From Bibersteinia trehalosi (lineage in GTDB: Bacteria > Pseudomonadota > Gammaproteobacteria > Enterobacterales > Pasteurellaceae): 64,000 nucleotides of DNA. Of this stretch, positions 1-64,000 are shown in pieces. The notes beneath the pieces are model-generated. The model saw only the letters and a list, made by a program, of their open reading frames with translations, was not told where the DNA came from and ran no database searches. Location of the stretch: contig NZ_SMAM01000005.1 in assembly GCF_004346205.1 (NCBI RefSeq), positions 124,001-188,000 on the forward strand, written 5' to 3'. Positions within the stretch are counted from its first letter, which is position 1. The number at the start of each line of letters is the position of its first letter. The translations under genes and the position numbers were made by a program.

Positions 1-517
1 CTAATACACCTAATGCAACAAGCCATACAGCAATTAATGGGCCGGTTACCATACCAACAAATTCAAAGCTTACGCCATTAGCTATATCGCCCATTTTTAA
101 GAATTCGCCAATAAAGAAATCAACCGGTTTATCTCCCCAAGCGCCGCTAATTGAGAAATAGGTATAGCTCGCGGCCCAACCTAAAACCACTGCATAGTAA
201 ACACCAATAATCACATTGATCATCACCTGCCACCAACCAAAGGTTTCAAATTTAGGAACAAAACGATGGAAAGAAAGTGGTGCACCACCACGATGTTTAT
301 GCCCGATGGCATAATCTAAGAAAAGCAGCGGAATCCCTGCGGTTAATAAAGCAATTAGATAAGGCACAATAAATGCACCGCCACCATTTTCATAAGTGGT
401 ATAAGGGAAACGCCAGATATTGCCAAGACCAACAGCAGAGCCGATAGCAGCTAAAATAAACGCACTACGTCCAGAGAAGGTTTCTCTTTTCGGTGCTTTT
501 GAATTTGAATTAGACAC
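1..517 (-). CDS. sodium-dependent transporter, SNF/NSS family (5' part only)
   Basis: Partial gene running off the left edge; 172 N-terminal residues are visible. It reads as a sodium:neurotransmitter symporter family protein (LeuT fold), an inner-membrane sodium-coupled carrier, usually for amino acids. Seen: [10 protein letters not shown] in the first membrane segment, closely followed by NGGGAF, both family hallmarks, then further hydrophobic segments. The start is the GTG at 515-517, with GAGG 8 bases upstream; the short hydrophilic leader ([12 protein letters not shown]) before the first membrane segment is typical of bacterial members. Substrate cannot be told from this part. It lies downstream of scrR on the same strand, but a terminator separates them, so a link to sucrose use is not indicated. 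Confidence 0.9.
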
Positions 518-862
518 AGTAAGTACCTCAAATATAGTTAATACCTATTTATTAAAACGAGTCAGTACCTATTGACATTTGGTTCAACTTAACAAATAAG
601 CCCTAACTTCTCATCATTTTAAATAGAATTCCTATTGCGACAGATTCGCAAGGTTAGAAACTATGCCTAATTATTTTATCAATGTAAAGTGCTAAAAATC
701 TGACACATTGAAGCAATTTTAGAAACAAAAAACCATAATTTTAAATAATCATGGTTTTTTATTCTAATTTATTTTCCAAAGCAGTTCTTTACACTAACTG
801 AAAAGATAAAATGCAGAACAACCTCATGTTAAAAATTTCTCAATAATTTAACAAAATTTCGA
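518..862. other. intergenic region between scrR and the SNF transporter
   Basis: 345 bases without a coding region. It holds the terminator at 727-760 and the unmapped promoter of the leftward symporter gene. The sequence is strongly A/T-rich. I see no RNA gene or repeat family member in it. Confidence 0.6.
727..760 (-). terminator. terminator downstream of scrR
   Basis: AAAAAACCAT (727-736) pairs with ATGGTTTTTT (751-760) over 10 bp around a 14-base A/T-rich loop. The A and T tracts make it symmetrical. Its position 100 bases past the scrR stop suits ending the leftward scr transcript before the SNF transporter gene. Confidence 0.65.
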
Positions 863-1879
863 CTATTCTCGCCAAATTATCTGACATTCAGCTTTCACAG
901 CATAAATTTGCTTGTTACCCTGCAATTTTTGTTGAATAAGCTTAAATAATTGCGTAACAATCTGCTCATGATCTTGTGAAATAGAATGAATATGGAATGG
1001 TAATGCATTTAACAAATGATGATCATCAAAGGTCGCAAGATGTAATTCTTGCTGAATCAATTTATCCGTGTAATTGTGTTCAGCAAGATAGCGTAATACG
1101 CCCTCCAAAATCGTATAAGACGCCGTAAATACCGCTTGTGGCAAACGTCCTAAACGCTCCACAGTTTGTTGCATTAATACATACCCAGAATGAGGCTGAT
1201 AATCTTTATGCAAAATCCACTGTGCATTTTCAACCAATTCTGCGTCCGCTAAGCCTTGACGAAAGCCATTTAAACGTGAATTACTCGGTGAAAGAGAAAG
1301 CTGCCCACCAAAATAAAAAAACTCATCTAGTTGGTAACTTTTAACCATCTTCGACACTAATTCTGCAATTTTTTCACTATCCGCACTGCCTACATAACAG
1401 AGTTCTAAATCTGGCACTTGGCGATCAAGCTGTAGTAATAATGTCTGCTTTTGTACTGATTTATAATAAGTTGGATCCTGATGAGTTGGAGCAGTCACTA
1501 ACAAATCGACTTGGCGATCAAGTAAGCGTTCAATCACCATTTTTTCTTGTTGAGGATTATCATCTGAACAAGCAATCAATAGATACAGCCCATTTTCACG
1601 ACAAAGTTTTTCAAGTCCCTTAGCGGTCGTTGCAAAACCATAGTTCGTAAGATCAGGAATAATTAAACCGACCACATTGGTTCGGCGTAATTTTAAAGCC
1701 TTGGCATAAGCATTAGCTCGATAGCCATACTGTTTAGCAACTGCTAAGACTTTCTCTCGTGTCTCTTCTTTAATTCGATACTGATCCGCTTGCCCATTTA
1801 AAATCATACTTGCAGTGGTTTTAGATACCCCGGCGAGCAATGCGATGTCACTTAATGTCATCCGCTTTTTTATTATCAT
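863..1879 (-). CDS. scrR: LacI-family sucrose operon repressor
   Basis: A 338-residue LacI/GalR regulator. An N-terminal helix-turn-helix (MTLSDIALLAGVSKTTASMI) and hinge helix (NAYAKALKLRRT) precede a periplasmic-binding-protein-like effector domain starting near VVGLIIPDL. Overall it resembles Cra/FruR and ScrR. It lies directly after scrB on the same strand, so it most likely represses scrK-scrB-scrR, binding the operator at 4400-4413. Start choice: the open frame reaches a GTG at 1931-1933 overlapping the scrB stop, but a hairpin with a T-run (1898-1924) lies between. The ATG at 1877-1879 has GAGAG 8 bases upstream. The ATG at 1895-1897 has no ribosome-binding site and the ATG at 1859-1861 a weak one. 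Confidence 0.85.
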   Translation of the reverse strand: MIIKKRMTLSDIALLAGVSKTTASMILNGQADQYRIKEETREKVLAVAKQYGYRANAYAKALKLRRTNVVGLIIPDLTNYGFATTAKGLEKLCRENGLYLLIACSDDNPQQEKMVIERLLDRQVDLLVTAPTHQDPTYYKSVQKQTLLLQLDRQVPDLELCYVGSADSEKIAELVSKMVKSYQLDEFFYFGGQLSLSPSNSRLNGFRQGLADAELVENAQWILHKDYQPHSGYVLMQQTVERLGRLPQAVFTASYTILEGVLRYLAEHNYTDKLIQQELHLATFDDHHLLNALPFHIHSISQDHEQIVTQLFKLIQQKLQGNKQIYAVKAECQIIWRE

Positions 1880-1897
1880 TCTCTTACTCTCAGTCAT

Positions 1898-1924
1898 AAA
1901 AAGAGGGCGTATGATTACGCCCTC
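1898..1924 (-). terminator. hairpin with T-run between scrB and scrR
   Basis: GAGGGCGTA (1903-1911) and TACGCCCTC (1916-1924) form a perfect 9-bp stem with a 4-base loop. Read leftward, TTTTT follows directly. It begins 9 bases after the scrB stop and can act as an intergenic attenuator lowering scrR. The core GGGCGTA..TACGCCC is shared with palindromes inside ftsY. Confidence 0.6.
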
Positions 1925-1932
1925 AAACACCA

Positions 1933-3363
1933 CTATTTATAAACGATTGGTGCAATCTGTGCAACTATTGCCGTAATATTGCGTGAACTCTCTAACTGTA
2001 TTGAGCGATTTGCAATGAAGAAGCGTGAAGTCATCACTTTTTCACCATCATTAATAAAAATTTCTAAGACAGAACGATCAAAATAGCACTCAAGTGTGTG
2101 CAATTCACCGACTTCACAATGGCGTAGCGAACCAAATTGTTGCATTAAGTCTGTCTGTTCTGTATGAGAACGATCTAAGCTTAATACGCCATTTTCATAG
2201 CGCAATGCTAAATGCTGCCCTTGTTCATTCTCAAAAAATTTCAACTCAAGCGGTTGATTTTGCACAGAAATTTGCAAATAGCTGCTATCTAATCCTGAGA
2301 TTGCAGATTTTTCGCTTAATTCGACCGCTTGCTTTTTAGCTAATTGCACGATGGGCTGTTGTTTAATTTTGCCATTTTCTAAAGCAATTTTGCGCGGCAA
2401 ACTCAGCATAGAATGCCATTTATAGCGATCGGTAGGATACGTTAAATCTGGCAATCCTACCCAACCAAATAAAATACGATCACTATTTTGTACGGTTTGT
2501 GGTGCATAGAAATCAAAGCCGTAATCTAACTCATCAAGCTGTTCTACATTGAAACTCAAGCCATTTAATGAACCAAGAGCATAAGTCGCATGATAATTAT
2601 TTTGAAAACGTGTTGCTTCACGTAATTTACCTTGTGGTGACCAAACAAACACATCTTTACCGCTAAGTTGGAATAAATCCGGACATTCCCACATAAATAC
2701 ATTGTGGTTATCAAAGCCATTAATATCCAGCTCACCAAGCAAACGTGGCGTACTCTTTAAATCGTCCATCTCATATAACAATGCCGTGCCGGTAAGGTTT
2801 TCCCGTTGAGCACCAAGCACAAAGCGGATTTTACCGTCTTTGGTCACAAAAGGCTTCGGATCACGTACATGTTCGCTATAGCCTTGAGGGGCTTGCTCAA
2901 TAATGCAACGCTTTTCTAGTAATTTACCATCTTTGTTGAAAACTGCGATATTTTGATGTGGTACACGCTGGTTATCACTCGCTCTACGAGTATTCCCCGT
3001 ATAAAACGCGACGATTTTATCCTGCCACAAGATAGCCCCTCCTGAATAGCAACCGTGGCTCTCAAACATTTCATCAGGAATAAGTGGATCGGCTTCCATA
3101 TAGGACTGAAAATCAGTGGTAATAAAATGTTTCCAGTGTTTCATTCCGTGAATAGCGTCATAAGGAAACCATTGGTAAAAAATGTGATATTTTTCGCCAT
3201 CAAAAATCAAACCATTTGGATCATTCAGCAAGCCTGTTGGCGGAGTAAGATGGTAGCTGGGGCGAAAATGAATATCTTGAGCTACTGTTGCCGCAATAGC
3301 GGATAATTCGCCTTCAGATTGGGCATGTAGTGATTTATATTTGCCGTTGTTGAAAATTTGCAT
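1933..3363 (-). CDS. scrB: sucrose-6-phosphate hydrolase (GH32 invertase)
   Basis: A 476-residue cytoplasmic glycoside hydrolase of family 32 that splits sucrose-6-phosphate into glucose-6-phosphate and fructose. The five-bladed propeller motifs are present in order: NDPNG with the nucleophile Asp (LLNDPNGLIF, about residues 45-54), RDPKPF with the stabilising Asp, and ECPDLF with the acid/base Glu. A C-terminal beta-sandwich follows (LECYFDRSVLEIFINDGEKV). There is no signal peptide, which fits an intracellular phosphorylated substrate. It sits between scrK and scrR on the leftward strand, in an evident operon. The sugar specificity is inferred from the neighbours. Confidence 0.93.
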   Translation of the reverse strand: MQIFNNGKYKSLHAQSEGELSAIAATVAQDIHFRPSYHLTPPTGLLNDPNGLIFDGEKYHIFYQWFPYDAIHGMKHWKHFITTDFQSYMEADPLIPDEMFESHGCYSGGAILWQDKIVAFYTGNTRRASDNQRVPHQNIAVFNKDGKLLEKRCIIEQAPQGYSEHVRDPKPFVTKDGKIRFVLGAQRENLTGTALLYEMDDLKSTPRLLGELDINGFDNHNVFMWECPDLFQLSGKDVFVWSPQGKLREATRFQNNYHATYALGSLNGLSFNVEQLDELDYGFDFYAPQTVQNSDRILFGWVGLPDLTYPTDRYKWHSMLSLPRKIALENGKIKQQPIVQLAKKQAVELSEKSAISGLDSSYLQISVQNQPLELKFFENEQGQHLALRYENGVLSLDRSHTEQTDLMQQFGSLRHCEVGELHTLECYFDRSVLEIFINDGEKVMTSRFFIANRSIQLESSRNITAIVAQIAPIVYK

Positions 3364-3389
3364 AGGTTTCTAAGTCTTATAAAATCAAT

Positions 3390-3430
3390 TTTACTTCGAT
3401 CTGATCCCCCTCTTTGAAAAAGAGGGGAGT
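3390..3430. repeat. solo arm of a MITE-like repeat between scrK and scrB
   Basis: This stretch holds GATCTGATCCCCCTCTTTG, an A-rich turn and AAGAGGGGAG. It matches one terminal arm of the elements at 20540-20730 and 46717-46842, including the flanking GATCAGATCG read on the other strand. CCCCTCTTT and AAAGAGGGG form a hairpin. It fills most of the 69-base scrK-scrB gap. Confidence 0.7.
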
Positions 3431-3432
3431 TT

Positions 3433-4356
3433 TTATTCTGCCAAAAATTGCTCTAATTGGGCTTTACTTGGCAATGCTGACATCGCCCCTTTTTGGGTAG
3501 TTGCCAATGCACCAGACGCATTTGCTTTGCGAATAATATCAACTAAAACGCTTTCTTTTTTCCAATCGCTTGATTGGGAAAGTCCGGCGAGTAAACCACT
3601 CACGAAAGCATCGCCAGCCCCTGTAGTATCCACAGGCTTTAACGCTTTACCAGCAACTAATTTGCTTTCGCCATTTAAATGGTAAACCGCACCGTCTTTG
3701 CCTAGTGTAATAATAATCAGTTTTTCCGGGTACTGTGCCGTAATCGCTGCCGTTGCGGCTTCAAGGGTTGTTGTATCAGTCAAAAGGGTTAATTCTTCTT
3801 CCGAAAATTTCAATACATCAGCTAAAGCAACCGCTTGATTCACCACTTGTTTCATCTCATCTAGCGATTTCCATAAACTTTCACGCAAGTTTGGATCAAA
3901 AGAGAAAAAACCACCAGCTTGTTTAATTCTGCGAATGGCCTCAAAAGTCGTTGAACGAGACGGCTCGTTAATTAACGCAATTGAACAGCAGTGTAGCCAT
4001 TCGTCAGCTTGGAATTGAGGTAGATCGGCTACTTCTAAAAATTGATCAGCACTTGGATTGACCATAAAAGTAAAACTACGCTCACCATCATCTAATCCCA
4101 CAATCACCGTTGAGGTACGTTGCTTAGGATCTAAAATCATTTGCTCAACACCAACATTTTCGGCTTTGAGCGTTTGTTGCATAAATTTACCTAGTGGATC
4201 ATGACCCACTCGTCCAATAAAGCCAGCAGAAACGCCTAAGCGGGAAACGCCAACTGCAACGTTTGCTGGTGCGCCACCGGCGCATTTTAAGTAGTGATTT
4301 TCACCATCAGGGATTAAATCCACCACCGCATCACCGAGTACCCAAATCTTGCTCAT
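3433..4356 (-). CDS. scrK: fructokinase (PfkB family)
   Basis: A 307-residue PfkB-family sugar kinase that phosphorylates the fructose released by ScrB to fructose-6-phosphate. The N-terminal substrate-binding motif (GGAPANVAVGVSRLG) and the C-terminal PfkB signature with catalytic Asp (DTTGAGDAFVSG) are intact. Length is normal for ScrK/CscK. Start: ATG at 4354-4356 with AAGGAA upstream; a TTG 21 bases further up lacks a ribosome-binding site. It is the first gene of the leftward scr operon. No sucrose transporter gene lies beside it: the next gene is divergent rluC. Confidence 0.9.
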   Translation of the reverse strand: MSKIWVLGDAVVDLIPDGENHYLKCAGGAPANVAVGVSRLGVSAGFIGRVGHDPLGKFMQQTLKAENVGVEQMILDPKQRTSTVIVGLDDGERSFTFMVNPSADQFLEVADLPQFQADEWLHCCSIALINEPSRSTTFEAIRRIKQAGGFFSFDPNLRESLWKSLDEMKQVVNQAVALADVLKFSEEELTLLTDTTTLEAATAAITAQYPEKLIIITLGKDGAVYHLNGESKLVAGKALKPVDTTGAGDAFVSGLLAGLSQSSDWKKESVLVDIIRKANASGALATTQKGAMSALPSKAQLEQFLAE

Positions 4357-4392
4357 AAATGTTCCTTTTTTAGTCAAAAATATTCATGCGAC

Positions 4393-4421
4393 ATACTAGC
4401 TAAAACGGTTTAGTTTTGCAA
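4393..4421 (-). promoter_or_regulatory. scr operon promoter
   Basis: Read leftward: -35 TTGCAA (4416-4421), a 17-base spacer, and -10 TAGTAT (4393-4398), about 36 bases before the scrK ATG. The spacer contains the operator palindrome. Confidence 0.65.
4400..4413. promoter_or_regulatory. LacI-type operator in the scr promoter (probable ScrR site)
   Basis: CTAAAACGGTTTAG is a 14-base near-perfect palindrome centred on CG, the geometry of LacI/GalR operators (12 of 14 positions symmetric). It lies between the -35 and -10 boxes of the scrK promoter, so bound repressor would block polymerase. Assignment to ScrR is inference from position. Confidence 0.65.
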
Positions 4422-4498
4422 TTTATCCAAGTCGTATCAGATCAAAATTCATTGAATTTATGGTAGGATCTGCAAAATTTTTTGAATATTGAATAACC

Positions 4499-5452
4499 AT
4501 GAACGACAAAGTCATCAGTGCCAGTGTGCAGTTTTTTACCATCAGCGATGATGAGAGCGGGCAACGCCTTGATAATTTCTTACTTGCCAAGCTCAAAGGC
4601 GTGCCAAAAAGCCTTATTTATCGTATTGTGCGAAAAGGCGAAGTGCGAGTAAACAAAGGCAGGATTAAGCCTGAATACAAATTGCAAGATGGCGATGTGG
4701 TGCGTGTGCCACCTGTGCGTGTTGCGGAAAAAAATGAGCCACAAATCTCAACTAAACTAAATAAAGTTGCCGAATTAGAAAACCAAATTCTATTTGAAGA
4801 TGATGTAATGCTGATCATTAACAAACCATCAGGCATTGCAGTACACGGTGGTAGCGGATTAAGTTTTGGCGTGATCGAAGCATTACGAGCCTTGCGGCCA
4901 CAAGCCCGTTTTTTAGAGTTAGTCCACCGTATCGACCGTGATACCTCAGGTATTTTACTGGTGGCAAAAAAACGCTCTGCTCTACGCTCGCTTCACGAGC
5001 AACTGCGTGAAAAAGTGGTGCAGAAAGACTATCTTGCCTTGGTGCGTGGGCAGTGGCAATCTCACGTCAAAGTGATTAAAGCCCCTCTACTAAAAAACGA
5101 GCTTGCTAGCGGTGAACGGATTGTCAAAGTCAGTGAACAGGGAAAGCCGTCTGAAACTCGTTTCCGTATTGAAGAACGTTATGAAATAGCGACATTAGTC
5201 AAAGCATCACCTGTCACGGGCAGAACGCACCAAATCCGTGTGCATACCCAATATGCAGGACACCCAATCGCCTGCGATGATAAATACGGTGAACGTGATT
5301 TCGACCAAAAAATGCAAGAAATCGGCTTAAACCGCTTATTTCTCCACGCTTATTCAATCCGTTTTCAACACCCTAAAACAGGGGAAGAAATGGTGGTAAC
5401 TGCGCCATTGGATAAGAGATTGAAAGGCGTTTTGGCGAAACTCCGAAATTAA
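4499..5452 (+). CDS. rluC: 23S rRNA pseudouridine synthase RluC
   Basis: A 317-residue RluA-family pseudouridine synthase, expected to modify 23S rRNA at positions equivalent to E. coli 955, 2504 and 2580. An N-terminal S4 RNA-binding domain (about residues 18-80, GQRLDNFLLAKLKGVPKSLI) is followed by the catalytic domain. The active-site Asp lies in HRIDRDTSG, and the C-terminal RTHQIRVH motif is present. Length and architecture match RluC; RluD is the closest alternative and is usually slightly longer. The gene is transcribed away from the scr operon and appears monocistronic. Confidence 0.93.
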   Translation: MNDKVISASVQFFTISDDESGQRLDNFLLAKLKGVPKSLIYRIVRKGEVRVNKGRIKPEYKLQDGDVVRVPPVRVAEKNEPQISTKLNKVAELENQILFEDDVMLIINKPSGIAVHGGSGLSFGVIEALRALRPQARFLELVHRIDRDTSGILLVAKKRSALRSLHEQLREKVVQKDYLALVRGQWQSHVKVIKAPLLKNELASGERIVKVSEQGKPSETRFRIEERYEIATLVKASPVTGRTHQIRVHTQYAGHPIACDDKYGERDFDQKMQEIGLNRLFLHAYSIRFQHPKTGEEMVVTAPLDKRLKGVLAKLRN

Positions 5453-5468
5453 TATCTTAGAAATATCA

Positions 5469-5489
5469 GGGCGGACACATGGTCCGCCC
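5469..5489. repeat. short palindromic repeat (GGGCGGAC type)
   Basis: GGGCGGAC, loop ACATG, GTCCGCCC: a perfect 8-bp stem between rluC and the esterase gene. The same arms occur at 49734-49755. No GTAG or CTAC flank is present, and there is no T-run, so a terminator role is doubtful. Confidence 0.75.
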
Positions 5490-5522
5490 AAATAAACACC
5501 ATCAGATACAGCAGGATTCCTA

Positions 5523-6353
5523 GTGAAAAAACCACTCAGTTTTTATTCTCAATTAAAAATGGAAGAACATCATCTGTTTGTTCCCTATTATAACCACCAT
5601 CGCCGTATTCGTGTTTTACTGCCCGAAGGCTATTACAATGAACCTTGGCATCGTTATCCGGTACTTTATATGCATGATGGGCAGAATGTGTTTTATAGCA
5701 AAGAGTCCTATTCAGGCTATTCGTGGAAAATTATTCCAACGATTAAAAAGCACAAAGAATTTCCAAAATTTATTGTAGTGGGAATTGATAACGCAGGTGA
5801 ACGCCGTTTAGATGAATATGGCCCGTGGCAAACGAATACTGGCACACACGATTTTTCTAGCGCTGGCGGTGATGGAATTAAATATGGCGATTGGGTAGTC
5901 CATCATGTTAAGCCCTTTATTGATTACCATTATCGCACAATGCCAGAACGAGAAAATACGTTGCTCGCAGGTAGCTCAATGGGCGGCATTATCACTGCTT
6001 ATATGGGGGCTGCTTATCCTGAGGTATTTGGACATTTAGGTGTATTCTCACTCGCTTCGTGGTTTAGTGAGCCTGACTTTCTCGATTTCTTACATAAAAA
6101 ACCGCTCAACCACGACAACCGCGTTTTTATCCAAGTGGGAACAAACGAAGGTGATGAAGTCGATGCTAAATTTATTCAAAATATGAATCAAGCCTACATC
6201 GACTGTACCCTGCATTATTATCAAGCCTTAATCCGTACAGGGCATCCGCTTGATAATATCCGTCTGAAAATAATGGCGAATGAAATTCACCATGAAAGCC
6301 ATTGGGCGTATCATTTTGTTGAATTTTTACGATTTTCGCTCTTGCGACAATAA
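5523..6353 (+). CDS. alpha/beta-hydrolase, putative esterase (esterase D-like)
   Basis: A 276-residue putative esterase of the alpha/beta-hydrolase fold. Seen: an oxyanion-region MHDGQNVF (about residue 50), the nucleophile elbow GSSMGG, and late His residues (HHESHW) suited to the catalytic triad. No signal peptide or lipobox is visible, so it is probably cytoplasmic. The natural substrate is unknown; Fes-like and IroE-like proteins share this fold, but no siderophore genes are adjacent. Start: GTG at 5523 with AGGA about 8 bases upstream; an ATG at 5559 is the alternative. Its 3' end overlaps the convergent lpxB gene by 27 bases, so no terminator can lie between them. Confidence 0.75.
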
Positions 6354-7499
6354 ATCTACTACTGCTTGCGCCGCCTGCTTATCAGCATCGCATTGAATCT
6401 GTTGATGAAGCTCGACAAACCGCTGTTTTAATTCAGCGGTTTTTTGCTGAGCAGTAGGTTCATCAGAGAGATACTCGCCTAAATGCTTTGCAAGATTTTG
6501 TGGATTACATTCTGCTTGTATCAACTCAGGCACAAGCGGTGCATTTGCGAGTAAATTTGGCAAAGAGATGTAATCTGTTTTGACTAAACGCTTAGCAAGC
6601 CAATAAGTCAGAGGTTTCATTCGATACCCTACTACCATTGGCGACTTACATAACATTGCTTCCAATGCTGCTGTGCCTGAAGCGAGCAAAGTTGCATCGG
6701 CAGCAATCATCGCTTGACGGGCATTACCATCAAGCAAAATCAGATCTAAATCAGGGGCAAAACGAGCCTTTATCTCAATAAACTGTTCACGCCGTTTTTG
6801 ATTAACCAAGGGAACAAGAAATTGCAAATCAGGGAATCTTGCTTTCAATAATTGTGCGGTTTGTAAGAAAGGCTCTGCCAAAAAGCCTACTTCACTGCCT
6901 CGACTACCGACCAAAATCGCGAGATAACGTTGGTTTGGGTCAAGATTTAATTTGGCACAAGCCTCTGCTCGATTTGGCTCAATCTCAATACTGTCTGCCA
7001 TGGTATGCCCGATAAAACGACACGGCACATCAAAACGATCATAAAACGCCTTTTCAAACGGCAAAAAGGCAAGCACCATATCGACCGCTCGCTTGATTTT
7101 AAACACTCGCTTTTGCCGCCATGCCCACACTGACGGACTCACATAGTGAATCGTTTTGATCCCTGCAGTTTTAAGTTTTTCTTCCACCGTCAAATTAAAA
7201 TCAGGGGCATCAATCCCAATAAATACATCAGGCTTTAATTGCAGCATCGTGTCTATCACCTGTTGACGGCGTTTGAGCAATCTCGGTAAATGTTTCAATA
7301 CTTCTGCTAACCCCATTACCGAAAGTTCTTCCATATCAAACAAGGTTTCGCAACCGGCACTGAGCATGTGCTCGCCTGCAACACCAATAAAACGGGCATT
7401 GGGATAATGTTGTTTAAGCGCATCGATCAAGCCTGCCCCTAAAATATCGCCTGAGACTTCGCCAGCAACAATCGCAATAGTTGGAGATAAAGTGGTCAT
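6327..7499 (-). CDS. lpxB: lipid-A-disaccharide synthase
   Basis: A 390-residue GT19 glycosyltransferase that joins UDP-2,3-diacylglucosamine and lipid X to give lipid-A disaccharide-1-phosphate on the cytoplasmic face of the inner membrane. Family motifs are intact: GEVSGD near the N-terminus, [29 protein letters not shown], and the C-terminal [10 protein letters not shown] with GYRM. Start: ATG at 7497-7499; a TTG nine codons upstream also opens the frame, and neither has a clear ribosome-binding site. The gene is not beside lpxD-fabZ-lpxA, its usual partners. Its tail overlaps the convergent esterase gene. Confidence 0.95.
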
Positions 7500-7563
7500 A
7501 TTTTGCAAAAAATTAAGAAAAAACAACCGCTATTATAGGGGGTTCAGCCTTACAACCGCAAAC

Positions 7564-7593
7564 AGTGTTATAACACTTCTGCATATGGCAGAA
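7564..7593. promoter_or_regulatory. two palindromes upstream of the porin promoter
   Basis: AGTGTTATAACACT (7564-7577) is a perfect 14-base palindrome. It touches a second dyad, TTCTGC-N5-GCAGAA (7577-7593). Both lie just upstream of the porin -35 box in the divergent lpxB-porin region. They look like regulator-binding sites; the regulator is not identified. Confidence 0.4.
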
Positions 7594-7603
7594 CAAAATC
7601 CGA

Positions 7604-7633
7604 TTGACTTTGCGCAACGGAGTACACTACACT
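7604..7633 (+). promoter_or_regulatory. porin gene promoter
   Basis: TTGACT (7604-7609), an 18-base spacer and TACACT (7628-7633), 55 bases before the porin ATG. It is a near-consensus sigma-70 promoter, suitable for an abundant outer-membrane protein. Confidence 0.55.
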
Positions 7634-7688
7634 TCATTTGGAGATTATTTTCCATTTATAATTATTTGTCTTTTGTGGGAGCAAACTT

Positions 7689-8825
7689 ATGAAAAAAACT
7701 CTGTTAGCATTAAGCGTTGCGGCGTTTGCAGCAAATTCAGCATCTGCTTTAACTATCGTTGATAGCCAAGAAACAGGTACGAAAGTGGACTTTACAGGTT
7801 CTCTACGTTTAATGTGGAAAAGCACTTCAGATCGTTCAACTACCGCAAATCACGTAGTAACTCGTAACCACGTTAACCACGCAATTAGTAACAATGGTTC
7901 ACGTTTTGGTTTCAAAATTACGCAAGATTTAGCAGAAGGGTTCTATGCATTAGGACGTGTTGAATGGCGTGCTCGTGGTATGGATACTGAAGGTGTTTCT
8001 TCATCACAACATGATTTCGACCACCTTTATGTGCGTCAGCTTTATGCAGGTATTGGTCATAAGCAATTAGGTGAATTAACTTACGGTAACCAAACCACCA
8101 TTACCGATGAAGTAAAACAAACCGATTTGCCAAATACCTTAAGCCTAAGTGATGGTTTATTGGATTTTGCAGCACGTCGTTCAGTACAATATGTTTACAA
8201 CGGCGTAGAAGGCTTACGTATTGGTGGTTACTATGCGGGTAGCAGCAAGCGTAACGATGCAAACCGCGATTTAATACAGAAACTTGATAACGAATATGGT
8301 GCTGGTGCAACTTATCGTTGGCAATTAGCTGATAACCAAAGCGTGAAATTCGGCGCAGGTTTTACCCGTGAAAACTATAAAGCAAATGCGGCATTACCAG
8401 AATTCAACCGTGTCGCTTACGCATTTGGTACGGCTTATACTTTCGGAGCAACAACGCTTGGTCTTGATTTAGAACGTCGCAATACTGAAGATCAATATGT
8501 TATTGGTAACGAGCGTGTTGAAAAAGAAGTGCGTACCGTATTATTCCATCGTTTAACTGATCAATGGAATGCTTATGGGATGTACGCTCACAAACGTAAC
8601 AAATTAAACGCAGTAAATGGCGTAACATCTGAAAGCCGAAAAAACCAATTTATGATTGGTACTGAACACGCTATTGCAAAAGAAACGCTTGCACAATACA
8701 AACTGCGCGCGAAAGCATTCTTAGAATGGCAAACTACCCGTACTAAACACTATACAAACGGCGTTCAAACTGGCAATAAATCACGCAATAATACCACCGT
8801 TGCCGGCTTCCGTGTTTACTGGTAA
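7689..8825 (+). CDS. general porin (OmpP2/OmpC-like)
   Basis: A 378-residue outer-membrane porin. A classical signal peptide (MKKTLLALSVAAFAANSASA) precedes alternating beta-strand sequence typical of 16-strand trimeric porins, with the periplasmic-turn motif GSRFGFKITQDL near residue 70. The chain ends in an aromatic residue (FRVYW), as required for assembly by the Bam machinery, although Trp replaces the usual Phe. GGGAG precedes the ATG. It is expected to allow passive diffusion of small hydrophilic solutes. In related pathogens this is a major surface antigen; strain-variable loops are likely but not demonstrable here. Confidence 0.88.
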   Translation: MKKTLLALSVAAFAANSASALTIVDSQETGTKVDFTGSLRLMWKSTSDRSTTANHVVTRNHVNHAISNNGSRFGFKITQDLAEGFYALGRVEWRARGMDTEGVSSSQHDFDHLYVRQLYAGIGHKQLGELTYGNQTTITDEVKQTDLPNTLSLSDGLLDFAARRSVQYVYNGVEGLRIGGYYAGSSKRNDANRDLIQKLDNEYGAGATYRWQLADNQSVKFGAGFTRENYKANAALPEFNRVAYAFGTAYTFGATTLGLDLERRNTEDQYVIGNERVEKEVRTVLFHRLTDQWNAYGMYAHKRNKLNAVNGVTSESRKNQFMIGTEHAIAKETLAQYKLRAKAFLEWQTTRTKHYTNGVQTGNKSRNNTTVAGFRVYW

Positions 8826-8901
8826 GCATACAAGCGCTCGAGTTCTGGCTTAATTTTGCAAAAAATTATCCAAATTAAACCGCTTGCTTAACTTAAACGA
8901 G

Positions 8902-8935
8902 AAATCCCAAAGACTAACACCTTTGGGATTTTTAT
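8902..8935. terminator. bidirectional terminator, porin / ppnN
   Basis: AAATCCCAAAG (8902-8912) pairs with CTTTGGGATTT (8921-8931), an 11-bp stem with an 8-base loop, followed by a T-rich tract. It lies between two convergent genes and can end both transcripts. Confidence 0.8.
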
Positions 8936-8940
8936 TTAGA

Positions 8941-10299
8941 TTACACAATCTCATAACAGGGCTGATAAGGTTCATCACTTGGCAATTTCATACGATCTTG
9001 CTCAATAAAATCCCACAATAAGCGATCAATTTTTGCCATTAACGCCGGATCCCCCGAAAGCTTAAATCGGCCTTTTTGTTCAATTTGCTCAACAGTTTCT
9101 GATTTTATATTCCCCGCCACAATACCAGAAAATGCTCGGCGCAAATTGGCAACGAGTTCAGATTGTGATTGCTCAAGAGTCAGATTCAGTGCTGCCATAT
9201 TTTCATGGGTTGGGAAAAATGGCTGCTGTAATTCCTCCGCAATTTTGAGCGTCCAATTAAACGCATAAGAATCACCAATTACACGGCGATATTCTTTAAT
9301 CTCTTTCATTGAACGACTTACTTTTTGCGCCACTTGCACAGGATCATTAATAATAATTTCATACATGGCTTGCGCCTGCTTACCCAGCGTTTCACCAATA
9401 AAACGATCAATCGCATCGAAATAAGCACGGCTTTCTTCTGGTCCAGTTAAAATCAGTGGTAGTTTCTGCTGGCTATTTTCGGGGTTCAGTTTCACCCCTA
9501 AAATATAGAGTAGCTCTTCAAATGTCCCTGGGCCACCAGGAAAAATAATAATTGCATGCCCTAATCGTACAAAAGCTTCTAAGCGCTTTTCAATATCTGG
9601 CATAATCACCAATTCATTCACAATCGGATTAGGTGGTTCAGAAGCAATAATTGACGGCTCGGTCACCCCAATAAAACGGCTATTGCGATAACGTTGGTTG
9701 GCATGCCCTACTGCCGCCCCTTTCATTGGAGCCTCCATCACACCAGTGCCACAGCCGGTCATGATATTCATTTCACGCAAGCCCAGTTCCAAACCAACCG
9801 CTCGGCAATATTGGTATTCTATCTCACTAATTGAATGCCCACCCCAACAAACGGCAATATTAGGATCATTATTCAGCGGCAACATTTTTGCATTACGCAA
9901 AATCAGAAAAATCTGGTTGGTTTGTGCAGTCGTCAGGTTTCGTTCACCAATTTGTACACAAGGTGTGAGCGCATTCAAAAATAGAATATCGCGCAAAACA
10001 GCAAAGAGATGATATTGAATATTCAAAATCATTTTATCATCGACAAATGCAGACTCCGGCGGATTGTGTAATTCCAGCGCCATTCCCCGCTCATGACGAA
10101 TAAGATTGATTTTAAAATCACGGTAACGACTTAACAAGGCACGACTGTCATCAGTAATCGCCCCCGAATTTAATACCGCTAATGCACAGTTACGAAATAA
10201 CGTGTAGAGCTCCCCTTCAGCTTGCTCGGTAAGTAGCTCCATTTCCAAATGTGACAGCTGCTCCATACTGCCCTTCGCTTCAATATGATAGATATTCAT
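8941..10299 (-). CDS. ppnN: pyrimidine/purine nucleotide 5'-monophosphate nucleosidase (YgdH/PpnN)
   Basis: A 452-residue protein closely matching E. coli PpnN in length and sequence. The enzyme hydrolyses nucleoside monophosphates to base and ribose-5-phosphate, and in E. coli is activated by (p)ppGpp. The Rossmann-like LOG domain is central, with the phosphate-binding PGGPGTFEELLY motif and the upstream CTG-type loop (MTGCGTGVMEAPMKGAAVGH). The flanking N- and C-terminal domains used for regulation in E. coli are both present. The gene starts 3 bases after the ybjD-like stop on the same strand, so the two are probably co-transcribed and translationally coupled. Confidence 0.92.
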   Translation of the reverse strand: MNIYHIEAKGSMEQLSHLEMELLTEQAEGELYTLFRNCALAVLNSGAITDDSRALLSRYRDFKINLIRHERGMALELHNPPESAFVDDKMILNIQYHLFAVLRDILFLNALTPCVQIGERNLTTAQTNQIFLILRNAKMLPLNNDPNIAVCWGGHSISEIEYQYCRAVGLELGLREMNIMTGCGTGVMEAPMKGAAVGHANQRYRNSRFIGVTEPSIIASEPPNPIVNELVIMPDIEKRLEAFVRLGHAIIIFPGGPGTFEELLYILGVKLNPENSQQKLPLILTGPEESRAYFDAIDRFIGETLGKQAQAMYEIIINDPVQVAQKVSRSMKEIKEYRRVIGDSYAFNWTLKIAEELQQPFFPTHENMAALNLTLEQSQSELVANLRRAFSGIVAGNIKSETVEQIEQKGRFKLSGDPALMAKIDRLLWDFIEQDRMKLPSDEPYQPCYEIV

Positions 10300-10302
10300 G
10301 TT

Positions 10303-11874
10303 TTATCCTTTAGTTAAATTAAGTACCTTTCTAAACATTCGCTGTAATAGAATTGGAATTGCATGTTTGCCCTGACGTTCAATCTCGCCGGCAAGGGCTA
10401 TGGCTAAATCTGGCTTTGAGCTCTTTTTTATCGCCTGCTGAATAATACGGCTTGCAGGACGAGAATTGCTCAAATCTTGCCAGCGAGCAAGCCGCACAAA
10501 AACATGCTCAAAACCTGAAAAATAAAGAAAATGCTCAATATCACGTTTTGGTAAAAGTGTTAAACGTGTAAGCAGAGTTTCATTTTTATCTAATAATGAT
10601 CGAACCGTATCTGCATATTTCTTACCAGCGCTATCGCCATCAGCTAAAACATGCCATTCAATCCCCATTGCTTTAACATATTTAATCAAAGGAGAAAGCC
10701 CGCACTGGGCAAACTCAACAATCTTTATGCCCTCTAGCTCCAAATTCAACCCCATCTGTTCTGCTAAGGCAGAAAGAAGCCACACTTCCGTTTCACCTTC
10801 AACTAAAATCCAGCTACTGGCAAATAGCGCAAGACTACGATTATAGTGAATATGGAATGTGAGCCGCCGTAATGCTTGCTTCGACAAACTATGCCGGCTT
10901 AAACGATAGGTTTTAATTTCGTTAGACGTACGTACTAGGCGGCAAATTTCATGCAATGCCACTTGCGAAAGTAATTCCACGGAATTGGTTGTTGTAATTC
11001 GCTGTAAAGGCAAATAGCTGATAAGCTCCCACATAATTGCAACTAAACGCGGATGTAGACGCGCATCGGGATCTTCAAATAATACGATAGGATGTATGCC
11101 ATCTACTGGCATTAATGCCCCCTCTGCAACAAAAAGCTGAGAAAACAGGCGAAATAACCGCTGACGTAATTCTCGATCCCCCAAACGTAGCAAATAACAC
11201 AATTCTTTGACCTTCCCCCATAATGCAGAGAGATCTTGCAGCTTCGAACCAACAAACTGCCTTGCTTCATGATTAAAATAATAGTATTGAATTAGTAATG
11301 AAAAGGCTTGAATTTTATCGTAATAGGGCTGTTGCCGAATTTGTGGATCAAACTGACTTAAATCGACTAAATGCCGACTATCGTGTAACGCTACATGACG
11401 AATGGAGTAAATAGGAAAGCGCGCTATCAATGCTTTCACTAATTCACTCACTTTTGCTGTTTGGATCTCTCGTCCATCTTGGTCAAGAAAAGCATAATCG
11501 GTATGAATTTGATTATCTGCAGAAATCGAGCCATTTACCCTCAAATAAATCTGATAATCTTTCGCGCCATTTGCAATAAAAAAACGCTGAAACAGATAAT
11601 TATGAGCATCATGTCGCTCATTTGGAAAATGCTCGGCAAAGGTGAATAATAAAGTGATTTGTTTGGTGCGCTGTCCATCTTTTTGAGCAATATGAAAGTC
11701 AGACTCACAAAAACGATACAGCGTCTGCTGATGGTTAAAAATCAAACTTAGTGCATCAAATAAACTGGTTTTACCCCAAGCGTTTTCCCCAATTAACACC
11801 ATATTTGGCTGCAAGGTCATAGACAGGCGATTTATGCCCCGAAAACCAATAATTTCCAAACGTCTTAAAAACAT
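10303..11874 (-). CDS. ybjD: OLD-family ATPase with TOPRIM domain (YbjD-like)
   Basis: A 523-residue protein with an ABC/AAA15-type ATPase and a C-terminal TOPRIM domain. Walker A is GENAWGKTS (residues 29-37). A Walker B-like LFEDPDARLHP follows near 265-275. TOPRIM acidic motifs are LVEGETE (357-363) and ADGDSAG (411-417). This is the order of overcoming-lysogenization-defect nucleases, and E. coli YbjD is the closest relative I recognise. Members cut or process DNA; some act in phage defence, but YbjD itself has no settled role. Start: ATG at 11872-11874 with AAGGAAAAA upstream. The asd terminator lies just upstream, so it needs its own promoter. Confidence 0.8.
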   Translation of the reverse strand: MFLRRLEIIGFRGINRLSMTLQPNMVLIGENAWGKTSLFDALSLIFNHQQTLYRFCESDFHIAQKDGQRTKQITLLFTFAEHFPNERHDAHNYLFQRFFIANGAKDYQIYLRVNGSISADNQIHTDYAFLDQDGREIQTAKVSELVKALIARFPIYSIRHVALHDSRHLVDLSQFDPQIRQQPYYDKIQAFSLLIQYYYFNHEARQFVGSKLQDLSALWGKVKELCYLLRLGDRELRQRLFRLFSQLFVAEGALMPVDGIHPIVLFEDPDARLHPRLVAIMWELISYLPLQRITTTNSVELLSQVALHEICRLVRTSNEIKTYRLSRHSLSKQALRRLTFHIHYNRSLALFASSWILVEGETEVWLLSALAEQMGLNLELEGIKIVEFAQCGLSPLIKYVKAMGIEWHVLADGDSAGKKYADTVRSLLDKNETLLTRLTLLPKRDIEHFLYFSGFEHVFVRLARWQDLSNSRPASRIIQQAIKKSSKPDLAIALAGEIERQGKHAIPILLQRMFRKVLNLTKG

Positions 11875-11879
11875 GGTTT

Positions 11880-11916
11880 TTCCTTTTGCAAAAAAGCCCC
11901 GCAAAACGAGCGCTTG
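11880..11916 (-). terminator. terminator downstream of asd
   Basis: Read leftward, AGCCC and GGGCT arms around the uptake-signal-like GCAAGCGCT are followed by TTTTTTG. A second dyad, CCCCTT-N6-AAGGGG (near 11940-11957), lies between it and the asd stop. Together they separate asd from the ybjD-like gene. Confidence 0.5.
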
Positions 11917-11966
11917 CAGGGCTATAAGGGTTTTAAACGCCCCTTAAGACAAAGGGGAGCCCAGAT

Positions 11967-13082
11967 TTACTGAGTCAATTGCACCAAAATACGGCGAACA
12001 GGCTCTGCGGCACCCCATAATAATTGGTCGCCAACGGTAAAGGCTGCAAGGTATTCACCGCCCATTGCGAGTTTACGTAAACGTCCAACTGGTACGCTTA
12101 ATGTACCTGTTACTTTCGCAGGGGTTAATTCACGTAAAGTGGTTTCTTTATCATTTGGAATCACTTTCACCCACTCGTTATGCGAGGCGATAATTTGTTC
12201 AATTTCTTCAAGTGGTAAATCTTTTTTGAGCTTGATGGTAAACGCTTGGCTATGGCAACGTAATGCACCGATACGCACACATAAGCCATCAACTGGAATT
12301 GGATTGTCGCTTAAACCTAGAATTTTGTTAGTTTCTGCATAGCCTTTCCACTCTTCTTTGGTTTGCCCCGTTTCTGGTAAAAGTTTATCAATCCAAGGAA
12401 TAAGGCTACCGCCTAATGCTGCCCCAAAGTTTGCAGTTGGGAAATCGTCTGCTCGCATTTGTGCAGTCACTTTACGTTCAATCTCTAAAATAGAAGAGGC
12501 AGGGTCAGCCAATTCTGCTTTCACTGATTGCTCTAAAATGCCCATCTGTGAAAGCAATTCACGCATATTTTTTGCACCTGCACCACTTGCCGCTTGATAG
12601 GTCGCCACGGATACCCATTCAACCAAATCTTTCTCAAACAAGCCACCAATTGCCATTAACATAAGGCTTACGGTGCAGTTACCACCAACAAAGGTTTTAA
12701 TACCATTTTTTAAGCCTTCATCAATCACATTTTGGTTTACAGGATCTAATACGATGATCGCATCTTTTTCCATACGCAATGCAGACGCTGCATCAATCCA
12801 ATATCCGTTCCAGCCTATTGCTTTTAATTTTGGATAAACTTCGTTGGTGTAATCGCCGCCTTGACAGGTAACAATGATGTCTAATTTTTGTAGTTCTTCA
12901 ATGTCAAAAGCATTTTTGAGTGTGCCAGCATCTTTGCCTGCAAAAGTTGGGGCTTTTTGACCCGCTTGTGAAGTGGTGAAAAAGATAGGGTTAATGTTAG
13001 CGAAGTTATTCTCTTGTACCATTCTGTCCATTAAAACAGAACCCACCATACCGCGCCAACCGACGAAACCGACATTTTGCAT
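11967..13082 (-). CDS. asd: aspartate-semialdehyde dehydrogenase
   Basis: A 371-residue NADPH-dependent enzyme that converts aspartyl-4-phosphate to aspartate-4-semialdehyde. This is the branch to diaminopimelate (cell wall), lysine, threonine and methionine. The N-terminal nucleotide-binding [14 protein letters not shown] and the catalytic Cys136 in GGNCTVSLM are intact. Length and sequence match the Gram-negative type. It is the only essential peptidoglycan-precursor gene here and stands alone between its 5' intergenic region and a terminator. I see no convincing lysine riboswitch fold upstream. Confidence 0.96.
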
Positions 13083-13463
13083 TTTTTGCTCCTAAAAAGT
13101 TGTGTTTGTTTAAAGTGAAAATAGGATAAATACAAGATTTTATGCACAATTGCAAATGATTTAATTTATTTGCCAAATTTTGCTCAGCAGCCTAAGAAAT
13201 TACTAATAATTCAAATTAATTCACTCCTTAAAATTTTAGTCATCGTTTGCCTAGTAACTCCAATAAGGCATTTGATTTTTATCAAAAATCTGGCGAGTTT
13301 CGCGACGAATTAAATAAATTTATTAAATTAATTGCGAAATTCAGCCCGTTTGAGCGTGTAATTGGCTCAATTTTGTAGTAAAGTGAGCGCTGTATTTCAG
13401 ACATTCTTCCATGATGTCTTAACAGATTTTTTTAACTTTATTTGATAAAAGAGGAAGTTCTTT
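13083..13463. other. divergent regulatory region between asd and ptsH
   Basis: 381 bases with no coding region. It must hold the asd promoter (leftward) and the ptsHI-crr promoter (rightward). The FNR-like box at 13271-13286 is the only clear site. A very A/T-rich tract (about 13308-13334) lies just downstream of it. I could not settle on -35/-10 pairs. No tRNA or conserved RNA was recognised. Confidence 0.5.
13271..13286. promoter_or_regulatory. FNR-type box upstream of ptsH
   Basis: TTTGATTTTTATCAAA carries TTGAT-N4-ATCAA, the exact FNR consensus. It lies 178 bases before the ptsH ATG and a similar distance from asd. Which gene it serves is not determined. Confidence 0.5.
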
Positions 13464-13721
13464 ATGTACTCAAAAGAAGTAACGATTACGGCTCCAAATG
13501 GATTGCATACCCGCCCTGCGGCTGAGTTTGTGAAAGTAGCAAAAAGTTTCGCTTCAAGCATCACCGTAGTATCTGGCGGTAAAGAAGCGAGCGCAAAAAG
13601 TCTGTTCAAATTACAAACTTTAGGCTTAACTCAAGGTACCGTTATCACTATTTCTGCTGAAGGCGAAGACGAGCAAAAAGCGGTCGATACGCTAGTAGAT
13701 TTAATCCCTACTTTGGAATAA
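13464..13721 (+). CDS. ptsH: phosphocarrier protein HPr
   Basis: An 85-residue cytoplasmic phosphocarrier that takes phosphate from EI and passes it to the sugar-specific EIIA domains, including ManX in this window. The active His15 is in GLHTRPA and the regulatory-type Ser46 in KSLFKLQ. Length is exactly standard. GAGGAAG precedes the ATG. It is the first gene of ptsH-ptsI-crr; a 12-bp hairpin lies between it and ptsI and may set the ratio of HPr to EI. Confidence 0.97.
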
Positions 13722-13735
13722 TCCGCACTGAATTG

Positions 13736-13768
13736 ACGACTTTATCGTTTTGCCGATAAAGTCGTTTA
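13736..13768 (+). terminator. hairpin between ptsH and ptsI
   Basis: ACGACTTTATCG (13736-13747) and CGATAAAGTCGT (13754-13765) form a perfect 12-bp stem with loop TTTTGC, then TTT. The tail is short, so partial termination or mRNA stabilisation of ptsH is more likely than full termination. Confidence 0.6.
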
Positions 13769-13810
13769 TGCTATTTAGCACCATTGAATCATTCCCTAAA
13801 GGACTCATTT

Positions 13811-15532
13811 ATGATTACAGGTATTCCTGCTTCTCCTGGTATCGTCTTTGGTAAAGCACTTGTACTAAAAGAAGAACCAATTATTCTCAACACGCAAAAA
13901 ATCACACCAAATCAAGTTGATAGTGAAAAAGCCAAATTTTTTGCAGGTCGTGAAAAAGCGGCTGAGCAGCTTATCGCTATCAAAGAAAAGGCTAAACGCA
14001 CATTAGGCGAAGAAAAAGAGGCTATCTTTGAAGGTCATTTAATGATCTTAGAAGATGAAGAATTAGAAGAAGAAATTCTTGCTTATCTAGAAGAGAATTT
14101 AGTCACCGCAGATGTTGCAGCTAGCAAAATCATTGATATGCAGGTAGCAATGTTATCTGAAATTGATGATGAATATCTAAAAGAACGTGCAGGCGATATC
14201 CGTGATATTGGTAACCGTCTAATTCGTAACATTCTTGGTATGCATATCATTGATTTAGGTGATATTCAGGAAGAAGTAATCTTAGTTGCTTACGACTTAA
14301 CACCATCAGAAACTGCACAGCTAAACTTAGATAAAGTGCTGGGATTTGTTACCGATATTGGTGGTCGTACCTCTCACACCTCAATCATGGCACGTTCTTT
14401 AGAACTACCAGCAATTGTGGGAACAAATAATGTCACCAGCCTTGTAAATACTGGCGATACATTAATTTTAGATGCAATTAATAATAGCGTAGAAATTAAC
14501 CCTAGCGCAGAAAAATTAGCCGCAGCCCAAACATTACAAGACAAAATCGCAGCCGAAAAAGCCGAATTAGCTAAATTAAAAGACCTACCAGCTGAAACCT
14601 TAGATGGACATCGTGTTGAGGTTGTAGGAAATATTGGTACAATTCGTGATGTGGACGGCGTACTACGTAATGGTGGCGAAGGAGTTGGCTTATATCGTAC
14701 CGAGTTCCTATTTATGGATAGAAACCAATTACCAGGTGAAGAAGAACAATTCCAAGCTTACAAAGAAATTGTCGAAGCAATGCAAGGTAAATTAGTCGTA
14801 TTGCGTACGATGGATATTGGTGGTGATAAAGATTTGCCTTATTTAGAATTACCAAAAGAAATGAATCCATTCTTAGGCTGGCGTGCGGTACGGATCGGCT
14901 TAGATCGTCGTGAAATCTTGAATACCCAGTTACGTGCAGTATTACGAGCATCTGCATTTGGTAAGCTTGCAGTCATGTTCCCAATGATTATCTCTGTGGA
15001 AGAGATCCGCACTCTAAAAGGCATTATTGCTGAGTTAAAAGAGCAATTGCATATTGAAGGGAAAGCCTTTGATAATAATCTACAAGTTGGCGTAATGGTG
15101 GAAACTCCGTCTGCTGCGGTCAATGCTCGCCACTTGGCAAAAGAAGTTGATTTCTTCAGCATTGGCACAAATGACTTAACTCAATATACATTAGCGGTAG
15201 ATCGCGGTAATGAGCTCATTGCGCACTTATACAACCCAATGACGCCGTCAGTGCTAAATCTCATTAAACAGGTGATTGATGCATCGCATGCTGAAGGTAA
15301 ATGGACAGGAATGTGTGGAGAATTAGCCGGTGATGTTAAAGCAACCGCTTTACTGCTTGGCATGGGCTTAGACGAATTTAGCATGAGCGGTATCTCTGTA
15401 CCACATGTGAAAAAACTTGTTCGCAGTATCAATTTCGCACAAGCTAAAGCACTCGCTGATGAAGCATTAGCACAACCAACTGCGGCAGATATCGAAAAAT
15501 TAGTTGACGAATTCTACCAAAAACTCAATTAA
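13811..15532 (+). CDS. ptsI: PTS enzyme I, phosphoenolpyruvate-protein phosphotransferase
   Basis: A 573-residue cytoplasmic enzyme that transfers phosphate from PEP to HPr, the entry step for every PTS sugar. The phosphorylated His189 lies in [13 protein letters not shown]. The C-terminal TIM-barrel has the PEP-binding motifs, including [32 protein letters not shown] and the catalytic Cys in GMCGELAGD. Start: ATG at 13811 with AAAGGA upstream; a frame extension to 13784 has no ribosome-binding site. It is the middle gene of the pts operon. Confidence 0.97.
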
Positions 15533-15544
15533 ACAATACAAATG

Positions 15545-15577
15545 CAAAATTCTCGTATAAAATATGCGGGAATTTTG
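15545..15577 (+). promoter_or_regulatory. long hairpin between ptsI and crr
   Basis: A 15-base arm (15545-15559) pairs completely with 15563-15577, allowing two G-U pairs, around loop AAA. It fills the gap between the ptsI stop and the crr ribosome-binding site. There is no T-run, so mRNA processing or protection is more likely than termination. Confidence 0.55.
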
Positions 15578-15601
15578 TTCATAAATGAATGGAGACTAAC
15601 T

Positions 15602-16102
15602 ATGGGATTTCTTGATAAAATCTTTGGTAAGAAAGAAGCTGTTGCTAAAGAAGTAAAGATTTACGCGCCTCTTTCTGGTGAGATTGTGAATATTGAAGAT
15701 GTGCCCGATGTGGTATTTTCTGAGAAAATTGTAGGAGATGGTGTAGCAATCAAACCTGCTGGTGATACTATTGTAGCGCCTGTTAATGGTACGATTGGTA
15801 AAATTTTTGAAACCAATCACGCATTTTCTATTGAATCAGAAGAAGGTGTTGAGCTATTTGTTCACTTCGGCATTGATACTGTAGAGCTAAAAGGTGAAGG
15901 CTTTACCCGCTTAGCTGAAGAAGGACAGAGCGTAAAAATTGGTGACCCAATTATCAAATTTGATCTCGCGTTTTTAACTGATAAAGCAAAATCAGTATTA
16001 ACTCCTATCGTGATTTCCAATATGGATGAAATCAGTAACTTACAAAAATTGTCTGGCGAAGTTAAACAAGGCGAAAGTGTCGTATTGACCTTAACCAAAT
16101 AA
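15602..16102 (+). CDS. crr: PTS glucose-specific EIIA component
   Basis: A 166-residue EIIA(Glc)-type protein. It receives phosphate from HPr and, in enteric bacteria and Haemophilus, also controls adenylate cyclase and inducer exclusion. The paired His73 (TNHAFSIES) and His88 ([10 protein letters not shown]) correspond to His75 and His90 of E. coli; the second is the phosphorylation site. The amphipathic N-terminus ([11 protein letters not shown]) is the membrane-docking helix. Start: ATG at 15602 with TGGAG upstream; the upstream frame extension passes through the intergenic hairpin. Its control of cAMP connects it to the CRP sites at manX, nagB and afuA. Confidence 0.96.
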
Positions 16103-16118
16103 TTTGCAAAAAATAGTG

Positions 16119-16147
16119 AAACCACGACCGCTTGTCGTGGTTTTTTT
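16119..16147 (+). terminator. pts operon terminator containing an uptake signal
   Basis: AAACCACGAC (from 16119) pairs with GTCGTGGTTT (to 16143) over about 10 bp, followed by a run of T. The loop side holds ACCGCTTGT (16127-16135), the reverse complement of the ACAAGCGGT uptake core. Confidence 0.85.
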
Positions 16148-16192
16148 ATAGCCAAAATCCAATCAAACGGGTAGAATAGCGCCCAAGTTTTT

Positions 16193-16233
16193 GCGTAAAG
16201 CCTAAGTTAAATTATGCTTTACGCTTTTCTTTT
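16193..16233 (+). terminator. leader terminator/attenuator upstream of miaB
   Basis: GCGTAAAGC (16193-16201) and GCTTTACGC (16216-16224) make a perfect 9-bp stem, followed by TTTTCTTTTC. A plausible -10 box TAGAAT lies at 16172-16177, so the hairpin would be inside the miaB leader rather than after crr, which already has its own terminator. Confidence 0.5.
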
Positions 16234-16263
16234 CTAACTATTTGATTCACTTATTATTTTACA

Positions 16264-17694
16264 ATGACACAGAAATTACATATTACCACTTGGGGCTGCC
16301 AGATGAATGAGTATGACTCTTCAAAAATGGCTGATTTACTCAATTCTACACACGGTTTTGAACTCACCGAAAATCCTGAAGATGCCGATGTTTTACTGCT
16401 AAATACATGTTCTATCCGCGAGAAAGCACAGGAAAAAGTGTTTTCTCAACTAGGACGTTGGAAAAACTGGAAGCAAGACAAACCTGATCTTATCATTGGT
16501 GTTGGAGGCTGCGTGGCTTCTCAAGAAGGCGAACACATTCGTGAGCGCGCACCTTATGTGGATATTATTTTTGGGCCACAGACCTTACATCGCTTACCTG
16601 AAATGATTAACCAAATTCGTGGCGGTAAAAGTTCAGTGGTGGATATTTCTTTCCCAGAAATAGAGAAATTTGACCGCTTGCCAGAGCCGAAAGCAGAAGG
16701 CCCTACCGCATTCGTTTCCATTATGGAAGGTTGTAATAAATACTGCTCATTCTGCGTGGTGCCTTACACTCGTGGGGAAGAAGTGAGCCGTCCGGTGGAC
16801 GATGTATTATTTGAAATCGCTCAACTTGCCGAACAAGGCGTTCGTGAGGTCAATTTACTTGGACAAAATGTAAATGCCTATCGTGGTGAAACCTTTGACG
16901 GCGGCATCTGTACTTTTGCTGAATTACTCCGTTTAGTGGCGAGTATTGACGGTATTGATCGCCTGCGTTTTACCACTAGCCACCCGATTGAATTTAGTGA
17001 TGATATTATTGAAGTCTATCGCGATACACCAGAATTAGTGAGTTTCTTGCATTTACCAATTCAAAGCGGTTCAGACCGAGTTCTAACCATGATGAAACGT
17101 AGCCACACCGCATTAGAATATAAAGCGATTATCCGCAAACTGCGTGAAGCTCGTCCAAATATTCAAATCAGTTCAGATTTCATTGTTGGTTTTCCGGGCG
17201 AAACCGCCAAAGATTTTGAAGATACCATGAAAATCATCGAGCAAGTTAATTTTGATATGAGTTTTAGCTTCATTTATTCTGCTCGTCCAGGAACACCTGC
17301 GGCGGATTTACCTGATGATGTGAGCGATGAAGAGAAAAAAGAGCGACTCTATCGCCTACAACAACGTATTAACCACCAAGCTCAGCAATTTAGCCGCTTA
17401 ATGCTCGGTACAGAACAGCGTATTTTGGTCGAAGGCCCAAGCAAAAAAGACATTATGGAACTCACTGGCAGAACGGAAACTAACCGCATTGTGAATTTCC
17501 AAGGCACACCAGATATGATTGGTAAATTTGTTGATGTAAAAATTACCGATGTTTACACTAACTCATTGCGTGGCGAAGTCGTTCGCACCGAAGAGCAGAT
17601 GGGATTGCGTGTGGTGCAATCGCCACAAGCCGTTATCCAACGCACTCGTAAAGAAGATGAGCTAGGCGTGGGAAAATATGTGGTAAATTTGTAA
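16264..17694 (+). CDS. miaB: tRNA-2-methylthio-N6-dimethylallyladenosine synthase
   Basis: A 476-residue radical-SAM methylthiotransferase that adds the 2-methylthio group to i6A37 of tRNAs reading U-starting codons. The N-terminal MTTase domain has Cys12, Cys49 and Cys83 for the auxiliary 4Fe-4S cluster. The radical-SAM motif is Cys157-x3-Cys161-x2-Cys164. A C-terminal TRAM domain (from about residue 380, [15 protein letters not shown]) binds tRNA. All key residues are present and length is standard. The gene appears to be monocistronic, with an attenuator-like hairpin in its leader. Confidence 0.97.
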
Positions 17695-17706
17695 AATTTT
17701 GTTGAG

Positions 17707-17734
17707 AACAGACCGCTTGTAAGCGGTCTGTTTG
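17707..17734. terminator. dyad uptake-signal terminator, miaB / cyuA
   Basis: AACAGACCGCTT (17707-17718) and AAGCGGTCTGTT (17721-17732) form a perfect 12-bp stem around GT. It is built from two inverted AAGCGGT uptake cores and lies between convergent genes. Confidence 0.8.
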
Positions 17735-17785
17735 ACTATATTGAGATGAAAAGCCAGCACCAATTCATTTAAATGCCTGACAACC

Positions 17786-19081
17786 CTAGCATTCTTGCCC
17801 CTTTGCCGACATAATTTCAATGATCTGCCTATCCATATAAACCATAGATTTTGATGCGATAGCACAAAGGTTGTTGATCGATTTATCGACACTATGTTCT
17901 ACAATCCCTTCATCCCCTGTTACACGGCTATTTTCTAACGCCATCAGCACAGCCTTGTAAGCAGACGAAACGCCTGTTGAGACTTTCATTGCACAGCTAT
18001 TGGCTGCACCATCGCAAAGCACGCCACTAATATCACCAATCATACTGCAAATTGCTTGACTTACCGCTTTGAAATCCCCCCCCAGCAAATATGCCATTCC
18101 CGCAGCACTGCCCATTGCCGCGGTTGTTACTGCACAAAGCGCCGAAAGTTTCGGTAGCTTAGAGTGAATATAAATCGCAATGGTATGCGACAAAAATAGC
18201 GCTCGAATAAGCTGTTCATCATCGGCATCAACAAAACGTGCAACAACAACTGAGGGCATTGTAGCCGCAATCCCCTGATTACCTGAACCAGAATTACTCA
18301 TCGCCGGTAACAGCGCTCCGCCCATACGCGCATCGCTCGCGGCAGTCGTTTCAATCACAATTTTGCTCAATAAATCATCTGACATTAACCCACGTGCAAT
18401 CTGATTTTTTAATGTTCGCCCAATATGCAATCCATATTCTTGTGCCAGCCCTTCTTTAGAAAGCGCCGCATTTAATTGTGCAGATTCAGCAATAAAAGCG
18501 AGCTGCTCTAATGGTGCTTGCATAGCAAAGTCATAGATTTGCTGAGCAGAAAGATGCTCAAAAAAAGCATACTCATCTGGAATATCTACTGCTTGTACGG
18601 CTTGTTCAAACAATACCTCACCATTTTTCTCAATTCGCACAACATTTGTATGACTATCCTGAATGCATACTTTTACCCAATCGTGTTCTCCGAGTAATAG
18701 CGCCTCGGAATAGAGTGGAAAATCCACATTAGCAATATCAACACTCACTTTAGGAAGAAAATCTTTGGCTGCCAGCACATCCGTAGGCTGAATCTTTTTT
18801 AACACTTCCAAACCAGCATGCGCATCTCCTGCAATAGCACCAATACTTGCAGCAATAGGTAAACCAACCATTCCCGTACCTGGTACAGTAACCCCCATAC
18901 CATTTTTCATTAGATTAGGTGATACCTTAGCTTGAATTGCGCTTAATGGCGAAGAGAGATAGGATTTTGCAATTGCCGCAGCAAGCGCAAGAGAAATTGG
19001 TTCAGTACAACCTAAAGCCGGTGCGACATCGCGCCTAACAATTGCAAGCAGTTGATCTGAAAAAGGAAATTGAGTATGCAT
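17786..19081 (-). CDS. cyuA: L-cysteine desulfidase family protein (YhaM/CyuA, UPF0597)
   Basis: A 431-residue protein of the UPF0597/serine-dehydratase-alpha-like family. E. coli CyuA (YhaM) degrades L-cysteine to pyruvate, ammonia and sulfide using an oxygen-sensitive Fe-S cluster. Candidate cluster cysteines are Cys25 (ALGCTEP) and those in the C-terminal stretch with CSMIGDISG, VLCDGA and NSCAMK. The glycine-rich SNSGSGNQG is also diagnostic. In E. coli the gene pairs with a transporter (cyuP) and regulator (cyuR); neither is beside it here. Function is inferred from family membership. Confidence 0.85.
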   Translation of the reverse strand: MHTQFPFSDQLLAIVRRDVAPALGCTEPISLALAAAIAKSYLSSPLSAIQAKVSPNLMKNGMGVTVPGTGMVGLPIAASIGAIAGDAHAGLEVLKKIQPTDVLAAKDFLPKVSVDIANVDFPLYSEALLLGEHDWVKVCIQDSHTNVVRIEKNGEVLFEQAVQAVDIPDEYAFFEHLSAQQIYDFAMQAPLEQLAFIAESAQLNAALSKEGLAQEYGLHIGRTLKNQIARGLMSDDLLSKIVIETTAASDARMGGALLPAMSNSGSGNQGIAATMPSVVVARFVDADDEQLIRALFLSHTIAIYIHSKLPKLSALCAVTTAAMGSAAGMAYLLGGDFKAVSQAICSMIGDISGVLCDGAANSCAMKVSTGVSSAYKAVLMALENSRVTGDEGIVEHSVDKSINNLCAIASKSMVYMDRQIIEIMSAKGQEC

Positions 19082-19167
19082 CTTATTAATTCTCTATCGT
19101 TTTTGCATAAAATGATGCCATTCTACCCGCTTGTCAGCTAAAAATCATAAATTTTTCCTTGCTTAAC

Positions 19168-19206
19168 AGTGAATAAAAATGCAAAATAAATGCATAATTT
19201 TTCAAT
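19168..19206 (+). promoter_or_regulatory. tandem ARG boxes (ArgR site) upstream of carA
   Basis: TGAATAAAAATGCA (19170-19183) and TGCATAATTTTTCA (19191-19204) match the ARG-box core TGAATWWWWATTCA at 13 and 12 of 14 positions. As 18-base boxes they are separated by 3 bases, the classical ArgR hexamer spacing. Arginine control of carAB is known in enteric bacteria. Confidence 0.65.
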
Positions 19207-19241
19207 AAAACACAACATCAACAACTTTTGCGAATTTTCAC

Positions 19242-19270
19242 TTGAACGCAACCGTTTGCTTGATTAAACT
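19242..19270 (+). promoter_or_regulatory. carA promoter with PurR-like operator
   Basis: TTGAAC (19242-19247), a 17-base spacer and TAAACT (19265-19270). The spacer holds ACGCAACCGTTTGCTT (19246-19261), which matches the PurR consensus ACGCAAACGTTTGCGT at 14 of 16 positions. A small hairpin, CGCCTTA-CTTC-TAAGGCG (19275-19292), follows in the leader. Confidence 0.6.
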
Positions 19271-19321
19271 TAGCCGCCTTACTTCTAAGGCGAAATCAAT
19301 TTGATATTAGGAGTAAAAAGA

Positions 19322-20461
19322 ATGTTCAAACCCGCAATTCTCGTTCTCGCCGATGGTTCGGTTTTTCACGGTAAATCCATTGGGGCGGACGGTCATAGTA
19401 TCGGTGAAGTTGTCTTCAACACGGCAATGACAGGCTATCAAGAAATTCTCACCGATCCTTCCTATACTAAGCAGATGGTAACGCTAACCTATCCCCATAT
19501 TGGCAATACAGGAACAAATAACGAAGACGAAGAATCCAAAAAAATCTGTGCCAGCGGTTTAATCATTCGTGATCTCCCTTTAATTCATAGCAATTTCCGA
19601 GCAAATTCCTCCCTTTCTGATTACCTCATTCAACATAACGTTGTCGCTATTGCCGATATTGATACTCGCCGTTTAACCCGTATTTTGCGTGATAAAGGCG
19701 CACAAGCAGGCTGTATTTTAGTGGGCGATGATGAAGCGAAAGCGTTAGCGTTAGCAAAATCTTTCGGCTCAATGGCTGGGCTTGATCTTGCCCAAGTCGT
19801 CACCTGTGAGCAGCCTTACGAATGGACAGAATGCGAATGGCATTTACCTGTTACCAATCATGGCAAACCATTCAACACGCAACAACATCCCGAATTTCAT
19901 ATCGTCGCGTACGATTTTGGCGTAAAAACCAATATCTTGCGTATGCTTGCAGAGCGTGGTTGCAAAATTACCGTTGTACCTGCGAAAACCACTGCCGAAG
20001 AAGTGCTTGCCTATAATCCTGATGGTGTATTCCTTTCTAATGGGCCAGGCGATCCAGAGCCGTGCGATTATGCAATTTCTGCGATTAAAACCATTCTTGA
20101 AACGAAGCTCCCTGTGTTCGGCATCTGTTTGGGGCATCAGCTCTTAGGCTTAGCCGCAGGCGGTAAAACCAAAAAAATGGCGTTCGGACACCACGGTGCG
20201 AACCACCCTGTGCAAGATTTAGATAGCCAAAAAGTGCTCATCACCAGCCAAAATCACGGTTTTGAAGTGGACGAAGCGAGTTTACCAGCAAATGTGCGTG
20301 TGACTCACCGCTCATTATTTGACGGTACAGTGCAAGGGATTGAACTTACCGACCAACCTGCGTTTTCTTTCCAAGGGCACCCAGAAGCCAGCCCCGGCCC
20401 GCACGATGTGGCTTATTTGTTTGATCGCTTTATTCGCGATATGCAAAAAGCGAAGGGGTAA
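19322..20461 (+). CDS. carA: carbamoyl-phosphate synthase small (glutaminase) subunit
   Basis: A 379-residue subunit that hydrolyses glutamine and delivers ammonia to CarB for carbamoyl phosphate, the precursor of pyrimidines and arginine. The class I glutamine amidotransferase domain is C-terminal, with the nucleophile Cys269 in [10 protein letters not shown] and the downstream His-Glu in GHPEASPGP. Start: ATG at 19322 with TAGGAG upstream; the seven-codon frame extension to 19301 covers the ribosome-binding site. ARG boxes and a PurR-like operator lie upstream. An uptake signal and a MITE-like element separate it from carB, an unusually long gap for this pair. Confidence 0.97.
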
Positions 20462-20469
20462 CAAGCGGT
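20461..20469 (+). repeat. DNA uptake signal sequence (ACAAGCGGT)
   Basis: A perfect nine-base core overlapping the carA stop, followed by the A/T-rich tail TTGATTTTGTAAAAAATC. It is a representative intergenic example. Other perfect cores lie at 22576-22584 (in carB), 27664-27672, 47292-47300 (in fhuD), 57893-57901 and 58779-58787. Confidence 0.85.
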
Positions 20470-20532
20470 TTGATTTTGTAAAAAATCGGCAAAAAGAGAC
20501 CACTTATCGATGAAGACAGAAGAATGAGAAAG

Positions 20533-20738
20533 TTATAGAGATCGAACACCCCTCTTTAGCAAAGAGGGGCGGGGGGAGATTTGGCAGAAGTGATTAACGA
20601 GAGCATAATTTAAGTTGCCTTGGTTGTATAACATCAAAAATCACCTATTCATTCTCTCACTTCGCCAATGAAGTCTGCCAAATCTCCCCTAACCCCTCTT
20701 TGCTAAAGAGGGGGATCAGATCGAGCAAAATTATAGAG
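20533..20738. repeat. MITE-like element between carA and carB
   Basis: The left arm (about 20540-20590) and right arm (about 20673-20722) are inverted copies of about 50 bases: GATC, CCCCTCTTTAGC, AAAGAGGGG, a G-run, GAGATTTGGCAGA. Each arm itself folds as CCCCTCTTT/AAAGAGGGG. About 80 bases of unrelated sequence lie between. The direct repeat TTATAGAG flanks the element at 20533-20540 and 20731-20738, a candidate 8-base target duplication. No open reading frame for a transposase is inside. A related copy is at 46717-46842 and a solo arm at 3390-3430. Confidence 0.8.
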
Positions 20739-20753
20739 AAAGGGAATTTAATT

Positions 20754-23700
20754 ATGCCAAAAAGAACAGACATAAAAACTATCTTAATTATCGGTGCAGG
20801 CCCAATCGTTATCGGGCAGGCGTGTGAATTTGACTACTCGGGTGCACAGGCGTGTAAGGCGTTGCGGGAAGAAGGCTATAAAGTGGTGTTGGTAAACTCT
20901 AACCCAGCGACCATTATGACCGATCCAAATATGGCAGATGTGACCTACATCGAGCCGATTGAGTGGAAAACCGTTGAGAAAATCATTGAAAAAGAACGCC
21001 CAGATGCGATTTTGCCGACAATGGGCGGGCAAACCGCATTGAACTGTGCGTTGGATCTTTCTAAAAATGGTGTATTGAAAAAATATGGCGTGGAGTTGAT
21101 CGGGGCAAGTGAAGATGCGATTGATAAAGCCGAAGATCGTGGTCGTTTCAAAGATGCGATGACCAAAATTGGTTTAAATACGCCAAAATCGTTCGTGTGC
21201 CACAGCTTTGAAGAAGCGTTGGCAGCACAAGAGCAAGTGGGTTTCCCAACCTTAATTCGTCCATCGTTTACAATGGGCGGTTCGGGTGGCGGTATCGCTT
21301 ATAACAAAGATGAATTTATGGCGATTTGCGAACGTGGTTTTGAGGCCTCGCCAACCCACGAATTATTGATTGAGCAGTCAGTGCTTGGTTGGAAAGAGTA
21401 CGAAATGGAAGTGGTGCGTGATAAAGCGGATAACTGCATTATCGTCTGCTCAATTGAAAACTTTGACCCAATGGGCGTGCATACTGGCGACTCTATCACT
21501 GTTGCACCTGCTCAAACCTTAACCGACCGTGAATACCAAATTATGCGTAATGCCTCTTTGGCGGTGTTGCGTGAAATCGGGGTGGATACTGGCGGTTCAA
21601 ACGTGCAGTTTGCGATCAACCCTGAAAATGGTGAAATGATCGTGATTGAGATGAACCCTCGTGTGAGCCGTTCTTCTGCATTGGCTTCAAAAGCAACAGG
21701 TTTCCCAATTGCGAAAGTGGCAGCGAAATTAGCGGTGGGTTACACCTTAAATGAATTGCGTAACGACATCACTGGCGGTTTAATTCCTGCCTCTTTTGAG
21801 CCAACGCTGGACTATGTCGTGACCAAAATCCCACGCTTTGCCTTTGAAAAATTTGCCAATGCTGACGACCGCTTGACGACCCAAATGAAATCGGTGGGCG
21901 AAGTGATGGCAATGGGCAGAACCTTCCAAGAAAGTTTGCAAAAAGCGTTGCGTGGCTTAGAAACGGGGATTTGCGGCTTCAACTTGCTTTCTGAAGAGCC
22001 TGAAAAAATCCGCCGTGAGCTGGCAAATCCAGGCCCGAACCGTATTCTTTATGTGGCAGACGCATTCGGTGCTGGTTTCTCATTAGAAGAAGTTCACCAC
22101 TACTCCAAAATTGATCCGTGGTTCTTAATTCAGATCCAAGATCTGGTGCAAGAAGAATTAGCATTAGAGAAAAAACAATTCAGCGATTTAGATAAAGCCG
22201 AAATTCGCCGTTTAAAACGCAAAGGGTTTTCCGATAAACGTATCGCCCAACTGACCAAAGTCAGCGAAAAAGCCGTGCGTGATTACCGCCACAGCTTGGG
22301 CGTTGTGCCGGTGTATAAACGTGTGGATACCTGTGCGGCTGAATTTGCAAGTGATACTGCTTACCTCTATTCAACTTATGAAGAAGAGTGCGAAGCCAAC
22401 CCATCAGATCGTAAAAAAGTAATGATCTTAGGCGGTGGCCCGAATCGTATCGGACAAGGGATTGAGTTTGACTACTGCTGTGTGCACGCCAGCCTCGCCT
22501 TGCGTGAAGCAGGTTTTGAAACCATTATGGTGAACTGCAACCCTGAAACCGTTTCTACCGATTTTGACACCTCCGACCGCTTGTATTTTGAGCCATTAAC
22601 CCTTGAAGATGTGTTAGAAATCGTGCGTGTAGAACAACCGTGGGGCGTGATTGTGCATTATGGTGGTCAAACCCCACTGAAATTAGCCAATGCATTACAC
22701 GAAAATGGGGTAAACATTATCGGGACATCAGCAGATAGCATTGATGCTGCCGAAGACCGTGAACGTTTCCAACAAATCCTGCATAAACTCAACTTAAAAC
22801 AGCCGGCCAATCGCACAGCTCGCAATGCGATTGAAGCGGTAGAACTTGCTAATGAAGTCGGCTATCCGCTGGTGGTACGTCCATCTTATGTACTCGGTGG
22901 GCGTGCAATGCAGATCGTCTATAACGATGAAGAGCTAAACAAATATATGCGTGAGGCGGTATCAGTCTCTAACGACAGCCCAATTCTACTCGATCACTTC
23001 TTAAATAATGCCATAGAAGTGGACGTGGACTGTATCTGCGATGGCGAAAATGTCGTTATCGGTGGCATTATGCAACATATCGAGCAAGCAGGGATCCACA
23101 GTGGCGACTCCGCTTGTTCGTTACCGCCATATTCACTCGGTAAAGAGATTCAAGATGAAATCCGCCGACAAACCAAAGAAATGGCGTTTGCATTGGGCGT
23201 GAAAGGCTTGATGAACGTACAATTTGCGGTACAAAATGATGTGGTCTATGTGTTGGAAGTCAATCCTCGTGCTAGCCGTACTGTGCCGTTTGTCAGTAAA
23301 GCAACGGGACAACCGCTCGCAAAAATTGCTGCTCGTGTGATGGCGGGGGAAACCCTTGCACAGCTTGGTGCAACCAAAGAAGTGATCCCAAGCAAATACT
23401 TCGTCAAAGAAGCCGTCTTCCCATTCATTAAATTCCCGGGTGTAGATACCATTCTTGGGCCAGAAATGCGTTCAACCGGTGAAGTGATGGGCGTAGGTGA
23501 AACCTTTGCTGAAGCCTTCTATAAATCACAATTAGGGGCAAACGAGCGTATTCCAAGCGTGGGTAAAGTGTTCTTATCGGTTACTGATCAAGATAAAGCT
23601 CGCACTCTTGAAGTGGCAAAACGCCTACAAGAGCAAGGCTATGGCTTGTGTGCGACTTTCGGCACGGCAAAATTCCTGCGTGAAAACGGCATTGTGATCC

Positions 23701-23957
23701 AAACCATCAATAAAGTGCGTGAAGGCAGACCGCATATTGTTGATGCAATCAAAAACAATGAAATTGCGTTAATTGTCAATACAGTAAACGGCGATCCCGA
23801 AGTGATTGCAGATAGCCATTCTATCCGCCGCACCGCATTGCAACAACGCATTCCTGTTTACACCACGGTGGCAGGGGCTGAAGCGGTTTCTTATGCGGTG
23901 GCACATATCAACGAATTTGATGTGTATTCGGTGCAAGCGTTACATAACCGTAAATAA
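20754..23957 (+). CDS. carB: carbamoyl-phosphate synthase large subunit
   Basis: A 1067-residue synthetase with the usual two homologous ATP-grasp halves (first from [17 protein letters not shown], second from [17 protein letters not shown]). A C-terminal MGS-like allosteric domain follows (from about residue 940, [16 protein letters not shown]). Metal and ATP ligands such as [19 protein letters not shown] and [19 protein letters not shown] are intact in both halves. Start: ATG at 20754 with AAAGGGAA upstream. An upstream in-frame start would translate the right arm of the MITE and is rejected. A perfect uptake signal occurs in the coding sequence at 22576. Confidence 0.97.
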
Positions 23958-23971
23958 TCTCACTCATTAAG

Positions 23972-24020
23972 CAAGCGGGCAGATTTTGCAGAAAAAATGC
24001 AAAATTTGTCCGCTTGTTTG
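23972..24020 (+). terminator. carB terminator from two extended uptake signals
   Basis: The 19-base arm starting CAAGCGGGCAGATTTTGCA (23972-23990) pairs throughout with 23998-24016, allowing two G-U pairs. The loop is 7 bases, and T-rich sequence follows. The two arms are inverted uptake signals including their TTTTGCA tails. Confidence 0.8.
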
Positions 24021-24032
24021 TTTAAAAATAAA

Positions 24033-24061
24033 TTGTTCACAGCCCCTTGCTATATTAGAAT
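24033..24061 (+). promoter_or_regulatory. yidC promoter
   Basis: TTGTTC (24033-24038), a 17-base spacer and TAGAAT (24056-24061), about 57 bases before the yidC ATG. It lies immediately after the carB terminator. Confidence 0.55.
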
Positions 24062-24117
24062 ATGAGCCTTTCAGCGTGGGGAAACCCATTTCACTTTAAT
24101 CACACAGAGAACCTAAA

Positions 24118-25746
24118 ATGAACTCAAACCGTAGTTTACTAATTATGGGTTTGCTGCTTGTGTCGTTTTTGATGTTTATTCAGTGGCAACAAGATTTCGA
24201 TCCTGAAATTCAAGCGCAAAAACAAGCACAGCAAGCACAAGTTGCAATGCAATCTGGCGATGTTCCAGCCTCTTCCAATGCGAATACACCGATTAGCGAT
24301 CTCGCTGCTCAAGGTAAAACTATCACAATCGAAACCGATGTATTGCGTTTAACCGTAGATACATTAGGTGGTGATGTAGTCGATTCTAAATTGTTACAAC
24401 ACAATGCCGAACTTCATTCCAATACCCCATTTGAGCTATTACAAAATAAAGGCAACTTTACCTATGTCGCACAAAGTGGTTTAGTGGGTAAAAACGGTAT
24501 TGATACTAATGCTGGTCGCCCGCAATATCAAACCAGTGCAGATAGCTTTACACTTGCAGAAGGCCAAGATGAAATTGCCGTGCCATTAGTATTTGAAAAA
24601 GATGGTGTCACCTATACCAAAACCTTCACGCTCAAACGTGGCAGCTACAATATTGCAGTTGATTTTAATATCAATAACCCAACTGCTGAAACGTTAGAAG
24701 TTCAGCCATATGGTCAATTAAAACACTCGATCGTAGAAAGCTCTGGCAACTTTGCGATGCCTACTTATACAGGGGGCGCTTATTCTTCATCTGAAACAAA
24801 TTACAAAAAATATAGTTTCGATGATATGGCTAAAGCAAACTTATCTATTGATACTAAAGCCGGCTGGGCTGCGGTGCTACAACACTATTTTGTTTCAGCT
24901 TGGATTCCAAACCAAGATGCACAAAATAATCTTTATACTCGCACTGCAAATGGCATCGCTACAATCGGTTATCGCGGTGAAATAACTAGCGTTGCACCAA
25001 ATTCTCAAGCAACTATCAGCAGTAACTTATGGACTGGTCCGAAAGATCAAGATGCGATGGCAGCCGCTGCCAACAACTTTGATTTAACCGTGGACTATGG
25101 CTGGGCGTGGTTCATTGCAAAACCGCTATTCTGGTTACTGACTTTCATTCAGAGCATCGTCAGCAACTGGGGTTTAGCAATTATTGGGGTAACACTGGTA
25201 GTAAAAACTATTCTTTATCCACTCACCAAAGCACAATACACTTCTATGGCAAAAATGCGTATGCTGCAACCACGCATTCAAGAAATGCGTGAACGTTTCG
25301 GTGATGACCGCCAACGCATGAGCCAAGAAATGATGAAGCTCTATAAAGAAGAGAAAGTAAACCCAATGGGTGGCTGTTTACCAATCTTGCTGCAAATGCC
25401 GATCTTCATTGCGTTATACTGGACATTTATGGAAGCAGTAGAGCTGCGCCATGCTCCATTCTTTGGTTGGATTCAAGACTTATCGGCACAAGATCCATAT
25501 TACATTCTGCCACTACTCATGGGCGGCTCAATGTTCTTATTACAGAAAATGTCACCAACACCTGTTGCTGATCCTATGCAGCAAAAAGTGATGACCTTTA
25601 TGCCGGTGATGTTTACTGTATTCTTCTTATGGTTCCCATCAGGTTTAGTACTTTACTGGCTCACTTCAAACCTAATTACGATTGTGCAGCAATGGCTAAT
25701 CTATCGTAATTTAGAGAAAAAAGGCTTACATAGTCGCCATAAATAA
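24118..25746 (+). CDS. yidC: membrane protein insertase YidC
   Basis: A 542-residue inner-membrane insertase/chaperone acting alone or with SecYEG. An N-terminal membrane anchor ([17 protein letters not shown]) is followed by the large periplasmic beta-supersandwich domain (to about residue 330). The conserved core then begins near [21 protein letters not shown], with the cytoplasmic hairpin ([15 protein letters not shown]-like) and the last membrane segments. The length is standard for Gram-negative YidC. In many relatives it follows rpmH-rnpA-yidD; here it stands alone after carB with its own promoter and terminator. Confidence 0.96.
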
Positions 25747-25755
25747 TTGATAATG

Positions 25756-25786
25756 AACCTGCATAGCGATATGCAGGTTTTTTATT
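25756..25786 (+). terminator. yidC terminator
   Basis: AACCTGCATA (25756-25765), loop GCGA, TATGCAGGTT (25770-25779), then TTTT. A standard intrinsic terminator. Confidence 0.85.
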
Positions 25787-25819
25787 TCAAGCGCTCTCTT
25801 TTTTAAAAAATTTTACAAA

Positions 25820-26284
25820 ATGACAGTTTCACTTTGCCCTTGCCAATCTAACAAATCTTATGCCGAATGTTGCCAACCTTTTCATACTGGCAAGCAAATG
25901 CCCTCGACAGCCGAGCAACTCATGCGCTCGCGTTATACAGCTTACACCATGGTAAATATCGACTATATTATTGCGACAACTGTACCTAGCCAACAGAATT
26001 TACTCGATCAGCAGGCTATGCATGAATGGGGAAAGAATACCCAATGGGCGGGGCTAGAAATTCTGAAATACAACCCTCGCTTTTCCAAACAACATGCTAC
26101 AGTGGAATTTAAAGCTCACTTCCAAACAGAAAATGGTCTTGATACCCACCACGAGCTCTCACTATTTGTACAGATTGATGGGAATTGGTATTTCGTTGAT
26201 CCAACCGTACCGCTCCCCAGCATGAAACAAGCCTGTATTTGTGGCTCGGGAAAGAAATTTAAGCACTGTTGCGGCGTGCTATAG
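25820..26284 (+). CDS. ychJ: YchJ family protein with SEC-C motifs
   Basis: A 154-residue cytoplasmic protein of the UPF0225/YchJ family. It has two SEC-C zinc-binding motifs: CPCQSNKSYAECC at residues 6-18 and CICGSGKKFKHCC at the C-terminus. Between them is an NTF2-like domain (ELMRSRYTAY type start, EFKAHF, GNWYFVDP). The biochemical role is not established. The start ATG at 25820 has no strong ribosome-binding site. Its last six bases overlap the convergent small membrane-protein gene. Confidence 0.88.
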   Translation: MTVSLCPCQSNKSYAECCQPFHTGKQMPSTAEQLMRSRYTAYTMVNIDYIIATTVPSQQNLLDQQAMHEWGKNTQWAGLEILKYNPRFSKQHATVEFKAHFQTENGLDTHHELSLFVQIDGNWYFVDPTVPLPSMKQACICGSGKKFKHCCGVL

Positions 26285-26710
26285 CGGTGATTGCTTGCTA
26301 ATTTTCTGCAAATCTTGTGCAGTTACTTTTTTAAGCTGCACAGCAAAAATCAAGCTACCAAACATAACAAGAATCACATAAGCTATACCACCTTGATAGG
26401 GACAGTTACAAGCATAAAGCAGATATAAGCGCCACATAACTATCACTATTGGAATCAGCAATAATAAGCTTAAGGCATGCTGGTATAGCTTAAAAGACAG
26501 CTGAAAGTAACGATATCCTAATCTAAAAATCCCATAAAAAGAGACTCCACATACCCACATAAGTCCCCAAAAAAGCCAATCAGGAAACTGTTCTCTTGGG
26601 TAAAGAAATGTGTAAGTCATTTTTATGCCGATTGCACTTAGTAAACCGACTACCATTAAAAAGTTTTTCAATACCATTAGCATTACACAAAAAATAATAT
26701 TAATTCTCAA
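26279..26710 (-). CDS. small predicted integral membrane protein, unknown function
   Basis: A 143-residue hydrophobic protein that I do not recognise. Four hydrophobic stretches are visible (about residues 12-35, 44-66, 80-99 and 108-127), with a short basic tail (KKVTAQDLQKISKQ). There are only two Cys, close together in YACNCPYQ. No catalytic motif is seen. The real start could be any of several Met codons near the N-terminus. It is convergent with ychJ, overlapping it by six bases. Low G+C and lack of operon partners give no functional hint. Confidence 0.55.
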   Translation of the reverse strand: MRINIIFCVMLMVLKNFLMVVGLLSAIGIKMTYTFLYPREQFPDWLFWGLMWVCGVSFYGIFRLGYRYFQLSFKLYQHALSLLLLIPIVIVMWRLYLLYACNCPYQGGIAYVILVMFGSLIFAVQLKKVTAQDLQKISKQSPL

Positions 26711-26844
26711 TTTTAATTAAATCAGTAAAAATCTCAAGCAACTCTGGCACTTTATTATTTATTATTCCATTTAGTTATTTGCAAGCGCTCAGAAATCCGC
26801 ATAAATTTGCAAAAATAGATTGTGAACACACAAAGGAATAACAT

Positions 26845-27618
26845 ATGTTAAAAAAATTATCTGTTGTCGCATTAGCTCTAGCGGTTTCAGTTTCAGCTTC
26901 TGCAAGAGATTCACTGCTTGATCGCATTAACGCAAAAGGCACTATTACAGTAGGGACAGAAGGTACTTATGCTCCTTATACTTACCATGATGAAAGCGGT
27001 AAATTAACAGGTTATGATGTGGAAGTAACACGTGCAGTAGCAGAAAAACTGGGCGTAACCGTTGATTTTAAAGAAACTCAATGGGATGCCATGTTAGCTG
27101 GTTTAAAAGGCGAGCGTTTTGATTTAGTGGCAAACCAAGTGGGCTTAACAACGCCAGAACGCCAAGCGACTTTCGATAAATCAGAGTCTTATAGCTGGTC
27201 TGGCGCAGCACTAGTGACACGCGAAGATAATACCACTATCACTAAACCCGCAGATGTGAAAGGCGTAAAAACTGCACAAACGTTAAGTTCTAACTATGGC
27301 GAGATGGCTCGCGATAACGGGGCTGAAATCGTACCTATCGATGGAATGGCACAAGGGTTATTATTAATCCAACAAAAACGAGCAGATGCCACCTTCAACG
27401 ATAGTTTGTCACTGTTAGATTACTTAAAGAAAAATCCTAATTCAGGCCTAAAAATTGTTTGGGAAGCAGAGGAAAAAGTTGGGGCTGGTTTAATCGCAAA
27501 CAAAGGCAATGATGAGGCTTTAGCTAAAATTAGTGCGGCAATTGTTGAGTTACGCGAAGAGGGTACATTGAAAAAAATCGGTGAACAGTTCTTCGGTAAA
27601 GACATTAGCGTGAAATAA
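26845..27618 (+). CDS. amino-acid ABC transporter substrate-binding protein (polar amino acid/cystine type)
   Basis: A 257-residue periplasmic solute-binding protein of SBP family 3. The signal peptide is MLKKLSVVALALAVSVSASA, cleaved before RDSLLD. Family features follow: GTEGTYAPYTYHD, LTGYDVEVTRAVAEKLG and FDLVANQVGLTTPER. The arrangement resembles cystine/polar amino-acid binders such as FliY/TcyJ. No lipobox is seen, so it should be a free periplasmic protein. No permease or ATPase gene is adjacent on either side, so it is an orphan that must work with components encoded elsewhere. AAAGGA precedes the start. Confidence 0.85.
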   Translation: MLKKLSVVALALAVSVSASARDSLLDRINAKGTITVGTEGTYAPYTYHDESGKLTGYDVEVTRAVAEKLGVTVDFKETQWDAMLAGLKGERFDLVANQVGLTTPERQATFDKSESYSWSGAALVTREDNTTITKPADVKGVKTAQTLSSNYGEMARDNGAEIVPIDGMAQGLLLIQQKRADATFNDSLSLLDYLKKNPNSGLKIVWEAEEKVGAGLIANKGNDEALAKISAAIVELREEGTLKKIGEQFFGKDISVK

Positions 27619-27641
27619 TATATTTCTTATAAACGAATTAG

Positions 27642-27679
27642 AAAAATAACCGCTTGTAAAAATACAAGCGGTTATTTTT
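27642..27679. terminator. dyad uptake-signal terminator between the binding-protein gene and glmS
   Basis: A 17-base arm (27642-27658) containing ACCGCTTGT pairs perfectly with 27663-27679, which contains ACAAGCGGT. The loop is AAAA, with A and T tracts on both sides. It serves two convergent genes. Confidence 0.9.
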
Positions 27680-27696
27680 CATCAGAATTTTACAAA

Positions 27697-29529
27697 TTAT
27701 TCTACTGTTACCGCTTTCGCAAGGTTACGTGGCTGATCCACGTCAGTTCCTTTAATTAAAGCAATGTGGTAAGAAAGTAATTGTAACGGCACAGTATAGA
27801 AAATTGGTGCTGTTACTTCGCTTACTTTTGGCAATGTGATGGTTTTAAACCCTTCCGCATCTGCAAAACCGGCTTCGTTATCGGCAAACACATAGAGCTG
27901 ACCGCCACGAGCACGCACTTCTTCAATGTTTGATTTTACTTTTTCAAGTAAATCATTTTCCGGCGCAACGACAATTACAGGCATATCACTATCAATTAAT
28001 GCTAGTGGGCCATGTTTTAATTCTCCTGCCGCATAAGCCTCTGCGTGAATATAAGAAATCTCTTTTAATTTCAATGCAGATTCCATCGCGATTGGGTAAT
28101 ATTCACCACGGCCTAAGAAGAGCGTGTGATGTTTATTGGCAAAGTCTTCAGAAAGTTTCTCAATCGCTTTATCGAAGACTAACGCGCTTTCTACCTGTGC
28201 AGGTAATAATTGCAATGCATGGATAATCTCACGCTCTTTTTCTTCACTTACCGTACCTTTTAAACGACCAATCGCGACATTTAAAAGCAATAAGCAGGTT
28301 AATTGGGTGGTAAAAGCTTTGGTTGAAGCTACGCCAATTTCTACCCCCGCTTTAGTCATAAAGGCAAAATCCGATTCACGTACAAGTGATGAGCTTGCTA
28401 CGTTACAAATTGTCATAGCAGACATAAAACCAGACTCTTTCGCTAAGCGTAGTGCCGCAAGGGTATCTGCAGTTTCACCAGATTGTGAAAGGGTGATTAA
28501 TAAGCTATTTGGGCGAGTAACAAATTTGCGGTAACGGAATTCTGAGGCAATTTCCACATCACAAGAAACCCCAGCAATTGCTTCAAACCAATAACGAGCC
28601 ACCATACCTGCATTGTAAGACGTACCACAAGCCACAATTTGTACATGTTCTACTTTTTTCAGAATTTCTTCAGCATTTGCCCCGATCGCATCAATTAAAA
28701 CACGGTCGTTCGCGATACGCCCTTCTAGCGTGTTGCGAATTGCTACTGGTTGCTCAAAAATTTCTTTCTGCATATAGTGGCGATATGGACCTTTATCTGC
28801 CGCATCGTGTTCAAAGTTTCCTTCGTGTAACTCACGCTCTACTTTATTGCCATTATGATCAAAAATTGCCACACTTTCACGCGTGATTTCTGCGACATCC
28901 CCCTCTTCTAAGTAAGTAAAACGGCTAGTTACGCTTAATAATGCTAATGGATCAGAGGCGATAAAGTTTTCACCAATACCGTGTCCGATAACAAGCGGAC
29001 TGCCTGAACGTGCCACAATTAAGCGGTTTGGATCGTCTTGATTCATTACCACAGTACCATAAGCACCACGTAATTGTTTTACGGTTTTTTGTACTGCCTC
29101 TAATAAAGAAGCAGCTGTACGAAATTCCCACTCCACTAAGTGAGCGATAACTTCAGTATCGGTTTGCGATTGGAAAATATAACCACGAGCTTGTAGCGAT
29201 TCACGTAATTCTTCGTAGTTTTCAATAATCCCATTATGTACCACGGCAATTTTACCACTACGATGTGGGTGTGCATTGGTTTCAGAAGGCTCACCATGGG
29301 TTGCCCAGCGAGTGTGTGCGATCCCCGTACCGCCATGGGTGAAATTTTCAGCTAATGCATCGTCTAATGCTTTCACTTTACCTACTCGACGTACAATTTG
29401 CATATTGTGATTTTGATCTAATACCGCAACACCTGCTGAGTCATAACCACGATATTCTAAGCGATGTAACCCATCTACTAAGATCTCTGCGATATCACGT
29501 TGGGCAATTGCCCCAACAATTCCACACAT
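27697..29529 (-). CDS. glmS: glutamine-fructose-6-phosphate aminotransferase (isomerizing)
   Basis: A 610-residue enzyme making glucosamine-6-phosphate from fructose-6-phosphate and glutamine, the first step to UDP-GlcNAc for peptidoglycan and LPS. Cys2 (MCGIVGA) is the amidotransferase nucleophile. Two SIS isomerase domains follow (ACGTSYNAG..., [13 protein letters not shown]...), and the C-terminus [11 protein letters not shown] is the conserved tail. AAGGAAAC precedes the ATG. It lies 89 bases downstream of a DeoR-family regulator on the same strand. No glmS ribozyme-like sequence was recognised. It opposes NagB, encoded at 56 kb. Confidence 0.97.
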
Positions 29530-29571
29530 AGTTTTGTTTCCTTATTTATAAAGTTAAAAGATTCTTGCCTA

Positions 29572-29617
29572 GCAAGCGGTCAATTTTGCAAAATTTTCTG
29601 CAAAAGGAGGCGCTTGC
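29572..29617. repeat. inverted uptake-signal pair between the DeoR regulator gene and glmS
   Basis: GCAAGCG (29572-29578) pairs with CGCTTGC (29611-29617), and inside it TTTTGCA with TGCAAAA. It is a long interrupted hairpin of two extended uptake-signal variants. There is no T-run, so it need not block read-through into glmS. Confidence 0.6.
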
Positions 29618-29618
29618 A

Positions 29619-30377
29619 TTATTTAGCGATAATCACTTTTACGCCTTTTGCTTCAATTTGTTGCTGAATTTCAGGTTCAAGCTGATCATCGGTAATCAAT
29701 TTATCAATCTGCTGCCACGTGAGTTCTACATTTGGCATTTTGCGTCCAATTTTCTGTGATTCAATTAAGACTATCACTTCACGACTCACATCTGCCATCA
29801 CTTGACTTAAACTAAGCAGCTCGTTAAAAGTTGTTGTGCCACGCGCTAAATCAATACCATCAGCGCCAATAAAAAGCTGATCGAAATCATACGAACGTAA
29901 TACCTGTTCCGCGACCTTGCCTTGGAAAGACTCCGAGCGAGTATCCCAAGTTCCACCTGTCATTAAAATTGTTGGTTCACATTCTAACGTGGTCAGTTCA
30001 TTGGCTAATGATAGTGAATTAGTCATCACCACTAGCCCCTGCAAATTTAACTGTTTCACCAGAGCTTTCGTGGTACTGCCACTATCAATAATAATCCGAT
30101 TATGCTCGCGAATATGGTTCAGTGCAGCCAAGGCTATCGCTAACTTTTGTTTTGAAAACGTAGCCTCATTTTCCTCTGCGATCTCAAGTGGCATTCGAAT
30201 TGCCCCACCATAACGGCGCAATAAAAAACCGCTTTCTTCTAAAGCGGTAAGATCTTTACGAATAGTCACTTCAGAGGTTTCTAATTCCATTGCAAGCTGT
30301 TCAACGCTCACTTCACCTATTGTTTGAACTAAATTTGCAATAAATTGGCGACGTTGTTGTGTATTTCGTTTAGACAC
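29619..30377 (-). CDS. glmR: DeoR-family transcriptional regulator (GlmR-like)
   Basis: A 252-residue DeoR/GlpR-type repressor. The N-terminal winged helix-turn-helix is VEQLAMELETSEVTIRKDLTALEESG (split here: VEQLAMELET, SEVTIRKDL, TALEESG), and the C-terminal sugar-phosphate sensor domain has IIDSGSTTKALV and FIGADGIDLARGTTTFNE. It sits directly upstream of glmS on the same strand, the arrangement known for GlmR-type regulators in other gammaproteobacteria. Control of glmS by an amino-sugar phosphate is therefore the likely role. The name is inferred from context, not from a diagnostic motif. No clear operator was identified. Confidence 0.7.
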   Translation of the reverse strand: MSKRNTQQRRQFIANLVQTIGEVSVEQLAMELETSEVTIRKDLTALEESGFLLRRYGGAIRMPLEIAEENEATFSKQKLAIALAALNHIREHNRIIIDSGSTTKALVKQLNLQGLVVMTNSLSLANELTTLECEPTILMTGGTWDTRSESFQGKVAEQVLRSYDFDQLFIGADGIDLARGTTTFNELLSLSQVMADVSREVIVLIESQKIGRKMPNVELTWQQIDKLITDDQLEPEIQQQIEAKGVKVIIAK

Positions 30378-30569
30378 TTTTGTTTCGATTCATCTTTCGT
30401 TTCGAAAATTGTGCGGATTATAAACGCTATTTCACATAAAACAAAGCCGAACTTTTAATCCATCCTTATCTAAACTTTTGGAGTGAAACTACAGGATCTA
30501 TCAGAATAAAAAATCCCTTTAAAATCAAACACTACTTACCAAGTTTCAACCAGCAAAATTTGTCAAGAC

Positions 30570-30597
30570 TTGTTCTATGAAAAAATATGACTAGAAT
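30570..30597 (+). promoter_or_regulatory. putative nrdB promoter
   Basis: TTGTTC (30570-30575), a 16-base spacer and TAGAAT (30592-30597), 34 bases before the nrdB ATG. I looked for paired NrdR boxes (ACAC..TATA..GTGT) in 30378-30630 and saw none. Confidence 0.4.
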
Positions 30598-30630
30598 ACT
30601 GCGCATCTTTATTCAAATCTTAGGCTCGCT

Positions 30631-31608
30631 ATGTCCCGTAATATTTTCAAAAAACGTATTCAAATCAAACCTTATGAATACCCAGAACTCTTGGAGTTTA
30701 AAGACGCTATTCGTCACTCATATTGGTTGCATACCGAATTTAATTTCACTGGTGATATTCAGGACTATCGAACTAATATCAACGATCACGAGCGTCATGT
30801 GCTAACCCGTGCAATGTTGGCAATTTCTCAGATCGAAGTGAATGTAAAGCGTTTCTGGGGGGAGTTATATCGCTACTTTCCAAAACCAGAAATGGATGAT
30901 GTGGGTGGTACCTTTGCAGAAAGTGAAGTTCGCCATAAAGATGCTTATTCTTTCTTGCTGGAAAAACTTGGCTTGAATGAAATGTTCTCACAAATCACTG
31001 AAATCAAACCGCTAATGAAGCGGATTGAATATATGGAAGAGTTCATGCGTGAGAAAGATGCAGGTAAAGGGCAATTTGTACTTTCTTTAGTGTTATTTTC
31101 TCTCTTTGTTGAACACATTTCCCTGTTTGGTCAGTTCTTAATTATGATGTCGTTCAACAAGCATAAAAACCTGTTTAAAGGGATTTCGAATGCTGTTGAG
31201 GCAACTTCTAAAGAAGAAGAGATCCACGGCCGTTTCGGCATAGCACTTTACGAAATTCTACGTGATGAACACAGCGAACTCTTTACAGCTGAATTCTATG
31301 AAGAGCTAAAAACCTTATCACAACAGGCTTTTGAAGCAGAACGAGGTATTTTAGACTGGATCTTTGAAGAAGGTGATTTAAGCTTTATCAGCCAAAAAAC
31401 TGTAGAGAACTACATTAGATCTCGCTATAACAATTCATTAATGACTTTAGGTTTGGAACCACCGTATGATGTTGATCCTGACTTATTAAAGGAAACAGAG
31501 TGGTTTGATATTGAAATCCTTTCTACTAAAGAAACCGATTTCTTCAACAAACGCAGTACCGATTACAGCAAAAAAATGAAGCAGATTACTGCTGATGATC
31601 TATTCTAA
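30631..31608 (+). CDS. nrdB: class I ribonucleotide reductase, beta subunit (NrdB/R2)
   Basis: A 325-residue R2 protein housing the dinuclear metal centre. Probable ligands are Glu69 (SQIEV), Glu99 and His102 (SEVRH), Glu161 (FVEH), and Glu196 with His199 (EEEIHG). The first ligand is Glu where E. coli has Asp. The radical Tyr is kept: Tyr106 lies four residues after His102, as Tyr122 does in E. coli. Position and sequence resemble the compact R2 proteins common in Bacteroidetes more than enterobacterial NrdB. No ATP-cone precedes the domain. It is placed before nrdA, the reverse of the usual order, 62 bases upstream of it. Confidence 0.88.
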   Translation: MSRNIFKKRIQIKPYEYPELLEFKDAIRHSYWLHTEFNFTGDIQDYRTNINDHERHVLTRAMLAISQIEVNVKRFWGELYRYFPKPEMDDVGGTFAESEVRHKDAYSFLLEKLGLNEMFSQITEIKPLMKRIEYMEEFMREKDAGKGQFVLSLVLFSLFVEHISLFGQFLIMMSFNKHKNLFKGISNAVEATSKEEEIHGRFGIALYEILRDEHSELFTAEFYEELKTLSQQAFEAERGILDWIFEEGDLSFISQKTVENYIRSRYNNSLMTLGLEPPYDVDPDLLKETEWFDIEILSTKETDFFNKRSTDYSKKMKQITADDLF

Positions 31609-31611
31609 TTC

Positions 31612-31634
31612 GTAGGGTGCAACATGTTGCACCC
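31612..31634. repeat. GTAG-flanked perfect palindrome between nrdB and nrdA
   Basis: GTAG (31612-31615) overlaps the palindrome GGGTGCAACATGTTGCACCC (31615-31634), perfect over 20 bases. It has the layout of a REP unit: a GTAG tetranucleotide with a hairpin behind it. It starts 3 bases after the nrdB stop. Confidence 0.75.
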
Positions 31635-31670
31635 AACTATTTTCTATTTTATTAACGAATACTGTTTAAA

Positions 31671-33338
31671 ATGACTTATACAAATTCTGAACGTCCTGAT
31701 TTTGCTTGGCTAAATGAAGATAGCCGTTTATTTTTGCAACGCGGTTATCTGCTAGAAGGCACTACAGCATTAGATCGTATCCGCTTTATCGCTGAGCATG
31801 CTGAGCACAAACTTGGCATCGAAGGCTATGCGGATAAATTCTATCACTATATGGCGCGTGGCTACTTCTCACTCTCTTCACCAATTTGGTCTAACTTTGG
31901 ATTAGATCGTGGCTTACCTATTTCTTGCTTTGGGAGCTACATTGGCGATTCTATCCATGAAATTATGGTAACAACCGCTGAAGTCGGGATGATGAGCAAA
32001 ATTGGTGGTGGCACCTCTGCTTACTTTGGTGATATTCGCCCGCGTGGTAGTGCTATCAAGAATAACGGTAAATCCGATGGCTCATTTAACTTTAGTAAAC
32101 TGTTTGATACTGTCATTGACGTGATTTCACAAGGCACTTCACGTAAAGGACAATTTGCGGGTTATATTGATATTGAGCATGGCGATATTGATGAATGGCT
32201 GGATATTCATACTGAAGGTAACCCTATTCAGCTGATGTACTACGGTGTTTGCGTAGGGCATGATTGGTTAGAATCAATGAAAGCCGGTGACCCATACAAG
32301 CGCCAGCTTTGGGCAAAACTTTTGCAAAGAAAAACGGAAACTGGAATTCCATATTTATTCTTTAAAGACAACGCAAATGCAGGTCGCCCTGATGTGTATA
32401 AAGATAAAAATATGACTATTCATGCTTCAAATCTCTGTACAGAGATTATGTTGCCATCAAACAACGAGGAAAGTTTTGTTTGCTGCTTATCGTCAATGAA
32501 TCTACTCTATTTTGATGAGTGGAAAGACACCGATGCACCTGAAGTTTTGACTTACTTCTTGGATGTAGTCATGAGCGAGTTTATTGAGAAAAGTGCCGAT
32601 ATGCCATTCCTAGATCGCGCGAATCGCTTTGCGCGCCGCCATCGTGCTCTAGGCTTAGGAGTGCTCGGATGGCATAGTTACTTGCAAGCAAATAACATTG
32701 CGTTTGATAGTTTTGAAGCGATGCAGAAGAACAATTTAATCTTCAGAACCCTGCAAGAAAAAACGTTAAAAGCTTCACAAGAATTAGCGCGTCGCTTTGG
32801 TGAGCCAGAAATTCTCAAAGGCTATGGGCGCCGTAATACAACCTTAATGAGTATCGCACCAACGAAATCAAGTAGTTTTATTTTAGGTAGTGTATCTCCT
32901 TCGGTTGAACCATTTAAATCAAACTACTATGTAAAAGATCTAGCTAAGATCAAAACCGTGTACAAAAACCCATTCTTAGAAAAATTACTTCAAGAAAAAG
33001 GTTTAGATACCGAAGAAACATGGGAAAGCATCCTACTCAATGATGGTTCTGTGCAGCACTTAGAACAGCTTTCAGAGCATGAAAAAGAAGTGTTTAAAAC
33101 CTTCTCTGAAATCAGCCAATTAAGCGTAATTCAACAAGCAGCACAACGTCAAAAATATATTGACCAAGGACAAAGCATCAACATTATGGTGCACCCAGCA
33201 ACACCGGCAAGAGATTTGAACCAACTCTATCTCACCGCAGAAGAACTTGGTCTGAAATCTATTTACTACCAATACTCAATGAGTGCGGCACAAGTATTTA
33301 ACCGTAATTTATTGAGCTGTAGTAGCTGTGAAGGTTAA
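31671..33338 (+). CDS. nrdA: class I ribonucleotide reductase, compact alpha subunit (NrdA/R1)
   Basis: A 555-residue catalytic subunit, much shorter than the roughly 760-residue enterobacterial NrdA. The redox Cys86 (PISCFGS), the thiyl-radical Cys256 with Asn254 and Glu258 (NLCTE), the paired Cys271/272 region (FVCCLSSMN) and the C-terminal shuttle Cys550-x2-Cys553 are all present, so the enzyme should be active. The N-terminus begins straight in the ten-stranded barrel domain, with no ATP-cone, so the dATP activity switch is missing. It reduces ribonucleotides with the adjacent NrdB. The pair could be a second reductase acquired by transfer; other reductase genes lie outside the window, if present. 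Confidence 0.88.
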   Translation: MTYTNSERPDFAWLNEDSRLFLQRGYLLEGTTALDRIRFIAEHAEHKLGIEGYADKFYHYMARGYFSLSSPIWSNFGLDRGLPISCFGSYIGDSIHEIMVTTAEVGMMSKIGGGTSAYFGDIRPRGSAIKNNGKSDGSFNFSKLFDTVIDVISQGTSRKGQFAGYIDIEHGDIDEWLDIHTEGNPIQLMYYGVCVGHDWLESMKAGDPYKRQLWAKLLQRKTETGIPYLFFKDNANAGRPDVYKDKNMTIHASNLCTEIMLPSNNEESFVCCLSSMNLLYFDEWKDTDAPEVLTYFLDVVMSEFIEKSADMPFLDRANRFARRHRALGLGVLGWHSYLQANNIAFDSFEAMQKNNLIFRTLQEKTLKASQELARRFGEPEILKGYGRRNTTLMSIAPTKSSSFILGSVSPSVEPFKSNYYVKDLAKIKTVYKNPFLEKLLQEKGLDTEETWESILLNDGSVQHLEQLSEHEKEVFKTFSEISQLSVIQQAAQRQKYIDQGQSINIMVHPATPARDLNQLYLTAEELGLKSIYYQYSMSAAQVFNRNLLSCSSCEG

Positions 33339-33357
33339 TTTCTTAAACGCTAACGAG

Positions 33358-33387
33358 AAGCTGAATCTGCAAGGGTTCAGCTTTTTT
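33358..33387 (+). terminator. nrdBA terminator
   Basis: AAGCTGAA (33358-33365) pairs with TTCAGCTT (33376-33383), with a 10-base loop and six T residues from 33382. Confidence 0.8.
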
Positions 33388-33409
33388 ATTGTTTTTACGT
33401 CCAGTATTT

Positions 33410-33425
33410 TGTGAAGTGGATCACG
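33410..33425 (+). promoter_or_regulatory. CRP site at the afuA promoter
   Basis: TGTGA-AGTGGA-TCACG matches the CRP core TGTGA-N6-TCACA at 9 of 10 positions. Its centre (33417.5) is about 41.5 bases before the start inferred from the -10 box, the class II position, and no good -35 box is present, as expected for an activated promoter. Confidence 0.65.
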
Positions 33426-33446
33426 GTTTTAGTCAGTAAGTTTGAC

Positions 33447-33452
33447 TATAAT
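33447..33452 (+). promoter_or_regulatory. afuA promoter -10 box
   Basis: A perfect TATAAT 38 bases before the afuA ATG. The longer open frame starting at 33442 would include this box, which supports the start at 33490. Confidence 0.6.
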
Positions 33453-33489
33453 AACGCGGTATCTCACTAACAAATATAAGGAAAATACG

Positions 33490-34533
33490 ATGAAAACAGC
33501 ATTAAAAACAGCGGCATTAGCCGTCAGCATTGCCGTAACAGGCTTAGCTGCAAGCAGTAATATCGCTCAAGCAAAAGGTCGCTTAGTGGTTTATTGTAGT
33601 GCAACTAATATTATGTGTGAGGAAGAAACTAAAGCCTTCGGCGAAAAATATGATGTGAAAACTTCCTTTATTCGCAATGGTTCTGGTAGCACATTCGCAA
33701 AATTAGAAGCAGAGAAAAATAATCCTCAAGCTGATGTTTGGTATGGTGGCACGCTAGACCCTCAATCACAAGCTGGTGAAATTGGTTTGTTAGAAGCTTA
33801 TCGCTCCCCAAATGTTGATCAAATTATGCCACGTTTCCAAGATCCTGCAAAAGTAAAAGGTAACTTAAGCTCTGCTATTTATATGGGTATTTTAGGTTTT
33901 GGGGTAAATACCGAACGTTTGAAAAAATTAGGCATTACCGAGGTGCCAAAATGCTGGAAAGACTTAACCGATCCGCGCTTAAAAGGTGAAGTACAAATTT
34001 CAGATCCACAAAGTGCGGGCACGGCTTATACGGCAATTGCGACTTTCGTACAACTCTGGGGAGAAGATGAAGCATTCAAATTCTTCAAAGATTTACATCC
34101 AAATGTTTCTCAATATACAAAATCTGGCGTAACCCCTTCTCAAAATACGGCACGCGGCGAAACGACTATCGGGGTTGGTTTTTTACATGACTACGCGCTA
34201 CAAATCCAAAATGGTGCACCTGTTGAAATGGTTGTGCCTTGTGAAGGCACTGGCTATGAGCTTGGCGGAGTAAGCATCATTAAAGGTGCTCGTAATATTG
34301 ATAATGCAAAACTATTCGTTGATTGGGCGCTATCTAAAGAAGGTCAAGAATTAGCATGGAAAAAAGGACAAGCTTTCCAAACGCTGACAAATACAACAGC
34401 TGAACAATCTCCACACGCTTTCGACCCTGAGAAACTAAACTTAATCAACTACGATTTTGAAAAATATGGTGCCTCTGATGAGCGGAAACGCTTAATCAAC
34501 AAATGGGTAAATGAAGTTAAACTCGCCAAATAA
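33490..34533 (+). CDS. afuA: hexose-phosphate ABC transporter substrate-binding protein AfuA
   Basis: A 347-residue periplasmic binding protein. The signal peptide ends in SSNIAQA before KGRLVVYCSATN. The fold is the ferric-binding-protein type, and such genes are often called iron transporters. A. pleuropneumoniae AfuA, however, is known to bind sugar phosphates such as glucose-6-phosphate and fructose-6-phosphate. The fold-family landmarks VVYCSA, FIRNGSGST and DVWYGG are present; the Tyr pair that binds iron in FbpA is not evident. Start: ATG at 33490 with AAGGAAAAT upstream. It heads afuABC under a class II CRP promoter, and a hairpin follows it. Confidence 0.88.
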   Translation: MKTALKTAALAVSIAVTGLAASSNIAQAKGRLVVYCSATNIMCEEETKAFGEKYDVKTSFIRNGSGSTFAKLEAEKNNPQADVWYGGTLDPQSQAGEIGLLEAYRSPNVDQIMPRFQDPAKVKGNLSSAIYMGILGFGVNTERLKKLGITEVPKCWKDLTDPRLKGEVQISDPQSAGTAYTAIATFVQLWGEDEAFKFFKDLHPNVSQYTKSGVTPSQNTARGETTIGVGFLHDYALQIQNGAPVEMVVPCEGTGYELGGVSIIKGARNIDNAKLFVDWALSKEGQELAWKKGQAFQTLTNTTAEQSPHAFDPEKLNLINYDFEKYGASDERKRLINKWVNEVKLAK

Positions 34534-34545
34534 TCTCTCCCTCCG

Positions 34546-34571
34546 AGCAGGGGTATATCCCCTGCTTTTTC
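34546..34571 (+). terminator. attenuator hairpin between afuA and afuB
   Basis: AGCAGGGG (34546-34553), loop TATAT, CCCCTGCT (34559-34566), then TTTT. It is positioned to make more binding protein than permease and ATPase. Confidence 0.75.
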
Positions 34572-34590
34572 ATTTTATCTTGAGGTTTTT

Positions 34591-36645
34591 ATGGATTGTA
34601 TAAAAACACCAATGACACAGAAAGCATCCTTTTGGGTCATTCTTGCATTTATTGCATTTCTAGTTCTACCATCTACTGCGTTAGATTACGGTATTTTAGA
34701 TAGCACTTCGGATGAATTTTTAGCAGCAATGGGATGGTCATCCATCAATATCACACAGCTTTGGTTTTTGCCCCTGCTTGCTTTCTTTATTCTGCCCACA
34801 TTAGGGCTTGACAGCATAAAACAGGCTAAAGCTGAGCTTGCTCTTATCGCATTTAACGCTTTATTTGTCTTTATTTCAGCAAGCATTCTAAAAGTAAGCC
34901 TAGGCTATTCAATCGTTGTACTGTTTATGGTACTGACAGCCCTTGCTACTCTATCGTTAGCCAAATTGAAAGTAATGCAAGGCGATAAATTTATTATCGC
35001 ATCACTGCTTTGCATTATCTTGCTGATTTTCTTCTTTATCGTTTACCCAACATTGGCGATTTTTGTGTCAATGTTCTACGACGGTGATACCTTTGCACCT
35101 GAGCAAGTCGTTACGATTTTAAGTCAAGGCTATATTGTTCGGGTAATCAGTAATTCACTGTTCTTATCTTCTTTCGTTGGTTTGGTCTCTACGGTATTTG
35201 GTTTGGCGTTTGCGCTTTATACCACTCGTATTGCGCGCCGTACGGCATTTATTGGTAAAATTTTCTCTATCTTACCGATTGTTACTCCTCCTTTTGTAGT
35301 TGGTTTAGGGGTAACCTTAATGCTAGGTCGTTCTGGCTATGTAACCGAATGGCTCAATAGTTGGTTTGGTCTTAGCAGCAACTGGCTTTATGGTTTCAAT
35401 GGGATTGCAATTGCACAAATTCTCGCTTTCTCGCCAATGTCATTTATGATTTTAGATGGTGCGTTGAAATCGATTCACCCATCAGTAGAAGAAGCCTCTT
35501 ACACCTTGCGTGCAAACCGTTACCAAACATTCTATAACATCATTTTTCCTCTTCTTCGTCCAGCATTGGCTAACTCATTCTTGATTGTGTTTATTCAATC
35601 ACTTGCCGATTTTAGTAACCCATTGGTGCTTGGTGGTAGCTTTGACGTGATTGCAACTCAAATCTACTTCTACATCGCAGGTTCACAATTAGATTATGCC
35701 TCTGCAAGTACGCTTGGTTCAATGTTGTTAATCTTCTCATTGGCGATTTTCGTGATTCAATATATTTGGATTGGTAACCGCTCTTATGTAACGGTGTCAG
35801 GAAAATCGTATCGTGGTGATGTGCAAGAATTACCAAATGGCTTGAAATATACCATTGTGGTCATGCTTGCTTTCTGGATTGCATTCAACCTTGCACTTTA
35901 CGGCAGTATTTTCTACGGTAGCTTCACCGTGAACTGGGGTGTGGATTACACCTTAACCATGAAAAACTATACGATGTTATTTGGTCAAGGTTTAAGCGAT
36001 GGCGCGTGGCCTTCACTCATCAACACTTTAATCTATGCAGGTATTTCTGCACCGCTTACTGCATTATTCGGCTTACTTATTGCTTATATCGTGGTGCGTA
36101 AAGATTTCCAAGGTAAGAAAACCCTTGAATTTTTAACCATGCTTTGCTTTGCGGTACCAGGTACTGTAGCTGGGGTCTCTTATATCCTTGCGTTTAACAA
36201 TGCACCAATGTATATCACTGGTACAGGTATCATTATTATCATCTCAATGGTGATGCGTGATTTACCAATTGGTATGCGTGCAGCGATTGCAGGTTTAGGA
36301 CAATTAGATAAATCACTCGATGAAGCCTCTTTATCACTCAAAGGCAGCTCATTTAAAACAATTTGGTTTATCGTTTTCCCTCTACTCAAACCTGCGTTAC
36401 TCTCAGCGCTTGTGACCAGCTTCGTACGTGCAATGACCACAGTGAGTGCGATAGTCTTCTTAGTTACTGCGGATACTCGTGTGGCAACCGCTTACATCTT
36501 AAACCGAGTAGAAGATGGCGAATATGGTATTGCGATCGCTTACGGCTCAATTCTCATTGTGGTGATGATGGCAATTATTCTCTTCTTTGACTGGATTGTA
36601 GGAGACACCCGTATCTCTCGTTCCAAAGCAAAAAAAATGAATTAG
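34591..36645 (+). CDS. afuB: hexose-phosphate ABC transporter permease AfuB
   Basis: A 684-residue inner-membrane permease made of two fused BPD_transp_1 domains. EAA loops are visible in both halves (EEASYTLRANRYQTFYNIIFP and EASLSLKGSSFKTIWFIVFP, each cited only as landmarks), so one chain supplies both permease half-sites, as in FbpB-type importers. An extra N-terminal block of four hydrophobic segments (about residues 12-135) precedes the first permease domain. Start: ATG at 34591 with GAGG upstream; a second ATG seven codons on is possible. It lies 13 bases before afuC. Confidence 0.88.
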   Translation: MDCIKTPMTQKASFWVILAFIAFLVLPSTALDYGILDSTSDEFLAAMGWSSINITQLWFLPLLAFFILPTLGLDSIKQAKAELALIAFNALFVFISASILKVSLGYSIVVLFMVLTALATLSLAKLKVMQGDKFIIASLLCIILLIFFFIVYPTLAIFVSMFYDGDTFAPEQVVTILSQGYIVRVISNSLFLSSFVGLVSTVFGLAFALYTTRIARRTAFIGKIFSILPIVTPPFVVGLGVTLMLGRSGYVTEWLNSWFGLSSNWLYGFNGIAIAQILAFSPMSFMILDGALKSIHPSVEEASYTLRANRYQTFYNIIFPLLRPALANSFLIVFIQSLADFSNPLVLGGSFDVIATQIYFYIAGSQLDYASASTLGSMLLIFSLAIFVIQYIWIGNRSYVTVSGKSYRGDVQELPNGLKYTIVVMLAFWIAFNLALYGSIFYGSFTVNWGVDYTLTMKNYTMLFGQGLSDGAWPSLINTLIYAGISAPLTALFGLLIAYIVVRKDFQGKKTLEFLTMLCFAVPGTVAGVSYILAFNNAPMYITGTGIIIIISMVMRDLPIGMRAAIAGLGQLDKSLDEASLSLKGSSFKTIWFIVFPLLKPALLSALVTSFVRAMTTVSAIVFLVTADTRVATAYILNRVEDGEYGIAIAYGSILIVVMMAIILFFDWIVGDTRISRSKAKKMN

Positions 36646-36658
36646 AAGGAACTGAATT

Positions 36659-37708
36659 ATGAACAACGATTTTTTAGTATTAAAAAACATTACCAAATCA
36701 TTCGGTAAAGCAACAGTGATTGATAACTTAGACTTAGTGATCAAACGTGGCACAATGGTTACGCTATTAGGGCCTTCTGGCTGTGGGAAAACAACCGTAT
36801 TACGCTTAGTGGCAGGTTTGGAAAATCCGACAAGTGGTCAAATTTTTATTGATGGTGAAGATGTGACTAAATCTTCAATCCAAAATCGTGATATTTGTAT
36901 CGTATTCCAGTCTTACGCTTTATTCCCGCATATGTCTATTGGTGATAACGTGGGCTACGGCTTAAAAATGCAAGGCGTGGATAAAGCAGAACGTGAACAG
37001 CGTGTAAAAGAAGCGTTGGAATTGGTGGACTTAGGGGGCTTTGAAGATCGCTATGTGGATCAAATTTCTGGTGGTCAGCAACAACGTGTTGCACTTGCTC
37101 GTGCATTAGTTCTCAAACCAAAAGTATTACTCTTTGATGAACCGTTAAGTAACCTTGATGCGAACTTGCGTCGTTCAATGCGTGAAAAAATCCGTGAATT
37201 GCAACAACGTTTAGGCATTACTTCCCTTTATGTTACCCACGACCAAACCGAAGCTTTTGCGGTTTCAGATGAAGTTATCGTAATGAACAAGGGTAAAATT
37301 ATGCAAAAAGCCCCTGCAAAAGAGCTTTATCAGCGCCCTAACTCGCTTTTCCTTGCCAACTTTATGGGCGAAAGTAGTATTTTTAATGGGGAGTTACAAC
37401 AGGATAACGTCATCATTAATGGACATCGCTATCCTGTGGAAAATGCAGCTCAATTTGGTTTATCTGATGGCAAATGCTTGGTCGGTATTCGCCCAGAAGC
37501 GGTAACCCTTGCTAGCAGTGGTGAAGAAGCACAACGCTGTGAAATTAAAAAAGCAGTGTATATGGGCAACCACTGGGAAGTCGTTGCCGATTGGGGGGGG
37601 ACAGAGCTTTGGGTGAATGCAAATCCAGAGGGTTTTAATCCAAATATACAGCAAGCATATGTTCAACTTTCTCAACAAGGCTTATTCCTGCTAAGACCTG
37701 AGGCTTAA
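36659..37708 (+). CDS. afuC: hexose-phosphate ABC transporter ATP-binding protein AfuC
   Basis: A 349-residue ATPase energising AfuB. Walker A is GPSGCGKTT, the signature [15 protein letters not shown], Walker B VLLFDEP with the H-loop [12 protein letters not shown]-terminal TOBE regulatory domain starts near residue 240. The order and length match the FbpC/PotA class. AGGAACT precedes the ATG. It ends the afu operon; a hairpin follows at 37765-37789. Confidence 0.9.
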
Positions 37709-37764
37709 CACGCCACAAGCAAGTGCTGGATTTCTGGCCAAACGATACAAACTCATCAAAAAAA

Positions 37765-37789
37765 TAGCACCAGCGCTTGGCTGGTGCTA
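37765..37789 (+). terminator. hairpin downstream of afuC
   Basis: TAGCACCAG (37765-37773) and CTGGTGCTA (37781-37789) form a 9-bp stem with loop CGCTTGG. There is no T-run, so its strength as a terminator is uncertain. Confidence 0.45.
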
Positions 37790-37907
37790 ATCCTTCAAAT
37801 CTGTTTAGCTAAAGATTGGCAAAATACGGTAGCTCCACCATGTTTAAGCACTCAAGTTGATTGTGAAATCGCAAGCGGTCTGTTTTATTGCAAAAAATGC
37901 AAAATAG

Positions 37908-39116
37908 TTATGGCAAAGTCGCCAATACCGCGTATCCGGCTTGTTGCACAGTCAAATTCAATGTGCTGTTAGCGCCGATAAAGAGTGCTTCCCCCTGCTT
38001 TAAGCGGTATATATTATCCTGCTCACTCGCTTCAATTATTCCTTCCATCACCAATAAAATTGCTGCATTCTCAATGGCTTGTGAATAAGCTTCACTTGCA
38101 CCAAATGCCAAATGTTGCAACGCAAAATCTTTTGCCGCGGGTGTCGGATAAAGATAACTCTGCCCCGTTATTTGAGGCGCTGGAGCAATCAGCTGCGGCA
38201 CAATTTCACAATAGTCCACTGTTTGTAGGAGTGCTGGAATATCAATATATTTTGGTGTAAGCCCACCACGAATCACATTATCTGAAGCGGCCATCAATTC
38301 AATACACTGACCGCGTAAATAAGCATGTGGCAAGCCTGCCCCTTGATAAATCCCTTCGTCTTTTTTCACATTAACAATATTAAATAAGTAAAAACAGAGT
38401 AAGCCAGCATCTAATTTCTCCTCATGGATATCCATCGCTTGCATTGCATAAAGCAGCCAGTAATCTGGCTCATGCAAAGCAATTTTCCCTGCGTTAAAGT
38501 CAGATTTTCGAGCGTGTATGATAGGTAGTAACCATTCAGCGAGTTTGGCTTGTTCAGCCAGCATAATCTGCTTGTAAAGTGCTTCTAGCCCTTGGTTTTC
38601 AAGCAATATTTTCAGCGGCTGCAAACTTGGATGGCAACTTAAATTCACCTTAATCTGCTCAATCGGCTGAAAGCCATGCAATAACCAAAAATCTGATAAG
38701 GCAATCATCATTTCTGGTTTGTGATTACGATCTTTATAAGTTCGATTTGGAGCATCCAATGCAATGCCCGCTTGATTTTCCCGTTCAAATCCTTGCTCTG
38801 CCTGGGCTTTAGTTGGGTGAAGCTGAATTGAAAGGGGTTGCTTAACATCTAAAATTTTCAATAAAAACGGTAACTCATCGCCAAATTGCTCGCGACTTTT
38901 TGTGCCAAGTAGCTCAGGATGAGCCGCTAATAACTGATCAAGCGCTAAGGAGTCTTGCCCCGCTGTAATCAACGAAGGTGATGAAGGGTGAGCACCAAGC
39001 CAATATTCTGCATAAGGTTTATGAGGCGTTTGCATAGCCAACTGTTGCCAGCAGGGAATAAAATCTGAGCCTCCCCATGCATAATGTTGATAACTCCCTT
39101 GTAGTTTAAAAATCAT
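37908..39116 (-). CDS. manA: mannose-6-phosphate isomerase, class I
   Basis: A 402-residue zinc enzyme interconverting mannose-6-phosphate and fructose-6-phosphate. Zinc ligands QLHPTKAQAE and the GAGLPHAYLRG stretch are present, and the family landmark YAWGG is at the N-terminus. It is the last gene of manXYZ-yobD-manA on the leftward strand: its ATG overlaps the yobD stop as ATGA (39113-39116), a sign of translational coupling. It completes the pathway for mannose imported and phosphorylated by ManXYZ. Confidence 0.93.
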   Translation of the reverse strand: MIFKLQGSYQHYAWGGSDFIPCWQQLAMQTPHKPYAEYWLGAHPSSPSLITAGQDSLALDQLLAAHPELLGTKSREQFGDELPFLLKILDVKQPLSIQLHPTKAQAEQGFERENQAGIALDAPNRTYKDRNHKPEMMIALSDFWLLHGFQPIEQIKVNLSCHPSLQPLKILLENQGLEALYKQIMLAEQAKLAEWLLPIIHARKSDFNAGKIALHEPDYWLLYAMQAMDIHEEKLDAGLLCFYLFNIVNVKKDEGIYQGAGLPHAYLRGQCIELMAASDNVIRGGLTPKYIDIPALLQTVDYCEIVPQLIAPAPQITGQSYLYPTPAAKDFALQHLAFGASEAYSQAIENAAILLVMEGIIEASEQDNIYRLKQGEALFIGANSTLNLTVQQAGYAVLATLP

Positions 39117-39583
39117 GCTTTTTCTCCCACATTCGCTAAAAATTTAATAATTTTTTCTGCATCTTCTTGCACTTTTAGGCGCGCAAATAACCGCTTACCA
39201 TTGGTTAAATCAATCACAAATACGGGCTTATTTTTAAACTCAGCCTGATTCACCGCGCGAATTTTCTTGTAATCAATGAAAAGGGCATTCAAATAAAACC
39301 CTTGCGTTTTAAATAACCAGCGGGGCTCACGAAATAGTACGGCATACAATGCAAGTGTAATACATACCGCCAATAAGAATAGTGTTAATGAGCTTAATCC
39401 TTCAGCTAGCCCTTGTGTAGCAGTTAATAAAATTAAACCAAATAAAATCCAGCCGTCTATCGTTTGGCGCTGTAAACTTACTGCTAATTTTGTTTCGCCA
39501 TTTAAGCGAGACAATAGAAATTGATCATAAATAGCATATGCTAAACAGGTAAAAATAATTAGAAAAAGAATCGTGTTTGTCAT
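39113..39583 (-). CDS. yobD: DUF986 / YobD family inner-membrane protein
   Basis: A 156-residue membrane protein resembling E. coli YobD (UPF0266). Three hydrophobic segments are visible: an N-terminal one (LFLIIFTCLAYAIYDQFLL), then two near residues 40-58 and 66-84. A soluble C-terminal domain with mixed alpha/beta sequence follows (FKTQGFYLNALFIDYKKI). In E. coli yobD also follows manXYZ, so the linkage is conserved and points to a role in mannose-type PTS function. No catalytic motif is seen. Start: ATG at 39581-39583, without a strong ribosome-binding site. Confidence 0.8.
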   Translation of the reverse strand: MTNTILFLIIFTCLAYAIYDQFLLSRLNGETKLAVSLQRQTIDGWILFGLILLTATQGLAEGLSSLTLFLLAVCITLALYAVLFREPRWLFKTQGFYLNALFIDYKKIRAVNQAEFKNKPVFVIDLTNGKRLFARLKVQEDAEKIIKFLANVGEKA

Positions 39584-39606
39584 ATCAAATTTGCAGATTT
39601 TTAACG

Positions 39607-39636
39607 AAAAAAGACCGCTTGGCATGCAAGCGGTCT
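39607..39636 (-). terminator. dyad uptake-signal terminator after manZ
   Basis: AGACCGCTTG (39612-39621), loop GCATG, CAAGCGGTCT (39627-39636). Read leftward it is followed by TTTTTTCG. It lies between manZ and yobD, so yobD-manA depends on read-through or on a promoter not identified. Confidence 0.75.
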
Positions 39637-39649
39637 AAATTGGTGGAGA

Positions 39650-40486
39650 TTATGCAAGGATACCAGTCCAAGCACCGAAGATACCAATCGCAAAGAAACC
39701 AATGATAATCCAGAGTGCATTTACACGGTTACGTAACAACCACATACAAGCGAATGTTAATAACAATGGCAGTAAACCTGGCATTAAGCTATCTAAAATA
39801 GTTTGCACCGTTTCTACTTTCACTGAACCATCTTGCATTTGAATTTCAGCTACCTTGAATGGTACATTAATGCTTGTCCATTTCTGCACCAATGCCCCCA
39901 TAATAAATAAGCCGAGAATTGATGCCCCTTCAGTCAGTTTTTGTAGTAAACCGCCACTCATGTCTTGCACCACGTCTAAGCCTTTTTTATAGCCATAGGT
40001 TACGCCATAGTAACGAGTGCCTAAACGCACTAAGTTAAATAGCAAGAAGAATAAGATTGGGCCGAGAATATTACCACTTAACGCTAAACCCGCACCTAAT
40101 GCAGCAAAGACAGGGCGTGCAGTCCCCCAATAGATTGGATCACCCACACCTGCAAGCGGTCCCATTAAGCCGACTTTGATACCGTTGATTGCTGCATCAT
40201 CAATCTCTTTACCATTAGCACGCTCTTCTTCCATTGCAATGGTTACACCAAGTACAGGTGCAGCAACGAATGGTTGAGTATTAAAGAATTCAAGGTGGCG
40301 TTTAATCGCATCTTTACGTTCTTGTGAATTTGGATCTGGATATAAACGTTTAATTACAGGTACCATTGAGTAAGCAAAACCAAGTGCTTGCATACGCTCA
40401 AAGTTCCACGAGCCTTGGAATAAGTTTGAACGGCGTACAACGGCATTCAAATCGCTTTGAGTTACTTTTTTGATTTCTGTTGTCAT
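39650..40486 (-). CDS. manZ: mannose PTS EIID component
   Basis: A 278-residue membrane component of the mannose-family PTS, forming the sugar channel together with ManY. The family stretch FNFERMQALGFAY-like sequence (here SWNFERMQALGFAYSM) and GPLAGVGDPIYWGT are present, and the C-terminus is strongly hydrophobic. It starts 13 bases after the manY stop. Specificity of the family covers mannose, glucose, glucosamine and related sugars. Confidence 0.93.
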   Translation of the reverse strand: MTTEIKKVTQSDLNAVVRRSNLFQGSWNFERMQALGFAYSMVPVIKRLYPDPNSQERKDAIKRHLEFFNTQPFVAAPVLGVTIAMEEERANGKEIDDAAINGIKVGLMGPLAGVGDPIYWGTARPVFAALGAGLALSGNILGPILFFLLFNLVRLGTRYYGVTYGYKKGLDVVQDMSGGLLQKLTEGASILGLFIMGALVQKWTSINVPFKVAEIQMQDGSVKVETVQTILDSLMPGLLPLLLTFACMWLLRNRVNALWIIIGFFAIGIFGAWTGILA

Positions 40487-40499
40487 TTTAAATGCCCTC

Positions 40500-41297
40500 T
40501 TAGTCTAAACGGTTGTCTGCGCCGTTGTTGCTGTTTACTACTTGTACAACTTGGCTTTTGTTATATTTCGGGTGAAGTTGAATGTAGATGATTGCCATAA
40601 TGGTGCCGATTACCCCTAATGCGACAAGGTTGAAATCGGTAAATGCCGCAACCACAAAACCTGCATAGAAGAATGGCATTAAGTGACCTGCACGCATCAT
40701 ATTGATTACCATCGCATAACCCACTACAGCAATGAAACCACCTGCAATTTTCAGACCTGTAGTTACCACATCAGGGATCGCCGCAAGCATGGTTTGAACA
40801 GTATCTGTGCCTGCAGTTAATGCAACTAATAGCGCAGGGATTGCGATACGCATCGCTTGTAATAACAATGCACCACGATGAATCCAGTCTAAACGGTTTA
40901 AGTTACCATCTTCAATTGATTTATCCGCTGCGTGTTGGAAACCAACAGTGATTGCACGCACCACATAAGTTAATACTTGACCTGCAGCAGCAAGCGGAAT
41001 CGCAATTGCAATACCTGTTGAAATATCTTGACCACCTACGATAACCAAGATAGTAGAAACTACAGAAGCTAATGCTGCATCAGGAGCAAGTGCCGCACCA
41101 ATGTTCATCCAGCCTAAAGCCAATAATTCTAATGAACCGCCAACAATAATGCCGGTTTTCATATCGCCTAATACGATACCAATTAAGGTACAAGCAATCA
41201 GTGGACGGTGTGTTTGCCATTCGTCAAGAATTGAACCCATACCAGAGATACAGGCAACCAAAAATACAAGTACAATTTGAATTGCAGAAATTTCCAT
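40500..41297 (-). CDS. manY: mannose PTS EIIC component
   Basis: A 265-residue integral membrane protein, the EIIC half of the mannose permease. It shows repeated hydrophobic segments and the family stretch HRPLIACTLIGIVLGD near the N-terminus with GGSLELLALGWMNIGAA. It lies between manX and manZ with gaps of about 10 bases, so the three are one transcription unit. Length matches E. coli ManY. Confidence 0.93.
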   Translation of the reverse strand: MEISAIQIVLVFLVACISGMGSILDEWQTHRPLIACTLIGIVLGDMKTGIIVGGSLELLALGWMNIGAALAPDAALASVVSTILVIVGGQDISTGIAIAIPLAAAGQVLTYVVRAITVGFQHAADKSIEDGNLNRLDWIHRGALLLQAMRIAIPALLVALTAGTDTVQTMLAAIPDVVTTGLKIAGGFIAVVGYAMVINMMRAGHLMPFFYAGFVVAAFTDFNLVALGVIGTIMAIIYIQLHPKYNKSQVVQVVNSNNGADNRLD

Positions 41298-41307
41298 AAT
41301 AATTTCC

Positions 41308-42276
41308 TTAGATTAGATTTTTCGCTTTTAACAGATCCATCATATATTGACGGCTATCATTTGATACTTTACGCACATCCAGCTCAATATTCATTGCATC
41401 AATCGCTTTAAATGCAGCAATGTCTTTATCATCTACTGAAACAGCGCTAGTGATCATCTGTTTACCTTCACGGTATGCCATACCACCGATATTCACCGAT
41501 TTAATATCTACACCTGCCTCAAGTAATGCAAGAACATCAGTTGGATTAGTAAAGAGTAACATCATACGCTCATCGGCATATTCAGGGTTATTCCAAACAC
41601 GAATCATCTTCTGAACATCCACTACATGAGCGGTTACCCCTGGCGGTGCAACACTTTTCAGCATTTGCGTGCGCACTTTATCTTTCGCAACTTCATCGCT
41701 GACAACCACAATGCGAGAAACTCGGCTCTCTTTAGTCCAGCGAGTAGCAACCTGACCATGAATTAAACGGTCATCAATACGAGCGAGACCAACGACCAAA
41801 TTACCTTCTTTTAGTGGCTGTGCAGGAGCAGTTTCTGTTGCTGCTGGCTGTGGCGCAGCTTCCGTTTTTTCTGCTGGTTGGAAGTTGAGCGAACGCACAC
41901 CGCTTAACCCAGATTCCAATGCCACCTCCACTAATTCGGCAAGGGTTTCTACGTCATCACGTGCCATACAGGTATTCACCAACATTGGAATATTGACACC
42001 AGCAACGATATCCATGTTAGTTTTACCGTCAATTACACGGTTTGCGGCATTAAACGGGCTACCGCCCCACATATCTACCAAAAACAACACTTCATCGCAG
42101 TGAGCGAGTTCTGTGCTGAGTTTTTCCTGATATTTACCCATAATAGTTTCCGCATTTTCACCGGCAACAAAGTCAATGTAAGCTACATCGCTTTGCTCAC
42201 CAATCAACATCTCAGTGGTTTTGAGAAGCTGCTCTGCGGCGACACCGTGGGTTGCTATGATGATAGCAATGCTCAT
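41308..42276 (-). CDS. manX: mannose PTS EIIAB component
   Basis: A 322-residue cytoplasmic EIIA-EIIB fusion that carries phosphate from HPr to the incoming sugar. The IIA domain has its active His in IIATHGVAAEQLL near residue 10. A Pro/Ala-rich linker (EAAPQPAATETAPAQP) follows around residue 155, and the IIB domain has its His in RIDDRLIHGQVATRW. Start: ATG at 42276 with AAGGAG upstream; a frame extension to 42318 runs past the ribosome-binding site. It heads the man operon, with a strong CRP site about 110 bases before the ATG. Confidence 0.94.
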   Translation of the reverse strand: MSIAIIIATHGVAAEQLLKTTEMLIGEQSDVAYIDFVAGENAETIMGKYQEKLSTELAHCDEVLFLVDMWGGSPFNAANRVIDGKTNMDIVAGVNIPMLVNTCMARDDVETLAELVEVALESGLSGVRSLNFQPAEKTEAAPQPAATETAPAQPLKEGNLVVGLARIDDRLIHGQVATRWTKESRVSRIVVVSDEVAKDKVRTQMLKSVAPPGVTAHVVDVQKMIRVWNNPEYADERMMLLFTNPTDVLALLEAGVDIKSVNIGGMAYREGKQMITSAVSVDDKDIAAFKAIDAMNIELDVRKVSNDSRQYMMDLLKAKNLI

Positions 42277-42343
42277 CGTATGCTCCTTAGGATGATTAAA
42301 AACAAAAAGGATTTTCATCTCAAATAGAGTGAAATTGGAGCGA

Positions 42344-42371
42344 ATTCTAAAACTTTCTGGGCTATGAGCAA
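42344..42371 (-). promoter_or_regulatory. manX promoter
   Basis: Read leftward: -35 TTGCTC (42366-42371), a 16-base spacer, -10 TAGAAT (42344-42349). The inferred start is near 42337, giving a leader of about 60 bases. Confidence 0.55.
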
Positions 42372-42385
42372 GTTAGTTTCACTAA

Positions 42386-42407
42386 AAATGTGATCTGGTT
42401 CATATTT
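42386..42407 (-). promoter_or_regulatory. CRP site at manX
   Basis: The core TGTGA-TCTGGT-TCATA sits in a 22-base site matching the symmetrical E. coli CRP consensus at 19 of 22 positions. Its centre (42396.5) is about 60 bases before the inferred manX start, a class I activation distance. Confidence 0.75.
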
Positions 42408-42475
42408 TTATGGGAAATTTCGTCAAAAATCTCTATATTTTATTTTTTTCTAACAAAAAAATTATCAAAAAATCA

Positions 42476-42511
42476 CAAAAAAACCGCTTACAGCAAAGCA
42501 CTGTAAGCGGT
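42476..42511 (-). terminator. dyad uptake-signal terminator after satP
   Basis: ACCGCTTACAG (42483-42493), loop CAAAGCA, CTGTAAGCGGT (42501-42511). Read leftward a run of T follows. It isolates the man operon from the upstream potD-satP unit. Confidence 0.85.
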
Positions 42512-42536
42512 CATTTTTAAGTAAAAATTTACAAAA

Positions 42537-43100
42537 TTATTTCGGCTCACCGATTGGTAATACTGTGCGACCAAAACTTTCGTTAATAATATCAGCTGCC
42601 GCTAAATAAAACGCTAAGAAAGCTGTGATTAAACCAAAGTTACCACCAATGTGAGTGATCGCTTTACTACCAGAGAAATCCCCCCAAGCAAGGAGATAGA
42701 ACGTAATGGTTAAGAACAGGAAAATGGCTTGTAATGCGCGTGCTTTTGCTAAAGTACCGATAAACATCATCAACGTGAATGTTCCCCATGCAATCAAGTA
42801 CCAACCCACAAAATCAGCAGATACACCTTCAGCAAAGAATACTTTAAACAGTGCGAAAGACCACCAGAATGCGCCATAGCTAGTAAATGCCGTAAAACCA
42901 AAAGTATTACCTTTGGCAAACTCAAACATCCCTGCGATCATCTGTGCCGTACCGCCAAAAGCAAAGCCCATGGCTAATACTAAGCCCACATTTTCGCCAC
43001 TGAATGTGCCATTGTTAATTAAGCTTAATAAGAAAGTGGTTAAAGCAAAACCGCATAAACCGAGCGGAGCCGGGTTAGTTCCTGAATTTGGAGCTGACAT
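42537..43100 (-). CDS. satP: acetate/succinate transporter SatP (GPR1/FUN34/YaaH family)
   Basis: A 187-residue inner-membrane protein of the acetate uptake transporter family. The signature NPAPLGL is at residues 9-15, and six hydrophobic segments follow. FGFTAFTSYGAFWWSFAL is typical of the family. It probably exchanges acetate (and succinate) with protons. GAGG lies 8 bases before the ATG. The gene starts 9 bases after the potD stop, so the two share a transcript; the metabolic reason is not evident. Confidence 0.88.
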   Translation of the reverse strand: MSAPNSGTNPAPLGLCGFALTTFLLSLINNGTFSGENVGLVLAMGFAFGGTAQMIAGMFEFAKGNTFGFTAFTSYGAFWWSFALFKVFFAEGVSADFVGWYLIAWGTFTLMMFIGTLAKARALQAIFLFLTITFYLLAWGDFSGSKAITHIGGNFGLITAFLAFYLAAADIINESFGRTVLPIGEPK

Positions 43101-43109
43101 TTAAAACCT

Positions 43110-44159
43110 CTATTTTTGTGTTCTGAGTAAGTTCCAGTATTTCTCATAAATATCGACAGCTTCGCCAACATCTGCTTGCAAAATACCTTTTTCAATTTCT
43201 TCAATCGGTGGAAAAACTAACGGATCTTCAACCGTTTCTACAGGTAAAATTGCTTTTACTGCTTCATTCGGCATTGAGAATCCCATTGTTTCGATCACCT
43301 CTTTGGCGCTTTCAGGACGCAACAAAAAGTCGATAAACTTATGTGCTGCTTCCTTGTTTTTTGCCTGTTTTGGAATTGCGTAATTATCCATCCAAACTAC
43401 CGCCCCTTCTTTTGGGAAAATAAATTGAATATCTGGATTTTCGCTTTTCGCACGGTGTGCCGAACCTGTCCATTGCATTCCAACTGCCACTTCCCCCTGT
43501 AAATAAGGCATTTCTGGCGAGTCTGAATTAAACACCAACACATTTGGCACGAGTTTTTGTAAACGCTCGTAAGCGGCTTTAATTTCCGTTTCGTCTTGTG
43601 TATTTGGCGATTTGCCATCTAACAACAAAGCGATATGGAATACTTCACGCGCGTCATTCATTAGCAACACTTTGCCTTTGAATTCTTTTCTCCACAAATC
43701 GCCCCAGCTATTTAAGCTACTTGAGTCGATTTCAGCGGTATTCACTCCAATTCCAGTTAAGCCGTAAACATAAGGAAGAGAGTATTTATTTTCAGGGTCA
43801 AACGGCTTGCCCATCAATTCTTTGCTCACATTCGCAAAATTGCTTAATTTAGCATGCTCAATTTCTGCCAGCATGCCTTCTTTTGCCATTTTGCCCACAT
43901 AGTAGCTTGATGGAAAAACGATGTCGTAGCCGCCACCATTAGAAAGTTTTAATTTAGAATACATTTCCTCATTGCTTTCAAAGGTGGAATAAATCACCTC
44001 AATGCCCGTTTCTTTTTGAAACTGTTCAAGCAACGATGACGGTACATATTCCGTCCAGTTATACACATAGAGTTTCTCTGCTGCTTGTGCACTTAACGCA
44101 GAAAAAGCCACCACAGTTGCCAATATTTTGGCAAAAAATGTACGACCGAATTTAACCAA
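43110..44159 (-). CDS. potD: spermidine/putrescine-binding periplasmic protein PotD (orphan)
   Basis: A 349-residue periplasmic solute-binding protein. The signal peptide ends ALSAQA before [14 protein letters not shown], the classical PotD/PotF start. Polyamine-site residues typical of the family, such as the YNWTEY, the FPSSYYV stretch and WMDNYAIP, are present. The only start in range is TTG at 44157-44159, with AAGGA 9 bases upstream, a rare start codon in this window. No potABC genes flank it, and satP follows. A second, orphan PotD beside a complete potABCD elsewhere is known in H. influenzae and would explain it. Confidence 0.88.
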
Positions 44160-44220
44160 TTTTTTTAGTCCTTCTATCTAGAGAGTGAAAAAACGCTTTT
44201 GCAATTTTTGCAAAAAAGAG

Positions 44221-44270
44221 CGAAAAAACTACCGCTTTCCAGCCCGAAAACAGATAGGCTGAAAAGCGGT
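44221..44270 (-). terminator. ubiD terminator
   Basis: ACCGCTTTCCAGCC (44231-44244) and GGCTGAAAAGCGGT (44257-44270) pair with one mismatch around a 12-base loop. Read leftward, AGTTTTTTCG follows. The arm ends are inverted AAGCGGT cores. Confidence 0.75.
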
Positions 44271-44301
44271 CAAGTATAGCGGCTTTTAGTTAAACAAGCG
44301 A

Positions 44302-45777
44302 TTATTTTTCCGTAAAAATCTGCAAATCGTCCCAAATTTCATCAATACGTTTTACCACATCAGGATCTTTTTTAATTGGCACGCCCCATTCTCGGTTGGT
44401 TTCACCTGCCCATTTGTTGGTGGCATCAATCCCCATTTTTGAGCCAAGCCCTGCGATAGGGGAAGCGAAATCCAAGTAATCAATCGGAGTATGTTCAATC
44501 ATCGTGGTATCTCGTGCAGGATCGCAACGGGTGGTAATCGCCCAAATCACATCTTTCCAATCTCGGGCGTTCACATCATCATCACACACAATCACAAATT
44601 TGGTGTACATAAACTGACGTAAAAACGACCAAACCCCCATCATCACACGCTTAGCGTGCCCTGCATACTGTTTCTTAATCGTTACCACTGCCAAGCGGTA
44701 AGAACAGCCTTCTGGCGGTAGGTAAAAATCCACAATTTCAGGGAATTGCTTTTGCAAAATCGGGATAAACACTTCATTTAACGCTTCACCTAATACCGCA
44801 GGTTCATCAGGCGGTCTGCCCGTGTAGGTGCTGTGATAAATCGGATCTTTGCGCATTGTGATATGTGTTATCGTAAACACAGGGAAGTATTCCTGCTCGT
44901 TGTAGTAGCCTGTGTGGTCGCCATAAGGGCCTTCCAATGCCGTTTCATTTGGATCAATATAGCCCTCTAACACAATTTCCGCACTGGCAGGCACTTCCAA
45001 ATCATTACTTACTGATTTGACGGTTTCGGTTTTATTGCCTCGCAACAGCCCTGCAAACGCATATTCCGACAATGTATCTGGCACAGGAGTAACCGCCGCA
45101 AGAATGGTCGCAGGATCAGCCCCCAACGCCACAGACACAGGGAAAGGCTCATTCGGGTGCGTTTCTTTCCACTCTTGAAAATCTAACGCCCCTCCACGAT
45201 GGGAAAGCCAACGCATAATCAATTTATTTTTGCCAATCAGCTGTTGGCGATAAATGCCTAGATTTAAACGTTTTTTGAGTGGGCCTTTGGTAATGGTGAG
45301 CCCCCACGTGACAAGTGGGGCAATATCGCCCTGCCAACAGTGCATTATCGGTAATTTGTACAAATCAACCTCATCACCAGAAAGCACGATTTGCTGACAT
45401 TCCGCTTTGCCTAATACTTTACTTGGCATATTGAGAATTTGTTTCCATTGAGGCAACTGCCCAATCAGATCTTTAAATCCCTTCGGTGGCTCAGGCTCTT
45501 TCAAAAAAGCCAGTAATTTCCCCAGATCACGCAAAGAGGAAACGTCTTCCTGTCCCATACCCATTGCCACACGCTTTGGTGTACCAAACAGATTGCACAG
45601 CACAGGCATATCATAGCCCTTTGGATTTTCAAATAGTAATGCTGGTCCGCCCATACGCAATGTACGGTCAGCAATTTCGGTCATTTCCAAATAAGGATCG
45701 ATTTCTTGGTAAATACGTTTAAGTTCGCCTTTTTGCTCCAGTAATGCCAAAAAATCACGTAAATTTTTGTATTTCAT
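44302..45777 (-). CDS. ubiD: 3-octaprenyl-4-hydroxybenzoate carboxy-lyase UbiD
   Basis: A 491-residue prenylated-FMN-dependent decarboxylase in ubiquinone synthesis. Sequence and length match E. coli UbiD throughout. Seen: [21 protein letters not shown] and the acidic cofactor/catalytic stretch [14 protein letters not shown]. It needs the flavin prenyltransferase UbiX, not encoded nearby. Start: ATG at 45775-45777; a frame extension to 45843 has no ribosome-binding site. It is divergent from fhuC and appears to be a single-gene unit. Confidence 0.94.
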
Positions 45778-45868
45778 CCTGATACTCTTCAAATGTGAAA
45801 TCTGTTCGCAGTATAACTGATTTACAAGCGCCCAGAAATCCACAAAATTTTACCAAAAGAGAAAAGAC

Positions 45869-45897
45869 TTCAAAGCGCAATCGTTTTTAATTAAAAT
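45869..45897 (+). promoter_or_regulatory. putative fhuC promoter
   Basis: TTCAAA (45869-45874), a 17-base spacer and TAAAAT (45892-45897), 33 bases before the fhuC start. The surrounding A/T-rich stretch could hold a Fur site, but I found no convincing 19-base Fur box. Confidence 0.4.
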
Positions 45898-45929
45898 GGG
45901 AACGTTTTTTATTTTGACATGGAGTCATT

Positions 45930-46694
45930 GTGTTTACTGTGGAGCAAGCTAGTTTTGCCATTCCTGAGCGTCCCCTGCTACAGCCTATTTCACTTACCTT
46001 TGAGCAAGGCAAAATCTACGGTTTAATTGGGCACAATGGTTCAGGTAAATCTACACTGATCAAATTGCTTGCTAAGCAACAAGCGATGTCAACAGGGCAG
46101 ATTTTTTTCCAAAACCGACCGCTTGCACATTGGTCAAGCCGCGAATTTGCTCGCCACGTTGCCTATCTGCCACAACATTTACCCAATGCCACCAACTTAA
46201 CCGCTCGAGAACTCGTTGCGATGGGGCGTTATGCTCATCAAGGTTTATTTGGGCGAGAAAGTAATGCAGACCGCCAAGCCATTGAGCAAGCACTCGCTTT
46301 AACGCACACGGAAAAATTTGCCAATCAAAATATAGATGTTTTATCAGGCGGTGAGCGTTCTCGTGTTTGGCTAGCGATGTTGCTGGCTCAGCAGAGCCAA
46401 TTTTTATTGCTCGATGAACCGCTAGCCGCATTAGACATTGCTCATCAAGTGGAAGTCATGGAACTGATTCATAAACTCAGCCGAGAACTCAATTTAGGCG
46501 TGATTATCGTCATTCACGACATCAACCTTGCTGCACGCTACTGTGATCATCTTGTTGCCTTACACAGCGGAAAGCTGCTTGCCGAAGGCAATGCCCATCA
46601 AATTGTTAATTCACCATCACTCAAAGCGATTTATGGTATTGAGTTGAATGTGATTGAACACCCACAAACCAAACGTCCAGTGAGTTTTTATTGA
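45930..46694 (+). CDS. fhuC: ferric hydroxamate ABC transporter ATP-binding protein FhuC
   Basis: A 254-residue FecE-type ATPase powering FhuB. Walker A is GHNGSGKST, the signature LSGGERSRVWLAMLL, Walker B QFLLLDEP and the switch His in VIHDIN. It heads a fhuC-fhuD-fhuB(-fhuA) locus of the order described for A. pleuropneumoniae. The start is GTG at 45930 with GGAG upstream. Its TGA overlaps an ATG (46692-46696, TGATG), apparently an original coupling point for fhuD that is now separated from the fhuD signal peptide by a repeat. Confidence 0.92.
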   Translation: MFTVEQASFAIPERPLLQPISLTFEQGKIYGLIGHNGSGKSTLIKLLAKQQAMSTGQIFFQNRPLAHWSSREFARHVAYLPQHLPNATNLTARELVAMGRYAHQGLFGRESNADRQAIEQALALTHTEKFANQNIDVLSGGERSRVWLAMLLAQQSQFLLLDEPLAALDIAHQVEVMELIHKLSRELNLGVIIVIHDINLAARYCDHLVALHSGKLLAEGNAHQIVNSPSLKAIYGIELNVIEHPQTKRPVSFY

Positions 46695-46716
46695 TGTTGA
46701 AATTAAGTACAAAACA

Positions 46717-46842
46717 AGCTCCCCTCTTTGAAAAAGAGGGGCGGGGGGGAGATTTAAAAACACTCGCTTTCTTCGGAAATGACTTCTGCCAAATCTCCCC
46801 TAACCCCTCTTTGCTAAAGAGGGGGATCAGATCGGTGCAAAT
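46717..46842. repeat. MITE-like element at the fhuC-fhuD junction
   Basis: A shortened relative of the carA-carB element. The left arm (46718-46755) has CTCCCCTCTTTG, AAAGAGGGG and a G-run; the right arm (about 46777-46833) has CTTCTGCCAAATCTCCCCT and the CCCCTCTTT/AAAGAGGG hairpin ending GGGGATCAGATCG. The right 50 bases are nearly identical to the carB copy. It separates the TGATG coupling point from the fhuD signal sequence. Confidence 0.8.
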
Positions 46843-47692
46843 CAAGTTCATAGCGGTCGTTTTATCCTTATTCTTTGCAAATCCCCTTTTCGCCAAAATC
46901 GCCACCCTAGACTGGACGGTGGCTGAAACTTTAATTGCACTGGGGGAAAAACCAATTGCAGTGGGAAATAAGCAGAGCTATCAAGTGTGGGTACAACAGC
47001 CCAGTTTGCCCGATACAACCTACGATCTCGGCGTTCGCTTACAACCGAATTTGGAACAGCTTTTGGCGTTGAAACAACAGGGTGAAATGGTGTTTATCAA
47101 TACCTCGTTTTATGCCCAAACAACCACAAACTTAAACCGATTTGGCACAGTAGAGATCGTGGATTTTTATCAGGCAGGTAATGCATGGCAGAATATTCTC
47201 ACTGCGACTCGCCAAGTGGCGAAACACATTGGCAAACCCAAACAAGCCGAACAGTTGATTAACGATTTTTCGCAAAAAATAGCGGAAATCCAACCGCTTG
47301 TTCAGCCTTATCAAACTCGCCCGATAGCACTGGTGCAATTTGCAGATAGTCGTCATCTGCGAATTTATGGCAAAAATAGCCCTTTTGGTGAGGTATTAAA
47401 CCAGTTAGGCTTGATGAACGCTTGGCAAACAGAGGTGAATTTTTGGGGCTTTGAAAACATTGAGATCACTCAGTTGGCAAAATTGCCGAAAAATAGCCGT
47501 TTGGTGGTGATAAAGCCTTACCCTGCCAACATTGAAACCGCATTAAAACACAATACGCTTTGGCAACAATTGCCTTTGGCAAAAGATCCGTTGATTTTAC
47601 CTGCCATTTGGACCTTTGGTGGGGTACCGTCTGCACAGCGATTTGCGCAAAGTTTAGCGGACGGATTATTGAATGGTGGTGAGCAATGGTAA
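46835..47692 (+). CDS. fhuD: ferric hydroxamate-binding periplasmic protein FhuD
   Basis: A 285-residue class III solute-binding protein delivering ferric hydroxamates to FhuB. The proposed start is GTG at 46835, giving a normal signal peptide (VQIKFIAVVLSLFFANPLFA, cut before KIATLD). The landmark TLDWTVAETLIALGEKP and the long interlobe helix follow. The frame remains open upstream to the ATG at 46694, but those codons translate the MITE; a 47-residue extension before a signal sequence is implausible, though not excluded. The G-rich arm end (GAGGGGG) lies about 9 bases before the GTG and could serve as ribosome-binding site. The 3' end overlaps fhuB by 7 bases. Confidence 0.85.
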   Translation: MQIKFIAVVLSLFFANPLFAKIATLDWTVAETLIALGEKPIAVGNKQSYQVWVQQPSLPDTTYDLGVRLQPNLEQLLALKQQGEMVFINTSFYAQTTTNLNRFGTVEIVDFYQAGNAWQNILTATRQVAKHIGKPKQAEQLINDFSQKIAEIQPLVQPYQTRPIALVQFADSRHLRIYGKNSPFGEVLNQLGLMNAWQTEVNFWGFENIEITQLAKLPKNSRLVVIKPYPANIETALKHNTLWQQLPLAKDPLILPAIWTFGGVPSAQRFAQSLADGLLNGGEQW

Positions 47693-49683
47693 AAAATAAA
47701 AATGTCGGGACGCAACGCTTGCGTCTGTCATATTCGTATTTTGCGCTCGCTAGTTTAGCGATCTTACTCGTGGTATTTATCGCCCTTTTTATTTGGCTGC
47801 TTTCCGCTATTTTGCCAACCAATTCATCTTTGTTTGCCCTATTTTCCCCAAGTGAAAATCTCGATCTGCTTTTGCTACAAAACTATACCCTACCTCGTAT
47901 TGCGATGGCATTGCTCGCTGGTGGGCTACTTGGTGTGGCAAGTTTGCTTTTACAGCAGATAATGAATAATCCTTTGGCTTCGGATAATACACTCGGGATC
48001 AGTGCAGGATCGCAGTTTGCACTCTTTTTAACGGCGATTTTTATGCCAAATTGGTTGGAATATGGTGCGAGCATTATCGCTTTGATTGGTGCTGGAGTGA
48101 GTTTATTGTTGGTACTCGGTTTAGCCATGCGTAAAACCCTTTCTCCCCTCTTACTCATTCTGGCAGGATTAGTGGTCAATCTCTATTTTGGCTCATTTTC
48201 TGCCTTGATGATGTTGTTTTACCCCGAAGAGAGCAGGGGACTTGCTCAATGGGGGGCGGGTTCGCTAGTGCAAGAAAGCTGGTGGGACAGTCAATTATTA
48301 GCATTGCAAGCGGTTATACCACTTGGGTTAATGATAATGTTGATTCGCCCATTTAGTCTGTTGTCGTTGAATGATAATAACGCTCAAAGTTTGGGGGTCC
48401 CAGTCGCCAAATTACGTTTAATTGGGGTCTTCATCAGTGCATTGCTTATTGCAGCGGTCGTGAGTAAAGTAGGTATGCTGGGCTTTGTTGGCTTGGCTGC
48501 GGCGACGTTAATTCGCCAACTTGGCGTACAACATTTTAAAGGGCAACTACTTGGTGCATTTTTGTTAGGTGGGCTATTACTCGCTATTACCGATCTCGGC
48601 TTGCAACTGATTGCTCACTACTATGCGATCCATTTACCTACTGGGGCGGTAACGGCACTGATCGGCACGCCGCTATTATTATGGTTGATGTTTCGTAGCC
48701 TTGCCCATACAGGGCGATTCACCGAGCAAGGGCAACGGATAACACAACGTTTTACCAAGCAAACTGCTTATGGGCTGACTGCACTTTTTATCATCACATT
48801 ACTGATCGCTTTTCTATTTGGTCGCAGTACAACAGGTTGGACTTGGTCATACTCGCCAGAGTTAATCGCCCTTCGCATACCACGTATTTTAGTTGCCTTT
48901 GCTGTGGGCATATTGTTGGCGGTGGCAGGGGTTATTTTGCAACGGCTAACGCTCAATCCGATGGCAAGCCCCGAACTATTAGGGGTCTCATCGGGGACAA
49001 GTATCGGCATTTTGATCTTACTTTTTGTATCAACGAGTGAACATCAAAGCCTATTTGGATTAGCAGGCATTATTGGTGCGATTATTGCACTATTAGTGAT
49101 TATGTTGATTAACCAACGTAATGGTATGTTACCCGAAAAAGTATTACTGACAGGGATTAGCCTTTCGGCATTATTTGATAGTTTACAACGCCTTGCGATT
49201 GCTAGCGGTGATTTGCGTGCATTACAGCTACTCAGCTGGACATCGGGTTCAACACAACAAGCCACGCTCTCATTTGCTTTACCGTTTTTAGGTGTTGCAA
49301 TGGCATTATGGGGCATCAGTTTGCTCTTTAGCCGTTGGTTAGCATTATTCTCTTTGCAAGTCCCAACCGCACAGGCATTGGGGCTGAATATCAAACATAG
49401 CCGTTTAGTGTTAATTCTGTTTAGTGCATTATTAACGGCTCTCGCCACATTGATGATCGGGCCATTAAGTTTTATTGGTTTGCTCGTGCCGCAAATCAGC
49501 CATTTTTTAGGGGCAACACAGGTACGCAGCCAGCTGTTTATCTCTGCGTTATTAGGCGGATTGATGATGGTATTTGCCGATTTTCTTGGCAGACAAATAC
49601 TCTTCCCTTATGAAATTCCAGCAGGTTTAGTGGCGACATTGATTGGGGGAACTTATTTTTTATTGATGGTGAGAAGAATTTAA
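47686..49683 (+). CDS. fhuB: ferric hydroxamate transporter permease FhuB
   Basis: A 665-residue inner-membrane permease of the FecCD family, with two homologous halves fused in one chain, as in E. coli FhuB. Each half has about ten hydrophobic segments and the landmarks YTLPRIAMALLAGGLLG / LRIPRILVAFAVGILLA and NPLASDNTLGISAG / NPMASPELLGVSSG. Its ATG overlaps the end of fhuD, indicating tight translational coupling. It is the last gene of the contiguous fhuCDB unit; palindromic repeats separate it from fhuA. Confidence 0.93.
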   Translation: MVKNKNVGTQRLRLSYSYFALASLAILLVVFIALFIWLLSAILPTNSSLFALFSPSENLDLLLLQNYTLPRIAMALLAGGLLGVASLLLQQIMNNPLASDNTLGISAGSQFALFLTAIFMPNWLEYGASIIALIGAGVSLLLVLGLAMRKTLSPLLLILAGLVVNLYFGSFSALMMLFYPEESRGLAQWGAGSLVQESWWDSQLLALQAVIPLGLMIMLIRPFSLLSLNDNNAQSLGVPVAKLRLIGVFISALLIAAVVSKVGMLGFVGLAAATLIRQLGVQHFKGQLLGAFLLGGLLLAITDLGLQLIAHYYAIHLPTGAVTALIGTPLLLWLMFRSLAHTGRFTEQGQRITQRFTKQTAYGLTALFIITLLIAFLFGRSTTGWTWSYSPELIALRIPRILVAFAVGILLAVAGVILQRLTLNPMASPELLGVSSGTSIGILILLFVSTSEHQSLFGLAGIIGAIIALLVIMLINQRNGMLPEKVLLTGISLSALFDSLQRLAIASGDLRALQLLSWTSGSTQQATLSFALPFLGVAMALWGISLLFSRWLALFSLQVPTAQALGLNIKHSRLVLILFSALLTALATLMIGPLSFIGLLVPQISHFLGATQVRSQLFISALLGGLMMVFADFLGRQILFPYEIPAGLVATLIGGTYFLLMVRRI

Positions 49684-49693
49684 TAATTGATGC

Positions 49694-49710
49694 TGGTGCA
49701 TTATGCACCA
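49694..49710. repeat. short palindrome downstream of fhuB
   Basis: TGGTGCAT, T, ATGCACCA: a perfect 8-bp inverted repeat 11 bases after the fhuB stop. It recalls the GGGTGCAAC palindrome at 31615-31634. No GTAG flank. Confidence 0.6.
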
Positions 49711-49733
49711 ATAAATTAACCACAAAATAAAAT

Positions 49734-49759
49734 GGGCGGACACATCGGTCCGCCCCTAC
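49734..49759. repeat. REP-like palindrome with CTAC flank, fhuB-fhuA gap
   Basis: GGGCGGAC (49734-49741), loop ACATCG, GTCCGCCC (49748-49755), then CTAC at 49756-49759. On the other strand this is GTAG followed by a hairpin, the REP layout. The arms are identical to those at 5469-5489. Confidence 0.75.
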
Positions 49760-49828
49760 AACCAAATACGACATTTAAATGACTAATTTACCTTATCATT
49801 TTCTTAACAACATTTTTAAGGACAAAAA

Positions 49829-51913
49829 ATGAAAAAAAACTTTGCGATTTCCGCACTTTCACAAGCTATTTTTGTTGCTATTACACTGCCTGCAATGGCA
49901 AATGAAGAGATTGCCCATTTAGATGAAATTACCGTTTCTGGTGGTTCAATGTACCGTATGGGGGAAGTGCCTGTTCATCAAGCAAAATCCGCAGTGGCAA
50001 TAAACCGTGAAATGCTCGATCAGCAAGCGGTGAATAAAGTGGACGAAATTGCCCGTTACCAAGCAGGTTTTGCAAATCAAATTTTTGGTGAAGATACTAA
50101 TACCAACTGGTTGCGTGTACGTGGAGCAGAAGTTTCACAAGCGGTGGATGGTTTACCTACATTTAGCTATGGTTTCTTTAATCCTTATGTGAATAGTTTT
50201 GGCTTAGAAGCAGTGGAAATCACCAAAGGGGCTGATGCGATGACTTTCGGAGCTGCGCAATCTGGTGGTTTAATTAACTATGTTTCTAAACGTCCACATA
50301 AAGAACAAGTAGGGCAAGGCGAGTTAAAACTGAATATTGGTAATAATACTCAGTATGGTATTGGTGCTGATTATACAGGACAGTTTGCGGAAAATGCTCG
50401 TTATCGTTTTGTAGGTTACTATGGTGGTAAAGATGGGCAATCAGATAATACGAAAAATGAAACAATTTATATTGCGCCGAGTGTGGAATTTGATCTGACA
50501 GAGCGTACGCGCTTAACTTTGCTTGCTAATTATCAGCGTGATCACGGTATCCCGAGTTCCAATTTCTTACCACAGGAAGGCACTGTTATTGCATCGCCAA
50601 ATGGTTATATTTCTCGCTCGGCAAACTTTGGTGACCCTGTAAATGATACCGAAACCAACCGCCAATATAGCGTAGGGTATGAATTTGCCCACGATTTTGC
50701 TAACGGCTTAAGCATTAATTCTCGCTATCGTTATAGCCATATTGATAATTTCCACCGAGGTTCATACATCTATCCGTCTGCTTACGATGCCACTTGGAAT
50801 CTAATCACTCCAAGTGCAAATAATTATAGCGTGATTCGTGGCGTTGTCTTCAATGATGGTAAAGCGAAATCACACACCGCCGATAATCACTTAACCTGGA
50901 ACGCAAATATTACTAATTGGTTCAAAAATACTTTAGTGATCGGCACTGACTATCGCTATCAAAATGTCGATGCCCGTTATACTTTATTTGGAACAACTTC
51001 AGAAGCAGATATTTCAAATCCAACAGCAGGTTATAATCAAGCACAAGATGTGAGTACAGCACCACATGTGAATCTCAAAGCTCAACAATTCGGCTTCTAT
51101 CTACAAAATCAAAGCCGTTTTGCAGAGAACCTAGTGCTAGGGTTGGGCATTCGCCACGACCGTGCAAAGATTAAAGAATATCAATTAGCCGAAGAGGCAA
51201 AATATAATGAAACATCTTACTCATATTCATTGATGTATGAATCTGCTGTTGGGATTAATCCGTATCTTTCATACAGTGAAGCATTCCATATGCCCGTTGG
51301 GATAAGCGGAGTAAATAAACTCTACAGTCCACAAACAACGAAACAATATGAAGTAGGCATAAAATACCTTCCAACTTGGCTAGATGGCACAATTTCTATT
51401 GCTACTTTCCAAGCAAAAGATACAGGAGCATTAGTGTCTCGTGATAGAGGGGCAACCGTTAGCAGCGAAGATCCTATTCGTCGCCGTGGGATAGAATTAC
51501 AAGCCGATGTTAATCTGACCAATAACTGGAATTTGGGCATGGCTTATACTTATCTACAAGCCTACTCACAAACACCTGTCGGAAATGTACGTCGTCCATT
51601 ACTGCCCAAAAATACCTTAGCTGCTCGTACAGCTTATAACTTCTCTGGTGCCTTCGAAGGTTTAATGCTCGGAGCTGGCGTTCGCCATATTGGTTCTAGT
51701 GTAGGACAAAAAGATTATGCAATTTACCCAAGTGTGCGTGTACCAAGTGCAACAGTGGTAGATTTAATGGCACGCTACCAATTTAAAAATGGCATTGCAT
51801 TACAAGTTAATGCAGATAATGTCGGAGACCGCCGTTATGTTGCAGCTTGTGATAACTACTGCTACTACGGTGCAGGACGGAACATTAATGCAAGTGTAAG
51901 TTATAAATTCTAA
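49829..51913 (+). CDS. fhuA: ferric hydroxamate outer-membrane receptor FhuA
   Basis: A 694-residue TonB-dependent receptor. The signal peptide ends ITLPAMA before NEEIAHLDEITVSG, which carries a TonB-box-like DEITVSG. A plug domain (about residues 50-165, with NWLRVRGAEVSQAVDGLP and GADAMTFGAAQSGGLINYVSKRP) precedes the 22-strand barrel, which ends in VSYKF with the terminal Phe. It resembles A. pleuropneumoniae FhuA in length and position after fhuCDB. AAGGAC precedes the ATG. The right half of a Fur-like box (TTATCATTTTC, near 49792-49802) lies just upstream, but the full match is weak. Confidence 0.92.
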   Translation: MKKNFAISALSQAIFVAITLPAMANEEIAHLDEITVSGGSMYRMGEVPVHQAKSAVAINREMLDQQAVNKVDEIARYQAGFANQIFGEDTNTNWLRVRGAEVSQAVDGLPTFSYGFFNPYVNSFGLEAVEITKGADAMTFGAAQSGGLINYVSKRPHKEQVGQGELKLNIGNNTQYGIGADYTGQFAENARYRFVGYYGGKDGQSDNTKNETIYIAPSVEFDLTERTRLTLLANYQRDHGIPSSNFLPQEGTVIASPNGYISRSANFGDPVNDTETNRQYSVGYEFAHDFANGLSINSRYRYSHIDNFHRGSYIYPSAYDATWNLITPSANNYSVIRGVVFNDGKAKSHTADNHLTWNANITNWFKNTLVIGTDYRYQNVDARYTLFGTTSEADISNPTAGYNQAQDVSTAPHVNLKAQQFGFYLQNQSRFAENLVLGLGIRHDRAKIKEYQLAEEAKYNETSYSYSLMYESAVGINPYLSYSEAFHMPVGISGVNKLYSPQTTKQYEVGIKYLPTWLDGTISIATFQAKDTGALVSRDRGATVSSEDPIRRRGIELQADVNLTNNWNLGMAYTYLQAYSQTPVGNVRRPLLPKNTLAARTAYNFSGAFEGLMLGAGVRHIGSSVGQKDYAIYPSVRVPSATVVDLMARYQFKNGIALQVNADNVGDRRYVAACDNYCYYGAGRNINASVSYKF

Positions 51914-51919
51914 AACCTA

Positions 51920-51947
51920 AAAAAGGCTGAGCGAGCTCAGCCTTTTT
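51920..51947. terminator. bidirectional terminator, fhuA / ftsX
   Basis: AAAAAGGCTGAG (51920-51931), loop CGAG, CTCAGCCTTTTT (51936-51947): a perfect 12-bp stem between convergent genes. Confidence 0.9.
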
Positions 51948-51983
51948 GCAAATTATTGCGCATTTTCAAGCGCTTGCTTTTAC

Positions 51984-52910
51984 TTAATGACGCCCACCTA
52001 TTTTTTGAATATAGCGATTTGTAGCAATGTTTGCCGAGAGCCAGCCTAAGAAAACGCTACTCACCACAATAAGGAGCATCTCACTGGCATTGAAACCATG
52101 AATCTCAAATTTAACGGTGAACATATCCGCCACATAACGCACTACCCCAGTAAAATAACTGATCGTCATCATGCTAAATAACATTGCCAGCAAGCTACCT
52201 AAAAAGCCGTATATCATTGCCACATAAACAAACGGGCGAGAAATAAAGTAGTCGGTTGCCCCCAATAGCTGCATCACATCAATTGATGCTCGGCGATTTG
52301 CTACATCCGAACGTACGCTATTGCTAATCACCAAAAAGACGGCAAAGAACATCAGCAGCGTACAAGTAATAGCAACGCGAGCAATCAAGGTACTGAGTGC
52401 CGCCAACTTGGCTATCCAATCATTATCTAATCGCACATCTTGTACGCCTTTAATCTGTTGTAAACCATCGCGGAAAGTAATCATGTGATTGGTCGAACGA
52501 AACGCTTTTTTAGGCTTAAGTACCACTACGGCTGGCAGAGGATTATCATCTAAAATATCCAACGCATCACTTAAGGTTGCCGACCAAGCTCGAAATTCTT
52601 CCATACTTTGCTGACGAGAAATGTAGTGTAAATTTTCCATCTTCTCATTTTCAAAACGACGAATATTCTCAACCACTGCATTTACATCGTGTTCTGCTAG
52701 ATTCTTGTGCAGATAGATGGTCAATTCTGGTTCAGGATAAAATTGTGATACCGCCTGAGAGGTATTTTTCCACAATAAATAACTCACGGTAGGAATCGTT
52801 AATGATACCGCAATCACGAGTACGGTAAGAAAGGTCGCAAATTTGCGTTTGAGCAGATCTTGCCAGACGGAGCGTAAAATATAACGTGTTTGCATACTCA
52901 AGAAATTCAT
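51984..52910 (-). CDS. ftsX: cell division protein FtsX
   Basis: A 308-residue inner-membrane protein with four membrane segments: one near residues 25-47, then a periplasmic domain to about 165, then three segments towards the C-terminus. With FtsE it forms an ABC-type complex that activates periplasmic amidases (through EnvC in E. coli) and couples them to the divisome. The RRASIDVMQLLGAT cytoplasmic stretch is a family landmark. It is the third gene of ftsY-ftsE-ftsX, 9 bases after ftsE. The most likely start is the ATG at 52910; a second ATG five codons on is possible. Confidence 0.94.
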   Translation of the reverse strand: MNFLSMQTRYILRSVWQDLLKRKFATFLTVLVIAVSLTIPTVSYLLWKNTSQAVSQFYPEPELTIYLHKNLAEHDVNAVVENIRRFENEKMENLHYISRQQSMEEFRAWSATLSDALDILDDNPLPAVVVLKPKKAFRSTNHMITFRDGLQQIKGVQDVRLDNDWIAKLAALSTLIARVAITCTLLMFFAVFLVISNSVRSDVANRRASIDVMQLLGATDYFISRPFVYVAMIYGFLGSLLAMLFSMMTISYFTGVVRYVADMFTVKFEIHGFNASEMLLIVVSSVFLGWLSANIATNRYIQKIGGRH

Positions 52911-52919
52911 ATTCTTTCC

Positions 52920-53573
52920 TTACTTCAAATAGCCTTCTTCTAGCTCCAAACGTGGTTTTGGACGTTGGGCAATAATATGCGTATCGTGGGTGGCAATGAG
53001 CACCGTTGTGCCTGTTTTGTTGATCTCTTCAAATAAACGGAAAATCTCAAAGGATAAACGGTCGTCTAAATTCCCTGTTGGCTCATCAGCCAACAGTAAC
53101 TGAGGGCGATGCACGATTGCTCTAGCAATATCCACTCGCTGTTGTTCACCGCCAGACAAATGCATCGGTAAAAAGTTTGCCTTATTTTCTAATCCGACAA
53201 GTTTGAGCGCCATTTTTGCTTCACGTTCTACAATAGTTTGGCTCTGTCCCATAATAATCAGCGGTAAGGCCACATTATCTAATACTGAACGATCAGTCAG
53301 TAGACTATAATTTTGATGCACCATACCAATTTGGCGACGTAAAAACGGCAGCTCGTGCTCCGTGAGGCGAGTAATATCATGCCCATTAAACACTATCTGC
53401 CCACCATTGGCACGCTCAATGCCCATAATCAATTTCAGCAACGTGGTTTTCCCCGCCCCCGAATGCCCAGTAATATATGCCATTTCTCCTTTCGGCAAAT
53501 GGAAGCTAATTCCTTGTAAAGCGGGCTTTCCACCGCCTTTATAGACTTTACTCACGTTGCTAAATTTGATCAT
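52920..53573 (-). CDS. ftsE: cell division ATP-binding protein FtsE
   Basis: A 217-residue ABC ATPase partner of FtsX. Walker A GHSGAGKTT, signature LSGGEQQRVDIARAI, Walker B LLLADEPTGNLD and the H-loop ATHDTHI are intact. Its ATG overlaps the ftsY TAA by one base (TAATG at 53571-53575), so ftsY, ftsE and ftsX are translationally coupled. Standard length. Confidence 0.96.
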   Translation of the reverse strand: MIKFSNVSKVYKGGGKPALQGISFHLPKGEMAYITGHSGAGKTTLLKLIMGIERANGGQIVFNGHDITRLTEHELPFLRRQIGMVHQNYSLLTDRSVLDNVALPLIIMGQSQTIVEREAKMALKLVGLENKANFLPMHLSGGEQQRVDIARAIVHRPQLLLADEPTGNLDDRLSFEIFRLFEEINKTGTTVLIATHDTHIIAQRPKPRLELEEGYLK

Positions 53574-55129
53574 TATTTTTCATCCTCATGACTAAATAAC
53601 GCTTCGATAAATTCTTCAGCATTGAATGGACGTAAATCATCAATTTTCTCACCTACACCGATATAGCGAATCGGAATATTAAATTGATCGGCAATCGCAA
53701 AAATGACACCACCTTTTGCTGTACCATCTAATTTAGTCAGCGTAATACCTGTTAGCCCTACCGCCTCATTAAACAGTTTCGCTTGGCTAATTGCATTCTG
53801 CCCAGTACCAGCATCAAGCGTCAGCATAATTTCATGTGGTGCAGTCTCATCATATTTTTTCATGACTCGCACGATTTTTTTCAGCTCATCCATCAAGTTA
53901 TTTTTATTCTGCAAACGTCCTGCTGTATCCGCAATCAGCACATCAATACCTTTCGCCGCCGCCGATTGCATTGCATCGAAAATCACCGAAGCTGAATCAG
54001 CCCCAGTTGCTTGAGCAACGACAGGAATCTGATTACGCTCACCCCAAACTTGTAATTGCTCCACAGCCGCAGCGCGGAAAGTATCGCCAGCGGCAAGCAT
54101 CACCGATTTGCCTTCTGCTTGGAATTTACGTGCCAGTTTGCCAATAGTTGTCGTTTTGCCCACGCCATTCACACCTACCATCAAAATCACATAAGGCTTT
54201 TTATTTTCTAGCACCAATGGCTGAGCCACAGGTTTTAATACTTCAGCTAACTCGTCTTTGAGTTTGACATAAAGTTGCTCTGCATCACGCAGTTGAGCTT
54301 TGGTAGCATGTTGAGTGAGATTATTGATGATTTTGGTAGTCGTTGGCATACCAAGGTCAGCAATTAAGAGCTGTTCCTCTAATTCTTCAAAGAGATCATC
54401 ATCAATTTTTTTGCCACGGAAAAGATTGCGGAAACCAGAACCGATATTTTGTTTAGTTTTAATTAATCCTTTAATGAGGCGACTGAAAAAACCACCTTCA
54501 CTTGGTTTTTCTTGGGTTTCAGGCTCATTTGATTTTGCAGAATTTTCTGAAATTTCAAGCGCTTGCTCTTCCAGTGGTTCTGTAGGGGCGTATGGCATAC
54601 GCCCATTTTCATCATCAACTACATCAGTTATTTCTCGTTCGCTTGGGCGTACATTTTCCACCCCTACGTTTTCTTCGCTGGTTGTAATCTCTTCAGAAGC
54701 ATTTGCAGAATTTTCTGAAATTTCAACCGCTTGCTCTTCCAGTGGTTCTGTAGGGGCGTATGGCATACGCCCATTTTCATCATCAACCAAATCGGTTGTT
54801 TCTCGTTCGCTTGGGCGTACATTTTCCGCCCCTGTGGTTTCTTCGTTGGTTGTAATCTCTTCAGAAGCATTTGCAGAATTTTCTGAAATTTCAACCGCTT
54901 GCTCTCCCAGTGGTTCTGTAGAGGCGTATGGCATACGCCCATTTTCATCATCAGCAACATCTGTGATTTCTGGCTCGCTCGGGTGGACATTTTCCGCCCC
55001 TACGGCTTCGTCTTGTGGTAAAGCAATTCCTTCACTTTCTTCCTCAATCGTTGCTACGGTTTCAGCCTGTTCTTCCTTTTTACCGAAGCCTAACCACGAC
55101 CAAAAACCTTTTTTCTTCTCTTCTGCCAT
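53573..55129 (-). CDS. ftsY: signal recognition particle receptor FtsY with expanded repeat domain
   Basis: A 518-residue SRP receptor GTPase. The amphipathic N-terminus (MAEEKKKGFWSWLGFGKK) binds membrane. An acidic A domain runs to about residue 205, then the NG domain with G1 GVNGVGKTT, G3 DTAGR and G4/G5 TKLDGTAKGG. The A domain is mostly a 56-residue repeat at residues 44-99, 100-155 and 156-198 (partial), with the core ENVRPSER..DDENGRMPYAPTEPL and QAVEISENSA. These repeats coincide with REPIN-like palindromes and uptake-signal sequences in the DNA. The NG domain looks normal. Start: ATG at 55129 with GAGAG upstream. Confidence 0.95.
   Translation of the reverse strand: MAEEKKKGFWSWLGFGKKEEQAETVATIEEESEGIALPQDEAVGAENVHPSEPEITDVADDENGRMPYASTEPLGEQAVEISENSANASEEITTNEETTGAENVRPSERETTDLVDDENGRMPYAPTEPLEEQAVEISENSANASEEITTSEENVGVENVRPSEREITDVVDDENGRMPYAPTEPLEEQALEISENSAKSNEPETQEKPSEGGFFSRLIKGLIKTKQNIGSGFRNLFRGKKIDDDLFEELEEQLLIADLGMPTTTKIINNLTQHATKAQLRDAEQLYVKLKDELAEVLKPVAQPLVLENKKPYVILMVGVNGVGKTTTIGKLARKFQAEGKSVMLAAGDTFRAAAVEQLQVWGERNQIPVVAQATGADSASVIFDAMQSAAAKGIDVLIADTAGRLQNKNNLMDELKKIVRVMKKYDETAPHEIMLTLDAGTGQNAISQAKLFNEAVGLTGITLTKLDGTAKGGVIFAIADQFNIPIRYIGVGEKIDDLRPFNAEEFIEALFSHEDEK
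54536..55003 (-). repeat. 168-bp tandem repeat inside ftsY (2.8 copies)
   Basis: Units at 54833-55000, 54665-54832 and 54536-54664 (incomplete). A period of 168 bp (56 codons) keeps the frame. On the plus strand each unit shows GTAG + palindrome GGGCGTATG-G-CATACGCCC, about 40 bases, then a weaker palindrome ending CTAC (CTGT in the middle copy). A separate segment holds an uptake-signal variant (ACCGCTTGC at 54726 and 54894) with its A/T-rich tail. Palindromes are at 54586-54604, 54754-54772 and 54922-54940. Confidence 0.9.
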
Positions 55130-55227
55130 TTTTTTCTCTCTAAAATTAAAAATCCATTTTTCACTAAAAATGGAATACACTAAACACAATTACGCAAGAG
55201 TTTACCACTATTTACAATAAATTGAGT

Positions 55228-55818
55228 ATGAAAAAAAATCGAAATCCACAACAAAAACAGGCATTAGGCGAAGTTCGAATCATCGCAGGGCTTTGGCGTG
55301 GGCGTAAATTGCCCGTATTAAACGCCGAAGGGCTACGTCCAACCACCGACCGAGTAAAGGAGACTCTCTTTAATTGGTTGATGATGGATATTGCAGAAAG
55401 CCGTTGCTTAGACTGCTTTTCAGGCAGTGGCTCACTTGGGATTGAGGCCTTATCTCGCCAAGCACAAGCGGTGGTTTTTCTTGAAAAATTTGCAAATGCG
55501 GCTAATCAACTTAAAAAGAATTTACAGGCGTTAAAAACCGAAAAAGGCAAAGTTTTTAACACCGATAGTTTGCTGTTTCTTGCTCAAAAAAATAGCGAAG
55601 CGCCTTTTGACATTGTGTTTATCGACCCCCCTTTCCATCAAGGTTTTGTCCCTCAAGTCTTGCAATCATTAGCAGAAAACGGCTGGCTTGCGGAAAATGC
55701 ATTAATTTATGTGGAGACGGAAAAAACACATGCACCGCTATCTCTACCTGAAAATTGGCAAATTTTAAAAGAGAAAAGTGCAGGGCAAGTAGTAAGTCGT
55801 TTAATCCAAACACGATAA
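55228..55818 (+). CDS. rsmD: 16S rRNA (guanine966-N2)-methyltransferase
   Basis: A 196-residue class I SAM methyltransferase that modifies G966 of 16S rRNA. The N-terminal IAGLWRGRKLPV and LRPTTDRVKETLFNWL stretches are family landmarks. The SAM-binding motif is CLDCFSGSGSLGIEAL, and the catalytic motif DPPF is in VFIDPPFHQG. Start: ATG at 55228, two codons inside a TTG-initiated frame. It is divergent from ftsY, an arrangement also seen in E. coli. Its stop overlaps the nagB CRP site. Confidence 0.95.
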   Translation: MKKNRNPQQKQALGEVRIIAGLWRGRKLPVLNAEGLRPTTDRVKETLFNWLMMDIAESRCLDCFSGSGSLGIEALSRQAQAVVFLEKFANAANQLKKNLQALKTEKGKVFNTDSLLFLAQKNSEAPFDIVFIDPPFHQGFVPQVLQSLAENGWLAENALIYVETEKTHAPLSLPENWQILKEKSAGQVVSRLIQTR

Positions 55819-55838
55819 ATGTGATTTACTTCAAATTT
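55817..55838 (+). promoter_or_regulatory. CRP site upstream of nagB
   Basis: The core TGTGA-TTTACT-TCAAA lies in a 22-base site matching the symmetrical CRP consensus at 18 positions. The centre (55827.5) is about 59.5 bases before the start inferred from the nagB -10 box, the class I distance. Confidence 0.65.
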
Positions 55839-55874
55839 TTGTAAGATTAACCATTACTGAAGCAAAATTTCTTC

Positions 55875-55880
55875 TATAAT
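55875..55880 (+). promoter_or_regulatory. nagB promoter -10 box
   Basis: A perfect TATAAT with only a weak -35 (ATTACT, 16 bases upstream), consistent with activator dependence. It lies 49 bases before the nagB ATG. Confidence 0.55.
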
Positions 55881-55928
55881 CCAAATTTATGAAGTTTTAT
55901 TTCAAATTACTATTATGAGGAAGAAATT

Positions 55929-56723
55929 ATGCGTTTAGTACCATTAGATAGCGCAGAACAAGTCAGCCGCTGGGCTGCTCGTTACATCGCTGATAAAATC
56001 AATGCTTTCCAGCCAACAGCTGAAAAACCATTTGTCTTAGGCTTACCAACCGGCGGTACGCCATTGGCAACTTACCAAGAACTCATTAAGCTCTACCAAG
56101 CAGGTAAGGTCAGCTTTAAACATGTAGTGACGTTTAATATGGATGAATACGTGGGTTTGCCTGCCGATCATCCTGAAAGTTATCACACTTTTATGTACAA
56201 AAATTTCTTCCAATATATTGATATTCCTGAAGCGAATATCAATTTGCTAAATGGCATGGCCGAAGATATTGAAGCAGAATGTGCACGTTATGAAGCAAAA
56301 ATCCGTGCATATGGAAAAATTCATCTCTTTATGGGGGGGGTGGGTGTTGATGGGCATATCGCTTTCAATGAGCCAGCCTCTTCACTTAGCTCGCGAACTC
56401 GAATCAAAACACTCACCGAAGATACTTTGCTCGCCAATTCTCGCTTCTTTGACGATGATATTAATCAGGTGCCAAAATTTGCCTTAACTGTTGGTGTGGG
56501 AACTTTACTTGATGCAGAAGAGGTCTTATTGTTAGTTACAGGCTATAATAAAGCACTGGCGTTACAAGCAGGGGTAGAAGGGCCGGTGAATCATTTATGG
56601 ACAATTTCTGCGCTACAACTTCACCGCCGAGCAATTATTGTCTGCGATGAGCCAGCTACTCAAGAACTGAAAGTAAAAACCGTCAAATATTTCAAACAGT
56701 TAGAGCAAAATATCGCTCGTTAA
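55929..56723 (+). CDS. nagB: glucosamine-6-phosphate deaminase
   Basis: A 264-residue enzyme converting glucosamine-6-phosphate to fructose-6-phosphate and ammonia. The landmarks [12 protein letters not shown] (substrate phosphate), [10 protein letters not shown] (catalytic Asp) and [14 protein letters not shown] (catalytic Asp, His, Glu) are intact. It is followed by nagA after 12 bases, forming the nagBA operon. It is the catabolic counterpart of GlmS. GAGGAAG precedes the ATG. Allosteric and NagC-type regulation cannot be read from the sequence. Confidence 0.96.
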
Positions 56724-56735
56724 AAAGGATAAATT

Positions 56736-57878
56736 ATGACCCATTATGCGTTAAGCAACTGCGTTATTTATACCGGCGAAAAGGTGCTATATCAGCATGC
56801 AGTAATAATTCAAGACGATAAAATTGCCGCGATTGTGCCACAAGAAAGGCTACCACATGAGATCACGCGAATCGATCTACAAGGCGCAAATCTTTCAGCA
56901 GGTTTTATTGATCTGCAACTCAATGGCTGTGGAGGGGTGATGTTTAATGAGGACACCAGCGTTCGCACGCTCGAAATTATGCAGGAAACTAATTTGAAAT
57001 CAGGCTGTACCAGCTATTTACCTACCTTTATCACCGATACTGATGAAGGTATGAAAAGGGCGGTACAAACCATGCGTGAATATTTATCCCAATACCAAAA
57101 TCAGGCATTAGGGCTACATTTGGAAGGGCCTTATTTAAGCGTTGCCAAAAAAGGTGTGCATCGCCCCGAATATATCCGCGAAGCAAGCGCTGAAATGATC
57201 GACTTTTTTTGCAAAAATAGCGATGTCATCACCAAAATGACCATTGCTGCTGAAAATGCCACAATGGATTATTTACCGAAATTAAAAGATGCAGGTATTA
57301 TTGTTTCCGTTGGGCATTCCAATGCAACCTACGCACAAACCAAAGCACGCATTGAGCAAGGTGTAGGATTTGCGACCCATCTGCATAATGCGATGTCGCC
57401 AGTAAGTAGTGGGCGTGAAGGTGGTGTCGTAGGGGCAGTATTGGATAGTGATATTTACGCAGGTATCATCGTCGATGGTTTACATGTTGATTGGGGTAAT
57501 ATCCGCATTGCGAAAAAAGCTAAGGGCGATAAGCTCATTATTGTGACGGATTCTACCGCCGCTGCTGGAGCGAACATTGAGCAGTTTATCTTTGTGGGCA
57601 AAGTTGTTAAAGTCATTGATGGCAAATGTGTTGATGAATTTGGAGCTTTAGGGGGAGCTTCGATCACCATGATCGAGTCGATCCGCAATGTGATCCAGCA
57701 TTGTGATATTTCTCTTGAAGAAGCGATCCGAATGTGTACGCTTTATCCTGCCAAAGCCATTCATGTTGAGGATAAATTAGGGTCTATTGAAGTTGGAAAA
57801 ATCGCTAATATCGCTGTTTTTGACAATCAATTTAAAGTGATTGGTACCGTGGTGAATGGCGTTTGGAACGCAAATTAA
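56736..57878 (+). CDS. nagA: N-acetylglucosamine-6-phosphate deacetylase
   Basis: A 380-residue amidohydrolase that removes acetate from GlcNAc-6-phosphate to feed NagB. Seen: GFIDLQLNG near residue 58, LHLEGPY with the metal-binding Glu, VGHSNATY and THLHNAMSP with metal-binding His residues, and VTDSTAAAG with the catalytic Asp. It is the second gene of nagBA. Acetate released here may relate to transporters such as SatP, but no genetic link exists. Confidence 0.96.
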   Translation: MTHYALSNCVIYTGEKVLYQHAVIIQDDKIAAIVPQERLPHEITRIDLQGANLSAGFIDLQLNGCGGVMFNEDTSVRTLEIMQETNLKSGCTSYLPTFITDTDEGMKRAVQTMREYLSQYQNQALGLHLEGPYLSVAKKGVHRPEYIREASAEMIDFFCKNSDVITKMTIAAENATMDYLPKLKDAGIIVSVGHSNATYAQTKARIEQGVGFATHLHNAMSPVSSGREGGVVGAVLDSDIYAGIIVDGLHVDWGNIRIAKKAKGDKLIIVTDSTAAAGANIEQFIFVGKVVKVIDGKCVDEFGALGGASITMIESIRNVIQHCDISLEEAIRMCTLYPAKAIHVEDKLGSIEVGKIANIAVFDNQFKVIGTVVNGVWNAN

Positions 57879-57930
57879 GTCATTTTTTCCAACAAGCGGT
57901 TAAAATCTACAAAATTTCTGCAAATCTTGC

Positions 57931-57959
57931 TTGCTCTCAATCTTCTTTTTGCGTAGAAT
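57931..57959 (+). promoter_or_regulatory. rplU-rpmA promoter
   Basis: TTGCTC (57931-57936), a 17-base spacer and TAGAAT (57954-57959). It leaves a leader of about 77 bases before rplU. A uptake signal (57893-57901) with its A/T-rich tail lies just upstream, after nagA. Confidence 0.55.
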
Positions 57960-58042
57960 TGTCGCCCTATTTTGTATGAATTTAAGCGTGCCTAGCGCAA
58001 ACCCTTATGGATAAGCAAATGGCACAAATTAGCGGAGTAAAT

Positions 58043-58354
58043 ATGTACGCAGTTTTCCAAAGTGGCGGCAAACAACACCGAGTAAGTGAAGGTCAAGTTG
58101 TTCGTTTAGAAAAACTTGAAGTAGCAACTGGTGAGAAAGTTGAATTCGATTCAGTGTTGATGGTCGTTAACGGTGAAGATGTTAAAATCGGTACCCCAGT
58201 TGTTGCTGGTGGTAAAGTAGTGGCAGAAGTGGTTGCACACGGTCGTGGCGAAAAAGTTCGCATCGTTAAATTCCGTCGTCGTAAACACAGCCGTAAACAA
58301 CAAGGTCATCGTCAGTGGTTCACCGAAGTGAAAATCACTGGTATTCAAGCATAA
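58043..58354 (+). CDS. rplU: 50S ribosomal protein L21
   Basis: A 103-residue ribosomal protein; length and the basic C-terminal stretch ([17 protein letters not shown]) are standard. Start: ATG at 58043 with CGGAG upstream; a frame extension to 58007 covers this site and is rejected. It is followed by rpmA after 20 bases, the universal L21-L27 pair. Confidence 0.97.
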
Positions 58355-58374
58355 TTTCAGAGGAGATCTAGAAG

Positions 58375-58632
58375 ATGGCAACTAAAAAAGCTGGTGGTTC
58401 AACTCGTAACGGTCGTGATTCTGAAGCTAAACGCCTTGGTGTTAAACGTTTCGGTGGCGAATCAGTATTAGCAGGCAGCATCATCGTGCGTCAACGTGGT
58501 ACTAAATTCCACGCAGGTCAAAACGTAGGTATGGGTAAAGACCACACTTTATTCGCAACTGCCGATGGTAAAGTAAAATTTGAAGTAAAAGGCGATAAAA
58601 ATCGCAAATATGTAAGCATCATTGCTGAATAA
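58375..58632 (+). CDS. rpmA: 50S ribosomal protein L27
   Basis: An 85-residue ribosomal protein whose N-terminal tail ([17 protein letters not shown]) reaches the peptidyl-transferase centre. It is identical in plan to E. coli L27. No Firmicutes-type N-terminal extension is present. GAGGAG lies upstream. It ends at an intrinsic terminator. The obgE gene that often follows is absent here. Confidence 0.97.
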
Positions 58633-58651
58633 TCTTCAGAAGCTATTTAAG

Positions 58652-58677
58652 AACCCTGCATTTAGCAGGGTTTTTTA
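58652..58677 (+). terminator. rplU-rpmA terminator
   Basis: AACCCTGC (58652-58659), loop ATTTA, GCAGGGTT (58665-58672), continuing into TTTTTT. Confidence 0.9.
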
Positions 58678-58862
58678 CTGGCTACAATTCAAAGAATAAT
58701 ACCATCGCCTGAAATATCACTCTTTAAATAGACGACCAAGTAAAAGTGGTCTGAATTATCTTGAGAAAAGCAGATAACAAGCGGTGACATTACTAACATA
58801 TTTTGCAAATGCACACTCCGAAGCCTCGTATCCCTAATAAGGGAAATTTACTTGGCACAACA

Positions 58863-59525
58863 CTACACGATCTCTACTAATTTTGCGAAATCATCAAATA
58901 CATAATCAGGCTGACTATCAGCAATTGGCAAATTGTAATTATAGCCATAGGTGAGCCCAACACTTTGACACCCCACCGCTTTTGCAGCAAGGATATCGTT
59001 CTTAGAATCTCCTACAAAAAGCATCTCATATGGATATAAACCAAATTTTCCACACAAATAATAGAGCGGCGCAGGGTGTGGTTTAATTACGGGGAGTGAC
59101 TGCCCACCGAGGCTTTCTACAAATAAATGATCAATTTTAAATGCTTTTAATACTGGCAAGACATGTTTTGTAGGTTTATTGGTGACTACGGCGAGTAGAT
59201 AGCCCTTGCTATGCAGAGCTTCTAATGTTTCCCGCACATTTGGATATAAACGGCTTTTATTACACACATTTTTACCGTAATGGCTGCTAAAACACTGCTT
59301 TAATTGTTGTAGTTTTTCACCTTGAAATTCATCAGATCTTCCTGTCCATTCTAGCGCTCTTGCTAACAAGATATCAGCCCCATTCCCAATCCAAGTGAGT
59401 ACCAACTCTTCTGGTGCATTCGGTAATGCAAATTCGCTCAATGCTGAATTTAGCGATAAAGCCAGATCAGGTAAACTATCTACCAATGTTCCATCAAGAT
59501 CAAACCCAATAAGTTTAAATTTCAT
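58863..59525 (-). CDS. gph: phosphoglycolate phosphatase (HAD family)
   Basis: A 220-residue HAD hydrolase that removes 2-phosphoglycolate, which arises during DNA repair. Motif I is FDLDGTLVDS with the nucleophile Asp, motif II VVTNKP, and motif III-IV KPHPAPLYYL and FVGDSKNDILAAKAVG. Length and sequence match Gph. Start: ATG at 59525 with GAGGAG upstream; a frame extension to 59543 overlaps that site. Related HAD enzymes with other substrates cannot be fully excluded. It is convergent with rpmA. Confidence 0.88.
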   Translation of the reverse strand: MKFKLIGFDLDGTLVDSLPDLALSLNSALSEFALPNAPEELVLTWIGNGADILLARALEWTGRSDEFQGEKLQQLKQCFSSHYGKNVCNKSRLYPNVRETLEALHSKGYLLAVVTNKPTKHVLPVLKAFKIDHLFVESLGGQSLPVIKPHPAPLYYLCGKFGLYPYEMLFVGDSKNDILAAKAVGCQSVGLTYGYNYNLPIADSQPDYVFDDFAKLVEIV

Positions 59526-59630
59526 TCTATACTCCTCATACAAGCGATTAAATTAGGCAACCGAGCTATTCTACTCTAATCTCACCTGATTTTCCTTAGC
59601 CTACTCTCTACTTTATGCTGTTCTTATGCT

Positions 59631-60740
59631 ATGCTAACCACCGTTTTTCTGTCTTTTATTTGGGTATTTTCAACTATGTGGCTAACATTTCTCGCAGTAT
59701 TATCAGTGTCCTTTATTACACTGATGGCTATGCGTCCTGTTGCCGAAAAGATAGGCTTAGTCGATAAGCCCAATTTCCGTAAACGCCACCAGGGCGTTAT
59801 CCCACTTATCGGTGGCATCGCCCTCTATCTTGGTAACCTAGCCTTCTATCTTTTAGAATGGCAACAAATGCGATTACCCGAACTTTATCTAAGCGCTTTA
59901 ACGATCTTATTAGTCATTGGAGTATTAGATGATCGTTTCGACATCAGCCCATTTTTACGTGCGGGGATCCAAGCTCTGCTTGCTGGCGCAATGATTTATA
60001 GCGGTTTATCTATCGAAAATCTCGGACAGCTCATCGCCCCATTTAGTCTAGAAATCGGTGCATTAGGCATTGTTCTCACCGTGTTTATCACCATTGGTGT
60101 AATTAACGCTTTTAATATGATTGATGGGATTGATGGCCTACTAGCGGGTTTATCTAGTGTCAGTTTTGCTGGGTTAGGCACATTAATGTATCTTGATGGG
60201 CAATACAATATTGCCGGTTGGTGCCTAGCAATTATCTTAGTATTACTTCCCTATGCACTGTTTAATTTAAGTCTGTTTGGAGCAAGATGGAAAGTCTTTA
60301 TGGGCGATTCAGGAAGTACGTTAATTGGCTTTACCATTATTTGGATTCTGCTCCTTAGTACGCAGGGACAGGGCCACCCAATTAGCCCAATTACGGGCTT
60401 ATGGCTGATTGCTGTACCATTAATTGATATGGTAGCCGTCTTCTTCCGCCGTCTAAAAAAAGGAAAAAGCCCCTTCCGTCCAGATCGCTTGCATATCCAT
60501 CATTTAATGATGCGTGCAGGTCTTTCTTCCCGCCAAGCGCTTGCCGTAATCACATTTGGCTCAGCACTTTGTGCCGCTTTTGGCGTGCTGGGAGAAGTCT
60601 ATTATTGGAACCAATGGGTGATGTTTCTCTCTTTCGTTTCTCTGTTTTTCTTATATTCTTATTCTATTGTGCATGCGTGGCGGATTACTCGTTTTGTGCG
60701 CCGTCATAAACGCCGTGCTAGAAAAAAACAACTTATTTAA
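59631..60740 (+). CDS. wecA: UDP-GlcNAc:undecaprenyl-phosphate GlcNAc-1-phosphate transferase
   Basis: A 369-residue polytopic inner-membrane enzyme that starts lipid-linked ECA (and many O-antigen) chains by making Und-PP-GlcNAc. The landmarks VDKPNFRKRHQG, VLDDRFDIS (Mg-binding Asp pair), NAFNMIDGIDGLL, KVFMGDSGSTLIGF and the C-terminal RLHIHHLMMRAG are all present and close to E. coli WecA. About eleven hydrophobic segments are visible. The basic C-terminus (RRHKRRARKK) is cytoplasmic. The start ATG at 59631 lacks a clear ribosome-binding site; an ATG 15 codons later is the alternative. It heads the wec operon. Confidence 0.93.
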   Translation: MLTTVFLSFIWVFSTMWLTFLAVLSVSFITLMAMRPVAEKIGLVDKPNFRKRHQGVIPLIGGIALYLGNLAFYLLEWQQMRLPELYLSALTILLVIGVLDDRFDISPFLRAGIQALLAGAMIYSGLSIENLGQLIAPFSLEIGALGIVLTVFITIGVINAFNMIDGIDGLLAGLSSVSFAGLGTLMYLDGQYNIAGWCLAIILVLLPYALFNLSLFGARWKVFMGDSGSTLIGFTIIWILLLSTQGQGHPISPITGLWLIAVPLIDMVAVFFRRLKKGKSPFRPDRLHIHHLMMRAGLSSRQALAVITFGSALCAAFGVLGEVYYWNQWVMFLSFVSLFFLYSYSIVHAWRITRFVRRHKRRARKKQLI

Positions 60741-60749
60741 GGATCTATC

Positions 60750-61535
60750 ATGCAATCAGAACAAACTCAAAATACCGTAAAAAGTGGCTTTATGACCAGC
60801 TTCCTCACAGCGCTTATTCTAGCCGCCAGCGGCGCTGGTGCAGGCTATTGGCATGCAACTTCACAGCCGCAGCAGTGGAAAGCTACAGCAAAATTTGAAG
60901 CGCCAAAAGTTGCCGATCTGGGCAACTATTTCTCATTACTAAGCACCTATACATTAGTACAAAATGATGGCAAAGCAGATCCTAATTTAGAGCAAAATGT
61001 CACACAGGCCGCCTTTACTGAATTTACACGCCAACTCGCTTCAGCGGATAACCGCCAACAGTTCTTAAGTAATAATGCGATAATAAAGCAGATTGCCGAA
61101 GTGCATAACAAACCCTTGAATGAGGTTGTAAACCAACTAAGCGAAAAACTGCAATTCAACCCAGCAGATAACAGCTTAAGTTTTGCGCTGGTTAATCCGA
61201 CTCAGTCCGTACAAGTATTAAATGAGTTCATTGCTTTAACTACAGAACAAAGCCGTAAAGTATTAAATGATGATTTAGTTGCGAAATGGAAGTTCTTATT
61301 CCAAAATGTAAAACAATCAGCAGATGCAAATTTAGGTGAGAGCTGGAAAGGTAAATTGAATTTAATGCAGTCAGTTCAACCATTAGATAATCAATTGACC
61401 GCGTACCATTTTGAGCAAAAACCAAGCCCAGCAACTAAAGCAGAACAACCCGACAACCTTACTGAATCCATTGGGTTCGGTGCAGGCATCGGATTTTTAT
61501 TGGGCTTACTGCTTACCTTATTCCGCCGGAAATAA
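60750..61535 (+). CDS. wzzE: Wzz-type chain-length regulator (ECA polysaccharide co-polymerase), short form
   Basis: A 261-residue polysaccharide co-polymerase setting chain length of a Wzy-dependent polymer. An N-terminal membrane segment ([18 protein letters not shown]) and a C-terminal one ([20 protein letters not shown]) enclose a periplasmic domain. The N-terminal [19 protein letters not shown] is the usual Wzz start. At about 260 residues it is clearly shorter than E. coli WzzE (about 350), mostly from a reduced periplasmic coiled-coil part. The neighbours wecA and wecB point to ECA. It overlaps wecB as TAATG. Confidence 0.8.
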
Positions 61536-62683
61536 TGAGCAAAATAAAAACTCTCATCGTATTCGGTACGCGGCCTGAGGCAATCAAACTCGTTCCCTTA
61601 ATTAAGCTCCTGCAACAAGATAGCGCGTTTGAATTGAAAATCTGCAACACAGCTCAGCATCGCCAGATGCTTGATCAGGTGTTGCAGCTATTTGAGATTG
61701 CTCCAGACTATGATTTAGATTTAATGCAAGCTGAACAAGATCTTGGCGATCTGACTAGCCGAATTCTGCAAAAAATGCATGCCGTGTTAAGTAAATTTCG
61801 CCCTCATCTCGTCATTGTTCATGGCGATACAACAACCAGCTTTGCAACTAGCCTCGCGGCTTTTTACCAAAAAATTCCCGTAGCACATGTGGAAGCTGGT
61901 TTACGCACCTATCAGCGCTATAGCCCCTTCCCTGAAGAAATCAACCGGCGTTTAACTGCTGTACTTGCCCAGTGGCATTTTGCTCCAACCTTCAGTGCAA
62001 AACAGCATCTATTAAATGAAGGGATCCCTGCTGAACAAATTTGGGTCACAGGTAATACTGTAATAGATACCTTACAACAAACTTTGCAAAAAATTCAGCA
62101 AAATCCAGCGCTTGTTCAACAATGTGCAAGCTGCTATCCATTCCTGAAGCAGGATAAAAAGCTCATATTGGTTACAGGGCATCGGCGAGAAAGTTTCGGC
62201 GATGGTGTGGAACAGATTTGTCTCGCAATTGCTAAGCTTGCTCACCAATATCAAGATGTACAATTTGTCTATCCTGTTCATCTCAATCCGCATGTGCAGG
62301 CACCTGTTTACCGACTACTCGGCAATATTGAGAATGTATTTTTAATCAAGCCACAAGAGTATGTGTCGTTTGTCTATCTAATGGAACAAGCTTACCTTAT
62401 TTTAACCGACTCTGGCGGTATTCAAGAAGAAGCAACCGCATTATCAAAGCCTGTGCTGGTTATGCGCGAGACAAGTGAGCGCCATGAGGCAATTCATGCA
62501 GGCAGTGTAAAATTAGTCGGCACAGATGCCATGCGTATTGTGCAACATGTGCAACAGCTACTTGATGATCAAACAAGTTACCAAGCAATGACACAAGCCC
62601 AAAGCCCTTATGGCAATGGGCAGGCCAGCCAATATATTGTGCAAATTCTCAAGCAAGGATACAAATTCCAATATGATCAATAA
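61535..62683 (+). CDS. wecB: UDP-N-acetylglucosamine 2-epimerase (non-hydrolysing)
   Basis: A 382-residue cytoplasmic epimerase making UDP-ManNAc for ECA. Seen: [14 protein letters not shown] at the N-terminus, [31 protein letters not shown] (cited as landmark AGLRT), VTGNTVIDT and TGHRRESFG, and [11 protein letters not shown]. These are the active-site segments of WecB/MnaA. It is coupled to wzzE upstream and overlaps wecC by 11 bases downstream. Confidence 0.95.
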
Positions 62684-63902
62684 ACTCTGCGTTATCGGCT
62701 TAGGTTATATCGGCTTACCCACTGCAACCGTTTTTGCACTGGCAGGCAAACAAGTTATCGGCGTAGATACCAATCCACAAGTGATTGAGAGCTTAGCCCA
62801 AGGGAAACTGCACTTTCTTGAACCCCAGCTTACAGAGAAGCTACAACAAGCGCTCCAAAGTGGCTATTTTTCTGCAAAATCTCGTCCTGAAGCTGCTGAT
62901 GTGTTTATTATTGCTGTTCCAACCCCATTAAATGATGCCCAACAGCCAGATCTGAGCTATATCCGCCAAGCAAGTGAAAGCATTGCTCCAGTGTTGGCTA
63001 ACGGCAATTTAATCGTATTGGAATCAACCTCACCTGTTGGCACGACAGAACAATTAGCCCAATGGTTAAAAGAGCTCCGCCCAGATCTCTCTGAGTTACT
63101 TTTTGCCTATTGTCCCGAACGTGTGTTGCCAGGAAAAATGATGCAAGAGATCTATCATAACGATCGTATTATTGGCGGTTTAAGCGCACAAGCCACTGCG
63201 CAAGCGGTACATTTATACCAAATTTTTACCAAAGGTGAATGTGTGCCTACCAGCGCTCGCTTAGCAGAAATGTGTAAGCTCACCGAAAATAGTTTCCGTG
63301 ATGTCAATATTGCGTTTGCGAATGAATTATCATTGATCTGCGATCATCTTAATATCAGCGTGTGGGAGCTGATTCGCCTTGCTAATCGTCACCCTAGAGT
63401 CAATATCTTACAACCTGGAGCTGGGGTTGGGGGGCACTGTATTGCAGTCGATCCCCATTTCATCGTGGCGCAATCCCCGAAGCAGGCTCGTTTAATCCAC
63501 ATGGCACGCACGGTAAATGACAGTAAACCAGCATGGGTAATTGAAAAAGTCAAACTAGCTGTAGCAGATTATGCGATGGCTAACGATAAAAAGCCAAGTG
63601 ATATTCGCATTGCTTGTCTAGGTTTAAGCTTTAAAGCTGATGTTGATGACCTACGAGAAAGCCCCGCACTAGAAATTACCCAAAATTTGGCTCAATGGCA
63701 TCAAGGTGAACTTTGGGTGGTTGAGCCCCATATTCAACAATTACCAACCATTTTGCAAAATAAAGCAAATTTAGTACCGCTTGCACAAGCATTACAATCT
63801 GCGGATGTGGTGGTTTTACTGGTAGATCACCAAGCCTTCAAACAGATGCAAGCACCGGAAAACAAAGTAATCGTGGATACTCGAGGCATATGGCTGCGTT
63901 AG
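62673..63902 (+). CDS. wecC: UDP-N-acetyl-D-mannosamine dehydrogenase
   Basis: A 409-residue NAD-dependent dehydrogenase oxidising UDP-ManNAc to UDP-ManNAcA, a building block of ECA. The N-terminal Rossmann motif is [10 protein letters not shown]. The catalytic Cys lies in [11 protein letters not shown], and the C-terminal UDP-binding part has [16 protein letters not shown]. Start: ATG at 62673 with AAGGAT upstream, inside the last codons of wecB. It overlaps the next gene by 13 bases. Confidence 0.95.
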
Positions 63903-64000
63903 AAAAAAATATGCTTGGCGTAGTCGTTCCAAGCCAGTGGGAAAGCGCGTTTTTTGGTAGAAAGATTGGTACACTACAATTTTCCCATTCACCATCTTGG
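63890..64000 (+). CDS. wecD: WecD-like dTDP-fucosamine acetyltransferase (5' part only)
   Basis: Only 37 codons are inside the window. The visible MAALEKN..VVPSQWESAFFGRKIG resembles the start of E. coli WecD, where TWENAFFG stands at the same place. WecD is a GNAT-type enzyme acetylating TDP-fucosamine in ECA synthesis. The start ATG at 63890 lies inside wecC, with GAGG close before it; an ATG seven codons later is possible. Assignment rests on the short WESAFFG match and on position after wecC. Confidence 0.65.
   Translation, partial: MAALEKNMLGVVVPSQWESAFFGRKIGTLQFSHSPSW

Follow-up and report, generated by a model that had tools for sequence, protein, structure and literature searches.

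The nrdBA operon of the window

The window (the whole 64-kb stretch of Bibersteinia trehalosi DNA that was analysed) carries a two-gene operon for a ribonucleotide reductase, with the following features in and around it.

30371..30630, + strand: nrdB upstream region, in which no NrdR box pair scores above shuffles (best 17 of 32, p = 0.93)
30560..30597, + strand: conserved block upstream of nrdB, which we infer to be a promoter
30560-30567, + strand: TTGTCAAG, overlapping CAAGACTTG (30564-30572)
30570-30575, + strand: putative -35-like TTGTTC
30592-30597, + strand: putative -10-like TAGAAT
30631..31608, + strand: nrdB, radical-generating subunit assigned to class Id (NrdBi), 325 aa, without ATP-cone; residues referred to below are Glu69, Lys73, Trp76, Glu99, His102, Tyr106, Thr192, Glu196 and His199
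31615..31634, no strand: perfect 20-base palindrome GGGTGCAACATGTTGCACCC in the nrdB-nrdA gap
31671..33338, + strand: nrdA, catalytic subunit assigned to class Id (NrdAi), 555 aa, without ATP-cone; conserved cysteines C86, C256, C271, C550 and C553

The open frames lie at the positions, and have the lengths, that an initial annotation of this DNA had given for NrdB and NrdA, and they follow the order it described, nrdB and then nrdA (beta-alpha). The two genes are separated by 62 bases in the window, while in most relatives examined they overlap or are 28 bases apart; the palindrome within this gap is one of six such sites genome-wide at up to three mismatches. When five flanking genes of the window were compared with the flanks of 24 Pasteurellaceae loci, none exceeded 45% identity over half its length, and a search at E 1e-5 returned a single weak match in each of two loci (L060 and L078). 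Across the window and 23 loci compared, nrdB and nrdA are the sole genes common to all. A conserved neighbourhood of nrdBA across the Pasteurellaceae was therefore rejected, as the flanking genes are unshared in the loci compared.

A Pfam profile scan detected Ribonuc_red_sm from residue 9 of NrdB, together with a winged-helix match at chance level (E = 0.097). In NrdA it detected Ribonuc_red_lgN, starting at residue 19, and lgC; no ATP-cone was found in either chain up to E = 1. Because the ATP-cone profile spans 88 positions and the domains begin at residues 9 and 19, a cone cannot fit N-terminally, which agrees with the earlier description of both subunits as lacking one. Since neither chain has an ATP-cone, this pair is not expected to be switched off by dATP in the usual way, and its allosteric control would be limited to substrate specificity.

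Assignment to class Id and proposed working

The window's NrdB has Glu69, Lys73, Trp76, Tyr106 and Thr192, i.e., the full class Id residue set. As described in parts of PMC6754362 and PMC8463856, the signatures of the class Id beta subunit are an Asp-to-Glu first ligand, a Lys, a Trp and a Thr; in the relevant parts of these sources, the Lys and Trp stand at +4 and +7 from the ligand Glu (PMC6754362), and Tyr is retained where Glu replaces Asp as the first metal ligand (PMC8463856). Glu69, which had rightly been singled out as first ligand in place of Asp, is matched by Glu in 43/43 Pasteurellaceae and 21/21 other NrdBi rows of our alignment, and the same rows carry the remaining signatures, with Lys73, Trp76 and Thr192 invariant across all 64. 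Thr192 lies four residues N-terminal of Glu196; a part of PMC6754362 likewise places Thr294 and Glu298 of Leeuwenhoekiella blandensis four apart and has the class Id Thr keep the Tyr from the metals. The signatures are missing from two more distant rows, L121 and L122, where Asp, Gln/Ser, Tyr and Ser stand at these positions.

In NrdA, the five cysteines C86, C256, C271, C550 and C553 are invariant in both row sets (43/43 Pasteurellaceae and 21/21 other NrdAi rows), so that the catalytic cysteines are all present as first noted, while C272 is variable (kept in 42/43 and 15/21, respectively). The chain scores 845 bits against TIGR02510 NrdE-prime (cut-off 602), and its 555 aa without an ATP-cone are of class Id size, for which a part of PMC9531940 gives an alpha median of ~565 aa. 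In a quick tree with long-branch warnings at its base, and with two outgroup rows rather than a full subclass reference set, the window's NrdA falls together with NrdAi-like rows, flavobacterial ones among them, and apart from the outgroup.

Comparison with solved structures leads to the same subclass. The best PDB chain for NrdB, and thus its closest solved beta, is 8dq3 (573 bits), followed by 6sf4, 5olk, 6cwo and close variants, and the next chain reaches only 96 bits; the 102 residues of 8dq3 compared are identical to three loci of Aggregatibacter actinomycetemcomitans, in which, unlike in the window, the order is alpha-beta. NrdA matches 6dqx along its whole chain (1237 bits), with 6dqw second (676 bits). 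Presumably, 6DQW is the class Id alpha of Flavobacterium johnsoniae and 5OLK the NrdBi of L. blandensis, and Rose et al. reportedly dealt in 2019 with the alpha subunits of Actinobacillus ureae and F. johnsoniae. A part of PMC8350387 identifies 6DQX as the class Id NrdA of A. ureae, and the A. ureae locus in our set (L038/G008) has NrdA 96-97% and NrdB 92% identical to the window's, an identical gene order and no space for an ATP-cone. The F. johnsoniae enzyme (beta, PDB 6CWO-6CWQ) shares the class Id residues and an NrdB without extra domain, but is much more diverged (275/676 bits for beta/alpha vs 573/1237 for the nearest chains), and L. blandensis NrdBi (PDB 6SF4/6SF5) shares the radical-generating domain and metal ligands but bears the ATP-cone that the window's NrdB lacks. 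The enzyme is therefore an ordinary member of an already known kind, recently described and very compact, and a close orthologue of a class Id reductase of solved structure.

Other class I subclasses were ruled out: class Ib by the absence of the NrdI activase from all 140 Pasteurellaceae genomes, the window's included (three of 14 control genomes were positive); class Ia of the E. coli type by the lack of an Asp first ligand and of an ATP-cone on alpha; and class Ic, with Phe for Tyr, by the presence of Tyr106.

Taken together, we consider it highly probable (roughly 0.9) that the window's nrdBA encodes a functional reductase of class Id (NrdAi/NrdBi) and of the manganese type, superoxide-activated and beyond the usual dATP feedback. 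This account builds on observed gene content, signature residues, phylogeny and the lack of a detectable NrdR and of its boxes, and takes the metal and its oxidation state, the activation by superoxide, the radical site and the dATP response from characterised relatives. NrdB would most likely bind two Mn(II) through Glu69, Glu99, His102, Glu161, Glu196 and His199, of which Glu161 was placed by its FVEH motif. Superoxide would enter beside Lys73 and oxidise the metals to Mn2(IV,III), no NrdI activase being needed, and an electron hole would pass from the oxidised cluster to C256, the catalytic cysteine on the finger loop (NLCTE) of NrdA, with Tyr106 and the NrdB C-terminal tail probably sharing in the transfer. 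NrdA may then reduce ribonucleotides with another cysteine pair, C86/C271, which we take to be the reducing pair by correspondence to E. coli, and the C-terminal CSSC would re-reduce it.

An enzyme with a class Ia-like di-iron center and a tyrosyl radical on Tyr106, from which the ATP-cone is merely missing, would fit the retention of this Tyr in 64/64 aligned NrdBi rows, but we regard it as extremely improbable, given that Glu69, Lys73, Trp76 and Thr192 form the class Id set and that the genome's class Ia NrdB has no blastp match to the class Id NrdB at E 1e-3. Moreover, parts of PMC6754362 and PMC8463856 describe the class Id oxidant as a Mn2(IV,III) cluster, the Tyr as kept from the metals, Thr-held at ~7-7.6 Å in characterised enzymes, and these enzymes as inactive with iron. 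Of the initial view of Tyr106 as the radical Tyr, the residue and its conservation thus stand; because Glu69, Lys73, Trp76 and Thr192 mark class Id, it is probably not the radical site.

Distribution and descent in the Pasteurellaceae

The window's genome encodes a second nrdAB on contig C1 (frames of 772 and 387 aa), whose NrdA has an ATP-cone, as well as a class III nrdD, also with an ATP-cone. The initial suggestion that this enzyme accompanies a standard nrdAB, here class Ia, was therefore correct, and the proposed check for further reductases yielded both systems. Class Ia NrdAB and class Id catalyse the same reaction; in this genome, their NrdAs are 23% identical over residues 53-541. 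We suggest that the class Id enzyme is probably an iron-independent supply next to the class Ia and III enzymes, both of which bear an ATP-cone.

Class Id was found in 51 of 140 Pasteurellaceae genomes. It is the sole class I reductase detected in 20 of these 51, suggesting activity in vivo, and the sole reductase of any class found in six, at least two of which are metagenome assemblies. It thus seems able to sustain aerobic DNA synthesis alone in 20/51 genomes, and all DNA synthesis in at most six. One open-access library was searched, and no paper was found that combined Pasteurellaceae with class Id ribonucleotide reductase, or Nicoletella with ribonucleotide reductase. What we add is the setting of the class Id enzyme, namely genomes in which no other class I reductase, or no other reductase at all, was found and the apparent loss of NrdR and its boxes in several lineages, and it is this regulatory loss that makes a known enzyme interesting.

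Of 40 genomes sampled from the window's rpoB clade, 36 have class Id, and its tree agrees roughly, as judged by eye, with that of rpoB, so that inheritance here looks mostly vertical; in the rest of the family its occurrence is scattered, which points to transfers within the Pasteurellaceae. The initial annotation had proposed a transferred enzyme. A recent gain from Bacteroidota, a phage or a plasmid beside the native nrdAB might be entertained since the matches listed for the subclass include many Flavobacteriia, plasmids of haloarchaea and of Thermus, and phages of staphylococci, and since most Pasteurellaceae genera have differing flanking genes. However, all 43 Pasteurellaceae NrdA rows fall in one group, and NrdAs of the family are 85-97% identical to the window's, whereas outside NrdAs among the matches listed are at most 62% identical, except for one at 79% from a different family of the same class. 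Flavobacterial sequences share only 58-60% (NrdA) and 52-57% (NrdB) identity with the window's. Further, five of seven NrdBs scanned from outside the family carry an ATP-cone (flavobacterial, two Patescibacteria, Erysipelothrix and phage), but no Pasteurellaceae NrdB scanned does; those of Halorubrum and Thermus are without it, and flavobacterial NrdBs other than the one scanned have ~100 additional N-terminal residues. A recent gain is therefore very unlikely, and was rejected on identity values and tree. Of the supposed Bacteroidetes-type likeness, what remains is that the NrdAi/NrdBi subclass is common in Bacteroidota, not a Bacteroidetes origin, and the ordinary vertical Pasteurellaceae lineage that was named as the finding to speak against transfer is largely seen within the window's clade, with scattered presence elsewhere.

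NrdR and dATP feedback

NrdR is the transcriptional sensor of dATP, a repressor that normally matches reductase genes to the precursor supply. Two models detected no NrdR in the window's genome, and no paired NrdR boxes were found at its class Id, Ia or III promoters. In the NrdR-operon test, the window's genome thus shows neither box pair nor nrdR, while most relatives pass; A. ureae, for example, has NrdR and paired boxes upstream of nrdB but not the palindrome between nrdB and nrdA. With p values from Markov shuffles, and with an assumed NrdR consensus and spacing, class Id upstream regions have box pairs at p <= 0.01 in 34/40 NrdR-bearing vs 1/11 NrdR-lacking genomes, six NrdR-bearing genomes having no significant pair there. 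At the floor p of 0.005, the counts are 12/12 vs 0/6 for class Ia and 8/8 vs 0/6 for class III. Wrong-spacing controls also score in NrdR-bearing class Id regions (19/38 at 26-27 and 19/38 at 36-37), because single strong boxes raise the sum.

Without an ATP-cone, an NrdR operator or a detectable NrdR, the class Id enzyme of this lineage should escape both well-known forms of dATP feedback. We put at about even odds a broader reading, in which five or more Pasteurellaceae lineages, including that of the window, lost NrdR together with the operators of all reductase operons tested, and in which G086, G102 (Nicoletella semolina), G115 and the metagenome G083 have a cone-less class Id as the sole reductase found. 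As neither NrdD nor NrdR was found in these four genomes, they seemingly have no known dATP sensor; the window's genome would stand midway, its class Id enzyme being free of feedback while its class Ia and III enzymes keep the cone.

Alternatively, the joint loss of NrdR and boxes might be an artefact of incomplete assemblies and fast promoter turnover. The window's assembly has 25 contigs, so its NrdR absence could in principle be a gap; G005, counted as NrdR-lacking and 81% complete, retains boxes, which most likely means that its nrdR was overlooked; and the assembly of G083 lacks rpoB despite a completeness rating of 99%, making absences there unsafe. On the other hand, the remaining NrdR-lacking genomes have completeness ratings of 99-100%; five (G013, G111, G112, G113 and G115) are single contigs, including the nearest rpoB relative of the window's genome, G115, itself without NrdR. 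Leaving G005 aside, every operon tested in NrdR-lacking genomes is without a significant pair (class Id 10/10, Ia 6/6 and III 6/6), and the class Ia promoter of the window's genome has one decayed box where relatives have a working one. We regard an artefact as unlikely.

Class Id is present in 11/12 NrdR-lacking vs 40/128 other genomes; five independent rpoB-tree pairs, too few to reach 0.05, gave no support for a link, so these counts are given as description and not as a statistical association. If confirmed, the lineages that rely on class Id and have lost NrdR would be natural examples of animal-associated bacteria making DNA precursors with no known dATP feedback. They would test whether such feedback is needed to keep dNTP pools and the mutation rate within limits, and sister genera with NrdR could be the controls.

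For Fur, with an assumed consensus, none of 39 beta-first operons had a box upstream of nrdB that beat shuffles at 5% (in the lowest, 5/40 shuffles were as good). Fur control of nrdBA was therefore rejected, leaving no regulatory support for a role under iron limitation. The putative promoter block, also given as TTGTCAAG/CAAGNCTTG, was aligned over 20 of the beta-first operons; TTGTCAAG occurs once in the window and lies 71-83 bases 5' of the nrdB start in 35 of the 39.

Identity of the nrdB-nrdA pair and its cofactor

The operon and its associated elements lie at the following positions of the window:

30560-30572, TTGTCAAG/CAAGNCTTG block, overlapping the likely -35 element of nrdB
30631-31608, + strand, nrdB, 325 amino acids
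31615-31634, perfect palindrome of 20 bases between nrdB and nrdA
31671-33338, + strand, nrdA, 555 amino acids, downstream of nrdB

The reductase domain starts at residue 9 in NrdB and residue 19 in NrdA, and no ATP-cone (the N-terminal domain that gives the dATP off-switch) was found in either protein by Pfam even up to E = 1; the open reading frames and this search bear out the sizes, the gene order and the absent ATP-cone described in the initial annotation. The full length of NrdA aligns with PDB chain 6dqx (1237 bits); 6dqw follows at 676 bits and the next chains at 180 bits. NrdA scores 845 bits against NCBIfam TIGR02510 (cut-off 602). PMC8350387 gives 6DQX as the class Id NrdA from Actinobacillus ureae. 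The PDB matches of NrdB are 8dq3, 6sf4, 5olk, 6cwo and close variants, the next chain scoring 96 bits. The window's pair is thus an ordinary class Id (NrdAi/NrdBi) reductase, near one with a solved structure. The beta-alpha order is reported as common among NrdAi operons (70/104; PMC9669993). The Aggregatibacter loci (L053-L056) differ from the other Pasteurellaceae loci examined in having the order nrdA-nrdB, with a gap of 142-369 bases. Near copies of the palindrome occur at five other places in the genome, and it has the appearance of a small dispersed repeat that entered the operon.

The class Id signatures described in PMC6754362 and PMC8463856 are a Glu replacing Asp as first metal ligand, Lys and Trp residues on the same helix, a retained Tyr, and a Thr that holds this Tyr. 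The window's NrdB has the set as Glu69, Lys73, Trp76, Tyr106 and Thr192, each invariant in the alignment across 43/43 Pasteurellaceae and 21/21 other NrdBi rows, while two more distant rows (L121 and L122) have Asp in place of Glu, Gln or Ser in place of Lys, Tyr in place of Trp and Ser in place of Thr. According to PMC8463856, the oxidant of characterized class Id enzymes is a Mn2(IV,III) cluster formed with superoxide, and the Tyr, about 7 Angstrom distant from the metals, is nonetheless needed for activity. Since the signatures are present and the Tyr is held off the metals in those enzymes, Tyr106, which had initially been read as the radical Tyr, is by analogy most likely not the radical, and the earlier assignment is unsupported. 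NrdI was found in 0/140 family genomes, which fits class Id. The window's enzyme would probably be a manganese, superoxide-activated reductase without a dATP off-switch.

Distribution and possible transfer within the family

Class Id NrdA is present in 51 of the 140 Pasteurellaceae genomes, covering 22 of 43 genera. Only five of 369 genomes drawn from the class match at 1e-100: the window's own, one from outside the family (G399, 79% identity), one at 60% and two at 39-41%. Among the best 80 of 107 loci in named genomes, relatives outside the family at 55-60% are from Flavobacteriaceae and other Bacteroidota, Patescibacteria, a Woesearchaeota MAG, an unclassified bacterial MAG and Erysipelothrix; the best 15 plasmid records listed include haloarchaea (up to 62%) and Thermus, and the best 15 phage records listed include staphylococcal phages (up to 61%). 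An ATP-cone is present in five of seven outside NrdBs scanned (Flavobacteriaceae, Nomurabacteria, Paceibacterota, Erysipelothrix and a phage), absent from the other two (Halorubrum and Thermus), and found in 0/3 further Pasteurellaceae NrdBs scanned. In the staphylococcal phage locus L128, it is the nrdB adjoining a class Id-like nrdA that bears the ATP-cone; several of the other phage matches listed (H10-H15) have a split nrdA match with a homing endonuclease annotated there.

It had been proposed that the enzyme is of a transferred, Bacteroidetes type. In a quick tree of NrdA and NrdB (66 rows, long-branch warnings applying to its deeper part), all 43 Pasteurellaceae rows fall together (support 89), G399 is their sister (100), and Flavobacteria form a separate group, leaving this proposal unsupported. 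An rpoB tree was built from E. coli and 80 of the 140 family genomes, chosen by hand so as to cover all class Id carriers whose rpoB was usable and one or more genomes from each other genus; G001 (broken rpoB), G083 and G085 (no rpoB match) were excluded. The window's genome falls in a clade of 40 genomes, 36 of which have class Id, and outside this clade class Id is scattered, requiring a minimum of 11 changes. Lonepinella (G088) and G084 fall within the main clade's sequences in the class Id tree, though not in that of rpoB; Volucribacter (G138) and P. bettyae are near the base of these sequences. These placements suggest class Id transfer within Pasteurellaceae. Flanking genes are common to near relatives only.

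Repeated loss of NrdR and its boxes

NrdR is a repressor of reductase operons and a dATP sensor. Its binding to two boxes upstream of such operons is described in PMC12176259. By TIGR00244, NrdR is present in 128/140 genomes and was not found in the window's own genome, G005 (81% complete), G013, G083, G086, G098, G102 or G111-G115. An alignment of 20 upstream regions has box pairs resembling the NrdR consensus in many relatives. Taking the NrdR consensus as 16-base boxes with a spacing of 31-32 bases, we compared the score of the best pair in each region with those of Markov shuffles, 300 per class Id region and 200 per class Ia or III region. The class Id operons were scored in all 51 genomes; for G017 and G019 the stretches used were roughly cut.

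Genomes with a box pair, by NrdR status, and controls
Class; NrdR-bearing; NrdR-lacking; reversed motif, NrdR-bearing; wrong spacing, NrdR-bearing; wrong spacing, NrdR-lacking
Id (p <= 0.01); 34/40; 1/11; -; -; -
Id (p <= 0.02, G017 and G019 left out); 34/38; 1/11; 0/38; 19/38; 1/11
Ia; 12/12 (of many); 0/6 (of 7 having class Ia); 0/12; 2-4/12; 1/6
III; 8/8 (sample with long NrdD type throughout); 0/6 (of 8 having class III); 2/8; 5-6/8; 0/6

Among the NrdR-lacking genomes a class Id box pair occurs only in G005, where nrdR itself was probably overlooked; the NrdR-bearing genomes without one at p <= 0.01 are G017, G018, G088, G103, G138 and G139. Wrong spacings score because a single strong box suffices to lift the sum, and support is therefore good for the boxes but weak for the spacing. 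In the window genome's own class Ia promoter a single decayed box survives, 743 bases ahead of the barrel-domain match; in G002, G090, G010 and G071 the working first box lies 744-750 bases ahead of it. Except for G005, the NrdR-lacking genomes sit in five places of the rpoB tree (G111-G114; G086 with G098, support 85; G102; the window's genome with G115; G013), so the co-loss of NrdR and boxes is repeated, with G083 possibly a sixth place. Class Id as the cause of NrdR loss is unsupported: G013 lost NrdR without having class Id, and an independent-pairs test on the rpoB tree gave no support.

The TTGTCAAG block is kept in 35/39 beta-first operons, including several that lack NrdR, and could be the site of another regulator; a TAGAAT-like element is also kept in the nrdB promoter in the upstream alignment. 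Expression of nrdBA would probably proceed from a promoter with these two elements and without an NrdR operator.

Class Id beside, or in place of, other reductases

The window's genome also encodes class Ia nrdAB (frames of 772 and 387 amino acids, contig C1) and class III nrdD (708 amino acids), and its only two ATP-cone matches are in the class Ia NrdA and NrdD. Class Id is therefore an additional enzyme there, as had been surmised from the sequence, and dATP can be expected to act still on class Ia and class III via their ATP-cones. Among the 51 class Id genomes, 20 have only class Id pieces by PF02867 and a single NrdB each. Six of these (G083, G084, G086, G102, G115 and G137) also lack NrdD, making class Id the only reductase found; these six would have no known enzyme for anaerobic DNA synthesis. 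Two of the six, G083 and G084, are metagenome assemblies; G102 is Nicoletella semolina and G086 is 'Pasteurellaceae bacterium Macca'. G083 and G085 lack an rpoB match although both are rated 99% complete, a warning on absences in these assemblies that makes those in G083 unsafe. Because class Ia, NrdD and NrdR are absent and the NrdBs scanned, from three of the four genomes, are cone-free, we expect that no ATP-cone-bearing protein is left in G083, G086, G102 and G115. The findings that merit further attention are class Id as sole reductase and the recurrent loss of NrdR together with its boxes.

G047, sister of G046 by rpoB and a single contig rated 99% complete, has no class I enzyme (no PF02867 or PF00268 match) and NrdD only, of the short type. 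Two NrdD types occur in Pasteurellaceae, one of about 710 amino acids (PF13597 near 1e-189) and one of about 600 (near 1e-110); the short type occurs in some members of the rpoB clade to which the window's genome belongs, while that genome itself has the long type.
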